From the NCBI RefSeq assembly GCF_028752835.1, contig NZ_CP087952.1, positions 248,001-312,000 on the forward strand: 64,000 nucleotides of DNA. Reading direction: 5' to 3'. This DNA comes from Desulfosarcina sp. BuS5 (GTDB lineage: Bacteria; Desulfobacterota; Desulfobacteria; Desulfobacterales; BuS5). Positions 1-64,000 of the stretch are shown in pieces (positions within the stretch are counted from its first letter, which is position 1; each line of letters opens with the position of its first letter). A program made the position numbers and the translations under genes. The notes beneath the pieces are model-generated. The model made no database searches, was not told where the DNA came from, and worked only from the letters and a program-made list of their open reading frames with translations.

Positions 1-701
1 TTGATACTACCGTTAACATCTCCTGCAAAATTGACCGTGCCTACATGTTTTGGCGTATCAGCAGGCTCTTGATCGGCTGTATCGGTTAATTCAAGATCCA
101 TGGAAAGCATGGCATCAAAAAATTCAATCACTTTATCACCGGTGGATGATATTATATCCATTGTGCCGAATTTTTGAATATCTATGCTTGAAAGTTGCTT
201 TTTTGCGTCAACAGCAGATTTATCCTCGGGTTTTAAGGATATCTCAATGAATATTTTATGCCCCTGGCTTATGAAAATATAATTTTCATACCGATCCATG
301 TGCATCGATTCAATCGCAAAATTCATTCCGGTTGTAATTGAGGGAGTAGAGATAACGCAATGCATGCCGGCATCATTAAAATTAGATTTCAGGTTCCCGC
401 CTATAATATTGCATACCTCAAGAATCACGTCATTGATTTCATCTTCACCTTCAATCTCATCAACTTCCATGCCCAGCATGCTCGCGGTAATTACCCGGGA
501 AAACTCGTCGCTTACGGTAATAGATATACTGCCCATTAAATTACCGGCAAAACTTAATGAACCGGTTATTCTTCCGCCTTCAAAACCAGGAGAGCCTTCC
601 GAAGCGGATAGTTCCACATCCATGGAAAGCATTGTTTCAAACAGTTCATTTGTCGACTCCACAATGGAATTTTTTATGTCAAATGTCTTGAGTGCTTCCA
701 T
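1..701 (-). CDS. CheX-like chemotaxis phosphatase family protein, tandem domains, 3' end outside window
   Basis: This minus-strand frame opens with ATG at 701, with a GGA-containing ribosome site just upstream, and stays open to the left edge, so the C-terminus is missing. About 233 codons are visible. The first domain has the CheC/CheX signature around EVCNIIGGN, where the E-x-x-N pair is the dephosphorylation site in that family. A second copy of the domain seems to begin near residue 190, since SMDLELTDT and GTVNFAGDVNG repeat SMDVELSAS and GSLSFAGNLMG. CheX-like proteins remove phosphate from CheY-type receivers or act as binding modules. It follows the small membrane protein after one base. 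The family call is from motifs only. Confidence 0.72.
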   Translation of the reverse strand, partial: MEALKTFDIKNSIVESTNELFETMLSMDVELSASEGSPGFEGGRITGSLSFAGNLMGSISITVSDEFSRVITASMLGMEVDEIEGEDEINDVILEVCNIIGGNLKSNFNDAGMHCVISTPSITTGMNFAIESMHMDRYENYIFISQGHKIFIEISLKPEDKSAVDAKKQLSSIDIQKFGTMDIISSTGDKVIEFFDAMLSMDLELTDTADQEPADTPKHVGTVNFAGDVNGSI

Positions 702-702
702 A

Positions 703-954
703 TTATTTTTTCCTGTATTTTCTGTAGAATTTGCCCCCAAGAAATTGTCCCGATAAAAAAGCACAAATAAAAATTGGCAGAGTCTTTAGTTGCAATCCTG
801 TACCTGCGACAAGACGGAGTAAAATAACAATCGGGACAGGGATATGCACTGCCAGGAACCAGTAGCGGGAAAACTTATTGGTTTGCACCCTCCAGAAACC
901 GAATGGAAGATTAATAATCAACACAAAAATCGCAATTAACCAGTAATTTTTCAT
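703..954 (-). CDS. small membrane protein, unknown function
   Basis: This 83-residue protein starts MKNYWLIAIF and has about three hydrophobic stretches (roughly residues 3-20, 31-48 and 56-72), with a basic tail ending KYRKK. It lies between purA and the CheX-like gene on the same strand with very short gaps (22 bases and 1 base), which supports it being a genuine member of that transcription unit. I do not recognise a named family. Its hydrophobic profile suggests an inner-membrane protein; no catalytic motif is visible. Confidence 0.6.
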   Translation of the reverse strand: MKNYWLIAIFVLIINLPFGFWRVQTNKFSRYWFLAVHIPVPIVILLRLVAGTGLQLKTLPIFICAFLSGQFLGGKFYRKYRKK

Positions 955-976
955 AATTTATTACGATTTGCAGGGA

Positions 977-2775
<1,799 letters not shown>

Positions 2776-2889
2776 CTTACTCCCCATTATTTTGTGTTTG
2801 TCAAGAATGAAGACCCACCCCTCCCCATTTTGATGCTCTTTATAAATATATTATGGTAATTTACAGAATGATATGGTAAGTGTCAAATC

Positions 2890-3096
2890 ATGGATTTAAA
2901 AACGCAAGCAGAAAAATTTAAAAAAGACAAGTATCCTGTTAAGAACAAATTCGATTTTGAATCCGGGTATCTAACAAAAAGCCCATGCAAGGAATGCGGC
3001 TCAAGAGAGCATTTCCCCGCGTGTATAAACAACTGCAGTATTCTCGGCAAAATACATTCCCATTTAGTAAATGTAATTTCCTGCTCGCGCCGCTGA
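2890..3096 (+). CDS. small cysteine-rich conserved-looking protein
   Basis: This 68-residue ORF has a lysine-rich N-terminal half and a C-terminal half with four or five cysteines: CKECGSREHFPAC, then INNCSILGKI, then VISCSRR. The spacing C-x2-C-x8-C-x4-C suggests a small metal-binding fold. The reading frame stands alone between divergent tadA and the downstream membrane protein gene. The ribosome site is weak. I believe I have seen similar short proteins in sulfate reducers, but no function is known to me. It could be a chance ORF, although the regular Cys pattern argues against that. Confidence 0.55.
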   Translation: MDLKTQAEKFKKDKYPVKNKFDFESGYLTKSPCKECGSREHFPACINNCSILGKIHSHLVNVISCSRR

Positions 3097-3241
3097 CAAG
3101 CGCCTGTCAATACACACTGTTTAAGAATGGAAGCTGAAAGTAACTGTAAGATTTATTTTTTAATTATTTATTATCAGTGGGCATCTCTCTTGTTATCTGA
3201 TTTACCGGAACTTCTTGAGAAGTTATAATTATTTATTGTAA

Positions 3242-4591
3242 ATGAATTATTTAAAAAAAATAAATAGCTTCTTTTATAATATATTCAAATTTCAGCAATC
3301 CGGAATCTGGAGAATTCGGCTGTCGGATCAATCCCCTGTAAAACGATTGGTGATAAAATCTTTAAAAATTATTCTGCTGGCTATCCGCGGTTTTAACAAA
3401 GACAAATGTTATTTAATGGCCTCGGCCTTAACCTTCTGGTCTTTGTTATCCATTGTGCCGGTTGCCGCCCTGGCATTTGGAATTGCAAGTGGATTCGGAT
3501 TCGAAAAACTGCTTGAAAAACTGCTCCTGGAAAAAATACCCGGACAGGAAGAGGTGATTTTACAGGTAGTCGATTTTTCGCATTCGTTACTGGAGAAGAC
3601 AAAAGGAGGCCTTATAGCCGGTATAGGTGTTTTATTACTTTTCTGGGCTGTTATAAAAGTATTGGGGAATATTGAACAATCCTTTAATGATATCTGGAAG
3701 TTAGATAAATCCAGAACCTTGGTCCGCAAAATTGGAGATTATCTTTCATTGATGATTATCTGTCCCTTTATTTTTATAGTATCCAGCTCCGTTACCCTTT
3801 TTATAACAACCAGGATCACCCAGCTTACCGAAAGAATTGCTCTGCTCGGTATAATCAGCCCCCTTATATTTTTCAGTTTTAAGCTGGCCCCATATGTTTT
3901 GATATGGATACTTTTCACATTTATTTATATGATAATGCCTAATACCAGGGTGAATTTCAGTTCCGGGCTGCTGGGCGGCATTGCGGCAGGCACTCTTTAC
4001 CAGTTTATCCAGCGGGGATATATCACATTCCAGATAGGTGTATCCAATTATAATGCTATATACGGAAGTTTTGCAGCATTACCCATGTTTTTGCTTTGGC
4101 TTCAAATCAGTTGGCTGGTTGTTCTTGCAGGTACGGAATTATCTTATGCTCACCAGGGTCTTGATAAAAATACCTTTGAACCGGATGCCGGAGAAATAAA
4201 CCTGACTTTAAAAAGATTATTAGCGCTTCAGATCGTTCATCTTATAGTAAAAAATTTCGCTATGTGCAAGGAGCCTTTAGCAGAAGCCCAGCTATCGGAA
4301 TCACTTGGGGCGCCGGAAAAAATTGTTTCAAGTCTGCTTGGCGAACTTATGGATTGCAAAATCGTTTCCTGTGTTTGTTCTGATGATAGAGAAATTGCAG
4401 CATATCAGCCTGCAGTAGATATACGCAAATTGTCAATCTATTATATTCTGAATGCTATGGACAAACAGGGGATTGATGATATATCATTAAAAAAAAGTTA
4501 TGGCTTTGATGTGTTGTCCCAATCATTGAAAACCATGAAGGAGGCTTTAGAACAATCCGGGGCCAACATACTGCTTATGGATATTGAATAG
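3242..4591 (+). CDS. YihY/BrkB family inner-membrane protein
   Basis: This 449-residue protein has the YihY/BrkB fold. A conserved N-terminal stretch, DKCYLMASALTFWSLLSIVP, is followed by about six membrane helices up to residue 315. The family hallmarks YNAIYGSFAALPMFLLWLQ and WLVVLAGTELSYA are present. The last ~130 residues are soluble and look like a winged-helix extension common in proteobacterial homologues (AEAQLSESLGAPEKIVSSLL). The family was once annotated as ribonuclease BN, which is not supported; its physiological role is not established. It is a single gene with an AT-rich leader and no strong ribosome site. Confidence 0.9.
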   Translation: MNYLKKINSFFYNIFKFQQSGIWRIRLSDQSPVKRLVIKSLKIILLAIRGFNKDKCYLMASALTFWSLLSIVPVAALAFGIASGFGFEKLLEKLLLEKIPGQEEVILQVVDFSHSLLEKTKGGLIAGIGVLLLFWAVIKVLGNIEQSFNDIWKLDKSRTLVRKIGDYLSLMIICPFIFIVSSSVTLFITTRITQLTERIALLGIISPLIFFSFKLAPYVLIWILFTFIYMIMPNTRVNFSSGLLGGIAAGTLYQFIQRGYITFQIGVSNYNAIYGSFAALPMFLLWLQISWLVVLAGTELSYAHQGLDKNTFEPDAGEINLTLKRLLALQIVHLIVKNFAMCKEPLAEAQLSESLGAPEKIVSSLLGELMDCKIVSCVCSDDREIAAYQPAVDIRKLSIYYILNAMDKQGIDDISLKKSYGFDVLSQSLKTMKEALEQSGANILLMDIE

Positions 4592-4642
4592 CCTGAAATC
4601 TATAGATTCCCACAGTAGGGGCACGATGCATCGTGCCCTTAC
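4592..4642. repeat. composite palindromic repeat (element end plus GCACGATGCATCGTGC palindrome)
   Basis: Between the membrane protein gene and nadA lies GAAATCTATAGATTCC, which resembles the two ends of the dispersed repeat joined together. It is followed at 4615-4642 by a near-perfect palindrome centred on GCACGATGCATCGTGC. The same palindrome recurs at 48009-48035, again next to a dispersed-repeat end. No coding potential is seen. Confidence 0.75.
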
Positions 4643-4667
4643 AACTAATAGGATAAATGAATAAATA

Positions 4668-5714
4668 ATGCATTACGATATTAATGAAAAAGAAATTATA
4701 AAACGTATAAAAACGATTAAGAAAAAACTTGGAAAAGAACTTGTAATACTGACCCACCATTATCAGAGGAAAGAAATCGTGTACCTTGGCGATTATGGGG
4801 GGGACTCTTTTGCCCTGTCCCGGCAGGCAGCAATGAATAATGATGCCCGTTTTATTGTTTTTTGCGGGGTTAATTTTATGGCTGAAAGCGCTGAAATTCT
4901 TTCACAGCCCAATCAGATAGTACAGATTCCGGATCTTGACGCCGGCTGCTGGATGGCTAATATGGCCGATATTTCCATTGTTGATGAGTCCTGGGAACAG
5001 GCAGTATCGGTTATAGGGGAAGATAAGATAACACCTGTTGTTTACATGAACGCCGATGCGGTGGTAAAGGATTTTTGCGGGAAAAACGGTGGCATCATAT
5101 GCACATCGTCGAATGCACCTGAAGCCCTTAAGTGGAGTTTTAAGAGGCGTGAAAAAATTTTCTTTTTCCCTGACAAGCACCTCGGCCGTAACACCGCAAA
5201 CAGATTGGGCATTCCTCCTGAAGAGGTTATAATATGGAATCCTGAAACGCCATTTGGCGGGAACACCAAAGAGGCTATCAAAAAAGCCAAAATAATTTTA
5301 TGGGAGGGTTATTGCCTGGTACATACCCGTTTTCAGGTTGAAGACATTTTAAAAATGAGAAACAAATTCCCGGATGCAAAAGTTGTTGTTCACCCGGAAT
5401 GTCCCCAGGAAGTGGTAGGCGCTGCAGATGACGCCGGCTCAACCAGTTTTATTGTAAATTATGTAGACCAGGCTCCTGCAGGTGCAACAATCGTAATCGG
5501 CACTGAAATCAATCTGATAGACCGTCTTGCCTTTGAATATCCTGAAAAAAAAATACTTGCACTCAAACATTCTCTTTGTCCCAATATGTCTAAAATAACT
5601 CTTCAGAAGCTTTTATGGTCCCTGGAAAATGTGGGAAAGGTCAATATTATAAAAGTGCCGTACAAAATAAAAAAGGGTGCAAAAAAAGCGCTGGATAGAA
5701 TGCTTACATTATGA
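4668..5714 (+). CDS. nadA: quinolinate synthase
   Basis: NadA condenses iminoaspartate with dihydroxyacetone phosphate to quinolinate, the NAD precursor, using an oxygen-sensitive [4Fe-4S] cluster. The 348 residues include LTHHYQRKEI near the start, FCGVNFMAESA, CTSSNAPE and HPECPQEVVG. The cysteines in GCWMAN, GYCLVH and LCPNMSK are the likely cluster ligands. Length and order match NadA throughout. The gene starts 76 bases after the membrane protein gene and is followed by the thiamin genes 16 bases downstream, so it may head that operon. No nadB or nadC is in the window. Confidence 0.96.
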   Translation: MHYDINEKEIIKRIKTIKKKLGKELVILTHHYQRKEIVYLGDYGGDSFALSRQAAMNNDARFIVFCGVNFMAESAEILSQPNQIVQIPDLDAGCWMANMADISIVDESWEQAVSVIGEDKITPVVYMNADAVVKDFCGKNGGIICTSSNAPEALKWSFKRREKIFFFPDKHLGRNTANRLGIPPEEVIIWNPETPFGGNTKEAIKKAKIILWEGYCLVHTRFQVEDILKMRNKFPDAKVVVHPECPQEVVGAADDAGSTSFIVNYVDQAPAGATIVIGTEINLIDRLAFEYPEKKILALKHSLCPNMSKITLQKLLWSLENVGKVNIIKVPYKIKKGAKKALDRMLTL

Positions 5715-5730
5715 ATAAAGGTAGAACAAA

Positions 5731-6516
5731 TTGACAAAATTACCATGTCTTAAAATAGCGAACCGAACTTTTGAATCACGCCTCCTCATGGGAACCGGGA
5801 AATTTTCTTCCAATGATGTCATGAAAGAGGCCATTGCTGCTTCCGGAACTGAAATAGTTACCGTTGCGCTTCGCAGGGCCGATTTGTCAAATCCGGATGA
5901 TAATATTATCGGGGCGATAGATACTGACAGATATCTTCTTCTACCTAATACAAGCGGCGCCCGTGATGCTGATGAGGCTGTACGTTTAGCCCGTATTGCG
6001 AGAGCAGCCGGATGCAAACCCTGGGTAAAGCTTGAAGTAACCCCTGACCCTTATTATCTTCTCCCTGATCCCATAGAGACGCTTAAAGCAGCCGAGATCC
6101 TGGTAAAAGAAGGTTTTATTGTGCTCCCCTACATTAATGCTGATCCTGTACTGGCAAAAAGGCTTGAAGATGCAGGTACTGCTGCTGTCATGCCTTTAGG
6201 ATCTCCGATCGGGACAAACAGGGGACTTAAAACCGCTGATTCCATACGCATCATTATAGATCAGACTCAGATACCGGTCGTGGTTGACGCCGGGCTTGGC
6301 GCACCGTCACACGCTTCTCAAGCCATGGAGATGGGAGCGGATGCAGTGCTTGTTAACACTGCAATTGCAGTCGCCTCAGACCCCATAGCCATGGCCAGGG
6401 CTTTCAAACTGGGTGTTGAGGCCGGATTTACAGCCTGCATGGCCGGATTAGGCAAAGAAAAAATTAAGGCTGAAGCAAGTTCACCTTTGACAGGATTTCT
6501 CAGGAACAATTCATAA
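5731..6516 (+). CDS. thiG: thiazole synthase
   Basis: ThiG forms the thiazole phosphate ring of thiamin from deoxyxylulose phosphate, dehydroglycine and ThiS thiocarboxylate. The TIM-barrel protein has the N-terminal [11 protein letters not shown], the WVKLEVTPD segment with the Schiff-base lysine, and [19 protein letters not shown] near the C-terminus. The best start is TTG at 5731, with GGTAG eight bases upstream and homology beginning directly after it. The 261-residue length is usual. Its TAA stop shares a base with the thiH ATG, indicating coupled translation. Confidence 0.95.
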
Positions 6517-7631
6517 TGAGCTTTGCCTATAAAATAAAGGGATATAACTGGGATGCCGTCAAATCGGCTATCCTCGCAAAAACAGCCGATGACGTGAGAC
6601 GTGCTCTTTATACGGACATAAGAACATATAATGATCTTCTTGCTCTTCTTTCTCCTGCGGCCGAACCTTTTATAGAAGATATGGCTCAACAGGCTCACAG
6701 GACAACCTTACGTCGGTTCGGCAAAATAATCCAGATGTATGCGCCTCTATACGTTTCAAACAAATGTGTTAATTCGTGCCTTTATTGCGGATTTAACCGT
6801 ACCAATAAAATAGATCGAAAAACACTTACAGAAAAAGAAGTAATGCAGGAGGCGGAAACCATTTATAATTTGGGTTTTCGACATATTCTCCTCGTAAGCG
6901 GGGAGGCCCCGAAAGATGTGCCGGTTTCTTACTTTTGTCGTATTGCCCAAAGTTTAAACAATCTTTTCTCATCTATCTCCATTGAAATTTATCCCATGGA
7001 TACAGAGGAATATAAATCTCTGATTCAAAGCGGCGTAGACGGTTTAACTGTTTATCAGGAGACCTACAATAGAACAACCTATCAACAAGTACATCCGGCG
7101 GGGAAAAAGAGCGATTACAAATGGCGGCTTATGACGCCGGACAGGGGCGGAACAGCCGGATTCAGACGTCTTAACATCGGCACCCTGCTTGGGTTGTCGG
7201 ATTGGAGAGTTGAGGGCGCTTTCACAGGACTGCATGCCATCTACCTTATGCGACAATACTGGCAAAGCCTTGTTTCCATTTCCTTTCCCAGGCTGCGCCC
7301 GGCAACAGGCGGATATGAGCCTGAATATCCTGTAAATGATTCAGCCCTGGCACAGCTTATATGTGCTTTCAGGCTCTTACTGCCGGATGCCGGACTGGTA
7401 ATATCCACCAGGGAGCCGGAACAACTGAGAAATAACCTGATGCCTTTGGGAATTACCCAGATGAGCGCTGGAAGCAGAACTTCTCCAGGCGGATATTCCC
7501 TGGAAGCACATGCTGATAATCAATTTGAGATATCCGATATAAGGTCTCCGGAAGATGTTGCAAGAATGATAACCTCAAGCGGTTATGAACCTGTCTGGAA
7601 AGACTGGGACAAAGCCTTTCTTGAAGGATAG
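6516..7631 (+). CDS. thiH: 2-iminoacetate synthase (tyrosine lyase), radical SAM
   Basis: ThiH cleaves tyrosine to dehydroglycine and p-cresol, supplying the thiazole ring in anaerobes. The radical SAM cluster motif is CVNSCLYC, followed by the GE-type motif region HILLVSGEAP. The 371 residues and the C-terminal SAGSRTSPGGY segment are typical of ThiH. The choice of ThiH rather than glycine oxidase ThiO fits an oxygen-free lifestyle. The gene overlaps thiG by one base and precedes thiS by one base. Confidence 0.95.
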   Translation: MSFAYKIKGYNWDAVKSAILAKTADDVRRALYTDIRTYNDLLALLSPAAEPFIEDMAQQAHRTTLRRFGKIIQMYAPLYVSNKCVNSCLYCGFNRTNKIDRKTLTEKEVMQEAETIYNLGFRHILLVSGEAPKDVPVSYFCRIAQSLNNLFSSISIEIYPMDTEEYKSLIQSGVDGLTVYQETYNRTTYQQVHPAGKKSDYKWRLMTPDRGGTAGFRRLNIGTLLGLSDWRVEGAFTGLHAIYLMRQYWQSLVSISFPRLRPATGGYEPEYPVNDSALAQLICAFRLLLPDAGLVISTREPEQLRNNLMPLGITQMSAGSRTSPGGYSLEAHADNQFEISDIRSPEDVARMITSSGYEPVWKDWDKAFLEG

Positions 7632-7632
7632 T

Positions 7633-7839
7633 ATGGAAATAAAAATAAAGCTGAATGGTGAAGAGCGCCTGCTTGATAAGCCATTGGATATTTCGTCTCT
7701 TCTTTTGATGCTGGAGCTTCCGGCGGAAAATTTAATTGTGGAGCTTAACAGGGAGCTGTTACATAAAAATAAATATGAGCAAACAATCCTTGTAAACGAT
7801 GACGAACTTGAACTTATCAGATTTGTGGGTGGCGGATGA
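7633..7839 (+). CDS. thiS: sulfur carrier protein for thiazole synthesis
   Basis: This 68-residue ubiquitin-fold protein ends in FVGGG, the glycine tail that is adenylated and converted to thiocarboxylate. The ATG at 7633 lies one base after the thiH stop. A longer in-frame opening from 7585 lies wholly within thiH and is not needed. KIKLNGEE at the N-terminus is typical of ThiS. The stop overlaps the thiE start as ATGA. No thiF is in the window, so the activating enzyme is presumably encoded elsewhere. Confidence 0.92.
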   Translation: MEIKIKLNGEERLLDKPLDISSLLLMLELPAENLIVELNRELLHKNKYEQTILVNDDELELIRFVGGG

Positions 7840-8489
7840 ATCGTAAGGAACGTCTGGAGGCATTTAAAAAGATAGATATTTACCCGGTAACATGCCGGGA
7901 ACTGTCAGGGGGACGATCGAATATTAAGGTTCTTGACGCAGTTCTGGCCGGTGGAGCCAAAATTATTCAGCTCAGGGAAAAGGACTGGGAAAAAAGGGAA
8001 ATCTTCGAGCTTGCCCTGGAATTCAGAAAACGGACCCTCGTTCATGACGCACTTCTTATTATAAACGACCATCTGGATATAGCCCTTGCCACGGAAGCGG
8101 ACGGGGTCCATCTCGGCCAGGATGATTTACCCATCAGCGCCGCCAGAAAGATTGCGCCTGATCTTCTCCTGGGAGCTTCCAGTCACAGCCTGGAGGAAGC
8201 ACTGGGGGCAGAAAAAGACGGAGCAGATTATGTTAATATCGGACCTGTTTTTCCTACAAAAACAAAAAAAAAATTAACCCGTTTTCTGGGACCGGATGCG
8301 ATTGCGGAAATAAGCCCGAAACTGAAGATACCCTTTACGACAATGGGAGGAATCAATCAAAAGAATATTCAAGACGTTCTGGAAAAAGGAGCAAGGCGTA
8401 TTGCCATGGTCACCGGCATCACCCGAGCCCCTGATATTGCAGATAGGGTACGTGCATTGAGGGAGATGATTCTAAAGATTTCCCCATAA
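7836..8489 (+). CDS. thiE: thiamin phosphate synthase
   Basis: ThiE couples the pyrimidine (HMP pyrophosphate) and thiazole phosphate to thiamin phosphate. The 217-residue TIM barrel shows IQLREKDWEKRE, LIINDHLDIA, DGVHLGQDD and the GPVFPTKTKK loop, which bind substrates and diphosphate in this family. It is the last gene of the thiG-thiH-thiS-thiE cluster and overlaps thiS by four bases. No terminator is obvious downstream, where a long non-coding region begins. Confidence 0.95.
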   Translation: MNRKERLEAFKKIDIYPVTCRELSGGRSNIKVLDAVLAGGAKIIQLREKDWEKREIFELALEFRKRTLVHDALLIINDHLDIALATEADGVHLGQDDLPISAARKIAPDLLLGASSHSLEEALGAEKDGADYVNIGPVFPTKTKKKLTRFLGPDAIAEISPKLKIPFTTMGGINQKNIQDVLEKGARRIAMVTGITRAPDIADRVRALREMILKISP

Positions 8490-8561
8490 AGAATTTCGGG
8501 TTCAACCAGTCGACACAATCGAATCATTTATATTCCCTTTTGCTCACAGGACTATAATAAA

Positions 8562-8648
8562 ACAATCTATAGATTGTCATATAAATAATTTCACTGCGTT
8601 ATCGGTCGTCGTAGTATTACAGTACGCCCTCCTTCCTTGTTTCCTGCA
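8562..8648 (+). repeat. dispersed ~105-bp intergenic repeat, copy 1 (truncated)
   Basis: Begins ACAATCTATAGATTGTCAT and continues through TTTCACTGCGTTATCGGTCG and GTATTACAGTACGCC. The distal end is missing compared with the copies at 32455 and 33308, which are in the same orientation. Confidence 0.8.
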
Positions 8649-8890
8649 TATTTCTATTAAAATTCGAAATCAATCAAAAAAAATTCAAAAATATTTATGA
8701 CCAAGTGGTTAACGGTATAATCAGCATTTTTTTTTCTTCTTTATGGATGTGCAGTGGCCGAAGTTAGAACCAACCCCGATCTTTTACAAGCTTTGTCCTG
8801 ACTGGATTCATTTCAATATATAGGTATGGTGTCCCCTGAATTCCTTAGTTTTTATATGGCATTTATGGTTTATTGTTGTTTTTTTAGAGT

Positions 8891-9110
8891 ATTATATTCT
8901 ACATTTCGCACCTAAATCATATATTTTTTGAATTAACAATACTATATATTATGTCTTGGTTTAAGGGTTATATCGATATATAGATATGCTAAACATTAGC
9001 ACTTTTTTATTAGAAAAGTTCATTAATTAGTTTGTACTTTATATAGTAAAATTTTCAGTCAACATCACAATATATTGTGCTTTTAAAGATGCGAAATGTA
9101 AGTTATATTA
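8891..9110. repeat. possible small non-autonomous inverted-repeat element
   Basis: TACATTTCGCACC at 8900-8912 faces GATGCGAAATGTA at 9088-9100, giving an 11-base exact inverted match with weaker pairing outward (TTATATTC against TTATATTA). The enclosed ~200 bases are extremely AT-rich and non-coding. The size and ends would fit a MITE, but no second copy is present in the window, so this is tentative. Confidence 0.3.
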
Positions 9111-9691
9111 CATAAATTCCCGGCAATTTGGATGCTGATGAGGATATCCTCTAAAGAACGCTTTACGTTGGTAATTGCTGATTATTGGTAAAAGCCGGAA
9201 TATTTGATTCCTTTGATTTTTCTGATGGCTGTCTTGAAGAAGGAGTAAAACAGGCCGGAATTGTCATTGATTCGTTGAATTTTCTGCAGCAACAGCAAAG
9301 AATTAAAATTCATGCCCGAGTTTTAATGGAGACTCATTTATATATCGCCCTTTCAGGGCAGCCCGAGGAAGAAATACCCATATTGATTTGTGTAACTTTT
9401 TTGTATTGCACCCGCATTTCAGTTCACCGATTTTACGACTCTTGATCGTTGTTTTTCGGATAAACATATGATAACCGTTGCACATAAAAAAATGACATCT
9501 AAATATCACAACAGCACATTGTGGCACTATATTGATCATTTTTGACCCCCCAAATATTTTAACAGCCTGTTATCATTAGACCAATATTTTTTGTTTTTAT
9601 GAAAAATGTCGATTTGTCTTTGTTTTTGTGTAAAAAAAAGTCAGAAAGATAGGCTAAGTTAATGAACGAGGTCTAAGTTGGGAAAAAACAA

Positions 9692-12022
9692 TTGAACATA
9701 TTCAAAAACAGTATAAACCGATCCGGCATCTCCTGTTGCACCGCCTTTATTCTTATATTTATTTTTATATCTTCTATTTCTTTTGCGGATACTTTAGGGC
9801 GGGCATTCGAGGACAAACCTGATGAACCATGGCAAATCGATGCCGACGAGATAAGTTATGATGAGAAGACGGATCAGTATTTTGCAGAGGGCCAGGTTAT
9901 CATAAGCAAAACCGGCAGGAAGTTGACAGCCGATAGAGTCCGTTTTGACCACAGGAATATGAAAGCATATGCATCGGGTCATGTAACCATGAGTTCAGGT
10001 AAAAACTGGTTGACGGGCAGCAGTATGGAAATGGACATGGAAACTGAAACCGGCATATTGACAAATGGCGCCATATTTTTGACAGACAACCATTTCCACA
10101 TTACAGGGGACAAAATAGAGAAAATTGGTGAAGATTCATACAGGATCGATACAGCCTCGATCACAACCTGTGACGGGGATGCTCCGGCCTGGAAAATAAC
10201 CGGTAAGAATTTGAAGGTGACAGCCGAAGGCTATGGGAGCGTTAAACATGCGGCCTTATGGGCAGGAAAAACACCGGTTATATATACCCCTTTTTTCTTT
10301 TTTCCAGCTAAAAAAAAACGTCAGTCCGGCCTGCTGACTCCTGAAATGGGATATTCCGATCGCAAAGGGATTGAATATGTGCAACCTTTTTTTTGGGCCA
10401 TAAACGAGAATTCCGATGCCACCTTTTATAATAACTACATGGGTAAGCGTGGAAATAAATTTGGTCTTGAATATCGTTATGTGCTTAATAATTTGTCTAA
10501 AGGAACATTGATGTATGATTTCCTGGATGACAGGAAAGTGGATGACGGTACAGGTAATTCGAGTGATGACTGGGGATATGATGATAACGGAGCGGACGTA
10601 TTTCGTCCCAATTCCGACCGTTACTGGTTCAGGACAAAGCTGGATCAGGAGATGCCCTTTGGATTTTTTGCCAGGCTGGATCTGGATATTGTAAGTGATC
10701 AGGATTATCTTCGGGAATTCGAGGACGGGTATACAGGATTTAACGTAACAAAAAGATATTTTAACAGGAATTTTGGCAGAGAGCTGGATGATTCTGATGA
10801 TCCTGTGAGAATTAACCGGTTAAATTTAAATAAACGCTGGTCAAGGTATAACCTGAATACCGAGTTACGATGGTACGATGATGTGGTAGTAAGGCGCAGT
10901 CATGAAACAGATACAACTCTCCAGAGACTTCCATATGTCTCTTTTGATGCATCCAAACAGCAGATATCAGATTCTCCGTTTTATTGGAATATGGACTCCC
11001 AATATTCATATTTTTACAGTGAAGATGGTACCAACGGTCACAGGGTAGACGTGCATCCAAGATTTTATTTGCCGTTCAGGTATAAAAACTTCTTTTCTTT
11101 TGAACCATCTGCAGGTGTTAGGGAAACATACTGGAATATTGGTAAATTTGAGGATAATGATTCGGAAAAGTATAAACAAAACAGACAATTCAGAGAAATT
11201 TATGATATCAAGCTCGATCTTTCCACGGAATTATATAATGTCTTCCAGGTCAATGGGGAAACCATAGAAAAGATAAAGCACACGATCAGGCCGCAAATCG
11301 TTTATGACTATATCCCCGACAAATCCCAGGAAAAATATCCTGATTTAGATTACATTGACCGGATAGAAAGAAAAAATCTTCTGACATATTCAATAACCAA
11401 TACTTTTACTTCAAAATCAAAAAAATTAAAAAAAACCATTAACAACAAGGAAGATAGTGCACCGCAGGAATATACTTACAGCGAGTTCTGCAGATTTAAA
11501 TTAGAACAGAGTTTTGATATCGATGAAGAGCGGGAGGATAATCCTGACAGATGGGACAACAGAACGACGAAACGGCCGTTTTCACCGATATTTGCAGAAC
11601 TTGATTTTGATCCGAATAAATATTTATCCATAAACACTGATTCTGAATGGTCTCCTTATGATGGAGCTTTTGAGTCATTTAATTTCAGGACTAGATTATC
11701 CGATAATCGCGGTGATGCAATTTTTTGTGAGTACAGGTATACAAAAGATTACAGCGAATCTATTTATACGAATTTTTATCTTAATTTATCGGACAGTTTT
11801 TCGGTATACCTGGAAAATGAAGAAAACCTGCGCTATAAGGAGAATATAAAAACAGGTGTCGGCTTTATGTATGTTTCCCAGTGCTGGGCCGTTCATTTTG
11901 GCTTTACCAGTGACGACGGTGATCTGGAGTATGCATTAATGTTTGATCTTTACGGCCTGGGAGGTATAGGTACGAGCGATATTATGGGTGCAAGAGGCAA
12001 AAACGTATTTGAAAGAAAATAG
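9692..12022 (+). CDS. lptD: LPS-assembly protein LptD
   Basis: LptD is the outer-membrane barrel that delivers lipopolysaccharide to the cell surface. The 776 residues begin with a signal peptide (hydrophobic residues ~17-31, ending SISFAD). An OstA/LptA-like periplasmic domain follows (residues ~45-170, WQIDADEISYD and AEGQVIISK), then the long beta-rich barrel. The conserved PVIYTPFFFFP and SGLLTPEMGYSDRKG segments are typical. The start is TTG at 9692, with GGGAAAA upstream. A NusG-like gene follows after five bases. It shows that the organism is a true diderm. Confidence 0.9.
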   Translation: MNIFKNSINRSGISCCTAFILIFIFISSISFADTLGRAFEDKPDEPWQIDADEISYDEKTDQYFAEGQVIISKTGRKLTADRVRFDHRNMKAYASGHVTMSSGKNWLTGSSMEMDMETETGILTNGAIFLTDNHFHITGDKIEKIGEDSYRIDTASITTCDGDAPAWKITGKNLKVTAEGYGSVKHAALWAGKTPVIYTPFFFFPAKKKRQSGLLTPEMGYSDRKGIEYVQPFFWAINENSDATFYNNYMGKRGNKFGLEYRYVLNNLSKGTLMYDFLDDRKVDDGTGNSSDDWGYDDNGADVFRPNSDRYWFRTKLDQEMPFGFFARLDLDIVSDQDYLREFEDGYTGFNVTKRYFNRNFGRELDDSDDPVRINRLNLNKRWSRYNLNTELRWYDDVVVRRSHETDTTLQRLPYVSFDASKQQISDSPFYWNMDSQYSYFYSEDGTNGHRVDVHPRFYLPFRYKNFFSFEPSAGVRETYWNIGKFEDNDSEKYKQNRQFREIYDIKLDLSTELYNVFQVNGETIEKIKHTIRPQIVYDYIPDKSQEKYPDLDYIDRIERKNLLTYSITNTFTSKSKKLKKTINNKEDSAPQEYTYSEFCRFKLEQSFDIDEEREDNPDRWDNRTTKRPFSPIFAELDFDPNKYLSINTDSEWSPYDGAFESFNFRTRLSDNRGDAIFCEYRYTKDYSESIYTNFYLNLSDSFSVYLENEENLRYKENIKTGVGFMYVSQCWAVHFGFTSDDGDLEYALMFDLYGLGGIGTSDIMGARGKNVFERK

Positions 12023-12027
12023 ATAAT

Positions 12028-12552
12028 ATGAAAGAAAGCAAACTGGTTTATTCATGGTATTCCCTGCATACAAGGAGCAGGTTTGAAAATGTTGTTTATG
12101 ATAGACTGAGCAAAAAATCATTTGAATCTTTTCTCCCGAAAATAAAGGTAAAGAGCAAACGACGCGACAGAAACGCCATGATAAATGTTCCGCTTTTTCC
12201 CGGATATATTTTTGTGAGGACCGATCTTAGACCTGTGGAACATCTTGAGATTTTAAAAACAATCGGGGCGGTTCGTCTGCTGGGTAACAGGAAAGGTCCT
12301 GTTTCTGTGCCCGAGGAAAATATTGATTCGCTTAAGATTATGGTAAATTGCGATGCCACAGTTGTTACAGGCAACATTATCAAGAAGGGCGAGAAGGTGA
12401 TAGTTGTGTACGGACCCTTTGCCGGGCTGACAGGTATTTTTGTTCGCTACAAGGGTCAGGGAAGGGTTGTGGTTAATATTGATACTCTTGGACAATCTGC
12501 AAGCGTAGAAATTAATCAAGAAGATATTGAGAAGCTTCCTGAAATATTATGA
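12028..12552 (+). CDS. NusG/RfaH-like transcription antitermination factor
   Basis: This 174-residue protein has an N-terminal NGN domain (YSWYSLHTRSRFENVVYD, then NVPLFPGYIFVR) and a C-terminal KOW motif near residues 125-150 (KGEKVIVVYGPFAGLTGIF). The sequence resembles the specialised NusG paralogues (UpxY/RfaH/LoaP group) more than housekeeping NusG. Such factors usually help polymerase through long surface-polysaccharide or secondary-metabolite operons. Its position after lptD suggests a cell-envelope target, though none can be assigned from this window. Confidence 0.85.
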   Translation: MKESKLVYSWYSLHTRSRFENVVYDRLSKKSFESFLPKIKVKSKRRDRNAMINVPLFPGYIFVRTDLRPVEHLEILKTIGAVRLLGNRKGPVSVPEENIDSLKIMVNCDATVVTGNIIKKGEKVIVVYGPFAGLTGIFVRYKGQGRVVVNIDTLGQSASVEINQEDIEKLPEIL

Positions 12553-12571
12553 GACCTTTTATGATATTAAC

Positions 12572-12600
12572 TTGACTTAGCAGAAGCTTATGTTTAATAA
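12572..12600 (+). promoter_or_regulatory. sigma-70-type promoter upstream of the HU/IHF gene
   Basis: TTGACT and TAATAA are separated by exactly 17 bases, 60 bases upstream of the HU-like start. The match to the -35/-10 consensus and spacing is good, and the gene downstream has a strong GGAGGA ribosome site. Confidence 0.55.
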
Positions 12601-12660
12601 AATTAAACTTATATAACAATATTTGAATTATTATACGAATTTTTACATGGAGGAGGATAG

Positions 12661-12936
12661 ATGAACAAATTGGAGCTTATAACCGCATTAAAAACAGAAG
12701 CGAATATTTCTAAAGCGGAAGCATCCAGTATTATTCAGATCTTTTTCGATTCAATGGCTGATGCCATGGTAAATGAGGATCGTGCAGAGATACGCGGTTT
12801 ATGCAGTTTTTTCGTCAAAAAGTACAAAACCTATACGGGAAGGAATCCCAAGACAGGTAAGAAAGTTACGATAAAACCTAAAAGGCTTCCTTTTTTTAAG
12901 GCTGGTAAAGAACTCAAAGAAAGGGTGGATACTTAA
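12661..12936 (+). CDS. HU/IHF family DNA-bending protein
   Basis: This 91-residue nucleoid protein starts MNKLELITALKTEANISKAE and contains the DNA-binding arm TGRNPKTGKKVTIKPKRLPFF. That arm diverges slightly from the HU consensus GRNPxTGExI. It is preceded by GGAGGAT at a good distance and by a sigma-70-like promoter. The GTG start of holB follows after three bases, so holB is probably co-transcribed. Whether it works as HU, as an IHF subunit or as a specialised paralogue cannot be settled from sequence alone. Confidence 0.9.
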   Translation: MNKLELITALKTEANISKAEASSIIQIFFDSMADAMVNEDRAEIRGLCSFFVKKYKTYTGRNPKTGKKVTIKPKRLPFFKAGKELKERVDT

Positions 12937-12939
12937 TTT

Positions 12940-14007
12940 GTGCCTGGATTTGAGTCGATATCGGATCAGAAGCAGCCTATTAGAATTTTGACCTCTCTGT
13001 TTCAAAAAGGAGCTGTGCCCCATGCGTTACTATTTACCGGAATTGAGGGCGTTGGGAAAAAAAACTGTGCCATAGCTTTTGCCATGTTGTGCAATTGTTT
13101 GGAAAAACGCCATATAACCGGGGATCAGGCCGGAGCCGATTTTTCAGCATTAAGCGATGGTTCTTTTATTAATCCTTGCGGCAGTTGCAGATCTTGCAGG
13201 AAAATTGAGTCAGCAAATCATCCGGATATAATTTTGATAAAACCGGTTGGTGCTTTTATGAGGATTGAACAGATTCGTAACCTTGGCGATATAATTGCCA
13301 TGAAACCATACGAGGCAAAAATGCGTATGGTTATTATATCAGATGCGCAGTGCATGACACCGGAAGCAGGCAATGCTCTTCTTAAGTCACTGGAGGAGCC
13401 GCCGGAAAGAACAATTTTTATACTTACCGCCAACCAGATATCCGACCTTATACCTACCATTGTATCAAGGTGCCGGCATATCAGGTTTAATCCGATTCCT
13501 TTAACAAGCATTACAGAAATGCTTGTTGCAAAGTTTTTGCTGGATCCTGAAAGCTCTAAGGTTATTGCATCATTGGCGAACGGCAGTTTTTCAAAAGCGC
13601 TTAAAATGGGTGCTAATAACAGGGTAAACTGGATAAACCACCGTAAGTGGCTCCTTAATGATGTTGCCCGGAAATGTTTCACCGGTGAGCCTTCAGATGC
13701 TGTTGCAGAGCCATATGGACTGATTTTTGCTTTATCCAATAAATTATCAGGGAACAAGGAGCTCCTCTTCGAGTCTTTGGAAATGATTAAAACATGGCTT
13801 AGAGATATTGCGATATATAAATACTCTCCTGATAAGGTTGTTAATGCCGATATGATAAAGAGCATTAGATCTGCCTCTGAAAAAATTTCCATAAAATCAA
13901 TAAATTCAAAAGTTAACGCCATTCATAAGGCCCAAAAAAATATCCAGGCCAATGCCAATTTAAGAACGACCCTGGATGTATTGATGCTCAGGCTTGCCGG
14001 GGCATAA
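12940..14007 (+). CDS. holB: DNA polymerase III subunit delta'
   Basis: This is the clamp-loader subunit delta'. The AAA+ fold shows ALLFTGIEGVGKK (P-loop-like), a zinc module CGSCRSCRK, and ALLKSLEEPPERTIFILT, which is highly characteristic of delta' and gamma/tau subunits, followed by the sensor segment TIVSRCRHIRF. The start is GTG at 12940, three bases after the HU-like gene. The 355-residue length fits. A PSP1/RicT gene commonly follows holB in bacteria, as it does here. Confidence 0.93.
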   Translation: MPGFESISDQKQPIRILTSLFQKGAVPHALLFTGIEGVGKKNCAIAFAMLCNCLEKRHITGDQAGADFSALSDGSFINPCGSCRSCRKIESANHPDIILIKPVGAFMRIEQIRNLGDIIAMKPYEAKMRMVIISDAQCMTPEAGNALLKSLEEPPERTIFILTANQISDLIPTIVSRCRHIRFNPIPLTSITEMLVAKFLLDPESSKVIASLANGSFSKALKMGANNRVNWINHRKWLLNDVARKCFTGEPSDAVAEPYGLIFALSNKLSGNKELLFESLEMIKTWLRDIAIYKYSPDKVVNADMIKSIRSASEKISIKSINSKVNAIHKAQKNIQANANLRTTLDVLMLRLAGA

Positions 14008-14053
14008 ACAAATCATTGTTTATGGATGGACATGAGCCATCGGAGTTGAACAT

Positions 14054-14851
14054 ATGAACAAGATGGTAGGAATTAAATTTAAAGCGTCCGGAAAGGTTTA
14101 TAACTTTGACAGCGGAGCTTTTGTATTGAATAATGGAGATTATGTGATTGTCGAGACAGAGCAAGGCCTCGGTTTCGGATATGTAGCCGTTTCTCCAGCG
14201 GCCTATGATGAAAATTCGTTTGATAAGCCTTTGAAAAAGGTGTTCCGGCTCGCAGGTGAGGAAGATTTTATACAAAGGCAAAGAAATCTTGATTTTGAAA
14301 AACGGGCTTTTGATTACTGCATTAGCTGTATAGAGAGACTGGGGCTTAAAATGAGTCTTTTTTCCGTAGAGACGACTTTTGATGAGACTAAACTGATTTT
14401 TTTTTTTACTGCTGAAGGCCGGGTCGATTTTCGAAAACTGGTCAAGGTGCTGATCAAAAAGTTCCATGTAAGAATCTCTATGCGTCAGGTTGGAATACGA
14501 AACCAGGCGAAGATGTGTGGTGGGTTGGGAAGGTGCGGACGTGAAATCTGCTGTTCGGCATTTATGGATAAATTTGTTCCTGTTTCCATACGCATGGCAA
14601 AGGAGCAGTCTCTTTCATTAAATCCTACAAAAATTTCAGGACAGTGCGGAAGACTGATGTGCTGTCTTACTTTTGAGAATGATACCTACCGGCAGCTTAA
14701 AAAAAAATTCCCGGCCATAGGTAAAAATGTCATAACCCCTGATGGTAAAGGTAAGGTAATACGGCATAATGTAATCTGTGACCGGTTGACTGTGCGGATA
14801 GATAAGGATTCTATTGCGGAATATGAATTAAAGGATATTAAAAGAGAATAG
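14054..14851 (+). CDS. ricT: RicT/YaaT-like PSP1-domain protein
   Basis: The 265-residue protein has the PSP1 C-terminal domain with two Cys-rich motifs: CGGLGRCGREICC around residues 154-166, and GQCGRLMCC around 196-204. The N-terminal GIKFKASGKVYNF and ETEQGLGFGYV match the family. In Bacillus subtilis the RicA-RicF-RicT complex carries Fe-S clusters and promotes RNase Y-dependent mRNA processing; in Gram-negatives the role is not well defined. Its position between holB and metG is a common arrangement and supports the call. Confidence 0.88.
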   Translation: MNKMVGIKFKASGKVYNFDSGAFVLNNGDYVIVETEQGLGFGYVAVSPAAYDENSFDKPLKKVFRLAGEEDFIQRQRNLDFEKRAFDYCISCIERLGLKMSLFSVETTFDETKLIFFFTAEGRVDFRKLVKVLIKKFHVRISMRQVGIRNQAKMCGGLGRCGREICCSAFMDKFVPVSIRMAKEQSLSLNPTKISGQCGRLMCCLTFENDTYRQLKKKFPAIGKNVITPDGKGKVIRHNVICDRLTVRIDKDSIAEYELKDIKRE

Positions 14852-14859
14852 CAGGAGAA

Positions 14860-16428
14860 ATGATGACCGGACAGTTTTATATAACAACGCCTATCTATTA
14901 TGTGAATGCACGACCGCATCTGGGCCATGCCTATACAACAATTGCAGTGGATACAGCATGCCGTTTTAACTCAATGTGCGGGAAAGAGACATTTTTCCTT
15001 ACCGGCACCGATGAGCATGGAGACAAGATAGAACGGGCTGCAAAAGAAGCAAACTTAAGCGTTCGCGCTTATGTGGACAGTATCAGCGAATTTTTCAGGG
15101 ATCTCTGGCCGGAGCTCAATATCGGTTATGATTATTTTATCAGAACAACTGATAAATCGCATATTGCCCTGGTTGAGCAAATTCTGCAAAAAATTTATGA
15201 TGCCGGGGATATTTATTTCCATGAATATGAAGGGTTATACTGTTTTGGATGTGAACAATTCTATACCGAGCGTGAACTTGTGGACGGCAAATGTCCCGAT
15301 CACCACACAGAACCCGAACTTATAAAGGAATCGAACTATTTTTTCAGGATGAGCCGGTATCAAGATTGGCTCATAGATCATATAAAGAGCAACCCGGATT
15401 TTATACGTCCGCGACGATACAGCAGCGAAGTGCTTGCGTTTTTAAAAGAACCCCTTGAAGATCTGTGCATATCCAGACCTACAACACGGTTACAATGGGG
15501 TATACGGCTGCCGTTTGATAATAACTACGTTACATATGTCTGGTTTGATGCTCTCTTGAACTATATCTCTGCCTTGGGGTATCCTGATGGAGATCTTTTT
15601 AAAAAATTCTGGCCTGTTGCGCAGCATGTGGTTGCGAAAGATATATTAAAACCACATGGTATTTACTGGCCGATTATGCTTAAGGCGGCCGGAATTGAGA
15701 TATATAAGCACCTTAATGTGCATGGATACTGGAATATTGACAAAAACAAAATGTCCAAGAGCATCGGAAATGTTGTTGAGCCTCTTCATATAAAGGAAAA
15801 ATACGGGCTCGATTCTTTCAGGTTTTTTTTAATGCGGGATATGGCCTTTGGACTTGACTCAAATTTTTCAGAAGAGGCTTTGGTTCAACGGATTAATGCC
15901 GATCTTGCCAACGATCTCGGGAACCTGTTTTCAAGAGTTATATCCATGGCGCATAAATATTTTGACGGGATAATTCCTGAACCTGATCCTGAAATAGATG
16001 AGCAATTCCATCAGGATTTAAAAACTTCCGCCCGGGAAGCAGCAGAAAAGTTTGAAAGTGCTATGGAGGACTTTGCCTTTCATAAAGCCCTGGCAAATGT
16101 ATGGGAGTTTATCAGCCGGATGAATCGATATATTGATGCCGCTTCTCCATGGGAACTGGCAAAGAAAAAATCTCAAAGAAATGAGCTGGAAGTTGTTATT
16201 TATAACCTGCTGGAAGGCCTCCGAATAATATCAGGCCTCATATATCCTGTTATGCCTGAGACAGCAGAAAAAATGCAGAACCATCTTGGCATTGAACCTG
16301 ATTTGGAATCTGATAACAGGTTTTACCATATGGCTTTACTGAATGTCTGGGGCCTGCTTAAGCCTGGAACAAAACTTTTAAAATCAGTCCGGCTGTTTCC
16401 AAGAATCGATATAAAAAAAATAGAATGA
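14860..16428 (+). CDS. metG: methionyl-tRNA synthetase
   Basis: MetRS charges tRNA-Met. The class I signatures are ARPHLGHAYT (HIGH equivalent) and KMSKSIGNVV. The connective peptide has one zinc-type knuckle, CFGCEQFYTERELVDGKCPDH. The 522-residue length indicates that the C-terminal EMAP/Trbp111-like tRNA-binding domain is absent. The AGGAGA site precedes ATGATG at 14860, and either Met could serve. The 3' end overlaps the downstream PBP gene by four bases. Confidence 0.95.
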   Translation: MMTGQFYITTPIYYVNARPHLGHAYTTIAVDTACRFNSMCGKETFFLTGTDEHGDKIERAAKEANLSVRAYVDSISEFFRDLWPELNIGYDYFIRTTDKSHIALVEQILQKIYDAGDIYFHEYEGLYCFGCEQFYTERELVDGKCPDHHTEPELIKESNYFFRMSRYQDWLIDHIKSNPDFIRPRRYSSEVLAFLKEPLEDLCISRPTTRLQWGIRLPFDNNYVTYVWFDALLNYISALGYPDGDLFKKFWPVAQHVVAKDILKPHGIYWPIMLKAAGIEIYKHLNVHGYWNIDKNKMSKSIGNVVEPLHIKEKYGLDSFRFFLMRDMAFGLDSNFSEEALVQRINADLANDLGNLFSRVISMAHKYFDGIIPEPDPEIDEQFHQDLKTSAREAAEKFESAMEDFAFHKALANVWEFISRMNRYIDAASPWELAKKKSQRNELEVVIYNLLEGLRIISGLIYPVMPETAEKMQNHLGIEPDLESDNRFYHMALLNVWGLLKPGTKLLKSVRLFPRIDIKKIE

Positions 16429-17843
16429 AAAAAAATATCAAATATAGAGTCCCCGCGGCCAAAATACCAGGCTGGAGGGATTACCAGGATAATTTGAAAA
16501 AGGCTGCCAGGAGAAGCAGGTTTTTCCGAATTGCCATAAAATTGACCGCAGCATCTTTTTGTGCATTTCTTATGGTATACGGAATCATCTCCGGGTTCGC
16601 AGGATCGGACCGCGATCATGCCGAGGCACATAATAATGATATCTCAAAGCTTGCCGCGAAAGGGGCAAGGGGTGAAACCAGCAACAATGATGCCAAAGAA
16701 TTTTTGCAAAAAGAAGAAATCCAGAGCATGATCAGCGGCAGGGATTTTGTTAATATACAAGATAAAAGCCTAAAAATTATTTCCAACGGAATTGAGTTGA
16801 GAGCAGATACTTCCATCGACATTCCCTTGCAGCAATTTATCCTGAAAAAGATGAAAAGATCTACTTCCCGTTACATCGGTATTGTAACAATGGATCCTTT
16901 AACAGGCAGGATTTTAACCATGGCCGGTTATGATAAAACCGACCCATCCGGCAACCCTTGCCTGGATAACAGGTTCCCTGCAGCAAGTATTTTTAAAATA
17001 GTAACTGCTGCAGCGGCGATTGAAAAGTGCGGTTTTTCAGCGCAATCCGGATTCAAGTATAATGGCAAGAAGCATACTCTATACAAATTACAGCTTAAAG
17101 AGCGGACAAACAAATATACTAATCGTATAACCTTAAAGAATTCATTTGCGCAGTCTGTTAATCCTGTTTTCGGCAAACTTGGAGCTATTTATATAGGAAA
17201 AAATGCTTTGGAAGAATATGCGGATTCTTTTGGCTTTAACAATCAAATAGGTTTTGAGATTAATATGTCGGAAAGCCTTATGCATATATCTGATGATCCA
17301 TATAATTGGGCGGAAATTGCATCCGGTTTTAACAGGGATACCAGGATATCTCCAATCCATGGCGCCCTGATAGCATCCGTGATAATCAATAATGGTGAAC
17401 TGGTGGAGCCTACAATAGTAGACAGGATAGCCGATGCGAAAGATCGTACCATTTACAGAAATCAGGTGACTTTGGTAAGGCACTCAATTAAGCCGGCAAC
17501 ATCAAGAGCCTTAACCAATTTGATGGAGACTACCATCCGGTCCGGAACTTGCCGGAAAAGTTTCAGGGGATACAAAAAAGATCGGGTGCTATCGAAACTG
17601 AATATCGGGGGGAAGACCGGCACCATTGATAATAGAACCCATGATGCCAGGTACGACTGGTTCATAGGTTTTGCCGAGGAAAAAGACGGTCCCGAAAAAA
17701 TAGCGATATCTGTAGTTGTGGCGCATGAAAAATATATCGGCACGAGGGCAAGCCAGTACGCCCGTTTGATTATGAAAGAGTTTTTCCGCGATTATTTTGC
17801 AAAAAACCAGCATAAGCATGAAAAACCGGTGGGAAAGAGTTAA
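16425..17843 (+). CDS. penicillin-binding protein transpeptidase (class B-like)
   Basis: The 472-residue protein has a short cytoplasmic N-terminus, one membrane anchor (~residues 37-58) and a periplasmic transpeptidase domain. Active-site motifs are S188-x-x-K191 (SIFK), SVN at 244-246 and KTGT at 397-400. The usual N-terminal dimerisation domain of class B PBPs is missing; only ~75 residues separate the anchor from the catalytic domain. It probably cross-links peptidoglycan, but a carboxypeptidase-like activity cannot be excluded. It overlaps metG by four bases and is followed ten bases later by the GlmS-like gene. Confidence 0.85.
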   Translation: MKKNIKYRVPAAKIPGWRDYQDNLKKAARRSRFFRIAIKLTAASFCAFLMVYGIISGFAGSDRDHAEAHNNDISKLAAKGARGETSNNDAKEFLQKEEIQSMISGRDFVNIQDKSLKIISNGIELRADTSIDIPLQQFILKKMKRSTSRYIGIVTMDPLTGRILTMAGYDKTDPSGNPCLDNRFPAASIFKIVTAAAAIEKCGFSAQSGFKYNGKKHTLYKLQLKERTNKYTNRITLKNSFAQSVNPVFGKLGAIYIGKNALEEYADSFGFNNQIGFEINMSESLMHISDDPYNWAEIASGFNRDTRISPIHGALIASVIINNGELVEPTIVDRIADAKDRTIYRNQVTLVRHSIKPATSRALTNLMETTIRSGTCRKSFRGYKKDRVLSKLNIGGKTGTIDNRTHDARYDWFIGFAEEKDGPEKIAISVVVAHEKYIGTRASQYARLIMKEFFRDYFAKNQHKHEKPVGKS

Positions 17844-17853
17844 GGATCGCATC

Positions 17854-20800
17854 ATGAAATTTTTTAATATGATCGTCAGGTTTGTTTACCCTGTTTATGA
17901 ATTTTTGCAACCTTATTTTAAGGCTGATTTATATTTCGGCATCAGTCCCGGCAGCATCAAAAACAGGGAGAAACATTCAGCGATTGTTCTATTTCCCTGT
18001 CATTGCAACATGCTTTGCTGCGGTCTGGCCGGGATAGTCTCTTTTGTCAGCAATAAAACCTCTGCTTCAGGCGTAAATATTACACTTCTCAAAGAAATGG
18101 CGGCGACAACTTCAGAAAAATCGATTGAATTTTGTAAAGAGAGAAATCTTTCCCTTGAAAATTATTATCTCGGAGGGAAAGATTTTATAGAATCCCTGTT
18201 ACTGGAAGTTCGTGTTTTAAAGCAGGATCACCTGTTTTATAAAATTTTTCTTGATCATGCTTTACAGGATGATATGGCGGATGTAAGTCAACTCCTTAAC
18301 GATGTTATAGAGCATGAAACCAAAGAATTAACAGTCCGAATGGGACTGCTAAGCGCGACAGAACTGGATGCCGCCTCAGGGTGTCTGGAGGGGTTGCGGG
18401 ATGCGGCCTGGTGCCTTGATAAAGAAATTTTGGGAAATATAAAAAAAGTTGGGAATTTATTACAAAATAATAAAACTGAACCTTCTTCATCAACCCTGGT
18501 AATCTTTAAAAAAATCAATGCAGTCCTTGGCAGCATCGATTGCCTGGAGGTGAGAGGCCGCGATTCCGCAGGCATATCCCTGTTATTTGTTCTGGAAAAG
18601 AATGAATATGAACTCTTTCTTGAAGCCATCCGGAAGAGTAATCAAGATGAAAAATCAGGTGAAAATTTAATATCGGAGTTTGAAAAACGTTCCGAAGATG
18701 ATCTCCTTGTTAACAGGAGTATCAGTATAAGTGAAAACGGGAATAACGAAAAAAATAGTACGGTTGCTGTAATAATTACATATAAAATCGCTGCCGAGAT
18801 CGGCAGCCTGGGCGATAATATTAATTTTATCCGCAGCCAGGTAAGGGAAGATTCCATTCTCCAGGTTCTTTCCGGTTTTTCATGTAAATATAATACTGTT
18901 TCGGCTCATACACGCTGGGCATCCATAGGCGCAATAAGCGAACCGAATTGTCATCCGGTTGATAACAAGACAATGGGCGGCAAGAATCCAGGTTGCGGTA
19001 TCATCCATGTTTGTCTTAACGGAGATATCGATAATTACAGAATTTTAAAAGATGAGTATGAGGAAAGTGGAGATTCTATTCATCAAGATATAACGACAGA
19101 TACCAAGATTATACCCCTGCAGATAAAAAAATATTTAAACCGGGGCCTGGATGTTTATGAAGCTTTTCGCATGGCGGTTAATGATTTTGAAGGCTCACAC
19201 GCAATATCCATGCATACCGATCTTGCGCCGGGCAAGCTTTTTCTGGCTCAAAGAGGGAGCGGCCAGGCTATTTTTATAGGGCTTGCCGATAATCACTATA
19301 TTTCCACGTCAGAGGTGTATGGATTTATAGAAGAGACTTCCTGCTACCTGAAGATGGACGGAGAAAAGGTTGTGGCCGGCAAAAACGGCCCTGTCCAGGG
19401 ACAGATCTTTGTGCTGAACCAGGAGTCCCCGGGAGGACTGGACGGTATTGATGCCATGTTTTATGATGGAACGTCTGTTAACCTTGGTGAGGATGATATC
19501 AAATATACGGAAATCACATCAAGGGATATTGATCGTCAGGGGTTTTCACATTATTTTCTGAAAGAAATCTCCGAATCACCGGTTTCTGTTGAAAGGACCC
19601 TTCTTAATAGATGGAAAATAGATGAGCATGAGACCGGGCGGTATATCCTGGCGCTGGATGAAACAGTATTCCCAGAATCTTTAAAAGATGCTTTAGCCGG
19701 TATAAATAGCGACGAAACTGACATAAGAAGGATTTTTTTTGTGGGGCAGGGCACAGCCGGAGTGGCTGCCCAGGCATGTTCCGATATCCTGAATTATTAT
19801 ATGAGAGATCCCGCCCTCTATGTAGGGGCTCTTAAAGCATCCGAACTTAGCGGCTTTACGTTGAATGATTATGATGATGCCAAGAGCATGGCTGATGCTC
19901 TGGTTGTTGCCATAAGCCAGTCCGGCACCACAACGGACACCAATCGGGCTATTGATATGGTCAGGGAGAGAGGCGCTCATACACTCGGCATTGTAAACAG
20001 GAGAGATTCGGATCTTACTTTTAAAGTAGATGGAGTTATGTACACCAGCAGCGGTCGGGATATAGAGATGTCCGTTGCCTCGACCAAGGCCTTCTATTCC
20101 CAGATTATCGCCGGAGCCCTCCTGGGGCTTAATATTGCCCGGTTGAAAGGAAAGCGGGATGCCGAGTTCATTGACTCCGAGATTAAAGAGATGCTTAAAC
20201 TTCCTGATCGGATGCGGGAGATTCTTTCCAAGAAAGACGAAATCGGGGAATCAGCCCGAAGGCTGGCTTCCACCAGAATTTACTGGGCTGCGGTCGGGAG
20301 CGGGCCGAACAAGGTTTCTGCGGATGAAATCAGGATTAAACTTAGTGAATTATGTTATAAAACCATATCATCTGATTTTGTAGAGGACAAAAAACATATA
20401 GATCTTTCATCCGAGCCTTTGATAATTGTTTGTGCTGCCGGCGCAAATGATAGCGTTATCGGAGATATTGTCAAAGATACCGCCATATTTCACGCGCATA
20501 AGGCTGCTCCGGTTATAATTGCGGATGAGGGTGAAACCGATTTTGAACCTTATGCTGAAGATGTCTTTTACGTTCCGGCTGTAAAACAGCATTTTGCCCC
20601 TATTGTAAATACCCTGGTAGGTCATATATGGGGATATTATGCGGCACTGGCTATAAATGAAGGTTCTAAATTTCTACATACCTTCAGGAAAGAGCTTCAG
20701 GAAATAATAGACGGCTACACCCAGGACGGCTTTAATGGTTATGAGATAATCCTGGAAAACAGGTTCAGGGAAAGGATAGTTCTTTTTTACAATGAATTCA

Positions 20801-21645
20801 GGGAGATGAGGACAAAAACTGAATGTCCCACCGCCATAACAAATTCGTCGGATCTTATCCTTATCCTGAAATATCTGTCAGGACGTCTGCCTGTATCAGA
20901 TTTTGAAATAGACTTTGGGCAAAAGGGAACGGCCCTGAACATGCTCGACATTCTCTTCAGTTGCCTGGGTAACTCGATCAACGCCATGTCCCGTCCGGTT
21001 GACGCGATAAAACATCAGGCCAAAACCGTTACCGTAGGAACAAGCCGCATAAGCACAAAGGTTGGGGGTATTCTTTTTGATACGTTAAACTCATACGGTT
21101 TGAGAATTTCGCAAATTTTAAACAGAAATGTTCTGGTACTGAGAAATCTTCAGGATATTGTTTCTAAAATTAATGGCGCCATTCTGTACAGGATATCCGG
21201 CTTGACTCTCCTGGGAGAACCTGCTGATAATACAACCATAGAGATAATCAGAAAGGAAGGATCTTTAGCCCCGTTTCCATCCCGTGTGGAAAAACATAAG
21301 TTGCTTCGGGGAACAAAAGAGATAATTGTCAGACAGAGCAATGTTTATATTGGAAAAGGCAGAAAAGACGACCGGAACATAATAATTATCCCGGTGCTGT
21401 CGGCATCTTCCGATATGCCCAATATCATAGAATGCCTGCTGTTGCTGCATATTTCCTTTAAAGAGAATATTCCTCTTCCTGTAAAGATAAAGGCCCTGGG
21501 GGGAAAATATCAGCATATAAAGAACATTGTTCAGGAAAACAGCCTGCTCTGGGATGATAAATATATCGAGATGGTAGAGACAGACAGACTTTTCGGACGA
21601 TCTGCTGAAAAGATCGGTGAATATATAGCAGCCAGTTTAATATAA
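17854..21645 (+). CDS. very large GlmS-like protein (class II glutaminase plus two SIS domains)
   Basis: The product has about 1263 residues, twice the size of glucosamine-6-phosphate synthase. CGLAGIVSF at residues 56-64 resembles the N-terminal nucleophile motif, but here it sits behind a 55-residue leader. The next glutaminase motif, HTRWASIGAISEPNCHP, comes about 290 residues later instead of ~70. LNGDIDNY, QRGSGQAIFIGL and STSEVYGF follow. Two SIS domains (FVGQGTAGVAAQA and AISQSGTTTDT; YWAAVGSGPNKVSA) come next, then a ~330-residue C-terminal extension with no family I recognise. I chose ATG 17854 because TAAGGA lies seven bases upstream; earlier in-frame ATGs lie within the PBP gene. 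Confidence 0.82.
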   Translation: MKFFNMIVRFVYPVYEFLQPYFKADLYFGISPGSIKNREKHSAIVLFPCHCNMLCCGLAGIVSFVSNKTSASGVNITLLKEMAATTSEKSIEFCKERNLSLENYYLGGKDFIESLLLEVRVLKQDHLFYKIFLDHALQDDMADVSQLLNDVIEHETKELTVRMGLLSATELDAASGCLEGLRDAAWCLDKEILGNIKKVGNLLQNNKTEPSSSTLVIFKKINAVLGSIDCLEVRGRDSAGISLLFVLEKNEYELFLEAIRKSNQDEKSGENLISEFEKRSEDDLLVNRSISISENGNNEKNSTVAVIITYKIAAEIGSLGDNINFIRSQVREDSILQVLSGFSCKYNTVSAHTRWASIGAISEPNCHPVDNKTMGGKNPGCGIIHVCLNGDIDNYRILKDEYEESGDSIHQDITTDTKIIPLQIKKYLNRGLDVYEAFRMAVNDFEGSHAISMHTDLAPGKLFLAQRGSGQAIFIGLADNHYISTSEVYGFIEETSCYLKMDGEKVVAGKNGPVQGQIFVLNQESPGGLDGIDAMFYDGTSVNLGEDDIKYTEITSRDIDRQGFSHYFLKEISESPVSVERTLLNRWKIDEHETGRYILALDETVFPESLKDALAGINSDETDIRRIFFVGQGTAGVAAQACSDILNYYMRDPALYVGALKASELSGFTLNDYDDAKSMADALVVAISQSGTTTDTNRAIDMVRERGAHTLGIVNRRDSDLTFKVDGVMYTSSGRDIEMSVASTKAFYSQIIAGALLGLNIARLKGKRDAEFIDSEIKEMLKLPDRMREILSKKDEIGESARRLASTRIYWAAVGSGPNKVSADEIRIKLSELCYKTISSDFVEDKKHIDLSSEPLIIVCAAGANDSVIGDIVKDTAIFHAHKAAPVIIADEGETDFEPYAEDVFYVPAVKQHFAPIVNTLVGHIWGYYAALAINEGSKFLHTFRKELQEIIDGYTQDGFNGYEIILENRFRERIVLFYNEFREMRTKTECPTAITNSSDLILILKYLSGRLPVSDFEIDFGQKGTALNMLDILFSCLGNSINAMSRPVDAIKHQAKTVTVGTSRISTKVGGILFDTLNSYGLRISQILNRNVLVLRNLQDIVSKINGAILYRISGLTLLGEPADNTTIEIIRKEGSLAPFPSRVEKHKLLRGTKEIIVRQSNVYIGKGRKDDRNIIIIPVLSASSDMPNIIECLLLLHISFKENIPLPVKIKALGGKYQHIKNIVQENSLLWDDKYIEMVETDRLFGRSAEKIGEYIAASLI

Positions 21646-21663
21646 AATTCCGGCTCATCTTTT

Positions 21664-21680
21664 TGCAATTGTCAATTGCA
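21664..21680. other. short inverted repeat between convergent genes
   Basis: TGCAATTGTCAATTGCA is a perfect inverted repeat flanked by T-runs, lying between the convergent GlmS-like and cbiF genes. It could act as a weak terminator for the plus strand, but the stem is AT-rich and the following T-run is only four bases. Confidence 0.25.
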
Positions 21681-21699
21681 GTTTTAGTGTGGGACGTAT

Positions 21700-22476
21700 T
21701 TACTCCAGGCCTCTGTAGCCATGCTGGAATTTTTTGTCATAAAGTTTGGATTTGTACTTTAACTGGTCAAGGCTTACGTTAAGTGCTTTGCCGACAATGA
21801 TTAAGGCTTGATGAGTTATTTTTTTTTCTTTTACAATCCGGGCAAGATCTTTCACCTGGGTGCAAAATATTTTTTCTTCCGGCTGGCTGACCCTGAAAGC
21901 GACTGCGCAGGCGCATTCCCCGCCATAAGTTTTTTCTAAAATTTCAGAGACTTTATCGATCATGGTAATGCTGAGATAGATTACCATGGATGCTTGATGG
22001 GTTGCCAGTTTGGCTAAAGCCTCGGCTTCCGGCACCGGAGTTCTGCCTTCCATACGTGTTAGAATCAGAGTTTGTGAAATTTCCGGCAGGGTATATTCTA
22101 TGCCCATGGATGCGGCTGCCGCAAAGGCGGCCGTAACTCCGGGTATAACAATATAATCGATAGATTTTTTTTTCAATTCCGCCATCTGTTCAAAAATGGC
22201 TCCATAAAGGCTGGGGTCTCCGGTATGCAGGCGCACAACATTTTTCCCATCTAAATAATATTTTTTAATCTCTTCTATTATTTCAGCAAGATGCATTGAG
22301 GCGCTGCTTAAAATTTTTACTCCCTTGGTAGTCCATGTTAACAGGCTTTCCGGAACAAGCGAGCCTGCATAAATAACCAGATCGGCATTCATAAGAGCGC
22401 GCTGTCCTTTAACAGTAATCAATTCAGGATCTCCCGGCCCGGCACCGACAAAAATTACAGGATTGGTTTTTGGCAT
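21700..22476 (-). CDS. cbiF: cobalt-precorrin-4 C11-methyltransferase
   Basis: This SAM-dependent tetrapyrrole methylase acts on the C11 position in corrin ring synthesis. The 258-residue protein begins PVIFVGAGPGDPELITVKG, the family's first SAM loop. It continues with YAGSLVPE, HTGDPSLYGAI and VIPGVTAAFAAAASMG, which is characteristic of CbiF/CobM. It is the last gene of the riboswitch-controlled corrin operon and directly follows cbiET. Confidence 0.93.
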   Translation of the reverse strand: MPKTNPVIFVGAGPGDPELITVKGQRALMNADLVIYAGSLVPESLLTWTTKGVKILSSASMHLAEIIEEIKKYYLDGKNVVRLHTGDPSLYGAIFEQMAELKKKSIDYIVIPGVTAAFAAAASMGIEYTLPEISQTLILTRMEGRTPVPEAEALAKLATHQASMVIYLSITMIDKVSEILEKTYGGECACAVAFRVSQPEEKIFCTQVKDLARIVKEKKITHQALIIVGKALNVSLDQLKYKSKLYDKKFQHGYRGLE

Positions 22477-22477
22477 G

Positions 22478-23719
22478 TTACGCCTCCTTGCGTTTTCCGG
22501 TTATTATCCATACCGGATTTTGAGATTCCAGCCTTTCACCCCACGGCATATCTTTTCTATTATTTACCTGGATCTGAATAAAATCAGTTGTAAATCCGGC
22601 CTTTTCCAGGGGTTGCAGGGCAGCTTCAATATTCTGCACTAAAACCGTGTTGATGACTATAATTCCATTTTCTTTGAGGCGGGAAGATGCTGCTTTTATT
22701 ATTTTTCCCAAATCCCGGCCTCCTCCTCCCATAAAGATTCGATCCGGCCGCGGCAGATTTTCGAGCCCTATGGGCAGTTTTGTATTGATGATTTCAAGAT
22801 TGTTTACATTATAGCGATTTTTATTATTCTGAATCTGTATTATTCTTTCTTTATGTTGTTCCAGGGCAAATATTACACCGGTTGTAATAAAACAGGATGA
22901 TTCAATAGATACTGAACCGCTGCCGGCTCCTAAGTCCCACAATATACTATCCGGCATAAGACGGAGTTTTGAAATAACAACTGCTCTTACTTCTGCTTTG
23001 GTAATCAGCCCATCCTTATGGTCAAAAGAAGACTCCGGCATGCCGAGATAGGGCCTTTCAGGCGGCTCGATATTCATATCTACAGGCTTGCGTTTTAAAA
23101 CAACCATGTTGGGCTCTGAAAAAGTCTTTTCGACTGCATTGTCGAGTTCATACCATTCAACATGTTCGTAGGGGGTTCCGAGCTGTTCGAGAACACACAT
23201 TTGAAAGTCAGAGCAGTTATTTTCCATCAGCAGCTTTGCGACCATGGCGGGATTATTGTTCGAATCTGTAAAAAGAGCTATCTTTTCTTTTTTTGCGAGG
23301 GCGGACAAGAGGGCGTTTTTTTGTTCCCTGCCATGCATGCTTATCACATGAACATCATGCCAGGGTTCCTTGATACGGGCAAATACCGCCGCAACGGATG
23401 TAATATTCGGATAGATATTGATCATATCCGCGCCGATCGATCTGATCAAGAGAGACCCTATGCCGAAATAGAGCGGATCTCCCGATGCAAGGACAACTAT
23501 GGAGAGCCCTGTTTCGCTGTTTTCTATTCTATCCTTGATAAAGTCTATAATCTTTTTTAAGTTTTTGGTGATATCTTTTTTCCGGGCAGGCAGATCTTTA
23601 AAATGATCAAGATGTCTTTTGCCCCCGATGAGTATATCAGCCTGCTTGATCAATTCGAGATGCCTGGCTGTTAGATCATCCAGCGAAAGTCCTATGCCTA
23701 TAACAGATATTGGTTTCAT
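22478..23719 (-). CDS. cbiET: precorrin-6Y C5,15-methyltransferase and C12-decarboxylase fusion (CbiE-CbiT)
   Basis: The 413-residue protein fuses two enzymes. The N-terminal CbiE part (~1-205) has ISVIGIGLSLDDLT and VVLASGDPLYFGIGS. The C-terminal CbiT part (~225-413) has the Rossmann SAM motif LWDLGAGSGSVSIE and RIFMGGGGRDL. Together they methylate C5 and C15 and decarboxylate the C12 acetate. It corresponds to CobL in the aerobic pathway, but the neighbours (CbiK, CbiD) indicate the early-cobalt route. The cbiF stop region follows after one base. Confidence 0.93.
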   Translation of the reverse strand: MKPISVIGIGLSLDDLTARHLELIKQADILIGGKRHLDHFKDLPARKKDITKNLKKIIDFIKDRIENSETGLSIVVLASGDPLYFGIGSLLIRSIGADMINIYPNITSVAAVFARIKEPWHDVHVISMHGREQKNALLSALAKKEKIALFTDSNNNPAMVAKLLMENNCSDFQMCVLEQLGTPYEHVEWYELDNAVEKTFSEPNMVVLKRKPVDMNIEPPERPYLGMPESSFDHKDGLITKAEVRAVVISKLRLMPDSILWDLGAGSGSVSIESSCFITTGVIFALEQHKERIIQIQNNKNRYNVNNLEIINTKLPIGLENLPRPDRIFMGGGGRDLGKIIKAASSRLKENGIIVINTVLVQNIEAALQPLEKAGFTTDFIQIQVNNRKDMPWGERLESQNPVWIITGKRKEA

Positions 23720-23782
23720 GCGTTGTTCTAATTTATTCCTAAAGCGGCAAAGCCGCAGTTTTGGGTTTTAGGTTTTGGGAAA

Positions 23783-23884
23783 TTTTTGGTGGATTCGCTA
23801 CGCTTAATCCACCCTACACATTTTATATAAAGTTGGTAGGATTGTAGGGTGGATTAAGGAGCGTAAGCGACGAATCCACCAAAA
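23783..23884. repeat. large inverted repeat between cbiD and cbiET
   Basis: The left arm TTGGTGGATTCGCTACGCTT (then AATCCACCCTACA) pairs with a right arm starting TGTAGGGTGGATTAAGGAGC and ending CGAATCCACCAA, separated by ~22 bases. The ~35-base imperfect stem belongs to a GGTGGATTacgC-type palindrome seen in many bacterial genomes. It sits within the 325-base gap in an otherwise tightly packed operon and may influence expression of cbiET-cbiF. Confidence 0.8.
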
Positions 23885-24044
23885 TAATTCTGGAGAAGAT
23901 ATCAAATTAACCACCTACAAAATTTGTAGCTACTTTTTCATTATAATTTTCTTGTTTTTTATGACAGGATTTCAGGAGTAAGGTACTAAATAGTAATAGT
24001 TCGCCAAAGGTATTAACTCACTGGAACCCAGGTCATGTAAAGGC

Positions 24045-25160
24045 TTACATGGAATCAAAAATTACGTTTCCGCTATAATCGAAAATTATACTTTCTATCC
24101 GGATATCGGAGGTTGAAAATTTTTTTGCCGATTGTATCATTTTTTTGCCCACGTAGGCGACTATTTCCGGATATTGCGGGTAAATAAAGTCAAAAGAATG
24201 ACGGGCAGTATTGGCTGAGCGCACCTTTTTGGCCAGCACCTGACCCTGTTCCTGTTTCGGGATAATTTCAAGACACCATTCCGCAAGCTTTTCCAATGTT
24301 AATTCCGCTTTTGAAGCGTGCGTGTGGGGAATCCCCTGGGCCTGTTTTATTGCTTTGGCAAAAAAGACTGCCAGAATGGCTGTTTTTAATTTTTTTTCTG
24401 AAGCTGCTTTAATGGCCATTTCAAAAAAATCGCCTATTTGTATAAAAGCCTCTTCAGCAAGATCGGGCATAAATGCCTGGGCCAATTTTTCACTCCGCCT
24501 GCCTGTGGTCAGAATAACAGTATCTAAACCGACTGCATTCGCTACGGAAATTGATGATTTTATTGTTGCAATATAGGCATCATGGGACAAGGGTCTTGCT
24601 ATGCCGGTAGTGCCGAGGATGGAAATACCCCCCAGGATTCCGAGCCTGGCATTTAATGTTTTTTTGGCAAGCTCTTCTCCCTGGGGCACAAAGATGCTGA
24701 CCTTAAGATTATTCCTTATTTTGTGCCTGATCAGCATATCTTTTGATGCTTCTATTATCATTTTTAGAGGCCCGGGATTTATGGCATGCTCTCCGGGCGG
24801 TATCTCAAGCCCCGGCTTGGTAACCTTTCCCACGCCCCGGCCGCCTGCAATATGGATTCGGCCGGCTTTTTCTTTATCAATAGATACTATTGCTCCGATT
24901 TCCGCTCTGTGGGTTATGTCCGGATCGTCTCCTGCATCTTTAATTACTATGCATTCAGCAGTATTTGATTTTTTTAAAACGCACCTTTCTATTTTTATGT
25001 TGATATAATCTCCTGTAAGGAGTCTTATCCTTACACTTGCCGGGATTTTTTTTTCAAGTATTAAGGCAAGGGCGCCTTTGGCTGCGGCTGCGGCTGCTGT
25101 TCCGGTTGTAAAACCTGATTTGAGTCTCTTTTTTTTTGATTTTCGTTGTTCAGTCTTCAT
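24045..25160 (-). CDS. cbiD: cobalt-precorrin-5B C1-methyltransferase
   Basis: CbiD methylates C1 in the anaerobic corrin pathway and has no counterpart of the same fold in the aerobic route, so it is diagnostic. Of the 371 residues, LKSGFTTGTAAAAAAKGAL near the N-terminus, GGRGVGKVTKPGLEIP, and GTTGIARPLS are all hallmarks. It lies five bases downstream of cbiL. The basic N-terminus RKSKKKRLK is common in the family. Confidence 0.95.
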   Translation of the reverse strand: MKTEQRKSKKKRLKSGFTTGTAAAAAAKGALALILEKKIPASVRIRLLTGDYINIKIERCVLKKSNTAECIVIKDAGDDPDITHRAEIGAIVSIDKEKAGRIHIAGGRGVGKVTKPGLEIPPGEHAINPGPLKMIIEASKDMLIRHKIRNNLKVSIFVPQGEELAKKTLNARLGILGGISILGTTGIARPLSHDAYIATIKSSISVANAVGLDTVILTTGRRSEKLAQAFMPDLAEEAFIQIGDFFEMAIKAASEKKLKTAILAVFFAKAIKQAQGIPHTHASKAELTLEKLAEWCLEIIPKQEQGQVLAKKVRSANTARHSFDFIYPQYPEIVAYVGKKMIQSAKKFSTSDIRIESIIFDYSGNVIFDSM

Positions 25161-25165
25161 CCATT

Positions 25166-25882
25166 CTATTTTGTATTTTTGGTAAGAATGAGAGTCCAGT
25201 ATTCCGGTGGCTTTTTTTCCAGCGTTCTTACATCTTCAATAACCTCTTCGTCGGGTAATCCGCAGCTTGTTATTGCAATGCTGTTTTCCGTCATCCCGGT
25301 TTCATCCAGGGCAGAGACTATATCTTTAACTTTTTTATAGGCTTTTAATATAGCAACATTTTCCGCTTTACCGGCGAACTGTCTCAAGCGGTCGCCGCCG
25401 TTGGCGCCGGAAAGCAGCAGAAGAGACTCTTCGCCTTCCACCAGCGGTCTGTTCAGGCGTGATGCCGCGGCCTGGAAAGAGGTTATGCCTGGTATGCTGA
25501 CTACATTCAAGTGTGGAGCAAGTCTTTGGGTAGACTGGAGGATATATCCATATGTCGCGTATACCATTGAATCTCCGAGTGTTACAAAAGCCGCATCCTG
25601 CCCTTGTTCCAGCAGGGTAATTATTTTGCGGGCATGCTCATCCCAGGCTTTTTGAGCCACACTTTTATCTTTGGTCATGGGGAAAGGGAGCATTTCGACT
25701 TTTGCTGTATCGGGTATGTGTGATTTTGCAATATTAACTGCCTGGCTATGCTGATTTTTGCTGGAAGCAGCAGCAAAAATTATATCTACTTTTTTTAAAA
25801 TTTTTACGGCTTTTAAGGTTATCATCTCAGGATCGCCCGGGCCGACTCCTATACCGTATAATGTTCCTGTTTTTTTATTCAT
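25166..25882 (-). CDS. cbiL: precorrin-2 C20-methyltransferase
   Basis: This 238-residue tetrapyrrole methylase begins GTLYGIGVGPGDPEMITLKA, with the C20-type GVGPGDPE loop. FVTLGDSMVYATYGYI and GITSFQAAASRL also match CbiL/CobI. It methylates (cobalt-)precorrin-2 at C20, the first committed methylation after cobalt insertion in this pathway. It overlaps the cbiC stop by eight bases. Confidence 0.93.
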   Translation of the reverse strand: MNKKTGTLYGIGVGPGDPEMITLKAVKILKKVDIIFAAASSKNQHSQAVNIAKSHIPDTAKVEMLPFPMTKDKSVAQKAWDEHARKIITLLEQGQDAAFVTLGDSMVYATYGYILQSTQRLAPHLNVVSIPGITSFQAAASRLNRPLVEGEESLLLLSGANGGDRLRQFAGKAENVAILKAYKKVKDIVSALDETGMTENSIAITSCGLPDEEVIEDVRTLEKKPPEYWTLILTKNTK

Positions 25883-26495
25883 GTTCTCCTTTTGCTATAT
25901 TTGCAAGGGCGTTAATTACGCTTGCAGCTATATTTGATCCACCTTTACGCTCGATATTTGTAATGTAAGGATAATCTGTTTCTATAAGCGCAGCCTTTGA
26001 TTCTGCCGCGTTTACAAATCCCACCGGCAGGCCGACAACAAGCGCCGGCGCAGCCTTTCCTGTTTTAATAAGCTCTATAAGGCGCAAAAGCGCAGTCGGA
26101 GCATTTCCTATAACATATATTCCGCCTTCCATATCTGAAACTGCCGCATCGACTGCCGCATGCGCCCTGGTTGTTTTTTTCTCAGCAGCCATTTTTTCAA
26201 CTTCAGCATCGCTGATCAGGCATTTTACCTTTACATTAAAGCCGTTCAGCCTTTTTTTGCTGATACCGGACATGGCCATCGTTGTATCTGTTATGATTGT
26301 TTCCCCATGTTGCATGGCGTTTATACCAGCTTCAATGGCCTGATGGTGAAAGCGGACTGTTTGCATATATTCAAAGTCGGCTGAAGTATGAATCATTCGG
26401 CGGACTATTGGCCATTCTTTTTTCGAAAAATTATGTTCCCCAGCTTCCTCGTCAATTATTTTAAAGCTTAAGGCTTCAATATCAGATGGTTTCAT
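25875..26495 (-). CDS. cbiC: (cobalt-)precorrin-8 methylmutase
   Basis: CbiC moves the C11 methyl group to C12, forming cobyrinic acid. The 206 residues include VRRMIHTSADFEY with the catalytic His, TIITDTTMAMSGI, and VVGLPVGFVNAAESK, which binds substrate. The gene overlaps cbiA by four bases upstream and cbiL by eight bases downstream, so it sits in a translationally coupled block. Confidence 0.95.
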   Translation of the reverse strand: MKPSDIEALSFKIIDEEAGEHNFSKKEWPIVRRMIHTSADFEYMQTVRFHHQAIEAGINAMQHGETIITDTTMAMSGISKKRLNGFNVKVKCLISDAEVEKMAAEKKTTRAHAAVDAAVSDMEGGIYVIGNAPTALLRLIELIKTGKAAPALVVGLPVGFVNAAESKAALIETDYPYITNIERKGGSNIAASVINALANIAKGEHE

Positions 26496-27886
26496 TTTTT
26501 TGTCCTTTTACATTTATTATAAGCCCTGCAAACGTCTGTAAATGTCTTGGCAGTATCCGGACAGGAGCCGAAATGCAGATGGCAATAACTCCCCAGGGTA
26601 TTATTTATCCTGTAACCTTTTAATTTCTTCTCCTGACCGCTTCTGTCGGCGGCCTTATAAATATTGTCTATGTTTATTTCCATCAAAGGGTCATCTGTTT
26701 CGGAGTAATGAAATTCATGCCCTTTTATTTTTTCTCCTGCGCGGCCGATAATAGTATCCTGTGACAATGAAATCTCGCGATACCCCAGGGCTTTTAATTT
26801 TGTAAACATTCTTGTTGTAAAGGGGAGGCAGCCTGACATGCAATATGCATTATCATGATGATCATAAAGTTTGCTGCAAAGATACATAAAACCGCCGCAT
26901 TCTCCGTAAATCGGCATGCCGTTAATACTTTTCTGTCTGACTTGTGCGGCAAGTTCAATATTTTTTGACAACTCTTCTGCGAATAATTCTGGATAACCTC
27001 CTCCAAAGTAAAGGCCGTCCAGGTTATCGGGCAGGCCTTTGTCATTAATGGGAGAGAAAAAAACCAGGTTAGCACCATTTGCCTGAAGCATATCAAGGTT
27101 ATCCTGGTAATAGAAACAAAAGGCATTGTCTCTTGCAACTCCGATGTTAATATATTTTTTTAATATATTCGGAAGCTTTTTATCAAACCCTGAATCTGCC
27201 GGTATATCAGGCAGGATATTGAGCAGATGTTGAATATCTATGCTCTTTTCAATTAAGTCAGCCAATTTTTCTCTATTTTTGTCCGACAGGGGATGGTCAT
27301 TATCAGTAACAAGACCAAGATGCCTTTCAGGTATGGTTATATCTTCATCTCGAATAATGCCGCCCAGACACGGCATATTAACATTATTCTCCAAAGCTTC
27401 GCGCAGATATTCAAGATGCCGTTCACTTCCAATATTATTAAAGATAACCCCGGCAAATGAAAGCTTTTTATCAAATCTTTCAAAACCCTGAACCAGGGCC
27501 GCGGCACTTCCGGCCATGCTTTTGGCGTTGACCACCAGGATCACAGGGAGGCCTGTCCACTTGGCCATTTGAGCGGTGGAACCTGCTTCGGTTTTACCGT
27601 CATAACCGTCAAAGAGTCCCATGACCCCTTCCACAATTGCCATGTCTGCATTTGCGCAATGTTTTCCGAAGCATGCAAGGTTATATTCTCTGGGCAGCAT
27701 CCATCCGTCCAGATTCCTGCTTGTTTTACCGGTGATCCTGCCATGGTGCCCCGGATCTATGAAATCAGGCCCTACCTTGAAAGGAGCTACACTTAATCCC
27801 TGCCGGGACAAGGCCGCCATAAGTGCTAAGGTTACGGTTGTTTTTCCGCAGCCACTGCTTGTTCCCGCTATTACAACTCCTTTAAT
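26492..27886 (-). CDS. cbiA: cobyrinate a,c-diamide synthase, apparent ATT start
   Basis: CbiA amidates the a and c side chains of cobyrinate using glutamine and ATP. The ATP-binding N-terminus KGVVIAGTSSGCGKTT is only included if translation begins at ATT 27886, which has a perfect AGGAGG six bases upstream. No ATG, GTG or TTG is available in frame between there and the Met codon at 27820, which would delete the P-loop. The C-terminal class I glutaminase domain has YGECGGFMYL (nucleophile Cys) and KGHEFHYSE. From ATT the protein has 464 residues, normal for CbiA. The start overlaps the transporter-binding-protein gene by 16 bases. Confidence 0.92.
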   Translation of the reverse strand: MKGVVIAGTSSGCGKTTVTLALMAALSRQGLSVAPFKVGPDFIDPGHHGRITGKTSRNLDGWMLPREYNLACFGKHCANADMAIVEGVMGLFDGYDGKTEAGSTAQMAKWTGLPVILVVNAKSMAGSAAALVQGFERFDKKLSFAGVIFNNIGSERHLEYLREALENNVNMPCLGGIIRDEDITIPERHLGLVTDNDHPLSDKNREKLADLIEKSIDIQHLLNILPDIPADSGFDKKLPNILKKYINIGVARDNAFCFYYQDNLDMLQANGANLVFFSPINDKGLPDNLDGLYFGGGYPELFAEELSKNIELAAQVRQKSINGMPIYGECGGFMYLCSKLYDHHDNAYCMSGCLPFTTRMFTKLKALGYREISLSQDTIIGRAGEKIKGHEFHYSETDDPLMEINIDNIYKAADRSGQEKKLKGYRINNTLGSYCHLHFGSCPDTAKTFTDVCRAYNKCKRTKK

Positions 27887-28887
27887 AGTAAACCTCCTGT
27901 TATTATTGCCGCTTCAACATTTTTATTAAAATAATCGGGATATAGTATCCGGCCTATTTCGTAAATTCCGTTAAGGAGTCTTGATGTCGGCCGGCAAACT
28001 ATCATTTCATCAATAATATAGATTTCTCCGTTTTGGACTGCCTTTATCAGGGAGAATCCAGGTTCATTTTTAATCAAGGATAACGAAGGTCTGTTCATTG
28101 TGCCGTATTGCGCCAGGAATACATCGATTTCCGATGCATGGGAGAGTATTTTTTCCTTGCCATATGCGGCAATATTGGTATTGCGTACTTGCTTTGCATC
28201 TTTTGCTATATTTATGCCGCCTGCTTTTTCAAGTGCAAATACAGCCATGGAATTTGAAGAAAACGTTTTCATCCTTTTATGTATGGCTTCAAAATAGACC
28301 CTTTTTTTATTCTTGATCTGTTTTGTTATTACCTCAAATAAAGAAACGCTTTGTTTGAAATGTGCGGTTACCTCTGAGGCCTTTTCTTTTTTTCCTGTTA
28401 AAATGCCTAAGATTTTCCAGTAGAGGAACATCTCCTCTATGGTTGCAGGCTGAATGGAGCAGACGGTGATTCCATTTTGTTCCAGCCTTTGCATTAATTG
28501 AGGATATCCGCGGTCGATCATCGGCCTGACAAGCACCAGGTCGGGCGTTGCCGCCAAAAATTTTTCCGGGCCATCATGATAGGAGAAGACCGGTTTTAAC
28601 AAGGCCTTTTCAGGATATACTTCATTTCTTGCAACTCCGATGATTTCTTCATCAAGACCAAGAGCAAAGAGATTCTCGGTATGCGCGCCATAAAGGGATA
28701 TAATCCGTTTAAAAGGTTTGTTGACAACAATTTTTCTACCGGATTGATCTATTATGGACGGGTCTATTATGGGCTGGTCTATTATTAAAGTATCATTTTT
28801 AATACAAAAAGAAGATGCATAAACTATGCCGTAAGTGTTCAGCCATATCCCTGAAAGCAACAACAAAATATGAAAAACAGTTGACAA
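27871..28887 (-). CDS. B12/iron-complex-type ABC transporter substrate-binding protein
   Basis: This is a periplasmic helical-backbone binding protein (BtuF/FhuD fold). After a signal peptide (STVFHILLLLSGIW onward), the mature part shows SGRKIVVNKPFKRIISLYGA, the TENLFALGLDEEIIGVA segment, and PDLVLVRP. I choose TTG at 28887 as the start because AGGAGG lies just upstream and the ATPase gene ends one base before; the frame extends to 28980 but that part would precede the signal peptide. Context inside the corrin operon suggests import of cobalamin, cobinamide or another cobalt-tetrapyrrole; an iron-siderophore cannot be ruled out. Confidence 0.85.
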   Translation of the reverse strand: MSTVFHILLLLSGIWLNTYGIVYASSFCIKNDTLIIDQPIIDPSIIDQSGRKIVVNKPFKRIISLYGAHTENLFALGLDEEIIGVARNEVYPEKALLKPVFSYHDGPEKFLAATPDLVLVRPMIDRGYPQLMQRLEQNGITVCSIQPATIEEMFLYWKILGILTGKKEKASEVTAHFKQSVSLFEVITKQIKNKKRVYFEAIHKRMKTFSSNSMAVFALEKAGGINIAKDAKQVRNTNIAAYGKEKILSHASEIDVFLAQYGTMNRPSLSLIKNEPGFSLIKAVQNGEIYIIDEMIVCRPTSRLLNGIYEIGRILYPDYFNKNVEAAIITGGLLLKEL

Positions 28888-28888
28888 C

Positions 28889-29662
28889 CTACCTCCTGAA
28901 GACCACCTGCTTTGAATTTGAATAAGAATCCTGATAAACTTTGGCATCAACGCTAAAAACTGATTTGATTGAGTTTTCATTTAAAACCTCGTTGGTTTTG
29001 CCGTAAGCTGCAATACGTCCGTTTTTGATAAAGATCAGGTATTCACAAAAAATTGCTGCAAGATTAACATCCTGCAATACTGTTATCACGGTTTTACCGT
29101 TTTTTTCAACACCCCGCGCGGCCAGGTTCAGCATCCTGATGGAATGATTGATGTCAAAGTTTGAGGTAGCTTCATCCAGAATCAGAACATTAGTATCCTG
29201 GGCCAGTGCTCTTGCAAAGACAACCCTCTGTCTCTCACCTCCGCTCAGTTCGGTAATAAATCTGTTTTTAAACTGGCATGTACCTGTTTTTGTCATTACA
29301 TCGTCAACTATTTTAATATCTTGCGGGGCCGGCGCTGAAAATCTCGGAATATGGGGATATCTTCCCATCAATACTATTTCCCGAGCAGTAAATGAAAAAT
29401 TAATATAAAAATTTTGCGGAACCAGGGCTATTAATCTGGATAATGCTTTTTTTGAGTATTCTGCCAGGTCTTTTCCCATAAAAAAAACAGAGCCTGCCGT
29501 CGGCCTGCTCTGCCTGGACAAAAGATCCAGAAAAGTCGATTTGCCGCAACCGTTAGGACCTATTATTCCGTAAAACCGGCCAGATTCAAGATAGAGTGAA
29601 ACATTATCAATTGCCTTGTTATCTCCGTATGAAAACGATACTTTTTTTATATTAAAACCCAT
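28889..29662 (-). CDS. ABC transporter ATP-binding protein (BtuD/FhuC family)
   Basis: The 257-residue ATPase has Walker A GPNGCGKST, the signature LSGGERQRVVFARALAQ, Walker B VLILDEATSNFD and the switch region. Its closest group by sequence style is the FepC/BtuD family, which pairs with the permease encoded directly upstream. Permease stop and ATPase start overlap closely (ATGAAATG), and the substrate-binding protein follows after one base. Confidence 0.93.
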   Translation of the reverse strand: MGFNIKKVSFSYGDNKAIDNVSLYLESGRFYGIIGPNGCGKSTFLDLLSRQSRPTAGSVFFMGKDLAEYSKKALSRLIALVPQNFYINFSFTAREIVLMGRYPHIPRFSAPAPQDIKIVDDVMTKTGTCQFKNRFITELSGGERQRVVFARALAQDTNVLILDEATSNFDINHSIRMLNLAARGVEKNGKTVITVLQDVNLAAIFCEYLIFIKNGRIAAYGKTNEVLNENSIKSVFSVDAKVYQDSYSNSKQVVFRR

Positions 29663-29663
29663 T

Positions 29664-30746
29664 TCATATTCCGGTTCCGGAGATTTGTCGTTTTTTAAAT
29701 ATGTAGCAGAAAAAAGGACCTCCTATCATAGCCGTGAGAACCCCTATGGGAATCTCTGATGGTAAGACAGCCCTTGTAAGGGTATCCGCACATAAAAGCA
29801 AAATAGCTCCGGCCATCATGGAAACAGGAATAAGTCTCCTGTTGTCGGGCCCGGTCACAGCTCTTGTCATGTGGGGAATCAACAGGCCCACAAAGCCGAT
29901 AATGCCGGAAACAGAAACGCAAACTGCCGCGACAAGAGAGGCCGTTACAAGAAGCACAAGGGTTACCTTTTTTGTGTCCACGCCCAGCGAGGAAGCTGTC
30001 CTGTCACCCAGGGCCATCAGGTTGAGATCTCTGGCAAAAAAAAAGGATACTAAAAAACCTGCGCATACAAACAGCAGGGTCAGTTGTATATCCAGCCATC
30101 CGCTCGACGCAAAGCTCCCCATCAGCCAGAAGATTATAATAGAGACCTGCTCATCAGCCAGATATTTCAAAAAACTGATTCCGGCAGACAATATTGCCGC
30201 AACAATAATTCCGGAAAGGATCAGGTTGTTTGAAGAGAGCCCCGGCCTTGTTGCCGAGCTGTTTGAAGAGGCCAGAAAAATAACAAAAAAAAGGGTCGCA
30301 ATGGCCCCGGCAAAGGCAAAAACAGGCACTGAACAGGAGGAGAGGCCTATCGTAAAAAGATTGATGTTAAACAGGATAGCAATCGAAGCGCCAAAAGCCG
30401 CTCCTGCGGATACTCCCAGGGTGTAAGGGTCTGCCAGGGGATTTAAGAGTATCCCTTGAAATACTGCCCCTGATATGGATAAGCCGGCGCCGACAATGGA
30501 AGCAGTTAAGATTCTCGGCAGACGCACATCAAGAACTATTACCGGGAAAATTTTGTTCATTTCTTCAAGCAAATCCCTGTTTCCGGTAATTTTGGAAGCA
30601 ATAATTTTGAAAACATCTGCAAAGTTTATATTAATATAACCTGATCCGGATGATACAATAATGGCTGTAAACAGAAAAATTCCAAGTAAAAATAAATGGA
30701 CGCCGGTTGAACTTGTGACTGTTTTTCTTAATTTGTTTAAAGTCAT
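29664..30746 (-). CDS. FecCD/BtuC-family ABC transporter permease
   Basis: This is an integral membrane permease with about nine to ten helices. The FecCD signatures ISGAVFQGILLNPLADPYTLGVSAGAAFGA and GFVGLLIPHMTR (quoted in two separated parts of the protein) are clear. ATG at 30746 is preferred; a TTG 18 bases earlier is in frame but has no better ribosome site. It forms a complete B12-type importer with the next two genes. Such importers in sulfate reducers often sit with cbiK and corrin genes. Confidence 0.9.
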   Translation of the reverse strand: MTLNKLRKTVTSSTGVHLFLLGIFLFTAIIVSSGSGYININFADVFKIIASKITGNRDLLEEMNKIFPVIVLDVRLPRILTASIVGAGLSISGAVFQGILLNPLADPYTLGVSAGAAFGASIAILFNINLFTIGLSSCSVPVFAFAGAIATLFFVIFLASSNSSATRPGLSSNNLILSGIIVAAILSAGISFLKYLADEQVSIIIFWLMGSFASSGWLDIQLTLLFVCAGFLVSFFFARDLNLMALGDRTASSLGVDTKKVTLVLLVTASLVAAVCVSVSGIIGFVGLLIPHMTRAVTGPDNRRLIPVSMMAGAILLLCADTLTRAVLPSEIPIGVLTAMIGGPFFCYIFKKRQISGTGI

Positions 30747-30830
30747 TTGTGAATGAACGCTCAATTAAAATAGAAAGAACCGGCAATAGCTCAGTATTCC
30801 GGTTCTATTTGTTAGGGGTTATATTTTGTC

Positions 30831-31715
30831 TTAATGGTTAAAATGTTCCAAAGGCAACTCCAGATGGTCAACCCAGATATCGACAATATTATCGAATTCA
30901 GCCGAACCTTTAAGAACAGGCACACATTTGATCCCGGCTTTAGTTAGAATAGATTTCCATGAATCATCTTCATCACCTGCCATATCGTTTCTGGCATGAT
31001 CGCCAGCGACTGACATAAATGGTATTAAATATGCTTTTTTTATCTTTTTTGCAAGCAGCATCTTTTTTACGTCGTCAATTGTCGGGCTCCCTTCCACTGT
31101 CCCTACAATTATATTCGAGTCACTCTGTTGAAGATTATAGGCCATGGCCGCGTAAAATGCATTGGCCGGGTGCGGAGTGCCGTGTCCCATCAAAACCACT
31201 CCATCTTTCTTTTTTCTCTCCTTGGGGATATTCTGAATAATGGCATCTGCAACTTTTTCCATATCCTCCTGTTTTGATATAAGGGGTTGCCCAACAATAA
31301 TTCTATCAAATCCGCCGGGAATATGTTTGAAGGCCGAGATTGTCGCAATCAGGTCATTATATTCTTCACCCGGGATAGTATGGAGTGACTGTACAGCCAC
31401 ATGCGTAAAATTTTCTTCCATCATTTTTGAAAGGGCTATTGCAATGGAATCGAGATTTTTACCCTGTTTTGCAAGTTTATGGCGTATAATGGAAGATGTA
31501 AATGCCCAGCGCACAGGTATCCCAGGATAGGCGGCTTTGACCTTGTTGTCGATGTTTTTAAAAGATACCTGCGCTTCAGGTATGCTTGATCCAAAGGCTA
31601 CCAGCAGAATTCCTTTTTTCATGGGACGGTTGTCGCCGTGTGCATGCGCCGAGATACAGACAAAGGCAAGGATTACGATAAGAACTGCGGCTTGGATAAT
31701 TCTTTTACTGTTCAT
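30831..31715 (-). CDS. cbiK: secreted sirohydrochlorin cobaltochelatase (CbiK type)
   Basis: CbiK inserts cobalt into sirohydrochlorin at the start of anaerobic corrin synthesis. Residues ~1-26 form a signal peptide (AAVLIVILAFVCISAHAHG). The chelatase fold follows: GILLVAFGSSIPEA, LHTIPGEEY, VLMGHGTPHPAN, and MSVAGDHARNDMAG, which supply the metal-binding histidines. Periplasmic CbiK is known from Desulfovibrio, where it may also serve in metal or heme handling. Here it stands next to a tetrapyrrole-type importer. A cytoplasmic chelatase may be encoded elsewhere. Confidence 0.92.
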   Translation of the reverse strand: MNSKRIIQAAVLIVILAFVCISAHAHGDNRPMKKGILLVAFGSSIPEAQVSFKNIDNKVKAAYPGIPVRWAFTSSIIRHKLAKQGKNLDSIAIALSKMMEENFTHVAVQSLHTIPGEEYNDLIATISAFKHIPGGFDRIIVGQPLISKQEDMEKVADAIIQNIPKERKKKDGVVLMGHGTPHPANAFYAAMAYNLQQSDSNIIVGTVEGSPTIDDVKKMLLAKKIKKAYLIPFMSVAGDHARNDMAGDEDDSWKSILTKAGIKCVPVLKGSAEFDNIVDIWVDHLELPLEHFNH

Positions 31716-31760
31716 TTTTTATTTTATTCCTCCCAAAGAAAGAAAATATTTTTTATCGAT

Positions 31761-31860
31761 TAATAATTAATTTCACAAGGATAGAGGTAAAAACCTGGAG
31801 AAGGCGTACTGGTGGTACGTCGACCGAAGGTTTTTACCGATACGCAGTGAAATTATGTAG
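31761..31860 (-). repeat. dispersed repeat, copy 2 with a different core
   Basis: The ends match the family (TTAATTTCACAAGGATAGAGG at the left, CGCAGTGAAATTATGTAG at the right, inverted relative to copy 1). The centre is replaced by GGTAAAAACCT...AGGTTTTTACC pairing arms around GGCGTACTGGTGGTACG. It lies in the gap between the small gene and cbiK. Confidence 0.7.
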
Positions 31861-31889
31861 ACGAAACCCTATGGGTAATGCCGGAAAAG

Positions 31890-32150
31890 TTACCCGCACA
31901 ATCTGAGCTCGCGCCCGGTCAGCTTAAGGTCTCCTAAACTGGTGAACTCGGCCAGTTTGCATATAATTCTTTGCATACCTTTAACCGTTAGGGACCACCA
32001 GGCATCGCTTATATCAAAGTGGCCGGATGTGGCTGATACAAATTCAAGCCTGTCAGCTTCAATGTTAAGATTGCTGACGGCTGTTTTATGATCGACAGCA
32101 TTATCCGGCAAATCACTGCCGGCGATATATACTATTATTCCTGTTTTCAT
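31890..32150 (-). CDS. small protein at the head of the cobalamin operon, unknown function
   Basis: This 86-residue protein (MKTGIIVYIAGSDLPDN... ending GRELRLCG) starts at ATG 32150, with a strong GGGGGTG site seven bases upstream. It is the first gene after the cobalamin riboswitch and terminator, so its expression should follow B12 levels. I do not recognise a family. It is soluble and mixed alpha/beta in appearance, with a C-terminal Cys. A 174-base gap holding repeat copy 2 separates it from cbiK. The riboswitch position and ribosome site make it a convincing gene. Confidence 0.72.
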   Translation of the reverse strand: MKTGIIVYIAGSDLPDNAVDHKTAVSNLNIEADRLEFVSATSGHFDISDAWWSLTVKGMQRIICKLAEFTSLGDLKLTGRELRLCG

Positions 32151-32227
32151 CAAGATTCACCCCCTTTCATAAATTTTTCGGAGGTCCCGCGTTAAAGGGC
32201 CGGGACGGGCGGTATTGCACCTTGAAA

Positions 32228-32268
32228 TAAAAAAAGCCCTTCAAACCATTATACGGCTTGAAGGGCTT
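32228..32268 (-). terminator. intrinsic terminator of the cobalamin riboswitch
   Basis: Read on the minus strand, AAGCCCTTCAAGCC and its partner TTTGAAGGGCTT form a GC-rich hairpin followed by seven T residues. It lies between the aptamer and the first gene, as expected for B12-dependent transcription termination. Confidence 0.88.
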
Positions 32269-32333
32269 TACCCAGTTTATCGGCCCTTTGCTTATCATTT
32301 ATTCTGTTTCACCGCAGAATAAACTATCTATCA

Positions 32334-32598
32334 TTAAAGGCAGGTTTTCTGGCTTTCGGATCATTCTAATCACTGCGCCTTCCCATCCGATTCTAATCAG
32401 ACAGTGGCATATGCAGATTTCGTCCCCGATTACAGCGGCGGGACCACTCTCGCTTCTATAAATTTCCACATAAATAATTTCACTACGTTATCGGTCGTCG
32501 GAGTATTGCAATACGCCTTTCTCCCTCTATCCTTGTGTAATTAATTATCTGAAAATCTATACGAGATTCCCTTTTAAGCTTTATAAAAGCACCTTTAA
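32334..32598 (-). promoter_or_regulatory. cobalamin riboswitch with an inserted repeat
   Basis: Minus-strand aptamer landmarks in order: outer P1 strand TTAAAGG (32598-32592), AAAAGGGAATCTCG, then after ~110 bases of repeat, CGAGAGTGGTCCCGCCGCTG, GCCACTG (the B12 box), GGGAAGGCGCAGTGAT, CCGAAAGCCAGAAAACCTGC and the closing P1 strand CCTTTAA (32340-32334). P1 pairs perfectly across the insertion, and TCTCG pairs with CGAGA, so the insertion lies in the hairpin that normally carries the GGTG loop (P4/L4 region). The switch should repress the downstream corrin and transport genes when B12 is plentiful, if the altered aptamer still works. Confidence 0.9.
32455..32561 (+). repeat. dispersed ~105-bp repeat, copy 3, inside the riboswitch
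   Basis: It starts TATAAATTTCCACATAAATA and ends TTATCTGAAAATCTATA, nearly full length. It differs from copy 4 at 33308 at only about eight positions. TA lies at both outer edges, which would fit insertion at a TA target, but this is only suggestive. Confidence 0.88.
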
Positions 32599-32615
32599 TT
32601 AACTTTATGTTTGAT

Positions 32616-33305
32616 TCATGTTTCTGTCAAGGTAATTATTGCTTGAGCCAATTGAAGATCCTCCCTAGTCGTTATTTTTATATTTAACCTGCTGCCCTTA
32701 AGAATTTTAACTTTTTTTCCCATATGTTCCACAAAGAAGGCATCATCTGTTCCTGAATAATTCGATTTAATTGCATTATATAGAGCATCTTTTATGATGG
32801 AATATTTAAAAACCTGCGGAGTTTGTGCAAGCCAGACTCTCTCCCTTGGCAGAGTTTTATCTATAATTCCGGAATCATCAACACTCTTTAAGGTATCATT
32901 AACAGGCACGGCCAGAATGGCTGCCCCGGAATCTTCTGCTGCGGATATACAGGCATCAATCTCTTCAGGACGGATAAAGGGGCGGACTCCGTCATGAATA
33001 AGCACTAAACTATTAAAATCCTTTACAGCAAGTATGCCGTTATATACAGAGTCGCTCCTTTCAGCTCCTCCGGCAACCAGTCTGATTTTTTTTGAAAGAT
33101 TTGTGCTGCTGATTATATTGTTATAACAGTAATCAATATCTTCCCCAGGGACTATCAGGATGATTTCATTTACCGAATCGCATGCATCAATCGCTCGCAG
33201 AGTGTGAGATAATATGGGTATGCCGGCAATTTCAATGTATTGTTTGCGCCGGGTACTCTGCATCCTGATGCCCCGGCCTGCTGCGACTATTATTGCTGAA
33301 ACCAT
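32616..33305 (-). CDS. ispD: 2-C-methyl-D-erythritol 4-phosphate cytidylyltransferase
   Basis: IspD makes CDP-methylerythritol in the MEP isoprenoid pathway. The 229-residue protein has the nucleotide-binding VSAIIVAAGRGIRM, RKQYIEIAG with the conserved Lys, LIHDGVRPF, and AQTPQVFKY. I use ATG 33305; a GTG 15 bases earlier would lie inside the adjacent repeat. The repeat (copy 4) ends three bases before the ATG, so it supplies the ribosome-binding region of ispD. No ispF follows in the window. Confidence 0.93.
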   Translation of the reverse strand: MVSAIIVAAGRGIRMQSTRRKQYIEIAGIPILSHTLRAIDACDSVNEIILIVPGEDIDYCYNNIISSTNLSKKIRLVAGGAERSDSVYNGILAVKDFNSLVLIHDGVRPFIRPEEIDACISAAEDSGAAILAVPVNDTLKSVDDSGIIDKTLPRERVWLAQTPQVFKYSIIKDALYNAIKSNYSGTDDAFFVEHMGKKVKILKGSRLNIKITTREDLQLAQAIITLTET

Positions 33306-33307
33306 AA

Positions 33308-33413
33308 TATAAATTTCCACATAAATAATTTCACTGCGTTATCGGTCGTCGGAGTATTACAATACGCCTTCCTCCCTCTGGCCTTGTGCAATTAATTATC
33401 TAAAAATTTATAG
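33308..33413 (+). repeat. dispersed ~105-bp repeat, copy 4, between the HPr-domain gene and ispD
   Basis: This is the best full-length copy: TATAAATTTCCACATAAATA ... GTATTACAATAC ... CTAAAAATTTATAG. It fills almost the whole gap, touching the stop codon of the upstream gene and lying three bases before the ispD start. Confidence 0.88.
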
Positions 33414-34721
33414 CTATCTCAGATGCTTTAATTCATTCGGAAGAGGTATCCCCTTTCCCATGGAGTCTTCCCCGTAATTGACACGGGCAAGAATTTTAAT
33501 ATCATGTAGAGAGCGCACATCTCCTTGAAAGGTGACTTCCTCAATATTTTCTTTTTGTATTTTACCCCCAGCCCACTGTATATCAAGCACGCTGCCGGCG
33601 TCAAATCTATCATTTCCCACACACATTTCTACATTACCGCCGTAATGCTGCACAATTTTAGCAACCATCATGCTTGGTCTGCTGTGAAAGCCGAGTTCCA
33701 CCGGCACTCCGACAGTTATGGAAGATTTTTCTATATTTTCATTAAGTATTTCCTTGGCTATCTTTTTACCGGCGGAAAGGAAATAACAGGTATAAAAAAG
33801 ACCATAGTTTATGGTGCGGTCTATTAATGCGTCAGGATCGATAATGTCGGAAAGGAGGCCCTGAACATGTTTATAAATATTTTTATACCCGGCATCGTAC
33901 AGATGCCGTTCATAGAAATGTAAGAGCCGGCTGGTTGTTTGGAGAAGGTGAAACACAACGGAAAAAATTCCGCGTAATTTTTTAAATTTTTCGTTTCCGA
34001 ACCTGAGACCACCGTGTATTACATATGTGTCAAATGAGGACTGTAAATTGTGAATCGTCATCTCAAAGCGGCCTACAAGCACCTCATTAACCTTTTCCGG
34101 AACAATTTCTTTGATCTCCTCTAACGTTCGCGGCCCATAAGATTCCCATGGCTCAAATTCCCGTATGATTTGAAGAAAGTCACTCGCTATTTTTACAATA
34201 TTTTTTTTCTGTTGATCTCTGTCTGCATCATCAATATCGTAATCCAGAATCTCGTTTGTGACAATGCTGGGAAAATCTGAGGGCTCAAAGCTGTTTTCAG
34301 GGATTGGTATGTTAAGCCTGCGAGCCTCGTCGATTATTACAGGTGCAAGATCGATTAAGGTCTGAGTTAAAAAATCTAGCGTAGTATAACCTTCTTTTCT
34401 GAACTCTTCTACATTATCGAGTATATAAAAATCTAAACGTTTTGAGATGTGTTTCTGATATAGGCTTCCACGGCTTAAATGCCTTACAGCAGCTGTAAGC
34501 TCCCTGTAAAAATACCACTTTTTACTGTTTCTGGCACCGTGAAAATCAAGGAAATCCTCAAGGATCTGAGATGAGCTGACAAGTTTGAGCAAGAGTTTTT
34601 CCGTAAATATAAATTGAGATATGTCAAAATTAGAAATATACAGACAACATTTCAGGTATTCTTCTGAAAAGATCTTTGTTTTTTCTTTAAAAGATATATT
34701 GGTGAAGTGATTTTTTGTCAT
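33414..34721 (-). CDS. HPr-domain protein with a long helical N-terminal region
   Basis: The 435-residue protein has a C-terminal HPr-like domain (~residues 328-415). It keeps the phosphorylatable histidine, H346, in GFHSRPSMMVAKIV (HPr consensus GLHARPA). The preceding ~325 residues are mainly helical and match nothing I recognise. HPr carries phosphate from enzyme I in the PTS, and HPr-like domains also act as regulators. No enzyme I, EII or HPr kinase is in the window. The gene lies directly downstream of RNase P RNA on the same strand, and its start is inside the short rnpB 3' flank. Confidence 0.72.
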   Translation of the reverse strand: MTKNHFTNISFKEKTKIFSEEYLKCCLYISNFDISQFIFTEKLLLKLVSSSQILEDFLDFHGARNSKKWYFYRELTAAVRHLSRGSLYQKHISKRLDFYILDNVEEFRKEGYTTLDFLTQTLIDLAPVIIDEARRLNIPIPENSFEPSDFPSIVTNEILDYDIDDADRDQQKKNIVKIASDFLQIIREFEPWESYGPRTLEEIKEIVPEKVNEVLVGRFEMTIHNLQSSFDTYVIHGGLRFGNEKFKKLRGIFSVVFHLLQTTSRLLHFYERHLYDAGYKNIYKHVQGLLSDIIDPDALIDRTINYGLFYTCYFLSAGKKIAKEILNENIEKSSITVGVPVELGFHSRPSMMVAKIVQHYGGNVEMCVGNDRFDAGSVLDIQWAGGKIQKENIEEVTFQGDVRSLHDIKILARVNYGEDSMGKGIPLPNELKHLR

Positions 34722-34742
34722 TTATGACGTTCCTTGATGAAA

Positions 34743-35136
34743 CGGCCGGAGCAGTACATAAGCCGAATTCTGTGCCGGGAAGAGGTTACCCTCATTCCGG
34801 TAACGATCATTCATCTGTAAATGCCGGTTGCCCGGCATTTCTTGCGACCTACCCGGGAGCTTTGGCGGGCCACCCTTGCCGCTCCCCTATTTGGTCTTGC
34901 ACCGGGTGGGGTTTACAAAGCTTCCCCGGTCACCCGGGGAACTGGTGCGCTCTTACCGCACCTTTTCACCCTTACCTTTTTTGCAGATCTTTACAGATCG
35001 GCAAAAAAGGCGGTATACTTTCTGTTGCACTTTCCTTCACGTCACCGTGACTCCACGTTATGGAGCACCCTGCCCTGTGGTGTTCGGACTTTCCTCCGGA
35101 TAAAATATCCAGCGATCGTTTGTACTGCTCCGGCCG
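34743..35136 (-). ncRNA. rnpB: RNase P RNA (bacterial class A)
   Basis: The minus strand carries the diagnostic 5' segment GGAGGAAAGTCCGAACACC and the 3' segment GCACAGAATTCGGCTTA. The ends CGGCCGGAGCAGTAC and GTACTGCTCCGGCCG form a perfect 15-base-pair P1 helix, which fixes the boundaries. The internal GAGGGTAACC, GGGTAGGTCGCAAGAAATGCC and AAGGGTGAAAAGGTGCGGTAAGAGCGCACC regions (quoted in short parts) are typical. It follows the zinc-ribbon gene by 12 bases and could be co-transcribed and processed. Confidence 0.96.
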
Positions 35137-35148
35137 TGTATTCTGTTG

Positions 35149-35889
35149 TCATACTGCGTTATCTGTCTTCTCCTGTTCCCAGTAGAGTATCCTGTCACAA
35201 AATGGACAAAATTTCAGACTATCGCAGCGTTGCAGGTCATTATACATCTGTGGCGGAATATTCATGTTACATCCGTAACAGATAGAATTTTTAGCCTTCG
35301 CTATAGCGATACCGTTGGTTTGCTTTTTTTGTATGATAAAGAATTTTTCTATTAAATCCTTTTGAACGGATTCTATTATGTTAGCTCTTTCGGCATGGAG
35401 CTCTAATAGCTTATGCTCATCATTTTTGGCCTGATTTTTTATAATATTTTTTTCAATATTTATTTTTTTGCCAATTTTATTATAATCTTCTTTTCGGGAT
35501 TTAATGTCACGCTCTATTTCTTCCGCTCGGTCAAGGCATTCAATCATATCATCTTCGATTTTTGAATTTTTGTTTTTAAGTTCGTGAATTTCCTTTAATG
35601 ATGACTGGTATTCTTTGTTGTTTTTTGCGAATCCAAGTTTTTCTTCGCTTTTTTTTATTTTTGTGCGATTAATTTCCGTATCCGATTCATAGGAACGATA
35701 TTTTTGCTCATAGTCTTTCAAAAGCGTTTTTTTATTATTAACGGCCTTTTCAGCACGATCGAGTCCGGTATCAAGCTCCGCAAGTTGATCAGGGAGATTT
35801 TCAAGTGTAGCTTTAATTCTTTTTTTATCTGTTTCTATCTGTTGGAGTTTTATTAGTCTCCCAATCTGTTCCCTTGTTATTTTAAGCAT
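35149..35889 (-). CDS. coiled-coil protein with C-terminal C4 zinc ribbon
   Basis: The 246-residue protein is a long coiled coil (~residues 5-180, rich in K, E and N) ending in a zinc ribbon: CYGCNMNIPPQMYND then KFCPFCDRILYW. This is the DUF164/zf-RING_7 family, widespread in bacteria and related to the Chlamydia CdsZ and Helicobacter HP0958 proteins. Those have been linked to type III export and flagellar or RNA-binding roles, but a general function is not settled. It lies immediately upstream of rnpB. Confidence 0.85.
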   Translation of the reverse strand: MLKITREQIGRLIKLQQIETDKKRIKATLENLPDQLAELDTGLDRAEKAVNNKKTLLKDYEQKYRSYESDTEINRTKIKKSEEKLGFAKNNKEYQSSLKEIHELKNKNSKIEDDMIECLDRAEEIERDIKSRKEDYNKIGKKINIEKNIIKNQAKNDEHKLLELHAERANIIESVQKDLIEKFFIIQKKQTNGIAIAKAKNSICYGCNMNIPPQMYNDLQRCDSLKFCPFCDRILYWEQEKTDNAV

Positions 35890-35932
35890 AGTATTATATC
35901 CAAAAAAATTATATTTTTAAAACTCATTTTAA

Positions 35933-35964
35933 CCTCTTACATTAAGCATGCTAAATGTAAGAGG
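35933..35964. promoter_or_regulatory. 32-bp near-perfect palindrome between divergent genes
   Basis: CCTCTTACATTAAGCATGC and its complement arm CTAAATGTAAGAGG are symmetrical except for two positions. It sits 44 bases upstream of the zinc-ribbon gene and 280 bases upstream of phoH, a natural place for an operator or a factor-binding site. It has no T-run suited to a terminator. Confidence 0.4.
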
Positions 35965-36143
35965 TCAATAAAAAATATAAAATATTAGGCAATGTTATTT
36001 TTGGGGGATTCTGTCACTGGGGTTTAAGAGTACTTAAAACTTTTTTCCATGGTAGAATCGGTATTTTAATCCCAGGGGAATCGCTGCAATTTTAATGTAA
36101 TCTCTTCAGCGATCCCTGGGTTCTCCGCGGTTAAATCCGGTTG

Positions 36144-36172
36144 AGTGAAATTATTAATGTGGAAATCTATAG
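36144..36172 (-). repeat. fragment of the dispersed repeat (end only)
   Basis: GAGTGAAATTATTAATGTGG followed by AAATCTATAG matches the distal 29 bases of the dispersed repeat. The rest of the element is absent. Confidence 0.55.
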
Positions 36173-36246
36173 TTTGCATTTCTTTAAAAACATATGATAA
36201 AGATTCGGTATGCTCTTGGTAGCGCCACCGCCATCTAATTTTATTG

Positions 36247-37272
36247 ATGGTAACAAAAAAATATACGGTATTGAATATTAATACGTCAAAAAAAATCGAC
36301 AAAAAACATATAAAGCTTACTTTTGCTGATATTGAGAATGCACGGCAACTTTTCGGCGATTATAACAAGAATCTCCGGCAGATTGCCGATGAGCTTAGCC
36401 TAAGCATTGATGCCAGGGGGAACACAGTATACATAACAGGCGATGCAACAACCGCCTCTTTGGCCAAAAAATTGCTTACGCAATTATATGATTTGCTAAA
36501 AAAGGGGTATCCTGTTTATTCGAATGATATCGATTATGCTATACGACTCCTATCTTCCGATGATGGTATTAATTTAAAGGAAATTTTTTTAGATACAGTC
36601 TATGTTACATCAAAAAAACGCTCAATTACACCTAGGGGCAGAGCTCAAAAAGAATATATTGATGCCATGCGAAGTTATGATATAGTTTTTGGAATAGGAC
36701 CCGCCGGGACAGGGAAAACATACCTTGCCATGGCTATGGCCGTTGCAGCGCTCGCAAAAAATATCGTAAACCGGATAGTCCTAACCAGACCGGCGGTGGA
36801 AGCAGGTGAAACTCTTGGATTTTTGCCTGGAGATTTGGCGGAAAAAGTCAACCCTTACCTTAGACCACTGTATGATGCACTTCATGATATGATGCGCTTT
36901 GAGAAAGCATCAAGGCTGATAGAAACAGGTATTATTGAAGTTGCGCCCCTGGCTTTTATGCGCGGTCGCACATTAAACGACGCCTTCATTATCCTGGATG
37001 AAGCTCAAAATACAACCTCCAAACAGATGAAAATGTTTTTAACCAGGATCGGATTCAATTCCAAGGCCGTCATTACCGGTGACATTACTCAGACAGACCT
37101 TCCGGTTGAACAACCATCCGGATTAATAGAGGCAAAGAATATTCTTAATCAAGTAGATGGCATAAAAATGGTCTTTTTCTCTAAAAATGATGTTGCCCGG
37201 CATAAACTGGTGCAAAAAATTATCAGGGCCTATGAACAAGTAGAAAACCAAAACAGCAGCAATCAAGTATGA
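36247..37272 (+). CDS. phoH: PhoH family ATPase
   Basis: This 341-residue PhoH-like protein has an N-terminal KH-like domain and the PhoH ATPase core: GIGPAGTGKTYLAMAMA (Walker A), RPAVEAGETLGFLPGD, AFIILDEAQNTTSKQMKMFLTR (Walker B, quoted in part) and VITGDITQTDLP. ATG 36247 or the adjacent TTG 36244 may serve; no strong ribosome site is visible. The order phoH, pgpH, ybeY is widely conserved and links it to rRNA or mRNA processing. It overlaps pgpH by four bases. Confidence 0.93.
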   Translation: MVTKKYTVLNINTSKKIDKKHIKLTFADIENARQLFGDYNKNLRQIADELSLSIDARGNTVYITGDATTASLAKKLLTQLYDLLKKGYPVYSNDIDYAIRLLSSDDGINLKEIFLDTVYVTSKKRSITPRGRAQKEYIDAMRSYDIVFGIGPAGTGKTYLAMAMAVAALAKNIVNRIVLTRPAVEAGETLGFLPGDLAEKVNPYLRPLYDALHDMMRFEKASRLIETGIIEVAPLAFMRGRTLNDAFIILDEAQNTTSKQMKMFLTRIGFNSKAVITGDITQTDLPVEQPSGLIEAKNILNQVDGIKMVFFSKNDVARHKLVQKIIRAYEQVENQNSSNQV

Positions 37273-39686
37273 AAAAAAATAAAAAATCGATTCGCAGCCG
37301 TTTTTTATCAGGCAATTCAGTGCGCTGGATCCTGCTGGGGTTTGTGGCGGTATTCTTTACCCTCACCCTCTATCCGAGCCTCATTGTTAAAAAGCAATCG
37401 TATAAAATCGGAGATATAGCAGATAAAGACATTAAAGCTCAAAAGGATTTTTTTATAGAAGATAAGGACGCCACGGAAGCCAGGCGTAAAGAGGCGATGG
37501 AGAATGTTGTGACCGTTTATGATTACAACACGTCTCTTTTCAATATAATTTCCAGCAATATTAGTGGGGCCTTTGAAAAAAGTCGTACGCTTATCGGATC
37601 TGAAAAGAGAAAGATGGATTCCACTATGGATTTCAAGTCCGGGGCGGAATTGCAGAAATTATCTGTAGAAGACGTTATCATAGGAACAACCCCGCATCAT
37701 ATAATGCTGGATAGAAAGGCAATTTTTGAAAAAAAGATAGGGATTCCGGTTAGTAAAGGGGCATACGAAGTTTTCGAAAAAGAAAAATTTTCCGTGAACA
37801 TAGAAGATCTCATCGTCAGGATTCTCCAGGAAATACTGGAAAACGGTGTTGTGAAAAACAAGGAGATACTCTTGAGAGAGGCTGGCAAGGGGATTATTTT
37901 GAAATATTCCGGCACTGATTCGGAAGTGCTGGTTAAAGGTCTCAGGAAGATTTACGGACCTGACCAGGCCAAAACCATGGTAAGAATTATCGGGCAGCCC
38001 CTGCTTAAAAATTGCAGCTACAGCCTACGCAATCTAATAGCCGATTTTACCCAAAGGCTCATACGGCCTAATATCAGCCTTAACTACATAGAAACAAATA
38101 AACGAAAGGAAAAAGCCGCTTCGGAAGTTAAACCGATTCTATACAAGGTTAAGGCCGGAGAGATGATCCTGCGTGAGGGAGAACGAATTACGGAAAATCA
38201 TATGGCGAAACTCCGCAACCTTCAGGTCGCAACAAAAAAGGGAAAATTATTTTCTAACAGCATTGGCGCGGCCATGATACTTATATCTCTTTTTATAATC
38301 ACGTACATCCTCAAAATGAATCATAATGGTAAAATAACTATAAACCACAACAAAGACCTTTTATTTATAACAAGTCTATTCATAATTTTTTTTCTCATAA
38401 CAGTAATCTCTTCATCCGTAGCTGAAACCCTTGCTATCCATGCGCCCTTTCCCATATCCGGATCTTCAATACTGTTCGGAATCCCCCTGGCATCAAGCGC
38501 CATGATAGCCTGCATGTTCCTCGGATATAATAATGCAATTTTTTTAGCCATAGTTTTTTCTATATGCACCGCATTTGTTTTTCCAAACAAATTCGAATTC
38601 CTTATATACTTCCTGTTAAGCAGCGTCATGGCCGCCTATTGGGCGCAGGATTGCAGGGAACGTAAGGTACTTATTAAAGCGGGCATAAAATTAGGGCTTC
38701 TCAATATGGTGCTTGCCGCTGTCTTAGGCCTTTATTTGGGAGAATACTTCAAGTTCGCCTTTTTGTGGGATCTTCTATTTGCATTTATCGGCGGAATCGG
38801 GGCCGCAGCGGTTACAACGGGAATCGCCCCTCTTTTTGAAATGGCTTTCGATTATACGTCGGATATCAAGATGCTTGAGCTTGCAAATCTTGACATGCCT
38901 ATCCTGAGAAGACTCATGATAGAAGCTCCTGGAACTTATCACCATTCAGTAGTAGTAGGTTCCATGGCGGAAGCTGCGGCTGCTGAAATAGGTGTAAATC
39001 CCCTGGCGGCGAAAGTATGCGGCTATTATCACGATATAGGCAAATTAAAAAAACCGCTCTATTTTATTGAAAACCAGGCAAACGGCAAAAACAAACACGA
39101 TAAACTCGCGCCATCCATGTCCAGCCTTATATTGATTTCTCATATAAAAGATGGCGTTGAAATTGCTAAAAAAAATAAGCTGGGCGATATTATCATAAAC
39201 GCAATACAACAGCACCACGGGACCAGCCTGATCAGTTATTTTTATGGTAAGGCCAAAAGGATTAAGGGCGATGATTCCGTTACAATAGATGATTTCAGAT
39301 ATCCCGGACCCAAGCCTCAAACCTGGATGGCCGGGCTTGTAATGCTGGCGGATGTGGTTGAAGCAGCCTCAAGAACACTCGAAAATCCGACCCCGTCCAG
39401 AATACAATGGCATGTACAGACTACCATCAACAGAATTTTTGCCGAGGGAGAGCTCGATGAATGCGACTTGACACTTAAAAATCTTCATAAAATAGCAAAA
39501 AGTTTCAACAAGATATTAAACGGAATACATCATCACCGGATTGAATATCCGGAAAAAAAGCAAGCAGCTAACGGGAATGGGCATAATGGCGGTTCTGATA
39601 AAAAACAGACAGAATCTTTACAAAATACCTCAGCAAGAGACAATACAGAAGGCTCAGGCAATCTTAAACGCCTTGGATTGTCCTGA
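37269..39686 (+). CDS. PgpH-like membrane HD phosphohydrolase
   Basis: The 805-residue protein belongs to the 7TMR-HD family. It has an N-terminal anchor, an extracytoplasmic helical domain (~residues 40-325), seven membrane helices (~335-540) and a cytoplasmic HD domain with HHSVVVGSMAEAAA, CGYYHDIGKLKKP and QQHHGTS. In Listeria, PgpH hydrolyses c-di-AMP; activity in this lineage is inferred. The C-terminal tail (~40 residues, low complexity) overlaps the start of ybeY by about 100 bases. Confidence 0.9.
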   Translation: MKKNKKSIRSRFLSGNSVRWILLGFVAVFFTLTLYPSLIVKKQSYKIGDIADKDIKAQKDFFIEDKDATEARRKEAMENVVTVYDYNTSLFNIISSNISGAFEKSRTLIGSEKRKMDSTMDFKSGAELQKLSVEDVIIGTTPHHIMLDRKAIFEKKIGIPVSKGAYEVFEKEKFSVNIEDLIVRILQEILENGVVKNKEILLREAGKGIILKYSGTDSEVLVKGLRKIYGPDQAKTMVRIIGQPLLKNCSYSLRNLIADFTQRLIRPNISLNYIETNKRKEKAASEVKPILYKVKAGEMILREGERITENHMAKLRNLQVATKKGKLFSNSIGAAMILISLFIITYILKMNHNGKITINHNKDLLFITSLFIIFFLITVISSSVAETLAIHAPFPISGSSILFGIPLASSAMIACMFLGYNNAIFLAIVFSICTAFVFPNKFEFLIYFLLSSVMAAYWAQDCRERKVLIKAGIKLGLLNMVLAAVLGLYLGEYFKFAFLWDLLFAFIGGIGAAAVTTGIAPLFEMAFDYTSDIKMLELANLDMPILRRLMIEAPGTYHHSVVVGSMAEAAAAEIGVNPLAAKVCGYYHDIGKLKKPLYFIENQANGKNKHDKLAPSMSSLILISHIKDGVEIAKKNKLGDIIINAIQQHHGTSLISYFYGKAKRIKGDDSVTIDDFRYPGPKPQTWMAGLVMLADVVEAASRTLENPTPSRIQWHVQTTINRIFAEGELDECDLTLKNLHKIAKSFNKILNGIHHHRIEYPEKKQAANGNGHNGGSDKKQTESLQNTSARDNTEGSGNLKRLGLS

Positions 39687-40029
39687 CGGAGAACTATCCC
39701 TCCTCATTATAGACAATCTGCAAATAACCGAACTAAATCAAAAATACCTCAACCGGGAAGGCCCTGCAAATGTGATTGCATTTCCCATGCGCGGGGGCGA
39801 TTACCCGGAAATAGCGCCCCAGCTTTTAGGGGATGTTGTGATCTCTGCAGAAAAAGCGGCTGATGAAGGGAGCCTTTTTAATATAAGCATGGAAGAAAGG
39901 TTTATGCAACTTATGGTGCACGGCATTCTTCATCTTTTCGGTTATGATCATGAAAAATCAGACAAAGAAGCCTTGATAATGGAGCAAAAAAGCGAGGAAC
40001 TTTTGAAAATTTTAAGGGAACTTTCCTAA
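39586..40029 (+). CDS. ybeY: endoribonuclease YbeY
   Basis: YbeY is a metal-dependent ribonuclease needed for 16S rRNA 3' maturation and ribosome quality control. The signature HGILHLFGYDH (H-x3-H-x5-H) is complete, and NVIAFPMRGG matches the family. I start at ATG 39586, preceded by GGGAATGGG; a longer frame from 39541 lies wholly inside pgpH and adds residues without homology. The 147-residue product is normal in length. The 101-base overlap with the end of pgpH is larger than usual. Confidence 0.93.
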   Translation: MAVLIKNRQNLYKIPQQETIQKAQAILNALDCPDGELSLLIIDNLQITELNQKYLNREGPANVIAFPMRGGDYPEIAPQLLGDVVISAEKAADEGSLFNISMEERFMQLMVHGILHLFGYDHEKSDKEALIMEQKSEELLKILRELS

Positions 40030-40047
40030 GGGAAGAGGAGAAAATAA

Positions 40048-40767
40048 ATGGCTGGACTGGCTGTAAATGTTGACCATGTATCCACATTAAGAGAGGCAAG
40101 AAAAATATCCTACCCGGATCCGGTTGCAGCGGCAGTGCTTGCGGAACTGGCCGGAGCCGACGGCATTGTTGTTCATCTTCGGGAAGACCGGCGTCATATT
40201 CAGGATCGGGATGTGAGGATTCTGCGAAAAATTGTACAAACCAAGCTAATCCTCGAAATGGCTGCGACCCCGGAAATGGTGGGAATTGCCCTGGATATCA
40301 AACCGGACCTGGTAACCCTGGTCCCTGAAAAAAGGGAAGAGCTTACCACTGAGGGAGGGCTTGATCTGATCGTGCATAAAAACTCCATCGCCGAAACCAT
40401 CGGTACCCTTCAAAATAGCGGCATACCTGTCAGCATTTTTATAGATTCGGCTCCGGAACAGATTAAGGTCGCTCATCAGATCAACGCAACCATGGTGGAA
40501 ATTCATACCGGAGCTTTCTGCGATGCCACTACCATCAAAAAAAGAGAGCAGACTTTTACAGATATAGTCAATGGGGTCAAGCTGGCCCATAAGCTGAAAT
40601 TAGGGATCAATGCCGGTCATGGAATTTGCTATAAAACCATCAAAGCTTTTAAAGGCCTTGATGAAATAGATGAATTCAGTATCGGGCACAGTATTGTCTC
40701 AAGGGCGGTGTTGGTCGGTATGAAGGCGGCGGTAAAGGAGATGCTGGCGCTGGTTAAGGAGCTTTGA
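40048..40767 (+). CDS. pdxJ: pyridoxine 5'-phosphate synthase
   Basis: PdxJ condenses deoxyxylulose 5-phosphate with 3-amino-2-oxopropyl phosphate to give vitamin B6 phosphate. The 239-residue TIM barrel begins GLAVNVDHVSTLREAR and shows GADGIVVHLREDRRHI, TLVPEKREELTTEGG, and LGINAGHG near the C-terminus. The gene has a GGAAGAGGAG site. It follows ybeY by 18 bases and precedes a sensor kinase after a short GC-rich spacer. Confidence 0.96.
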   Translation: MAGLAVNVDHVSTLREARKISYPDPVAAAVLAELAGADGIVVHLREDRRHIQDRDVRILRKIVQTKLILEMAATPEMVGIALDIKPDLVTLVPEKREELTTEGGLDLIVHKNSIAETIGTLQNSGIPVSIFIDSAPEQIKVAHQINATMVEIHTGAFCDATTIKKREQTFTDIVNGVKLAHKLKLGINAGHGICYKTIKAFKGLDEIDEFSIGHSIVSRAVLVGMKAAVKEMLALVKEL

Positions 40768-40834
40768 GGGAGCGCTTTGCTTGAGGAGCGGCCTGCGGCC
40801 TTTAGAGGCGCTTCGCTTGAGGGTAGAGGAGTAA

Positions 40835-42091
40835 ATGGAGTATGACAGTTTTGAAAATCCGGTGCCGATGTGTGAAGAGATTGTTCAAATGGTAACAAAT
40901 GAAAAGCTGGTGACCGAATCACTCAAAGAAAAAAAAATAATGATCGCAACGCTTAAAAAACAGAAGGAACTGCTGATGCGTGAACGCAAAGCCTTTGCGT
41001 TGATGGCCAAAGCCACGGTTTATGCAAAAAACATATTCGATCTATGCCGAATGGTTATTGTCGGACTTGTGGAAATCCTGAGATTCGACACAGGTGTTAT
41101 TCGATTAAAAACCGGGCAGGAGAACTCATTGGAGATGGTGGCTTCAACGGGGCTGGACAAAACCACAATAGAATTTCTTCATGATGATCCTGAGAGTATC
41201 GCAACGTTTGTTGCCAACAGCGAAAAACCGATTTTTGCTCCTGATACAAGCACACATGAAATCATGCGGACGTATGGCAAGCGGATTGATCAATTCATGT
41301 GTAAAGCGCTTATCTCATGGCCTTTGCATGATTCTTTACAAAAAATTATAGGTGTGGTCACGCTGGTTTCGCATTTGCCAAAGAAAATTCCCGATAAAGA
41401 CAGAGACTTCTTTGAAATAATTGCAGGTATGCTTGCGATTGTTATAGAGCGTAAACTGGCTAGCAGGAATATTACGAAAGCTCTTAAAGAAAAAGAGCTG
41501 ATGCTGAAAGAGATTCACCACCGGGTCAAGAATAATATGCAGGTGATCTCCAGTCTGATCAACCTTCAAGCCGGCCGGATAGAGGATCAGGATTACAAAA
41601 ATATGTTTGACGAAATCAGGGACCGAATCAGATCTATGGCCCTTGTGCATGACCAGTTGTACAGAAGCAGAGATTTGGCTTATATTAATCTTAAAGATTA
41701 TATTACGCAGCTCACCGGCAGCCTGATGAGATCGTACAGCATTGCCTCAGGCAAAATTGAGTTAAAAATAGATGCCGACGATCTTTATATCGGAATCGAC
41801 AAGGCCGTGCCCTGTGGTTTGATTACAAATGAACTGATCTCCAATGCCTTGAAATATGCCTTTCCTGATGATATGAAGGGGCAGATAATCATTAAACTGG
41901 ATAAAGATGATAATGGAAAGCTACTATTGAATATCAAGGATAACGGTATCGGACTGACCCAAGACTTTAATCTGCAAAATGCTGATTCTCTTGGACTGGA
42001 ACTGGTTATAATGCTTGTGGAACAGATAGATGGAAGTTTAGACATAACCGGAGACGAGGGCACGGAAGTTACTATTATCTTTGCGGCATAG
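40835..42091 (+). CDS. GAF-domain sensor histidine kinase (HisKA_2 type)
   Basis: The 418-residue cytoplasmic kinase has an N-terminal coiled region, a GAF sensor domain (~65-205), then the HisKA_2 phosphoacceptor EIHHRVKNNMQVISSLINLQ and an HATPase domain (NELISNALKYAF, IKDNGIGL). No membrane helix is present, so it senses an internal signal or is coupled through partners. It lies 14 bases upstream of a gene with two receiver domains, and the pair probably forms one signalling unit. The start has AGGAGTAA upstream. Confidence 0.9.
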   Translation: MEYDSFENPVPMCEEIVQMVTNEKLVTESLKEKKIMIATLKKQKELLMRERKAFALMAKATVYAKNIFDLCRMVIVGLVEILRFDTGVIRLKTGQENSLEMVASTGLDKTTIEFLHDDPESIATFVANSEKPIFAPDTSTHEIMRTYGKRIDQFMCKALISWPLHDSLQKIIGVVTLVSHLPKKIPDKDRDFFEIIAGMLAIVIERKLASRNITKALKEKELMLKEIHHRVKNNMQVISSLINLQAGRIEDQDYKNMFDEIRDRIRSMALVHDQLYRSRDLAYINLKDYITQLTGSLMRSYSIASGKIELKIDADDLYIGIDKAVPCGLITNELISNALKYAFPDDMKGQIIIKLDKDDNGKLLLNIKDNGIGLTQDFNLQNADSLGLELVIMLVEQIDGSLDITGDEGTEVTIIFAA

Positions 42092-42105
42092 ACTGGGAGA
42101 AAAAA

Positions 42106-44001
42106 ATGTCCAGGATTAAAATTTTTGTAGTAGAGGATGAGGCTATTGTAGCGCGAGACCTGAAAAACAGCCTGGAAAATTTAGGCTATGAGGTTGATGA
42201 TGTGGTAGCCTCAGGTGAAGAAGCAGTGGCAAGAGCTTTGGCATTATCTCCCGATTTAGTGCTGATGGATATTATGCTAAAGGGATATATGGACGGGATT
42301 GAAGCTGCTGCCAAGATAAGGAAGGAGATTGATCTGCCGGTTATATATCTTACAGCATATGCGGATGACGATACCTTAAAGCGTGCCAAAATAACCACTC
42401 CATTAGGTTATATTCTCAAACCCTTTGACGAAAGAGAACTGCATACCGCCATAGAGATAGGACTGTACAAACACAAGATGGAGATGGAGCTGAAAGAATC
42501 AAAAGAATGGCTGATGACTGTGCTTAAAAGCATCGGTGACGCTGTGATTGCCACGGATAATAATGGCCGGGTGACATTTATGAATCCGGTAGCTGAAAAT
42601 CTTACCGGCTGGCGCCAGGAGGATGCAACCGGAGAGGAGCTGACCGAAATTTTTAACATAGTTAATGAACAGACCCATGCCGTTGTTAAAAATCCGGTGG
42701 ATAAAGTTCTGAAAACCGGTCTTATAGTGGGTCTGGCCAATCATACCATGCTTATCTCAAAAAACGGCTCAATCATACCTGTCGACGACAGCGCCGCCCC
42801 GGTCAAGGATGAAAAGGGCAACGTTTCCGGTGTTGTCCTTGTTTTTAGAGATGTTACTGAAAGAAGACGGATAGAGCAGCAACGCTTGAAAACACAGAAA
42901 CTCGAGTCCCTCGGAATTCTTGCCGGAGGCATTGCCCATGATTTTAATAATATATTAACCGGGATTCTCGGAAATATAACCTTGTCAAAAATGTATCTTG
43001 ATGCAAATGATAAGGCTTACAGCAAACTCGAAGATGCTGAAAAAGCGTCTTTGCGAGCCAGGGATTTGACCCGGCAACTGCTGACATTCGCAAGGGGCGG
43101 AGCGCCGGTTAAAGAGACCATATCTGTCCGGGAAATTATTGACGAATCGGCATATTTTGCATTATGCGGCTCCAATGTTAAATGCGATTTTATTATTCCG
43201 GACGACCTCCGGCCTTTAAAGGCGGACGCCGGCCAGTTAAGTCAGGTTATCTCCAATCTGGTTATCAACGCCAACCAGTCCATGCCCCAGGGCGGGACCA
43301 TCAAAATAACGCTTGAAAACATTGATATAGATCACAAATCAGGCCCTTCCATAAAGCCCGGCCAATATATAAAAATAACCGTAAAAGACGCGGGCCATGG
43401 AATCCCGAATAAATATCTTGCAAAAATTTTCGACCCGTATTTTACTACCAAACAGGCTGGAAACGGTTTGGGGCTGGCCACCGTCTTTTCGATTATAAAC
43501 AGACACAATGGATATATATTTGTTGAATCAGAGATCGGAAAAGGGACAACCTTTTTCATATATCTGCCTGTTTTTACAGAGACTGTTATTCATAAAAAGA
43601 AGAAAAAAAATATCATTACCGGAAAAGGCCGGATACTGGTGATGGATGATGAAGCTATGGTTCTGGAAGTTTCCGGGGCTATGATAAAATCACTCGGTTA
43701 TGAAACCGCCTTTGCCGAAAATGGGTCCGAAGCTGTTGCAAAATATAAAGAAGCTATGGATACAGGCAAGCCGTTCGATATGGTTATTCTCGACCTGACC
43801 GTGCAAGGCGGGATGGGCGGCCGTGAAGCAGTAAAAAGATTGTTTGAAATTGACCCGCAAGTAAAAGCGATTGTATCGAGTGGATATTCAGTCGATTCCG
43901 CCATGGCAAAGTTTGAAGAATACGGGTTTATTGATGTGCTTGTAAAGCCTTACAAGCTTGAAATTCTGAGTAAAACTTTGCACAGGGTTAATGAAATATG
44001 A
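42106..44001 (+). CDS. hybrid sensor kinase: receiver, PAS, HisKA, HATPase, receiver
   Basis: Domain order in the 631 residues: an N-terminal receiver (~5-120, LVLMDIMLKGYMDG), a PAS domain (~130-255), HisKA with phosphoacceptor His in GGIAHDFNNILTG, an HATPase (NLVINANQSMPQGG, GHGIPNKYLAKIFDPYFTT) and a C-terminal receiver (~510-630, MVILDLTVQGGMGG). The first receiver is probably the target of the preceding GAF kinase, which would make a relay. No DNA-binding output is present. It overlaps the nnr gene by four bases. Confidence 0.92.
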   Translation: MSRIKIFVVEDEAIVARDLKNSLENLGYEVDDVVASGEEAVARALALSPDLVLMDIMLKGYMDGIEAAAKIRKEIDLPVIYLTAYADDDTLKRAKITTPLGYILKPFDERELHTAIEIGLYKHKMEMELKESKEWLMTVLKSIGDAVIATDNNGRVTFMNPVAENLTGWRQEDATGEELTEIFNIVNEQTHAVVKNPVDKVLKTGLIVGLANHTMLISKNGSIIPVDDSAAPVKDEKGNVSGVVLVFRDVTERRRIEQQRLKTQKLESLGILAGGIAHDFNNILTGILGNITLSKMYLDANDKAYSKLEDAEKASLRARDLTRQLLTFARGGAPVKETISVREIIDESAYFALCGSNVKCDFIIPDDLRPLKADAGQLSQVISNLVINANQSMPQGGTIKITLENIDIDHKSGPSIKPGQYIKITVKDAGHGIPNKYLAKIFDPYFTTKQAGNGLGLATVFSIINRHNGYIFVESEIGKGTTFFIYLPVFTETVIHKKKKKNIITGKGRILVMDDEAMVLEVSGAMIKSLGYETAFAENGSEAVAKYKEAMDTGKPFDMVILDLTVQGGMGGREAVKRLFEIDPQVKAIVSSGYSVDSAMAKFEEYGFIDVLVKPYKLEILSKTLHRVNEI

Positions 44002-45602
44002 AAATAAATGAGCCAATGTATCTTGTTTATGCGGCTGAAATGCAGCAAATGGATCGTCTGACGATTGAAGCCTTTGGTATCCCGGGCCGGGTACTGATGG
44101 AAAATGCCGGACGGGGAGCAACCGAAATATTATTAAGGAAAAAACCCGATATCTACAATAAAAGTATCGGCATTATAGCGGGACGCGGCAACAACGGCGG
44201 AGATGGATTTGTTATGGCGCGCTATCTCGTTCAAAAAGGAATAAAGGTAGCTGTTTATCTGTTGGCCGACAGGAAGAGAGTCGCCGGGGACGCGGCCGCC
44301 AACCTACGCCTGCTTGAGCCCCTTGAAGTACCGATGATCGAACTGACAGATCGGGAAAAGTTTTTTAAATATATAGAGTTAATGCTCAACCACGACATAT
44401 GGATTGATGCGATTCTCGGAACAGGCCTGAAATCCGATGTAAAGGGCTTCTTCAGGGAAATAATAGAATTTATAAACAGTTCAAAAAAATATATCTTCTC
44501 GGTAGACATACCCTCAGGGCTTAATTCCGATACAGGTCTGCCCTGCGGTATAGCTGCCAGCGCAAATGCAACGGCAACTTTTGCATTTGCCAAAACAGGG
44601 CAAATTCTCTACCCTGGAGCAGAATATACCGGTGATCTGGAAATAGTCGATATCGGTATTCCGCCGCATATTGCCGATGAGGTTGGGCCCCGGCAATATC
44701 TCATAACAGCGGATATGGTACGCTCCCATATCCGGCCGCGAAAACAGGATGCTCATAAGGGCGATACCGGACACCTGCTTGTTATAGCCGCTTCTACCGG
44801 AAAAACAGGAGCCGCAACAATGGCGGCGGGCTCTGCCATACGTGCCGGAGCAGGTCTGGTTACCCTCGGAATTCCCGCATCATTAAATCCTGTTCTGGAA
44901 ACACAGCTCATAGAGGCGATGACCTTTCCGCTGCCTGAAAAAGCAGCCGGGATCCTGGGGGGGGATGCATTTATCAAAATTATGGCGCTAATGGCAGACA
45001 AACAATGCCTGGCAACAGGACCCGGTCTTGGAACCGATCCCGATACCATAGAACTTATATGCCGGATTATCCAGGCATGCGAAATCCCGATTGTGATTGA
45101 TGCTGACGGGTTGAACAGCCTGGTTGGCAGAACTGATATTCTGAACAAGCTCAAAGCACCGGCTGTACTGACGCCGCATCCGGGAGAAATGGCGCGCTTG
45201 GCGAATATAACCACCCGTGAAGTGCAAAGCAACAGGATATCCTGCGCCAGAGAATTTGCCTTAAAATTCAATGTCCATCTTGTACTTAAAGGTACACGCA
45301 CGGTCATCGCGCATCCGGATGGAAGTATATATATTAATCCCACAGGTAACCCGGGTATGGCATCGGGCGGAATGGGTGACGTGCTCACAGGAATAATCGC
45401 CGGACTTATTACGCAAGGGCTTCCTATAAAAAAAGCTGCTCAGGCCGGTGTTTTTCTGCATGGCGCGGCCGCAGATCATCTGGTTGAAAAAATTGGCCCA
45501 ACAGGCTTTCTTGCAACCGAGGTTATGGATGAAATCCCACAACAGATCAAAAGAGTGATGAGTGAATATAGAAGATGTTCATTTAACAACATTGTCGCCT
45601 GA
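43998..45602 (+). CDS. nnr: bifunctional NAD(P)H-hydrate epimerase and ADP-dependent dehydratase
   Basis: This enzyme repairs hydrated NAD(P)H. The N-terminal epimerase (YjeF_N, ~1-215) has GRVLMENAGRGA and IIAGRGNNGGDGFVMARYL. The C-terminal dehydratase (~220-525) has KGDTGHLLVIAAS, PAVLTPHPGEMARL, LKGTRTVIA and NPGMASGGMGDVLTGII. The 534-residue length matches bacterial Nnr fusions. The 41-base overlap with tsaE and the nnr-tsaE order are a conserved bacterial arrangement. Confidence 0.96.
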   Translation: MKINEPMYLVYAAEMQQMDRLTIEAFGIPGRVLMENAGRGATEILLRKKPDIYNKSIGIIAGRGNNGGDGFVMARYLVQKGIKVAVYLLADRKRVAGDAAANLRLLEPLEVPMIELTDREKFFKYIELMLNHDIWIDAILGTGLKSDVKGFFREIIEFINSSKKYIFSVDIPSGLNSDTGLPCGIAASANATATFAFAKTGQILYPGAEYTGDLEIVDIGIPPHIADEVGPRQYLITADMVRSHIRPRKQDAHKGDTGHLLVIAASTGKTGAATMAAGSAIRAGAGLVTLGIPASLNPVLETQLIEAMTFPLPEKAAGILGGDAFIKIMALMADKQCLATGPGLGTDPDTIELICRIIQACEIPIVIDADGLNSLVGRTDILNKLKAPAVLTPHPGEMARLANITTREVQSNRISCAREFALKFNVHLVLKGTRTVIAHPDGSIYINPTGNPGMASGGMGDVLTGIIAGLITQGLPIKKAAQAGVFLHGAAADHLVEKIGPTGFLATEVMDEIPQQIKRVMSEYRRCSFNNIVA

Positions 45603-46032
45603 AGAGACCAAAAGTCTGGGGCAAAAAATCGGTGCGGCCATTGAATCCGGGATTGTTATAGCTTTAATCGGTGATCTCGGCGCGGGAAAAACCTTATTTA
45701 TTCAGGGCCTTGCTTCAGGGTTGGATGTACCTTCGGAGCATTATGTAACAAGCCCTTCCTACACCTTGATAAACGAGTATCCCGGCCGGCTCAGGCTGTT
45801 TCATATAGATCTTTACCGGATAAACTCTGAAAATGATTTCGAAGATATCGGGATTTACGAAATACTTTCCGGCCGCGAAGTTGCGGCGGTAGAATGGGCG
45901 GAGAGGCTGAAAGAATCAATGCCGGCTGAATATCTATCCATTCATCTCAAGATAATCGATGATCAAAAACGAAAAATAAAAATAACTGCATATGGACCGA
46001 ATGCTATTAATCTGTTAAAAAAGTTGGCTTAA
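45562..46032 (+). CDS. tsaE: tRNA threonylcarbamoyladenosine synthesis ATPase TsaE
   Basis: TsaE is the ATPase partner of TsaB-TsaD in making t6A37 on ANN-decoding tRNAs. The 156 residues include the P-loop LIGDLGAGKTLFIQG, SPSYTLINEY, and LFHIDLYR followed by AAVEWAERL, all family hallmarks. The start lies inside the end of nnr. lysC follows 25 bases downstream. Confidence 0.94.
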   Translation: MNIEDVHLTTLSPEETKSLGQKIGAAIESGIVIALIGDLGAGKTLFIQGLASGLDVPSEHYVTSPSYTLINEYPGRLRLFHIDLYRINSENDFEDIGIYEILSGREVAAVEWAERLKESMPAEYLSIHLKIIDDQKRKIKITAYGPNAINLLKKLA

Positions 46033-46057
46033 AAAGGGCTTTAGTGAAGGAATAACC

Positions 46058-47275
46058 ATGGCTTTAATTGTTCAAAAATACGGTGGCACTTCAGTTGCCG
46101 ATACTGACAGGATTCGCAATGTGGCAGAGCGTGTAGCGGAAGAATACGATAAGGGGAATGATATGATCGTTGTGGTTTCCGCTATGGCAGGAGTTACAGA
46201 CAGCATGACAAAGCTCGCCAACCAGGTTACTGACGCTCCTGAAAGCCGTGAACTCGATGTTCTTCTATCCACAGGAGAACAAACAACTGTCGCCCTGCTT
46301 GCAATGGCATTAATAGATATGGGCTATCCGGCCATGTCAATGCTTGGATACCAGGCAAACATTCGTACCAATGATGCATTCGGTAAGGCTCGCATTCTTG
46401 CTATTCACGCCGACCGTATGAAAAAACTTATCAAAAAAAGAAACATAATGGTTTTGGCCGGATTCCAGGGCTGTAATTTCGATGGAGACATAACAACTCT
46501 AGGCCGGGGGGGATCGGATACATCCGCAGTAGCAATAGCAGCAGCCCTAAAAGCTGATGTGTGTGAAATATTCACCGATGTAAAGGGTATCTATACGGCT
46601 GATCCCAACGTATGTTCAAAAGCGCAAAAATTGAATACAATATCGTATGATGAGATGCTTGAAATGTCTAGTCTGGGTGCCAAGGTTTTACAAATCCGTT
46701 CGGTTGAATTCGCGAAAAAATATAATGTGCCTGTACATGTCAGATCATCATTTTGCAAGGAGGAAGGAACAATGGTAGTTAATGAAGCTTTAAATATGGA
46801 AAGTCTTGTCGTGTCAGGCATAACCTGCAAAAAAAATGAAGCCAGGATAACACTTAAAAAAGTTCCCGATCAGCCTGGAATAGCGGCTAAACTTTTCTCT
46901 CCCATAGCCGAGGCAGGGATACTGGTTGATATGATTATTCAGAACACCCGCTCCGGGGGACAGACTGATCTTACTTTTACTGTCCCTCGGAGCGATTTTG
47001 ACAAGGCCATAGAGATATCCAGGAAAGTGGCTGAAGAGGTTGGAGCTGAGGAGGTCTTGATAGCGGAAAATATTGCAAAAATATCCGTAACCGGGGTTGG
47101 AATGAAGAATCATTCCGGAGTGGCCGCTAAAATGTTTGCCACCCTTGCCGCCGAGAATATCAATATAAGACTCATAAGCACTTCTGAGATCAGGATATCA
47201 TGCGTAATTGAAGCAAAGTATTCCGAACTTGCCGTGCGTGTGCTTCATACGGCTTTCGGGCTTGATAAAGATTAG
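46058..47275 (+). CDS. lysC: aspartate kinase
   Basis: LysC phosphorylates aspartate at the head of lysine, threonine and methionine synthesis. The 405 residues have the catalytic IVQKYGGTSVAD, VVVSAMAGVTD, TLGRGGSDTSAVA and FTDVKGIYTADP motifs, followed by two ACT domains (~265-400) that normally bind lysine and threonine. Its length and lack of a homoserine dehydrogenase domain match the single-function type. Upstream is GAAGGAATAACC; no leader peptide or lysine riboswitch is visible in the 25-base gap. Confidence 0.96.
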   Translation: MALIVQKYGGTSVADTDRIRNVAERVAEEYDKGNDMIVVVSAMAGVTDSMTKLANQVTDAPESRELDVLLSTGEQTTVALLAMALIDMGYPAMSMLGYQANIRTNDAFGKARILAIHADRMKKLIKKRNIMVLAGFQGCNFDGDITTLGRGGSDTSAVAIAAALKADVCEIFTDVKGIYTADPNVCSKAQKLNTISYDEMLEMSSLGAKVLQIRSVEFAKKYNVPVHVRSSFCKEEGTMVVNEALNMESLVVSGITCKKNEARITLKKVPDQPGIAAKLFSPIAEAGILVDMIIQNTRSGGQTDLTFTVPRSDFDKAIEISRKVAEEVGAEEVLIAENIAKISVTGVGMKNHSGVAAKMFATLAAENINIRLISTSEIRISCVIEAKYSELAVRVLHTAFGLDKD

Positions 47276-47284
47276 GAATTTTCT

Positions 47285-48001
47285 CTAAAGGATCCGTCTG
47301 AACCAGGCGATAGACTCCCTTACAAACTCCCTTTGGTGAGCGGGGTTATTCATGGGATGATCCCCTCCTTTCTGAATGATCAGTTTTTTAGGTTTTGATG
47401 CTTTTAAAAAGATTTCCTCAGCGTCTGAAGGCGGCACAATTTCATCTTCATCACCATGGAATATAAGAATATTACGCAATTGCCCAAGACTGTCTGATAA
47501 ATCAAAAATCAAGTTTTTTTTGTAAAACCGCAGATCTTCGGGTCTGGTTTTCTTAGAGCTTGCGGCTGCATCCACTATGGGTCCGCTTCTTACAGGAGCT
47601 GCAAAAACAACTATGGCTTCGGCATCAAGCTCAAGCGCTGTGCATAAACAGGCGGCACCTCCCATACTGCTTCCGAAAAGACCGGTACGGTCTCCTGTGT
47701 CGTCCCTCTCATGCATAAGCTTGACAGCAGATGACAGGTCCTGGCATCTGGATGCGAGTGTTGTAACTTCATAAAAATTGCCTTCGCTTTGACCTGCCCC
47801 GTGATGATCAAACCTGAAAAAAGCCAGACCCGCCTCATTGCACTGCCGTGCCAGGGCAATCTGTTTGGGCGAATTACCGCTGCTTAAAAGGCCGTGGGAA
47901 CCTATCACAACCGATGGTCTGAGAATATCCGGCATATGCAGAACCCCCTTAAGGAGATATCCGCCGGATGAAAAGACAATATTTTTTTGAAAAAATTTCA
48001 T
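47285..48001 (-). CDS. alpha/beta hydrolase (serine esterase-like)
   Basis: The 238-residue protein has the nucleophile elbow GLFGSSMGGAA, an acid in ILIFHGDEDEIVPPSD, and the catalytic His in GGDHPMNNP, giving the full Ser-Asp-His triad. The N-terminal part SHGLLSSGNSPKQ fits the oxyanion region. The fold is that of BAAT/UPF0227-like cytosolic hydrolases; the substrate is not evident. It is convergent with lysC, nine bases away. The repeat composite at 48009-48082 forms its upstream region. Confidence 0.85.
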   Translation of the reverse strand: MKFFQKNIVFSSGGYLLKGVLHMPDILRPSVVIGSHGLLSSGNSPKQIALARQCNEAGLAFFRFDHHGAGQSEGNFYEVTTLASRCQDLSSAVKLMHERDDTGDRTGLFGSSMGGAACLCTALELDAEAIVVFAAPVRSGPIVDAAASSKKTRPEDLRFYKKNLIFDLSDSLGQLRNILIFHGDEDEIVPPSDAEEIFLKASKPKKLIIQKGGDHPMNNPAHQREFVRESIAWFRRIL

Positions 48002-48008
48002 TTCTCAC

Positions 48009-48082
48009 GTAGGGGCACGATGCATCGTGCCCTATGAAGGTTTTTTGGCGATAACGCAGTGAAATTTATGTGGAAATCTATA
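48009..48082. repeat. composite repeat: GCACGATGCATCGTGC palindrome plus dispersed-repeat end
   Basis: GTAGGGGCACGATGCATCGT and its mirror occupy 48009-48035. CGATAACGCAGTGAAATTTA followed by TGTGGAAATCTATA at 48049-48082 is one end of the dispersed repeat in reverse orientation. The repeat end overlaps the stop codon of the GGDEF gene (TAG at 48080-48078). Confidence 0.75.
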
Positions 48083-49019
48083 ACTTTTTTGAAATCCTGT
48101 TTTCTTTTAACCGTAACCTGGCTATCTGAAGCAGTTCTTTCATGGTGCCTGGCTGGTCAAAGCCATAATTGACAACCCCGGTAGTAAAAGCAATATCATA
48201 TGTTTTGAATGAAAATTTATTGTGCCGCTCAATATTGCTTTTTAACCTTGCCATGATGGCCTTTTCCCCATTTTGAACAATCTCCAGCGCCAGTACAACA
48301 AACAACCCATCCTCTCCGAATCTGGCGATTACATCTGTTCCTCTGAAAGTATTTTTTAATATATTGGCTGCTGCTTTTATGGAGTTGGAGGCTTCAGCTT
48401 CACCGAATTTTTTTGTAATTGTTTCGAGATCGGCAAACTCCAACATCATAATTAATGTAGCTACTTTGTTACGCTTGGCCATATTATGCTGCTGTTCCGC
48501 AAGCAGGAGAAATGCCCTTTTGTTGTGCAATCCTGTCAGGCTGTCTTTTAATAAAAAATCAGGCATAACTTCGGGATTGTCCGCATCATTATCCTTCTCT
48601 TCCAGCATGTGCTCAAACTCAATCATCGCTTCCCTGTATTGTCGAAGTAATCCAATGATTTCGGAAGAAGCGGATGCATGCCTGATAAGCAGATAATTAT
48701 TTTTGCCTAGAGAAGTTGAGACTGCCTGAAGATAATGGGCTTCATCATCCTTGTCTATTTCAGTCCACCATCCTGACTCGCTGGTTCCTGCAAGCTCTGG
48801 TTTTCCATTTACTAAAAAACCGGAATCATCTATGAAACCTGTCAGGAATGGAAAGATATCGGCAGGATTAACTATTCTCTCTTCTTTATTGTCTGATAAA
48901 AAAAAACATTTAAAGCAGGCCGGAATTTCGTCAGGCAGAGTAAATGACCCTTTATTTTCATGTTTCATCACAACCATATCCATGGCTGATAAAAAATTTA
49001 CATTTGCAGGTTTGCTCAT
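48078..49019 (-). CDS. GGDEF-family protein with a degenerate active site
   Basis: The 313-residue soluble protein has a ~145-residue N-terminal region of unknown fold and a C-terminal GGDEF-like domain beginning LLKDSLTGLHNKRAF. The catalytic loop reads RFGEDGLFVVL instead of GG(D/E)EF, so diguanylate cyclase activity is unlikely. Such proteins often bind c-di-GMP or GTP, or act as dimerisation modules. It is 16 bases downstream of the kinase-GTPase gene on the same strand, suggesting one signalling operon. Confidence 0.82.
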   Translation of the reverse strand: MSKPANVNFLSAMDMVVMKHENKGSFTLPDEIPACFKCFFLSDNKEERIVNPADIFPFLTGFIDDSGFLVNGKPELAGTSESGWWTEIDKDDEAHYLQAVSTSLGKNNYLLIRHASASSEIIGLLRQYREAMIEFEHMLEEKDNDADNPEVMPDFLLKDSLTGLHNKRAFLLLAEQQHNMAKRNKVATLIMMLEFADLETITKKFGEAEASNSIKAAANILKNTFRGTDVIARFGEDGLFVVLALEIVQNGEKAIMARLKSNIERHNKFSFKTYDIAFTTGVVNYGFDQPGTMKELLQIARLRLKENRISKKL

Positions 49020-49035
49020 ATAATCTCACCGTTTT

Positions 49036-50574
49036 TCAAGGGTTTTTAAGCATTTTTGCAATCAGCAACATAAAGGCCTTGTTAACACCCAGGCCGGTTT
49101 TGGCGCTTGTATTTATTACAGTCCAGCCCATGGCTTTCAAGCCGGCCAGCGTCCCTTTGGTTATTTCAGACTCTTTTGAAAGATCGGATTTGTTTACGAC
49201 ACAAATAAACGGAATTTTGGCCGAAATTTTTTCCGCCCTTTTCCGGATAGAGACCGCCCTGTTAAGGGTGAAAAATCGCGTGGAATCGATTACAATAATA
49301 TAACCCTCCATATTACTCATAAGATTCGGACTTATTTCGCTAACTTTGTCTTCTCCTCCAAAATCCCATATATCGAGATCCACTTTTCGGTCTTCATAGT
49401 TTATCTCTTTTTTGCAAACTGTAACGCCGAATGTAAAATTATACTTCCCAGGAGAGGCTCCATAAGCAAAACGCCTCGCTATGCTTGTTTTGCCGGCAGC
49501 AAGGGCTCCGAAAACAGATATTCTCTTTTTTATAACCGGTTTCGGAATACTGTCATCAGAGATAAAAATTGTGGCATCATACTTCTGATTATCAGCCTCT
49601 ATCGTCAGGCTTGCAGCCTTCATCATGGCCTGCTCTTCAACAGGGATTGATTTTTTGTACAGGTTTTTCATAAACCTGGCAAGTCCCCACATAGTCGGCC
49701 TTAATGAGAGCTCACGGATAGATGTCTCCACATCTGTCAGCATATCCCCGCAAGACTGATATCGCTTTTCAAGATCTTTTGCAAGGGCTCGATGTATGAT
49801 TCTACTGATCGCAGGCGGCAGTTTATCAACAAGATTTTCAGGGGGCTCAAACTCAGCCTTTCTGGCTCTGGCCAGAACCTCCATAGTATTCCCTTTATAT
49901 AGCCTTTCTCCGGTCGCCATTTCGTACAAAACAGCTCCGATTGCAAAAATATCGGAGCGAATATCCAGGTTTTTTCCCTCGGCCTGTTCAGGTGACATAT
50001 ACCCGACCTTGCCCTTGATCAGTCCGAATTGCGTGGCTTGATTCTGGCTGGAGGCCTTGGCAATTCCGAAATCAATAATTTTTACCTCTCCTTCATAAGA
50101 GATAAAGATGTTGGGAGGGCTGATGTCCCTGTGTATAATATTAAGCGGTTGTCCCTGAAAATTTTTTAGTGTATGAGCATAATCCAGTCCATTGCAGACA
50201 CATGAAATAATCTGGAGGACTATTTCAAGATCAAACAGCCTGTTCTTCTTTTTTAGAGTACCGATTATGGATCGAAGATTCCTACCGAAGAGGTACTCCA
50301 TAGCAATAAAATAATCTTTACCCATTTTGCCGAAATCATGAGTTCTAATGATATTTTCATGCTGAAGAAATGCTGCAAGTCTGGCTTCATTAATAAACGA
50401 TTCTATCAGACCTTTTTCACCTACCAGATGGGGCAGAATTTTTTTAACCGCAACAAGTTTTTCAAATCCTTCGTCGCCAGTTATTTTGCCGCGATAGAGT
50501 TCGGCCATACCGCCGGTTGCTATCCGATCCAGCAACAAATATTTTCCGAATCTTTCAGGTTGAAGCGCACTCAT
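49036..50574 (-). CDS. Ser/Thr protein kinase fused to a Ras/Rab-like small GTPase
   Basis: Residues ~10-275 form a eukaryote-type kinase: GGMAELYRG (glycine loop), AVKKIL (Lys), IIHRDISPPN (catalytic Asp), IIDFGIA (DFG) and GKVGYMSPEQ (activation segment). Residues ~350-510 form a GTPase: GALAAGKTS (G1), DIWDFGGED (G3), VVNKSD (G4) and NTSAKTG (G5). No membrane helix or PASTA sensor is seen between them. The start is ATG 50574 (MSALQPERFGKYLL); an ATT or other codon four residues earlier is unnecessary. The fusion suggests that kinase and GTPase act on one process, perhaps polarity or motility, which is speculative. Confidence 0.9.
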   Translation of the reverse strand: MSALQPERFGKYLLLDRIATGGMAELYRGKITGDEGFEKLVAVKKILPHLVGEKGLIESFINEARLAAFLQHENIIRTHDFGKMGKDYFIAMEYLFGRNLRSIIGTLKKKNRLFDLEIVLQIISCVCNGLDYAHTLKNFQGQPLNIIHRDISPPNIFISYEGEVKIIDFGIAKASSQNQATQFGLIKGKVGYMSPEQAEGKNLDIRSDIFAIGAVLYEMATGERLYKGNTMEVLARARKAEFEPPENLVDKLPPAISRIIHRALAKDLEKRYQSCGDMLTDVETSIRELSLRPTMWGLARFMKNLYKKSIPVEEQAMMKAASLTIEADNQKYDATIFISDDSIPKPVIKKRISVFGALAAGKTSIARRFAYGASPGKYNFTFGVTVCKKEINYEDRKVDLDIWDFGGEDKVSEISPNLMSNMEGYIIVIDSTRFFTLNRAVSIRKRAEKISAKIPFICVVNKSDLSKESEITKGTLAGLKAMGWTVINTSAKTGLGVNKAFMLLIAKMLKNP

Positions 50575-50767
50575 AAGTATAATCAAGCTCTTTCGAGGTA
50601 TAATTAAAAAGATAACCTTTTTATTATAACATTGTTGTTCTTTGGGTTTACTAAAAATAAATTTATATTTTCAGGTATTGACAGATTTAATATTTTTTTA
50701 TTTATATTTAAATAATGCTAAGCAAAAAACATGCCTGAAGCCACTAAAACATATGTAATATGAAATA

Positions 50768-50892
50768 CTATAGATTGTCAGATAATTACCCGATTTGAAA
50801 ATTTGTCACAAGGCTATGGGGCGGAAGGAGTATCGTAACACTCCGATGATTGATAATGCAGTGAAATTATTGATTTATGTGATAATCTATAG
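50768..50892 (-). repeat. dispersed repeat, copy 5, with a longer core
   Basis: It runs from CTATAGATTGTCAGATAATT through CACAAGGCTATGGGGCGGAAGG and ATGCAGTGAAATTATTGATT to AATCTATAGG. Orientation is opposite to copies 3 and 4, and the length is about 125 bases. It occupies the gap between the TIM-barrel gene and the kinase gene. Confidence 0.8.
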
Positions 50893-50936
50893 GATTCTTA
50901 CTGTTGGAAGTGATCCTGTATCCCGCTCCTGAAAAA

Positions 50937-51722
50937 TTACACACCCTGATCCGCCAGATATCCGTCGATCAGCTTTTTTGTTTGAAGCAGGCCATCAGGC
51001 TCCCTTATTTCTATGACCCACCATCTGCATCCTGCATCTTGCAGGAGATCGAGACGATGTCTGATATCATTGATCTGTTCAGGGGGCACATGCCCGACTC
51101 CTGCCAATTCAGTGTGGTATATGTGTGCGTTTAAAATATTGCCGGAATGGGGAGCGATAAAATCGCTAACAGCATACTGCTGGGTGCATACGGATTCACA
51201 AGCATGCGCATGGCCTATATCGCATGTTACAAAAGCTCCGGTTTTGCGGATAAGTTTTTCAAACAAGTTGGGCTTGCTTGTCCATCCCCAGGCAAGATTT
51301 TCAAGACAGATCTTGACCCCTTGTTTTGCTCCAAGTTGAACTATTTGTCTTAGATTAACGATGGTATCTTTCCAGGAAAGAAGTTGTGTGGAATTATGCC
51401 CAAGCCCTATATGAACCGTTACATGATCAAAATCAGCTTTTGCGACAAGACGAATTATGCTACTGAAAACATCAATAGCTGCTTTTGACTTTGCATAGTC
51501 GCTATGCCCGAAGTCCATCCGGTTGAATGGACAGTGAAAACGAATTTCAAGGGGATGAAAAAATGACATTTTTTTTACCCACGCTGACTCTTCCTCCGGG
51601 GTTTTGGGGAGGTTATCCAGATCAAAAGACCAGTCTATCCCTGAAAAACCATGAACCATGGCGAATTCCTTAAGTTCATTAATATCATTTAAAAAATTGC
51701 ATAAAACAAGTTTAGGCCTCAC
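50937..51722 (-). CDS. TIM-barrel protein of the xylose-isomerase/AP-endonuclease-2 superfamily
   Basis: The 261-residue protein has the sugar-phosphate isomerase/epimerase pattern: FSGIDWSFD, EIRFHCPF, HVTVHIGLGHN, KICLENLAWGW, VTCDIGHAHA, NAHIYHTELAG and WWVIEIREP. The His, Glu and Asp residues that bind metal in this fold are in their expected places. The substrate is unknown. It stands alone between two intergenic stretches. Either a sugar isomerase or an endonuclease IV-like role is possible, but the sequence is closer to the isomerase group. Confidence 0.82.
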   Translation of the reverse strand: MRPKLVLCNFLNDINELKEFAMVHGFSGIDWSFDLDNLPKTPEEESAWVKKMSFFHPLEIRFHCPFNRMDFGHSDYAKSKAAIDVFSSIIRLVAKADFDHVTVHIGLGHNSTQLLSWKDTIVNLRQIVQLGAKQGVKICLENLAWGWTSKPNLFEKLIRKTGAFVTCDIGHAHACESVCTQQYAVSDFIAPHSGNILNAHIYHTELAGVGHVPPEQINDIRHRLDLLQDAGCRWWVIEIREPDGLLQTKKLIDGYLADQGV

Positions 51723-51956
51723 TGTGATTCACCTTTGGGTAGATATTTTTATAAATTAGTTAATACTTGAAACAATATGTTTAAAACTCTGATAAGTCAA
51801 ATTTGAATTTCCGATAAATATTTTGCGGCAATTGATTAAAACCGATTTATCAAAATAAAAATTTACGAATTTCAAAATTTACAAAATGCTGCATGAATGC
51901 TATATTTTATTATAAACAGGGATTTAAAGGGATTTTGTGTAATTTCTCGATACATA

Positions 51957-53297
51957 ATGCAAAAGAATATTTCAAAAAAGTGTATTCTCATTCTCCTGGA
52001 TGGAATAGGGGATCGTTCGTACAGGCAATTTAATCATCAAACACCTCTGCAGGCCGCTCGAACTCCTGTGCTCGATTCATTGTCAAAAAACAGTGCAAAC
52101 GGTCTTTACCATGCTGCATTGATAGGCCAGGCTCTTCCCAGTGAAAACGCTCACCTTCTTATGTTTGGCTATGATATTACCGATTTTCCGGGCAGGGGGG
52201 CACTCGAAGCCCTGGGCGCAGGAATTGATATTTCCAATGATGATGTTGCCATACTATCTCATTTCGTCAGCTTAAGGGAGTTTGGCAGACACCTTACAGT
52301 AGAGGACAACAAACCTGAAGTAACGGCAGAGGAGACTTCAGAGTTTATAAAAACCGTATCTGCTTATGAAACAGGTCATGTGAAAATCAGTTTTGTGCCG
52401 ACAGGAGGAATACGCGGAATAATTATCCTTTCCGGAGATGTGGCTCCTTATATTACTGATTCAGATCCATTTATAACCGGCATGAACATGATTTCAGTGG
52501 CGCCGTGGTTGAATTACGGAAATGATAATTTTTCATTAAACGCGGCTTCCGCACTTAATAAATATCTTGCATGGGTATATCAGCGTTTAAAAGATCATCC
52601 AGCAAACCGGATGCGTACAGATAAAGGGAAAATGCCGATTAACGGGATTGTAACCCAGCGGTCGGGACGGTTGAAAAAAATAACGCCTTTTCAAGTTCGT
52701 TACGGCTTAAAAGGACTCTCCATCGCGTCAGGATTGGTTTACTGGGGCATTAGCACCTTTGTAGGCATGGATATTGAAAAAGTTACAGATACAAAAGATC
52801 CTGCCGATGATATGGCAAAACGTTTAGCGCTGGCACATAAGAGGATAAAAGATGGATACGAATTTGTGCATGTGCATACAAAAGTTGCCGATGAAGCCGC
52901 CCATACTAAAGATCCCGCTGCAAAAAAAGCTGCAATTGAGGCCATAGACGCCGGGATAGGGTTGGAAATAGAATCTATTAAAAATGATCCTGATATTCTT
53001 CTGGTTGTAACTGCAGATCATTCAACACCAAGCTCCGGGCCACTTATCCATTCTGGTGAGTCGGTTCCTGTTATGTTTTACGGAACCGGGGTGAGGCGTG
53101 ATAATGTCAGTGAATTTAATGAGATCAGTGCCGCCCCGGGAGTCTTGGGAAATTTACGGGGAAAGGAGCTTATTTATATGATTTTAAATCATCTTGATCG
53201 TTCAAAGCTCCATGGGATAATGGACACACCTGTCGATCAGCCCTACTGGCCTGGCGTATGTGAGCCCTTCGATAATAGTATCAAATGCAAAAAATAG
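51957..53297 (+). CDS. ApgM-like cofactor-independent phosphoglycerate mutase family protein
   Basis: This alkaline-phosphatase-superfamily protein has KCILILLDGIGDR at the start (first metal Asp), LPSENAHLLMFGYD (nucleophile region), FVHVHTKVADEAAH, LVVTADHSTPSS (metal Asp-His) and SGESVPVMFYG. This pattern is the archaeal-type ApgM group, which interconverts 2- and 3-phosphoglycerate; related proteins act on phosphonates. ATG 51957 is chosen because homology begins there, though the frame is open to 51897. It overlaps the next gene by 13 bases. Confidence 0.85.
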   Translation: MQKNISKKCILILLDGIGDRSYRQFNHQTPLQAARTPVLDSLSKNSANGLYHAALIGQALPSENAHLLMFGYDITDFPGRGALEALGAGIDISNDDVAILSHFVSLREFGRHLTVEDNKPEVTAEETSEFIKTVSAYETGHVKISFVPTGGIRGIIILSGDVAPYITDSDPFITGMNMISVAPWLNYGNDNFSLNAASALNKYLAWVYQRLKDHPANRMRTDKGKMPINGIVTQRSGRLKKITPFQVRYGLKGLSIASGLVYWGISTFVGMDIEKVTDTKDPADDMAKRLALAHKRIKDGYEFVHVHTKVADEAAHTKDPAAKKAAIEAIDAGIGLEIESIKNDPDILLVVTADHSTPSSGPLIHSGESVPVMFYGTGVRRDNVSEFNEISAAPGVLGNLRGKELIYMILNHLDRSKLHGIMDTPVDQPYWPGVCEPFDNSIKCKK

Positions 53298-53842
53298 AGT
53301 ATAAAACAGGCGTAATTCATGGCAGGTTTCAGATCCTGCACAATGATCATATAAAATATCTTCTGGCAGGAAAAAAAATGTGCAGACATCTTGTGGTGGG
53401 AATAACGAACCCTGACCCGTTTTTAACCAGACAGGAAGATGCAGATCCAAACAGAAATGCTCCCCAGGCAAACCCTTTAACCTATTATGAACGCTATGTT
53501 ATGGTAGGCTCAGCTCTTGAGGAAGCAGGGGTAAGTCCCAGGGAATTTTCAATAGTACCCTTTCCGATCAGCCTCCCCGAGCTTTACAAATACTATGTGC
53601 CCATGGATGCTGTATTTTTTCTTTCAATATATGATGAATGGGGCAAAAAAAAATTAAACATGTTTAAGGCACAGGGACTTGAAATCAATCTGCTGTGGGA
53701 AGTTCCTCCTGAAAAAAAAGGAATCAGCGCAAGTGATGTCAGGGCAGGCATAAAAAATGGAGAGCCCTGGGAACATTTGGTTCCTCCGAGTGTCTCGGAG
53801 CTCATAAAAAAATGGAATATTGTGGCCAGACTAAAAGCCTAA
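53285..53842 (+). CDS. nicotinamide-nucleotide adenylyltransferase-like protein
   Basis: The 185-residue nucleotidyltransferase starts with GVIHGRFQILHNDHIKYL. This matches the GRFQPxHxGH motif of archaeal-type NadM, with HNDH in place of HxGH, and it ends with GISASDVRAGI, which resembles the ISxTxIR motif. VVGITNPDPFLT and NPLTYYERYVMV fit the same family. It probably forms NAD from NMN or a related dinucleotide. The pairing with an ApgM-like gene by overlap suggests a shared pathway that I cannot name. Confidence 0.82.
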   Translation: MQKIEYKTGVIHGRFQILHNDHIKYLLAGKKMCRHLVVGITNPDPFLTRQEDADPNRNAPQANPLTYYERYVMVGSALEEAGVSPREFSIVPFPISLPELYKYYVPMDAVFFLSIYDEWGKKKLNMFKAQGLEINLLWEVPPEKKGISASDVRAGIKNGEPWEHLVPPSVSELIKKWNIVARLKA

Positions 53843-53951
53843 GAGATACGATATTGTTAAAGAATGGATAGAAGCAACAAAGGCAAATTGAAATAGTTCC
53901 TTGTTTTTTTGTAAATTTTAACCGGTTTACCCGGGTTAGGCTTAAACTCAG

Positions 53952-54116
53952 ATGGATGAACTTAAATGTATTTTTTGTGGTAAGGTGGCAGAGATCCGGG
54001 GTAGGTGATCTAATGCTCGTGTGGTCTGCAGGTCATGCGGAATGGAAACAACACTAAATGATTACAGAGACCAGATAGAGGCCTGGATTGATCAAGTATG
54101 GAAAATGCTTGCCTGA
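53952..54116 (+). pseudogene. small Lar-like zinc-ribbon gene interrupted by in-frame TGA
   Basis: In one frame from ATG 53952 the sequence reads MDELKCIFCGKVAEIRGR, a TGA at 54006-54008, then SNARVVCRSCGMETTLNDY and a final EAWIDQVWKMLA before TGA at 54114. The two C-x2-C pairs and the EAW segment resemble Lar-family restriction-alleviation and zinc-ribbon proteins of about 55-65 residues. A single nonsense change would explain the break. Selenocysteine insertion at the TGA is less likely, as I see no convincing SECIS-type hairpin directly after it. Confidence 0.5.
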
Positions 54117-54246
54117 GCTGGCGCTCATAAATATGGAAAAAACGCTGGTAAAAGCGGTAACCGGCAAATTTTTTCAACTCCTGTTCGCAAAAGTAATTGT
54201 GAAAAACAAACCTCAAAATTAAGCCTGCGATAGGTTTACAATGCCT

Positions 54247-54357
54247 CCCATTCACGCTGACACCCGAAGCCAAGAAAAAAAACTTTAGCAAATACGACTT
54301 CTAACAAGGCATACGCAAATGCAAAAACATCACGGCTTTGGGTGTCAGCGTGATGGG
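54247..54357. repeat. inverted repeat with ~19-bp arms
   Basis: CACGCTGACACCCGAAGCC at 54253-54271 and GGCTTTGGGTGTCAGCGTG at 54334-54352 match at 18 of 19 positions and enclose ~62 AT-rich bases. Matching continues outward through CCCAT/ATGGG. It lies just downstream of the TIGR04076-like gene and may be a terminator-like or mobile palindrome. Nothing else is evident in the 257-base gap. Confidence 0.65.
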
Positions 54358-54373
54358 ATTTTTATATTTCGTT

Positions 54374-54655
54374 TTACTCTTTGATCCTCCTGAGCTCAAT
54401 TTTGACTCGATTCTTTGAATTAGGGCATTCCCATATTTGAACATCAGGATCCTCACCAAAGGGAAAAGTGCCTCCAAACTGCAAGGTTTTCACCCACCCC
54501 AAAATATTGTGATAGAAATACCCGCAAAATTCACCACATTTATGAAGGCTCAATTCAAATTCATCTCCAACCTTCATTCCAATAGTACAGCTACTTTTTG
54601 TTTCAATGACCTTGGCTACCACTTTGTTGCCGATTTTTGGATACGATACTGACAT
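54374..54655 (-). CDS. TIGR04076-family small protein
   Basis: The 93-residue protein MSVSYPKIGNKVVAKVIE... has ETKSSCTIGMKVGDEFEL, the HKCGEFCGYFYHN segment and DVQIWECPNSKNRVKIEL. This matches the small TIGR04076 family of unknown function, whose conserved cysteines may bind metal. ATG 54655 is preceded by AAGGAGGAAAAA, a strong ribosome site; the 50 codons upstream in the same frame are not needed. It lies 107 bases downstream of the giant helicase gene on the same strand. Confidence 0.85.
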   Translation of the reverse strand: MSVSYPKIGNKVVAKVIETKSSCTIGMKVGDEFELSLHKCGEFCGYFYHNILGWVKTLQFGGTFPFGEDPDVQIWECPNSKNRVKIELRRIKE

Positions 54656-54762
54656 TTTTTCCTCCTTTTGTATATAGGTTATTAACAAAATAGCATAAAA
54701 ACTTATACCTTGCAAGGCCATAAATTGCGCTTTTTCAATGGTCTGAACATAAATATAGACCG

Positions 54763-57700
54763 TCAGATTGATGAAAAATGGAAAACAGCATTCTGTTTTT
54801 GGCAATGGGTCAACAATTGCTTAAAGCATCTGTTTTTCTCCAACATGGATTCCGAGTCAGGTATAATAGAAAAAAAGGCACTACTTCCAATGACAATCAA
54901 TTTGGTTTTTGCCCTGGTCATTGCTACATTGAGGCGGTTGGGGCTGTTTAGAAACTCACTGAGCAGATGATCCGGGTCAGATGAGGTTATTCCAAAAATA
55001 ATAACATCCCGCTCTGCTCCCTGAACACGTTCAATGGTATCCACAAGAGGAAGTTGTAAATCTTCCGGCATTTTTTTATCACCAAGCCTTTTGATAATGG
55101 CATTGTTTTGGGCTCTGTGGGGTGAAATCAAAGCCATTTGATCAGACGGCACTCCATGTGCCATTAATCTGTGGGCCAGTGCGGCCATCAGTTCTGCTTC
55201 CATATCTGATTTCCGGGAACATCCCTGATGATCAGTTAATATCAGTACAACCGGTTTTGCAGGGTCAAGGATCTTGTCATATTGATGCGTTAACTCAGGA
55301 TTTATAGTGACCATATTATGTAAAGGCTTATTCAGGGCAAGCCTGGCATGGGCATTGGAAGGCGCCGGGTGCAGCATACTTTCATACCATGTTCTGCCGG
55401 GGAACGCACAGATTTCCTTGTTCATGCGATAGGTAATATTAAGTGTCTCCTGGTGTGATTCAGGATATATATCCAGAAAATTTGCCATAATGGATCGGTT
55501 CAAAAGCAGACCGGCCGGTTCTTCGGGATATTCCCCATAATCCCCCAGCACGATGGGCGGCAACTGATTGACATCCCCCAGAAACAGAAAATTACCTTTG
55601 CTGTAAATCAGGCTCAGCAGAGCCTGGGGCACCGGCACCTGGGAGGCTTCATCAAAAATAACCCAGTCAAGGGCCGAGGGAAAATCTTTGTTTTTGCTGT
55701 TAAAAAGATTATAAAAGCCATATCCTGTGGCACCCAGAATCAGCCAGGGTTTGGCCAGGAGATCATCTGCATCGCTTGCATCACCCCGGAATTCCACCTC
55801 CATCAATTTGCTGTTTTTTTCATCTATTTTTTCAGACTGAATCTTTTCAGACTGAATCTTTTCAGGCTGAATCTTTTCGGACGGGCTTTTTTCAGGCTGG
55901 CTGGCCTTTCCCCACTTTATGCAATGGCCAGGAAAAATGTCCGGCAAATATTGATTCACAAGCAAGACTACCTTTTTCAATACTGTATCAATGGCTTGAT
56001 GGGTCAAAGCGCTCACGCCGATGCGAAGGGGCATTTTCGCTTCATGGGCCTGCATAATCAAGGCAATTAAAATCCAGCCGAGCAGATGTGTTTTGCCTGT
56101 TCCGGGAGGGCCTTGTATCATACTGCTCCGGTATTGGAAGGGGAGGGCCAAAGCAGATTGCTGGGAAGGGTTCAGACCGGTATTATTGCGGGTCAGCCAT
56201 TTTTTCAGCCAGGTCAATGAATCATAAGATTGTCGGCCCAAAGATTCTCCTGCGAGCAGTTGCTGCAAAGAATGGGGCCGGCCTTCTGTAGAATGAGTGG
56301 CTGTAAAAAGAGTTGTTGCAACATGGATCAGCTTTGCCTGGTTCCAGTCGCTGATATCCTCTTCTATGGAGTATAAAAGATTTCTACTTAAATGTATTTT
56401 CCCGGATCTGGAAAGAAGTGATATTTCTCCTGCCTCCATATCATATTCAGCCATGATAACAGGAAAACCATTTTGGATATCAAAAATACCATGGGGTGTA
56501 AGCTTGAGAAAATCTCCTTTACGAAACTTTGAGGGGCAGGTTCTATCGGATGTTTTTAAGATATAAAGAAAACGTCCTTCATGATCCAGCCTTGTATGGA
56601 GAAAGCTTAAGTACCCGATGGCCCTGAATCTCAGCATCCTTTCCTGAAGTGTTAGTTCCTGGAGTGTTAATATATCATTCTCCTGTAATCGTTGCTCCTC
56701 TTTGATGAATCCCAGATACGGCAAAACTCTGGGGTCTTTTTCCAGGCTTGAATCCCATTCCTGTACCCATTGACTTTCCAGATAAAGGCATGCCTTTGCA
56801 TATAGTTCAATCATAATGGACAGGCTGGATTTGACCATTGATTTAAACCCTGCTAATTCTAATTTGGCTAATTCCGGGCCACCCGCCCCATGATTATGGA
56901 ACAGGGTTTCGGGATGGCCAACTTCAGCATTGCACCCAAACAGATGACCCAGGGTGAATAAAGAAACAACTCCAGGGGCGGGCATGTAAAAATGAGCCTT
57001 AAAAACCCTTCGCAAATCTGTCCACGGGCTGGGCTGGGTCTGCCATAAAAACCTGGGTTCCTTTCCTTGTTCGGCCTCTCCCCATTGAAGAAGATCCAGC
57101 CGGGATCCCGAACCAAAATGAAAAATATGGGGACATTTGTTATTAAATATGCTTTTTTCCCATAAATTTGAAAGCAGCCCGGCAAATTTATGCCATGCTT
57201 CTTTTCGTTCTTGTTCGTTTCCCATTATCCACACATGGGATTCAATCGGAGTACCCAAAAAATCAATTGGATCTATCACCTGTAATCCAAGAGCGCATGG
57301 AAGTCCGGTCAAAGGGTCTTTTGTCAGATGGATAAAAAAGACCCGTGAAATATTAGAAGGAAAAAGGCGGGTCTTCTTTTTTATAAGGAAGATTCGATTT
57401 TCCAAAAAAGCTGCGCAACGCCATAAAACCTGTTTTTTCTGTTCTAAAGTAAAGCCTGTTTCCCTGCCTTCGGGATCTTCAGCCCTATAATTTTTAGGGG
57501 ATATTTTTTCAAGGGCTGCGTGGGTTTGGGCAATGGCAGCGCATCCCATCTTACGCAATTTTAATAATTCCCCCACGGTTAATCCTGGTAAAAATTGTAT
57601 ATCTTCATTTTCAAGGGCATTCTGATAGCAGGCTGGATACCAGTCACAGGATATACAATGGGACTGGAGCCTGTGATCCGCAGCAGATGCCGGTTGGGAG

Positions 57701-60700
57701 CAAAAAAATTGAATGGTTTGAAAAAGCATGGGAAAAGCAGCAAGATAAGCTTTAAGATCAAACCTGTGCTTTTCATATTGTCTGTTTTTTTCAGGTGAGC
57801 GAATGATTAAAAATCCCGTCCCTGCCACCCTGGCTGAAATGTCATGGAACTTTATTATTTTTTCCAAAAGCCATGCATAAAATGCAACCTGCCATTTATG
57901 ATGAAAACGCGGGGATGTGCTGCTTTTGATATCTCCCACTTCAATTACAGCTTTTTTTATCCCATTAATTTTTTTTGCTGATAAGATAAGAAGATCAGGA
58001 ACCCCTATCCCGTTCATATCCAAGCCGTCCTGATTCAAATTCTCCTGGTACAGGTCATCCACCTTGAGCAGGCATTGTGAAAGAAAAACAGGTTTTGTGC
58101 CATAACTATCATTGGCAGGATTATGGGATATGATCTTTGGAATCAACCTGTCAATCTGTTCTATAAATGCTTTAAAGCACAAATCCTGCGATTCTGTAGT
58201 TTTCATGGAGATGATAGTTGCCCCTTGTTTCTTCAGATCTCCCAGCACCTGTTCTTCATGGATGATTCCCTGGTTCATTAAAAAAGTTCTAAACTTGTCA
58301 TGGTTTGAAGAACCCCCTGTTTGAATCAGGGAATCCAGGCCGAGGAATTTAAAACAAAACCGCCTTTGACATTGTGCATGAAAAAAATAATCACTGACCA
58401 TGGTTGCGGTGAGGGTGACAGCATTCTTTATATTAAGGCATGGTTGCCTGCCTTGCTCTGCATGGAAAAAATTAAGCGCTTTTTCAACTCCATCTTGTCT
58501 GATTTTGTCTTTTTCCATCTCCAATAAAGAATCCCCGGGCATAATATCAATGGCCCATGGTTTCTGATTATAAGTTTCCTGATTATAATTTTCCGGCTCA
58601 CCCTGAACAGAAGCCTCAAGGAGAAGATTTGCCTTATCACCTGAAATAATTTTTGATGTGCTATCAAGATAATGGGCAAATGTGCGTGCCACCCGGTGGT
58701 CAAAAAAAAAATCCGTCAATTCCTGTATAAGCAAATCTCTGGGTAGAGTCTTACAAAACAGATTCAAAGGGATAAGGCTGCGCAGTATTTTAAAATGTTT
58801 CTTGACCCAGGTTTGAAACTCTTCCTGATTTACCGGCAGCCTTATATCCTCAAAGCTGAGCCAGTCTGAACATTCCAGGCCGATCTCATCAGATGTTATA
58901 AACAGCTCATCATCCTTAAGATTTTCCCTGATACTCCACTCCAGCACCAGGTTACCTGCGGAACCTATGAATGTACGATAGCGAAAGGAAGCTTTTTTGC
59001 CAGGTACAACCTCAATGCCATTTTCCAGAACAACTTTTTTTTTACCCTGTTTCAGCTCTCTGCGGAAAAGCTTTTTTGTCCGGGCAAAGAGACAGTTTTT
59101 ATCTTCAATTTTACCTGTTTTAAGGATATTGCCCATGGCCTTTGTCACTTCATAGGAAATATGGGCACCCATACCGATCCAGGCCAGTTGCTTTTCGTCC
59201 CGGCTTTTGGAAGGCCGTGCCAGCACTCTTTTTCTTTCGCCTGTATCAATTTTTAAAATTCTGAGACGCCTTCCGGCAATGTAAACTCTATCTCCCACCT
59301 CCATCTGGGAAACAATGGATTGTGGAATATCTGCAATGGCTTTTTCAGATACCTCCAGGATATATTCCTCTTCTGCTTCGGGAAAGTTTCCCCAGATTTT
59401 ATAATCAAAAAGGTGGTTGCGGTATTGCCAGCCACCTCCAAGGAGACCATTTATTTTAGATTTTTTTAGCCATCGTTTTTTTTCAAGTGATTCAAACAGA
59501 AAAGGCAAAATTTCATGCCGATCCGGGAAAAGAGATTGCAGGGACGAAAGAGTGATCCTTTTTTTTTCATAAAGGCAGGATATTACCTGCTGACTCAATA
59601 CACTGGGCAGTCTCTTGTCGGATGGGGATTCAATCATTCCCTTACGGGATAACTCAAGGAGAGCAAGAAAACGCACCACCTGATCTCCGGAACGTTCACC
59701 GCAACAAAGTCCCCAGAAATTGATCCGGTCTTCACGACGATTGGCCCTGCCAATGCGTTGAAGAAAGGCTGATACTGAACAGGGGGGCTCATATAAAAGC
59801 ACTGCATCCACATCCCCCACATCAATGCCCAGTTCAAGAGTGCTGGTGGCAATACACAGGGCATGAGGTCTCCTGCGGAACTTTTTTTCAGCCATTTTTC
59901 GTTCCAGGGGCTTGAGATTGGAATAATGTAATTCTGAAACACCTTGAAATCTTCCAGTTTTATTGACAATGCCAAACAGCCTGTCGCAGGCAGCCCGGCT
60001 GTTGACAAAAACAAGTACTTTCCGATACTGCCAGGTATCATACAGGTCATTGAGCAGAGCCGGAATCTCGGATTTCTCCTGTTTAATATGAAGCAGGCGT
60101 GCAACTATCTTTCTTTTCACATTTGTAATAATACGCTCTGTATTAACACTGAAATCAAAAAAATCAATAACAGCACCTACTCGGGCAATAGTGGCTGACA
60201 TGGCTATTTTCTGGAGCACCCGGCCTGTTCTCCGTTCAAGGCGGGTAAAAAGGTAAACAAGATGACGCCCCCTGTACTGGTGAATCAATGGATGAACCTC
60301 ATCAATAATCACCGTTCCCACCCGAAATAAAAAGCCCTTGAAAACAGCATTGGCGCTTCCCAGCATCACATCCAGGGATTCAGGGGTGGTGAACATTATA
60401 TCAGGACGTTTTCCTCCTGCGCGCTTGATATCACCGGTTCGAATGGCAAGGTTGAGCCCCAGCCGTTCTGTAATAACAGATTCAAATCGCCTTTTTAAAT
60501 CCATGGCAAGAGCCCTGGTGGGGATTATATATAGAACAGCAGTTTTTCTGCCGGAGCTGATCACCCGTTCCAGGCATGGAGCAAGCACTGCTTCGCTTTT
60601 GCCTGATCCAGTGGCAGCCTGCAGCACCAGATCCTGACCGGAAAGGATGGGTAGAACAGCATCTTTCTGGATGCTGTACAGACTTTCAAAAGCACCGTAA

Positions 60701-60747
60701 AAGGCACGGAATGTATTGGGAAGTTGTAAAAGAAGTGAGTCAAACAT
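54763..60747 (-). CDS. 1994-residue fusion: Lhr-like SF2 helicase, Cas4-like Fe-S nuclease, SF1 helicase
   Basis: Residues 1-430 form an SF2 helicase of the Lhr/YprA kind: ATGSGKS 45-51, DEVH 149-152, MSAT 183-186, STLELGIDVGD, QRIGRANR 330-337, then a winged-helix stretch (~385-430). Residues ~785-1045 form a Cas4/TM0106-like nuclease: Asp918, the GDIK box (D939, K941), QVAFY 953-957, and Fe-S-type cysteines C793, C1031, C1034, C1040. Residues ~1525-1960 form an SF1 helicase: GPPGTGKT 1546-1553, DEAS 1699-1702, GDVNQLPP, VQGAERD and NVAMTRAKTKL. All catalytic motifs look intact. It follows a BrxD-like ATPase by five bases. It probably processes foreign DNA; this is inference. Confidence 0.92.
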   Translation of the reverse strand: MFDSLLLQLPNTFRAFYGAFESLYSIQKDAVLPILSGQDLVLQAATGSGKSEAVLAPCLERVISSGRKTAVLYIIPTRALAMDLKRRFESVITERLGLNLAIRTGDIKRAGGKRPDIMFTTPESLDVMLGSANAVFKGFLFRVGTVIIDEVHPLIHQYRGRHLVYLFTRLERRTGRVLQKIAMSATIARVGAVIDFFDFSVNTERIITNVKRKIVARLLHIKQEKSEIPALLNDLYDTWQYRKVLVFVNSRAACDRLFGIVNKTGRFQGVSELHYSNLKPLERKMAEKKFRRRPHALCIATSTLELGIDVGDVDAVLLYEPPCSVSAFLQRIGRANRREDRINFWGLCCGERSGDQVVRFLALLELSRKGMIESPSDKRLPSVLSQQVISCLYEKKRITLSSLQSLFPDRHEILPFLFESLEKKRWLKKSKINGLLGGGWQYRNHLFDYKIWGNFPEAEEEYILEVSEKAIADIPQSIVSQMEVGDRVYIAGRRLRILKIDTGERKRVLARPSKSRDEKQLAWIGMGAHISYEVTKAMGNILKTGKIEDKNCLFARTKKLFRRELKQGKKKVVLENGIEVVPGKKASFRYRTFIGSAGNLVLEWSIRENLKDDELFITSDEIGLECSDWLSFEDIRLPVNQEEFQTWVKKHFKILRSLIPLNLFCKTLPRDLLIQELTDFFFDHRVARTFAHYLDSTSKIISGDKANLLLEASVQGEPENYNQETYNQKPWAIDIMPGDSLLEMEKDKIRQDGVEKALNFFHAEQGRQPCLNIKNAVTLTATMVSDYFFHAQCQRRFCFKFLGLDSLIQTGGSSNHDKFRTFLMNQGIIHEEQVLGDLKKQGATIISMKTTESQDLCFKAFIEQIDRLIPKIISHNPANDSYGTKPVFLSQCLLKVDDLYQENLNQDGLDMNGIGVPDLLILSAKKINGIKKAVIEVGDIKSSTSPRFHHKWQVAFYAWLLEKIIKFHDISARVAGTGFLIIRSPEKNRQYEKHRFDLKAYLAAFPMLFQTIQFFCSQPASAADHRLQSHCISCDWYPACYQNALENEDIQFLPGLTVGELLKLRKMGCAAIAQTHAALEKISPKNYRAEDPEGRETGFTLEQKKQVLWRCAAFLENRIFLIKKKTRLFPSNISRVFFIHLTKDPLTGLPCALGLQVIDPIDFLGTPIESHVWIMGNEQERKEAWHKFAGLLSNLWEKSIFNNKCPHIFHFGSGSRLDLLQWGEAEQGKEPRFLWQTQPSPWTDLRRVFKAHFYMPAPGVVSLFTLGHLFGCNAEVGHPETLFHNHGAGGPELAKLELAGFKSMVKSSLSIMIELYAKACLYLESQWVQEWDSSLEKDPRVLPYLGFIKEEQRLQENDILTLQELTLQERMLRFRAIGYLSFLHTRLDHEGRFLYILKTSDRTCPSKFRKGDFLKLTPHGIFDIQNGFPVIMAEYDMEAGEISLLSRSGKIHLSRNLLYSIEEDISDWNQAKLIHVATTLFTATHSTEGRPHSLQQLLAGESLGRQSYDSLTWLKKWLTRNNTGLNPSQQSALALPFQYRSSMIQGPPGTGKTHLLGWILIALIMQAHEAKMPLRIGVSALTHQAIDTVLKKVVLLVNQYLPDIFPGHCIKWGKASQPEKSPSEKIQPEKIQSEKIQSEKIDEKNSKLMEVEFRGDASDADDLLAKPWLILGATGYGFYNLFNSKNKDFPSALDWVIFDEASQVPVPQALLSLIYSKGNFLFLGDVNQLPPIVLGDYGEYPEEPAGLLLNRSIMANFLDIYPESHQETLNITYRMNKEICAFPGRTWYESMLHPAPSNAHARLALNKPLHNMVTINPELTHQYDKILDPAKPVVLILTDHQGCSRKSDMEAELMAALAHRLMAHGVPSDQMALISPHRAQNNAIIKRLGDKKMPEDLQLPLVDTIERVQGAERDVIIFGITSSDPDHLLSEFLNSPNRLNVAMTRAKTKLIVIGSSAFFSIIPDSESMLEKNRCFKQLLTHCQKQNAVFHFSSI
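55829..55903. repeat. 15-bp tandem repeat inside the fusion gene
   Basis: Five units of the pattern TTTTCAGACTGAATC lie in tandem, the first two identical, the third with one change and the last two decayed. They encode repeated (Q/S)EKI-type pentapeptides at residues ~1616-1640, between the SF1 motif I region and motif II. The repeat is in frame and probably forms a flexible, length-variable linker. Confidence 0.9.
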
Positions 60748-60752
60748 TTAGA

Positions 60753-62021
60753 TTAGTCAAGCTGATATTCTATAATCCGGCTTTGCTGTACAAGATCAAG
60801 GTGATTTACCAAAAATTTAAGTTTCAGACGTGCCTCAACTCCTGATAATTTGGACAGCGCAAGGTTCATTTGACTTTGCATTAAAGCAGCAGGGGGCTCC
60901 CACTTATAGGCGCCGGCGTGGACAGCAATAAGTTTATTGATCAAAATTTTCCATTCCTTTGCTGAAAGATCATGTAGTGTGTGGATATTAATATTTTCCC
61001 AGGCCTTGCTGTAGTTCGTGTTAAAATAGGGAATCGGTATTGGAGAAGTTTCATTTTTACCATTTTTTTTAATCCTGACCCGGTCATATGCTTCATCTGC
61101 AATATAGGTAAAAAAATCATTGGTAAAGGCGAAAACAGGGTAAAATCCATGAGAGGTTGTTTTGGGATAAAAAATTTTATTGAGAAAATCATAACTTTTA
61201 CTGCGACTGGTAATACGGGTTTGTACAATGGATTCCCCTTCGTCAAACAAGACAAGCCATCCCTTAAATCCAATTTTTCGGAACAGTTGAGCCATGCCTT
61301 GAACCATGGCAAGATATTCCTCCTGCTCATGGCAAACCAGAGAATTTTCTTTATAAAAAGATACCTGGCGATAATAAAAAACAGAACGTAGCCGCCATGA
61401 AGGGATATCCTTTCCCATAAGGGCGTTTTTTAAAATCCAGGAAAATTCTTTGGGTTTAAATCCGGCATGTTTTTTTAATTTTCTTTTTTCAGGGGAAATT
61501 GAAATGTTTTTCTGGGCCATGGCGGTTAAAATCGCCTTAAATCGGTGGGGAATCTGTTCCGGGATAAGATCCCGGCAGGATTTTTTGCTGTTTCCAGGCA
61601 AAGACAACCATTTATGGGCACAGGTTTTCCAAACATTGACAAAGGAATTTTCTGAATTGGGGAATTTCATTCCCCCCATCAATGCCCTGTAAACACCTTT
61701 AAAATCGTGAAAAGGCACTTGCCTTGGATCAAGATTAATATAACTTACCACAAAATTGAGACCCAATGCCTGCTGTTTAATATAGTTAAGGCTGTGGGAT
61801 TTCCCTTGTCCATATGCACCACAAATACATAAATGGGATGGTTTGTCCCTGTCAAGGGCGTTTACACCTTCGTGAAAAGTTTTATTTAACTTTGCCTCAC
61901 CCGTTGTGAGCAACCGAATCCCCAAAGGGTCAAAAAGCCCTTCACGCAAACGCTCCACTGCCCTGCGAAGTTCAAAATTACCTGCATTGTTCAGCATGGC
62001 CTGAAAATTCAAATCATCCAT
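60753..62021 (-). CDS. BrxD-like (DUF2791-like) P-loop ATPase
   Basis: The 422-residue ATPase has Walker A CICGAYGQGKSHSLNYI around residues 88-104 and Walker B GWLVLFDEGESI near residue 255, with a later Arg-rich sensor region. The N-terminus FELRRAVERLREGLFDPLG matches what I recall of BREX ATP-binding proteins (BrxD and the C-terminal part of BrxC/PglY). In type 2 BREX, brxD precedes the Lhr-like helicase gene brxHI, and here the ATPase precedes a protein with an Lhr-like N-terminus. No methylase or PglZ gene is in view, so this is not a standard BREX within the window. Confidence 0.82.
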   Translation of the reverse strand: MDDLNFQAMLNNAGNFELRRAVERLREGLFDPLGIRLLTTGEAKLNKTFHEGVNALDRDKPSHLCICGAYGQGKSHSLNYIKQQALGLNFVVSYINLDPRQVPFHDFKGVYRALMGGMKFPNSENSFVNVWKTCAHKWLSLPGNSKKSCRDLIPEQIPHRFKAILTAMAQKNISISPEKRKLKKHAGFKPKEFSWILKNALMGKDIPSWRLRSVFYYRQVSFYKENSLVCHEQEEYLAMVQGMAQLFRKIGFKGWLVLFDEGESIVQTRITSRSKSYDFLNKIFYPKTTSHGFYPVFAFTNDFFTYIADEAYDRVRIKKNGKNETSPIPIPYFNTNYSKAWENINIHTLHDLSAKEWKILINKLIAVHAGAYKWEPPAALMQSQMNLALSKLSGVEARLKLKFLVNHLDLVQQSRIIEYQLD

Positions 62022-62110
62022 TTTTTATTTCCCTATCTCCGGCCTCAGCGCCCATCCTTCCGCCTCCCATCAAGTATCCCATGAAGGCTGGAGTTGTTCA
62101 ATTTTTTCAG
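61968..62110. repeat. direct repeat, left copy, flanking the HEPN-MNT cassette
   Basis: The copy contains the intact start of the BrxD-like gene and a remnant of the end of the upstream ATPase gene (minus strand, encoding AEKIEQLQPSWDT followed by TGA). 62051-62110 matches 63061-63120 at 58 of 60 positions, and 61968-62019 matches 63012-63062 at roughly 46 of 52. Confidence 0.92.
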
Positions 62111-62124
62111 CCCCCATGTTTTGG

Positions 62125-62424
62125 TCATATCAGAATTCCATTCCTCATTATTTCTTCTAAAAAACCGCTTTCGTCGTGTTTTGTTTCAAAAAAAATTGGT
62201 TCGATTCTATCATCCACTTCCCTTCTAACTCTCCATAACAGAGGTCTTGTAGAAAAATAATCCCCTTGCATTTCATCGACAATTATCGCGACATCCACAT
62301 CACTGTCTTCTCTCTGACTCCCTCTTGCATAAGAACCGAACAAAATCATTTTATCAAATGATATATGTTGTGATAAAAGTTTTTTATATCTTTTAAGTTT
62401 TGTTATAACCTCTGCTTTATCCAT
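62125..62424 (-). CDS. MNT-type nucleotidyltransferase (antitoxin of a HEPN-MNT pair)
   Basis: The 99-residue protein has the minimal nucleotidyltransferase motif GSYARGSQREDSDVDVAI (GS-x10-D-x-D). MNT antitoxins neutralise the HEPN ribonuclease, in studied cases by adding AMP to the HEPN Tyr. It overlaps the HEPN gene by 22 bases, the usual arrangement. The pair sits between two ATPase genes of a putative defence operon and is flanked by direct repeats. Confidence 0.92.
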   Translation of the reverse strand: MDKAEVITKLKRYKKLLSQHISFDKMILFGSYARGSQREDSDVDVAIIVDEMQGDYFSTRPLLWRVRREVDDRIEPIFFETKHDESGFLEEIMRNGILI

Positions 62425-62789
62425 AGCTGTAGTTCCTTTGCATTATCAACAATTTCTTTGCACCGTTCTTCTGTCAAACTTCTCATTAATTGTTCTTTAT
62501 GAGACGGATATCTGCATTCAATATTCATTGGTTCAAGCATATCTATAAAAAGCTTCTGATCTTCTGAAAAATACTCATAAATTTTTGCTTTCTTTGCAAG
62601 GTAAGAAAGACTATGAGAAAATGGAGCTGATTCTCCATTGGTTTTTACATAATAAGCCTTTAGTATTTTTTCAATAGATTGATGAGCCATAAACCCAACA
62701 TAAAGATATCGCTTGCTTTTTAACATTGCAATGGCTGTTTCAATATCATATTCAGATAGTTCTACCCAATATCTTATTTGACCTGACAT
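62403..62789 (-). CDS. HEPN-domain protein (toxin of a HEPN-MNT pair)
   Basis: From ATG 62789 the protein has about 128 residues and begins MSGQIRYWVELSEYDIETA, the standard HEPN start. YLYVGFMAHQSIEKILKAYYV is the central helix, and RCKEIVDNAKEL lies near the end; the HEPN R-x4-6-H signature is not obvious in its usual place, so ribonuclease activity needs care. The frame continues upstream to 62858, but that stretch lies in a palindrome and is probably untranslated. The MNT gene overlaps its 3' end. Confidence 0.88.
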   Translation of the reverse strand: MSGQIRYWVELSEYDIETAIAMLKSKRYLYVGFMAHQSIEKILKAYYVKTNGESAPFSHSLSYLAKKAKIYEYFSEDQKLFIDMLEPMNIECRYPSHKEQLMRSLTEERCKEIVDNAKELQLWIKQRL

Positions 62790-62839
62790 CTGTCCAGTTT
62801 CTCCAATCATGCTTAGGGCTCGCGCAAAAATAACTTTAC

Positions 62840-62947
62840 ATTTTAAGCGTCGATGCATCCTGCCTGGCTGCGTTACGAAAGCGTAGAAATATCTTGATAT
62901 TCCTACACTTTCGCGCCTTTCCAGCCAGGCGCCTCAACACTTAAAAT
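62840..62947. repeat. ~108-bp imperfect palindrome upstream of the HEPN gene
   Basis: The left arm (ATTTTAAGCG, then GCCTGGCTGCG and GAAAGCGTAGAAATATC) pairs with the right arm (GATATTCCTACACTTTC, CCAGCCAGGCG and CACTTAAAAT). The central 17-base arms match at 15 positions. It lies within the inserted cassette, between the right direct repeat and the HEPN start, and could form a strong hairpin in the leader. Confidence 0.75.
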
Positions 62948-63011
62948 TGCTAACTTATTTTTGTACGAACCCTTAGGAACGTCCCTTATATTTTTTCGCC
63001 CCTATTTCTTC

Positions 63012-63120
63012 AAGTTCAAAATTATCTGCATTGTTCAGCAGGGCTTGAAAATTCAAAGCACCCGTCCTCCCGCCTCCCATCAAGTATCCCATGAAGGCTG
63101 GAGTTGTTCAATTTTTTCAG
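63012..63120. repeat. direct repeat, right copy, flanking the HEPN-MNT cassette
   Basis: The copy contains the intact 3' end of the upstream ATPase gene (stop at 63080) followed, on the minus strand, by a non-functional remnant of the BrxD-like gene start (decoding LNFQALLNNADNFEL). It lacks ~31 bases present in the left copy at 62020-62050, including the ribosome site and ATG. Confidence 0.92.
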
Positions 63121-64000
63121 CATCCATTTCCCGTTTGGTTTCAATAATCTGTTTCCCCATATCCATATCTTCAGGGGTCTGTCCCTGTTCAACCATATCA
63201 AGGATATGGATTAATTGTTTAATGAAAAGGCGAACCTCACTTATAACACCCATGCGTTTTTGGTTTGTGCATATCTTTTCCATTAGCTCATCGCTTACCA
63301 AATCCATTGGATCCCAGCGGTAGGAAATGCCGTGGATGGTTCGTAAGCACCTGCCAAGATCGACCAGCTCGTCTGTTTTAAGAGGGGTTTGATGGATATT
63401 CACCAAGACGCCCCTATAGTTGAGTTTTCCGGATTCTCCGATTGATCGTACACGGCTCCACAAAGCATCATAGGACTTAAAGCCTTTTTCAGACATTAAT
63501 ATATCGGGAATAATAGAGAAAAAAATGTGAAGATATTGAGATGATTCACTGTTATCAATAAGAAGACGTACATTCTCATAGGCTGCATTGCGAATGGAAG
63601 TGCTTTGGCCCATCACGGTTTCCATTTCATCCAGGAGCAGAATTAAACCATTGTGGCCGATGTGGTGCAAAAACAAGATCAACGAGTTCATAAACTGCTT
63701 GCTGTTGGCTTTGTTGAGAAACTCATAGACGCAAAAAGGCTTTAGTTCCCGTTTGGTAACCTTGCCACCTTCAAACCAGTGAAAAAGAACCTCACGATCA
63801 GCATCACGCTTTTCTTCCTCTTCATGGGGCAAAGGGGCAAAACGGTTGTTTATAAGTGCGGCCAGGGCATTGGCAAAATTGATATCCATGCCGGGAATAT
63901 TTCTGAACTCATCGGTAAGGGCAACCCTGTCTTTTTGGGCTTCATCCTTTTGGCCCTGAATAGGGGGCAGTGCTAAATTTTGAAGCCATTCCTCCAGCAT
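63080..64000 (-). CDS. second BrxC/BrxD-like ATPase, 5' part outside window
   Basis: At least 306 residues are visible and the frame is open at the right edge, so the ATG at 64000 may be internal. Walker B is GLILLLDEMETVMG; a Walker A motif is not in the visible part and is presumably upstream. The C-terminal half (RVRSIGESGKLNYRGV, MGVISEVRLFIKQLI) resembles DUF2791/BREX ATPases and parallels the BrxD-like neighbour in layout, though sequence identity is low. It is the first visible gene of the operon. Confidence 0.72.
   Translation of the reverse strand: MLEEWLQNLALPPIQGQKDEAQKDRVALTDEFRNIPGMDINFANALAALINNRFAPLPHEEEEKRDADREVLFHWFEGGKVTKRELKPFCVYEFLNKANSKQFMNSLILFLHHIGHNGLILLLDEMETVMGQSTSIRNAAYENVRLLIDNSESSQYLHIFFSIIPDILMSEKGFKSYDALWSRVRSIGESGKLNYRGVLVNIHQTPLKTDELVDLGRCLRTIHGISYRWDPMDLVSDELMEKICTNQKRMGVISEVRLFIKQLIHILDMVEQGQTPEDMDMGKQIIETKREMDAEKIEQLQPSWDT

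Follow-up and report, generated by a model that had tools for sequence, protein, structure and literature searches.

Architecture of the locus

The window, the whole 64,000-nucleotide stretch analysed here (Desulfosarcina sp. BuS5, contig NZ_CP087952.1, positions 248,001 to 312,000), carries on its minus strand a cobalamin riboswitch whose peripheral loop L4 contains a 105-bp palindromic repeat (Table 1). Upstream of the riboswitch is ispD, and downstream is orf87, followed by cobalamin-related genes as expected of the family, namely those for CbiK, a BtuC-type permease, CbiA and CbiC. Between positions 21700 and 25882 are more genes that, judged by reading, resemble cobalamin-synthesis genes. 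Homologues of orf87 occur in 8 of 57 searched loci, five of them outside the genus; nearly all of the 57 were preselected for a riboswitch or for the repeat, so the link between orf87 and riboswitches is not an independent one.

The covariance model RF00174 matches the riboswitch over its full length, scoring 99.0 bits where the gathering score is 31.5 (E = 1.6e-23), which places it within the sequence family, and the genome has nine such riboswitches in total, this one included. Run across the insertion, the model gives a complete match and assigns the entire extra stretch to L4, between intact P4 strands. The pairing of the P1 strands and of TCTCG with CGAGA, and the intactness of the core motifs, all claimed in a preliminary description of this DNA made from its letters, hold in the sequence and in the covariance alignment, with the TCTCG and CGAGA segments forming P4. 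The 3′ part of the conserved core coincides with what we take to be the B12-box region. Also confirmed is the intact terminator of that description (minus strand, 32269 to 32233), which provides the expression platform of a cobalamin riboswitch. The CCCGC stretch of L5 is complementary, as read from the sequence, to the loop of the downstream hairpin, a putative P13 for L5–L13 pairing, and AAAGGGCC is a possible antiterminator strand.

Table 1 Features of the riboswitch locus (window coordinates)
Feature	Position	Strand	Basis or remarks
Cobalamin riboswitch aptamer with insertion	32322–32611	−	RF00174, 99.0 bits, model positions 1–189 complete
P1, 5′ strand	32592–32598	−	Sequence and alignment
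P4, 5′ strand (UCUCG)	32562–32566	−	Covariance alignment; predicted pairing with 32448–32452
Dispersed palindromic repeat in L4, 105 bp, TATA at both ends	32457–32561	−	Sequence, copies, covariance model
GAAG, 3′ remnant of L4	32453–32456	−	Fold (predicted 4-nt bulge between P4 and repeat helix) and orthologue comparison
P4, 3′ strand (CGAGA)	32448–32452	−	Covariance alignment
L5 region including CCCGC stretch	32437–32443	−	Covariance alignment
Conserved core, 3′ part	32340–32353	−	Covariance alignment
P1, 3′ strand	32334–32340	−	Sequence and alignment
Downstream hairpin with GCGG in loop	32298–32323	−	Sequence; near-identical in L112, L113 and L108
AAAGGGCC, possible antiterminator strand	32282–32289	−	Complementary to terminator 5′ arm, read from sequence
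Intrinsic terminator	32233–32269	−	17-pair stem with T tail, inverted repeat
orf87, first gene past the riboswitch, 87 aa	31890–32153	−	No Pfam or NCBIfam match; homologues exist
CbiK, cobalt chelatase	30831–31715	−	PF06180, 246 bits
BtuCDF-type transporter (permease, ATPase, binding protein)	27871–30764	−	PF01032, PF00005, PF01497
Cobyrinic acid a,c-diamide synthase (CbiA/CobB)	26492–27820	−	NF002204, above cut-off
CbiC, precorrin-8X methylmutase	25875–26495	−	PF02570

The inserted repeat

The identification of the insert as a dispersed repeat is borne out by at least 144 genomic copies found with a 34-base pattern allowing up to three mismatches (the pattern written backwards, as a control, finds none) and at least 147 found with a covariance model, the latter number being a lower bound as 150 of 3160 candidates were scored. 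The element is thus present throughout the genome and not at this locus alone. The main size classes among the 147 copies are 105 nt (47 copies) and 128 nt (33 copies); TATA stands at the start of 122 and at the end of 128. Being short and multi-copy, with terminal inverted repeats (in the 105-bp form, whose arms pair in the consensus), the family resembles a miniature inverted-repeat transposable element (MITE). The two arms covary, 0.889 of positions 5–12 being paired over 69 distinct arm pairs against 0.799 (s.d. 0.010) after re-partnering, a value attained in 0 of 2,000 trials, although related copies enter as separate pairs and 0/2,000 is not a clean probability.

The family is modular in this genome, with at least four sequence types of the central hairpin and at least two types of arm. 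Other full or partial copies in the window lie at 33308–33412, ending beside the start of ispD, and at 8568–8637, 50769–50891 and 48049–48082.

The repeat core is present in 6 of 40 genomes including the window's own, with 9 and 39 matches in two genomes of the same genus (G001 and G002), 4 in one of the same family (G003) and 2 each in G018 and G039. Exact matches in named records comprise 13 stretches, all from Desulfobacterales or deltaproteobacterial metagenome assemblies; the 33-base core is nowhere matched exactly in viral contigs, and comparison of the insert with Rfam yields no family at E values up to 5. PF13358 (DDE_3), the one transposase family searched for, has no match in the genome, and a DDE_3 transposase is accordingly rejected as the partner of the element.

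Insertion into a constant loop

Orthologous leaders with an uninterrupted 7-nt L4 are found in both same-genus genomes: at L112 and L113 of G002, where the gene order is ispD–riboswitch–orf87, and at L108 of G001, where the riboswitch precedes orf87. Because these orthologous switches are uninterrupted, the insertion in the window copy is derived, and the empty sites support the preliminary description's view of the insert as an insertion. That description had further held that relatives with an uninterrupted aptamer, together with constitutive expression in this strain, would mean a broken switch; the first half of this pair is what G001 and G002 display. The insert itself, put at about 107 bp in that description, is present, with a repeat of 105 bp and a net gain of 102 nt, the distance from GGGAA to CTGT being 140 in the window against the usual 38. 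This gain is one less than a 105-bp unit plus a TA duplication would give, so that a one-base loss or another history is possible. In the G001 leader P2 has an extra hairpin of its own, about 35 nt long, and a further 44 nt or so lie between aptamer and platform.

In all 47 other distinct riboswitch cores surveyed, L4 is 7 nt long, its first position being U and its fifth A; the second is G or U, and the fourth A or G. The survey covered 58 loci with a fixed-spacing pattern, itself unable to detect a long L4, and a 48th core, a chance match within the window's insert, was excluded. No core was obtained at three of the 58 loci, of which L123 shows a normal L4 in the covariance alignment, L097 has a match 191 nt long and L117 is cut off. 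With a wider pattern, permitting up to 180 nt between the motifs, a long L4 appears in the window only, and the other long matches start at an upstream GGGAA.

According to a review (PMC10907184), L4 and L6 organise the four-way junction of cobalamin riboswitches by a T-loop interaction. The preliminary description's picture of L4 as a docking loop agrees with this and with the placement of the insert by the covariance model. Given the constancy of L4 in 47 of 47 other cores, what the insert interrupts is a tertiary contact that is otherwise constant. A contiguous 7-nt L4 with U1, R4 and A5 is absent from the window, where the repeat interrupts it, and the RNA is therefore not filed here as a working aptamer of the L4–L6 T-loop docking architecture.

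Predicted fold and sequence constraint

The 290-nt RNA has a minimum-energy structure in which the repeat helix continues P4 and GAAG is bulged out. Folded alone, the transcribed strand of the repeat reaches −30.3 kcal/mol (z = −5.30), and the opposite strand −14.6 (z = −1.25). The mean probability of 41 standard aptamer pairs is 0.616 with the insert and 0.619 without it, whereas shuffled inserts lower it to 0.469 (s.d. 0.060; 1 of 200 attains the real value) and the reversed insert to 0.316; since P3 (0.13–0.14) and several P6-side pairs (about 0) have low probabilities in the uninterrupted RNA as well, this comparison addresses interference and not the tertiary fold. The repeat is predicted to fold on its own with the aptamer helices unchanged, and on these models an insulated fold is quite probable. 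The extended hairpin envisaged in the preliminary description corresponds to this predicted extension of P4, seen in the minimum-energy fold and in the pair probabilities.

Changes specific to the window lineage number 0 in 123 gap-free columns of the 3′ aptamer, 2 in 50 columns of the 5′ aptamer and 3 in 79 from the aptamer to the end of the terminator. At four-fold sites, 21 of 171 are changed in BtuC and 0 of 29 in orf87, the latter meaning that the local rate could be low. At 7 of its 105 positions the repeat copy in the riboswitch departs from its nearest relatives, and its terminal branch is 0.061 long against a median of 0.021 for 55 copies, a length that may include the divergence of an unsampled source copy. 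The low rate of change in the riboswitch core fits continued selection after the insertion but falls short of proof, because the insertion could be recent and the divergence of the repeat could date from before its move; nor does a conserved RNA core prove ligand-dependent switching.

Inserts in other cobalamin riboswitches

A second riboswitch of the genome, C1:511847–512131 (L007:1501–1785), has an internal copy of the repeat, located at model position 151 and running the opposite way. This copy occupies a P6-side peripheral loop, and a porin-like gene lies downstream. A leader in G039 that resembles its orthologue (L079) is without the copy. Here the mean pair probability is 0.521 with the copy, 0.525 without it and 0.504 with it reversed, and shuffled copies give 0.459 (s.d. 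0.049) with 9 of 100 attaining the real value, so the case for insulation is weaker than for the riboswitch in the window.

Across 40 genomes there are 146 RF00174 matches above the cut-off, 12 of them at least 240 nt long; the position of the insert was seen for nine of these 12, and only that of the window is in L4. Five of the other long inserts (L119, L122, L120, L121 and L115) were searched for dispersal. The insert L119:2444–2586 of G006 is a distinct, clearly dispersed 143-bp palindrome in a riboswitch loop, with 28 further matches covering at least 98 of its 143 bases, and that of L122 (G014) is likewise a clearly dispersed repeat (83 matches, both strands counted). Repeats of the L120 insert (G021) are only partial, and the inserts of L121 (G039) and L115 (G002) are single-copy. 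Other genomes of the order thus have palindromes of their own in peripheral loops of cobalamin riboswitches, dispersed ones that differ from the window's being found in two other families. Like the insert in the window, those of L119, L120 and L122 are palindromes placed in loops of RF00174 matches that are otherwise intact, and two of the three are clearly dispersed, but all three occupy the P6-side peripheral loop (model positions ~119–125) rather than L4. In L121 a near-perfect 76-nt palindrome (682–757) stands at the riboswitch position of the C1:511847–512131 insert; being single-copy, it argues against the view that every such arm arose purely from mobile elements.

A copy of the repeat with variant arms overlaps the 3′ end of a third aptamer match in the genome (C1:2827109–2827314) and is possibly part of that riboswitch's expression platform. 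In G002 (L116) a variant-arm copy lies at the same site as in C1:2827109–2827410 (L192).

Origin and effect of the insertion

A palindromic repeat has been inserted in L4 of a genuine cobalamin riboswitch lying ahead of a cobalamin-synthesis operon. The explanation we favour, to which we give a probability of about 60%, is that a non-autonomous, MITE-like 105-bp palindrome entered the 7-nt L4 in the lineage of this genome. Once transcribed, the element would pair with itself to form a long, self-contained extension of P4, joined through the bulge of the leftover GAAG, which would leave the terminator, the downstream hairpin and the remaining aptamer helices free to form. The switch would keep its response to cobalamin, probably with weaker L4–L6 docking and an altered sensitivity. 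Taken by itself, this last step is finely balanced, cobalamin control being about as likely kept as lost.

The chief rival, to which we assign a considerable probability short of even, is that the insertion broke the switch: without L4–L6 docking the junction would be unorganised, the antiterminator would win and the operon would be constitutive, the core being conserved since the insertion is young. Such an outcome accords with the constancy of the interrupted loop in 47 of 47 other distinct cores, with the role of the T-loop contact in organising the junction (PMC10907184) and with the lack of the insertion in both same-genus genomes, and the eight other riboswitches of the genome could maintain control of other genes. 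Against it stand the unchanged predicted helices and the 0 of 123 lineage-specific changes in the 3′ aptamer despite a repeat copy that differs at 7 of 105 positions. Alternatively, the palindrome may have been recruited, the long P4 arm contributing, for example, slower folding or transcription pausing, a site for an RNase or protein, or an altered sensitivity. The orientation dependence of the fold model (0.616 against 0.316 reversed) and the retention in a second species of a copy just downstream of another cobalamin riboswitch lean that way, but the L4 insertion is in no orthologue, there is no positive sign of a new role, and the internal copy of the second riboswitch has the opposite orientation; we regard recruitment as improbable.

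That the element seeks hairpin loops or riboswitches is very improbable, even though copies lie inside two of the nine cobalamin riboswitches and a third is overlapped at its 3′ end by a copy. The flanks of 124 copies pair no more than re-partnered ones (mean 7.57 against 7.43, s.d. 0.26; 63 of 200 permutations attain the observed value), and hairpin-seeking insertion is rejected on this ground. Were the 147 copies confined to the ~11–12% of the genome that is non-coding, a share estimated roughly from the window's long open reading frames only, 0.49–0.53 riboswitch hits would be expected, and the probability of two or more would be 0.087–0.099 (0.002 if copies were uniform over the whole genome); two hits in nine riboswitches do not exceed chance given that share, which leaves riboswitch targeting unsupported. 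An assembly error fusing repeat to riboswitch is conceivable where a repeat is so abundant, yet both flanks match the uninterrupted G002 leader and its ispD-to-orf87 order, and the ends of the insert are the exact ends of the repeat, inside a loop, which makes such an error the least credible of these readings.

With MITE-like insertion and an insulated P4 extension as the preferred reading, the locus offers an experiment of nature in which an insertion meets a constant tertiary contact, and the near-identical uninterrupted orthologues are controls for L4–L6 docking. It also suggests a possible route to large peripheral riboswitch arms, as a rightly oriented palindrome folds on itself and the core need not be disturbed. 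A bolder version, which we hold only tentatively, is that the switch works with its T-loop rebuilt across the 100-nt mobile hairpin, and that cobalamin riboswitches of this order have repeatedly drawn new peripheral arms from dispersed palindromes.

Comparison with known repeats

Insertion of repeats into structured RNA is a known kind of event. Searches of the open-access literature turned up no account of a riboswitch aptamer with a repeat inside it. Bacterial MITEs, as portrayed in the accessible text of a review (PMC10969869), share with the window repeat a short length, multiple copies, terminal inverted repeats and transcripts forming stable stem-loops; the window element differs in that no related transposase was found, one Pfam family having been tested. 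The same text raises the general possibility of MITEs forming riboswitches, and riboswitch interruption is not among the cases described there.

The nearest precedents are the palindromic elements of Rickettsia (PMC2229807) and a pneumococcal BOX element between T-box riboswitches (PMC3049150). The Rickettsia elements, found in tmRNA and RNase P (M1) RNA genes, are likewise palindromes, of ~105–146 bp, in structured RNA genes and possibly neutral; their hosts are non-regulatory RNAs, whereas the host in the window is a ligand-sensing aptamer interrupted at a tertiary-contact loop. The BOX element, in the trp leader, is like the window repeat an independently folding repeat in a riboswitch-controlled leader, one whose regulation was apparently kept, but it sits between two riboswitches, whereas the window repeat lies within the hairpin loop of a single aptamer.
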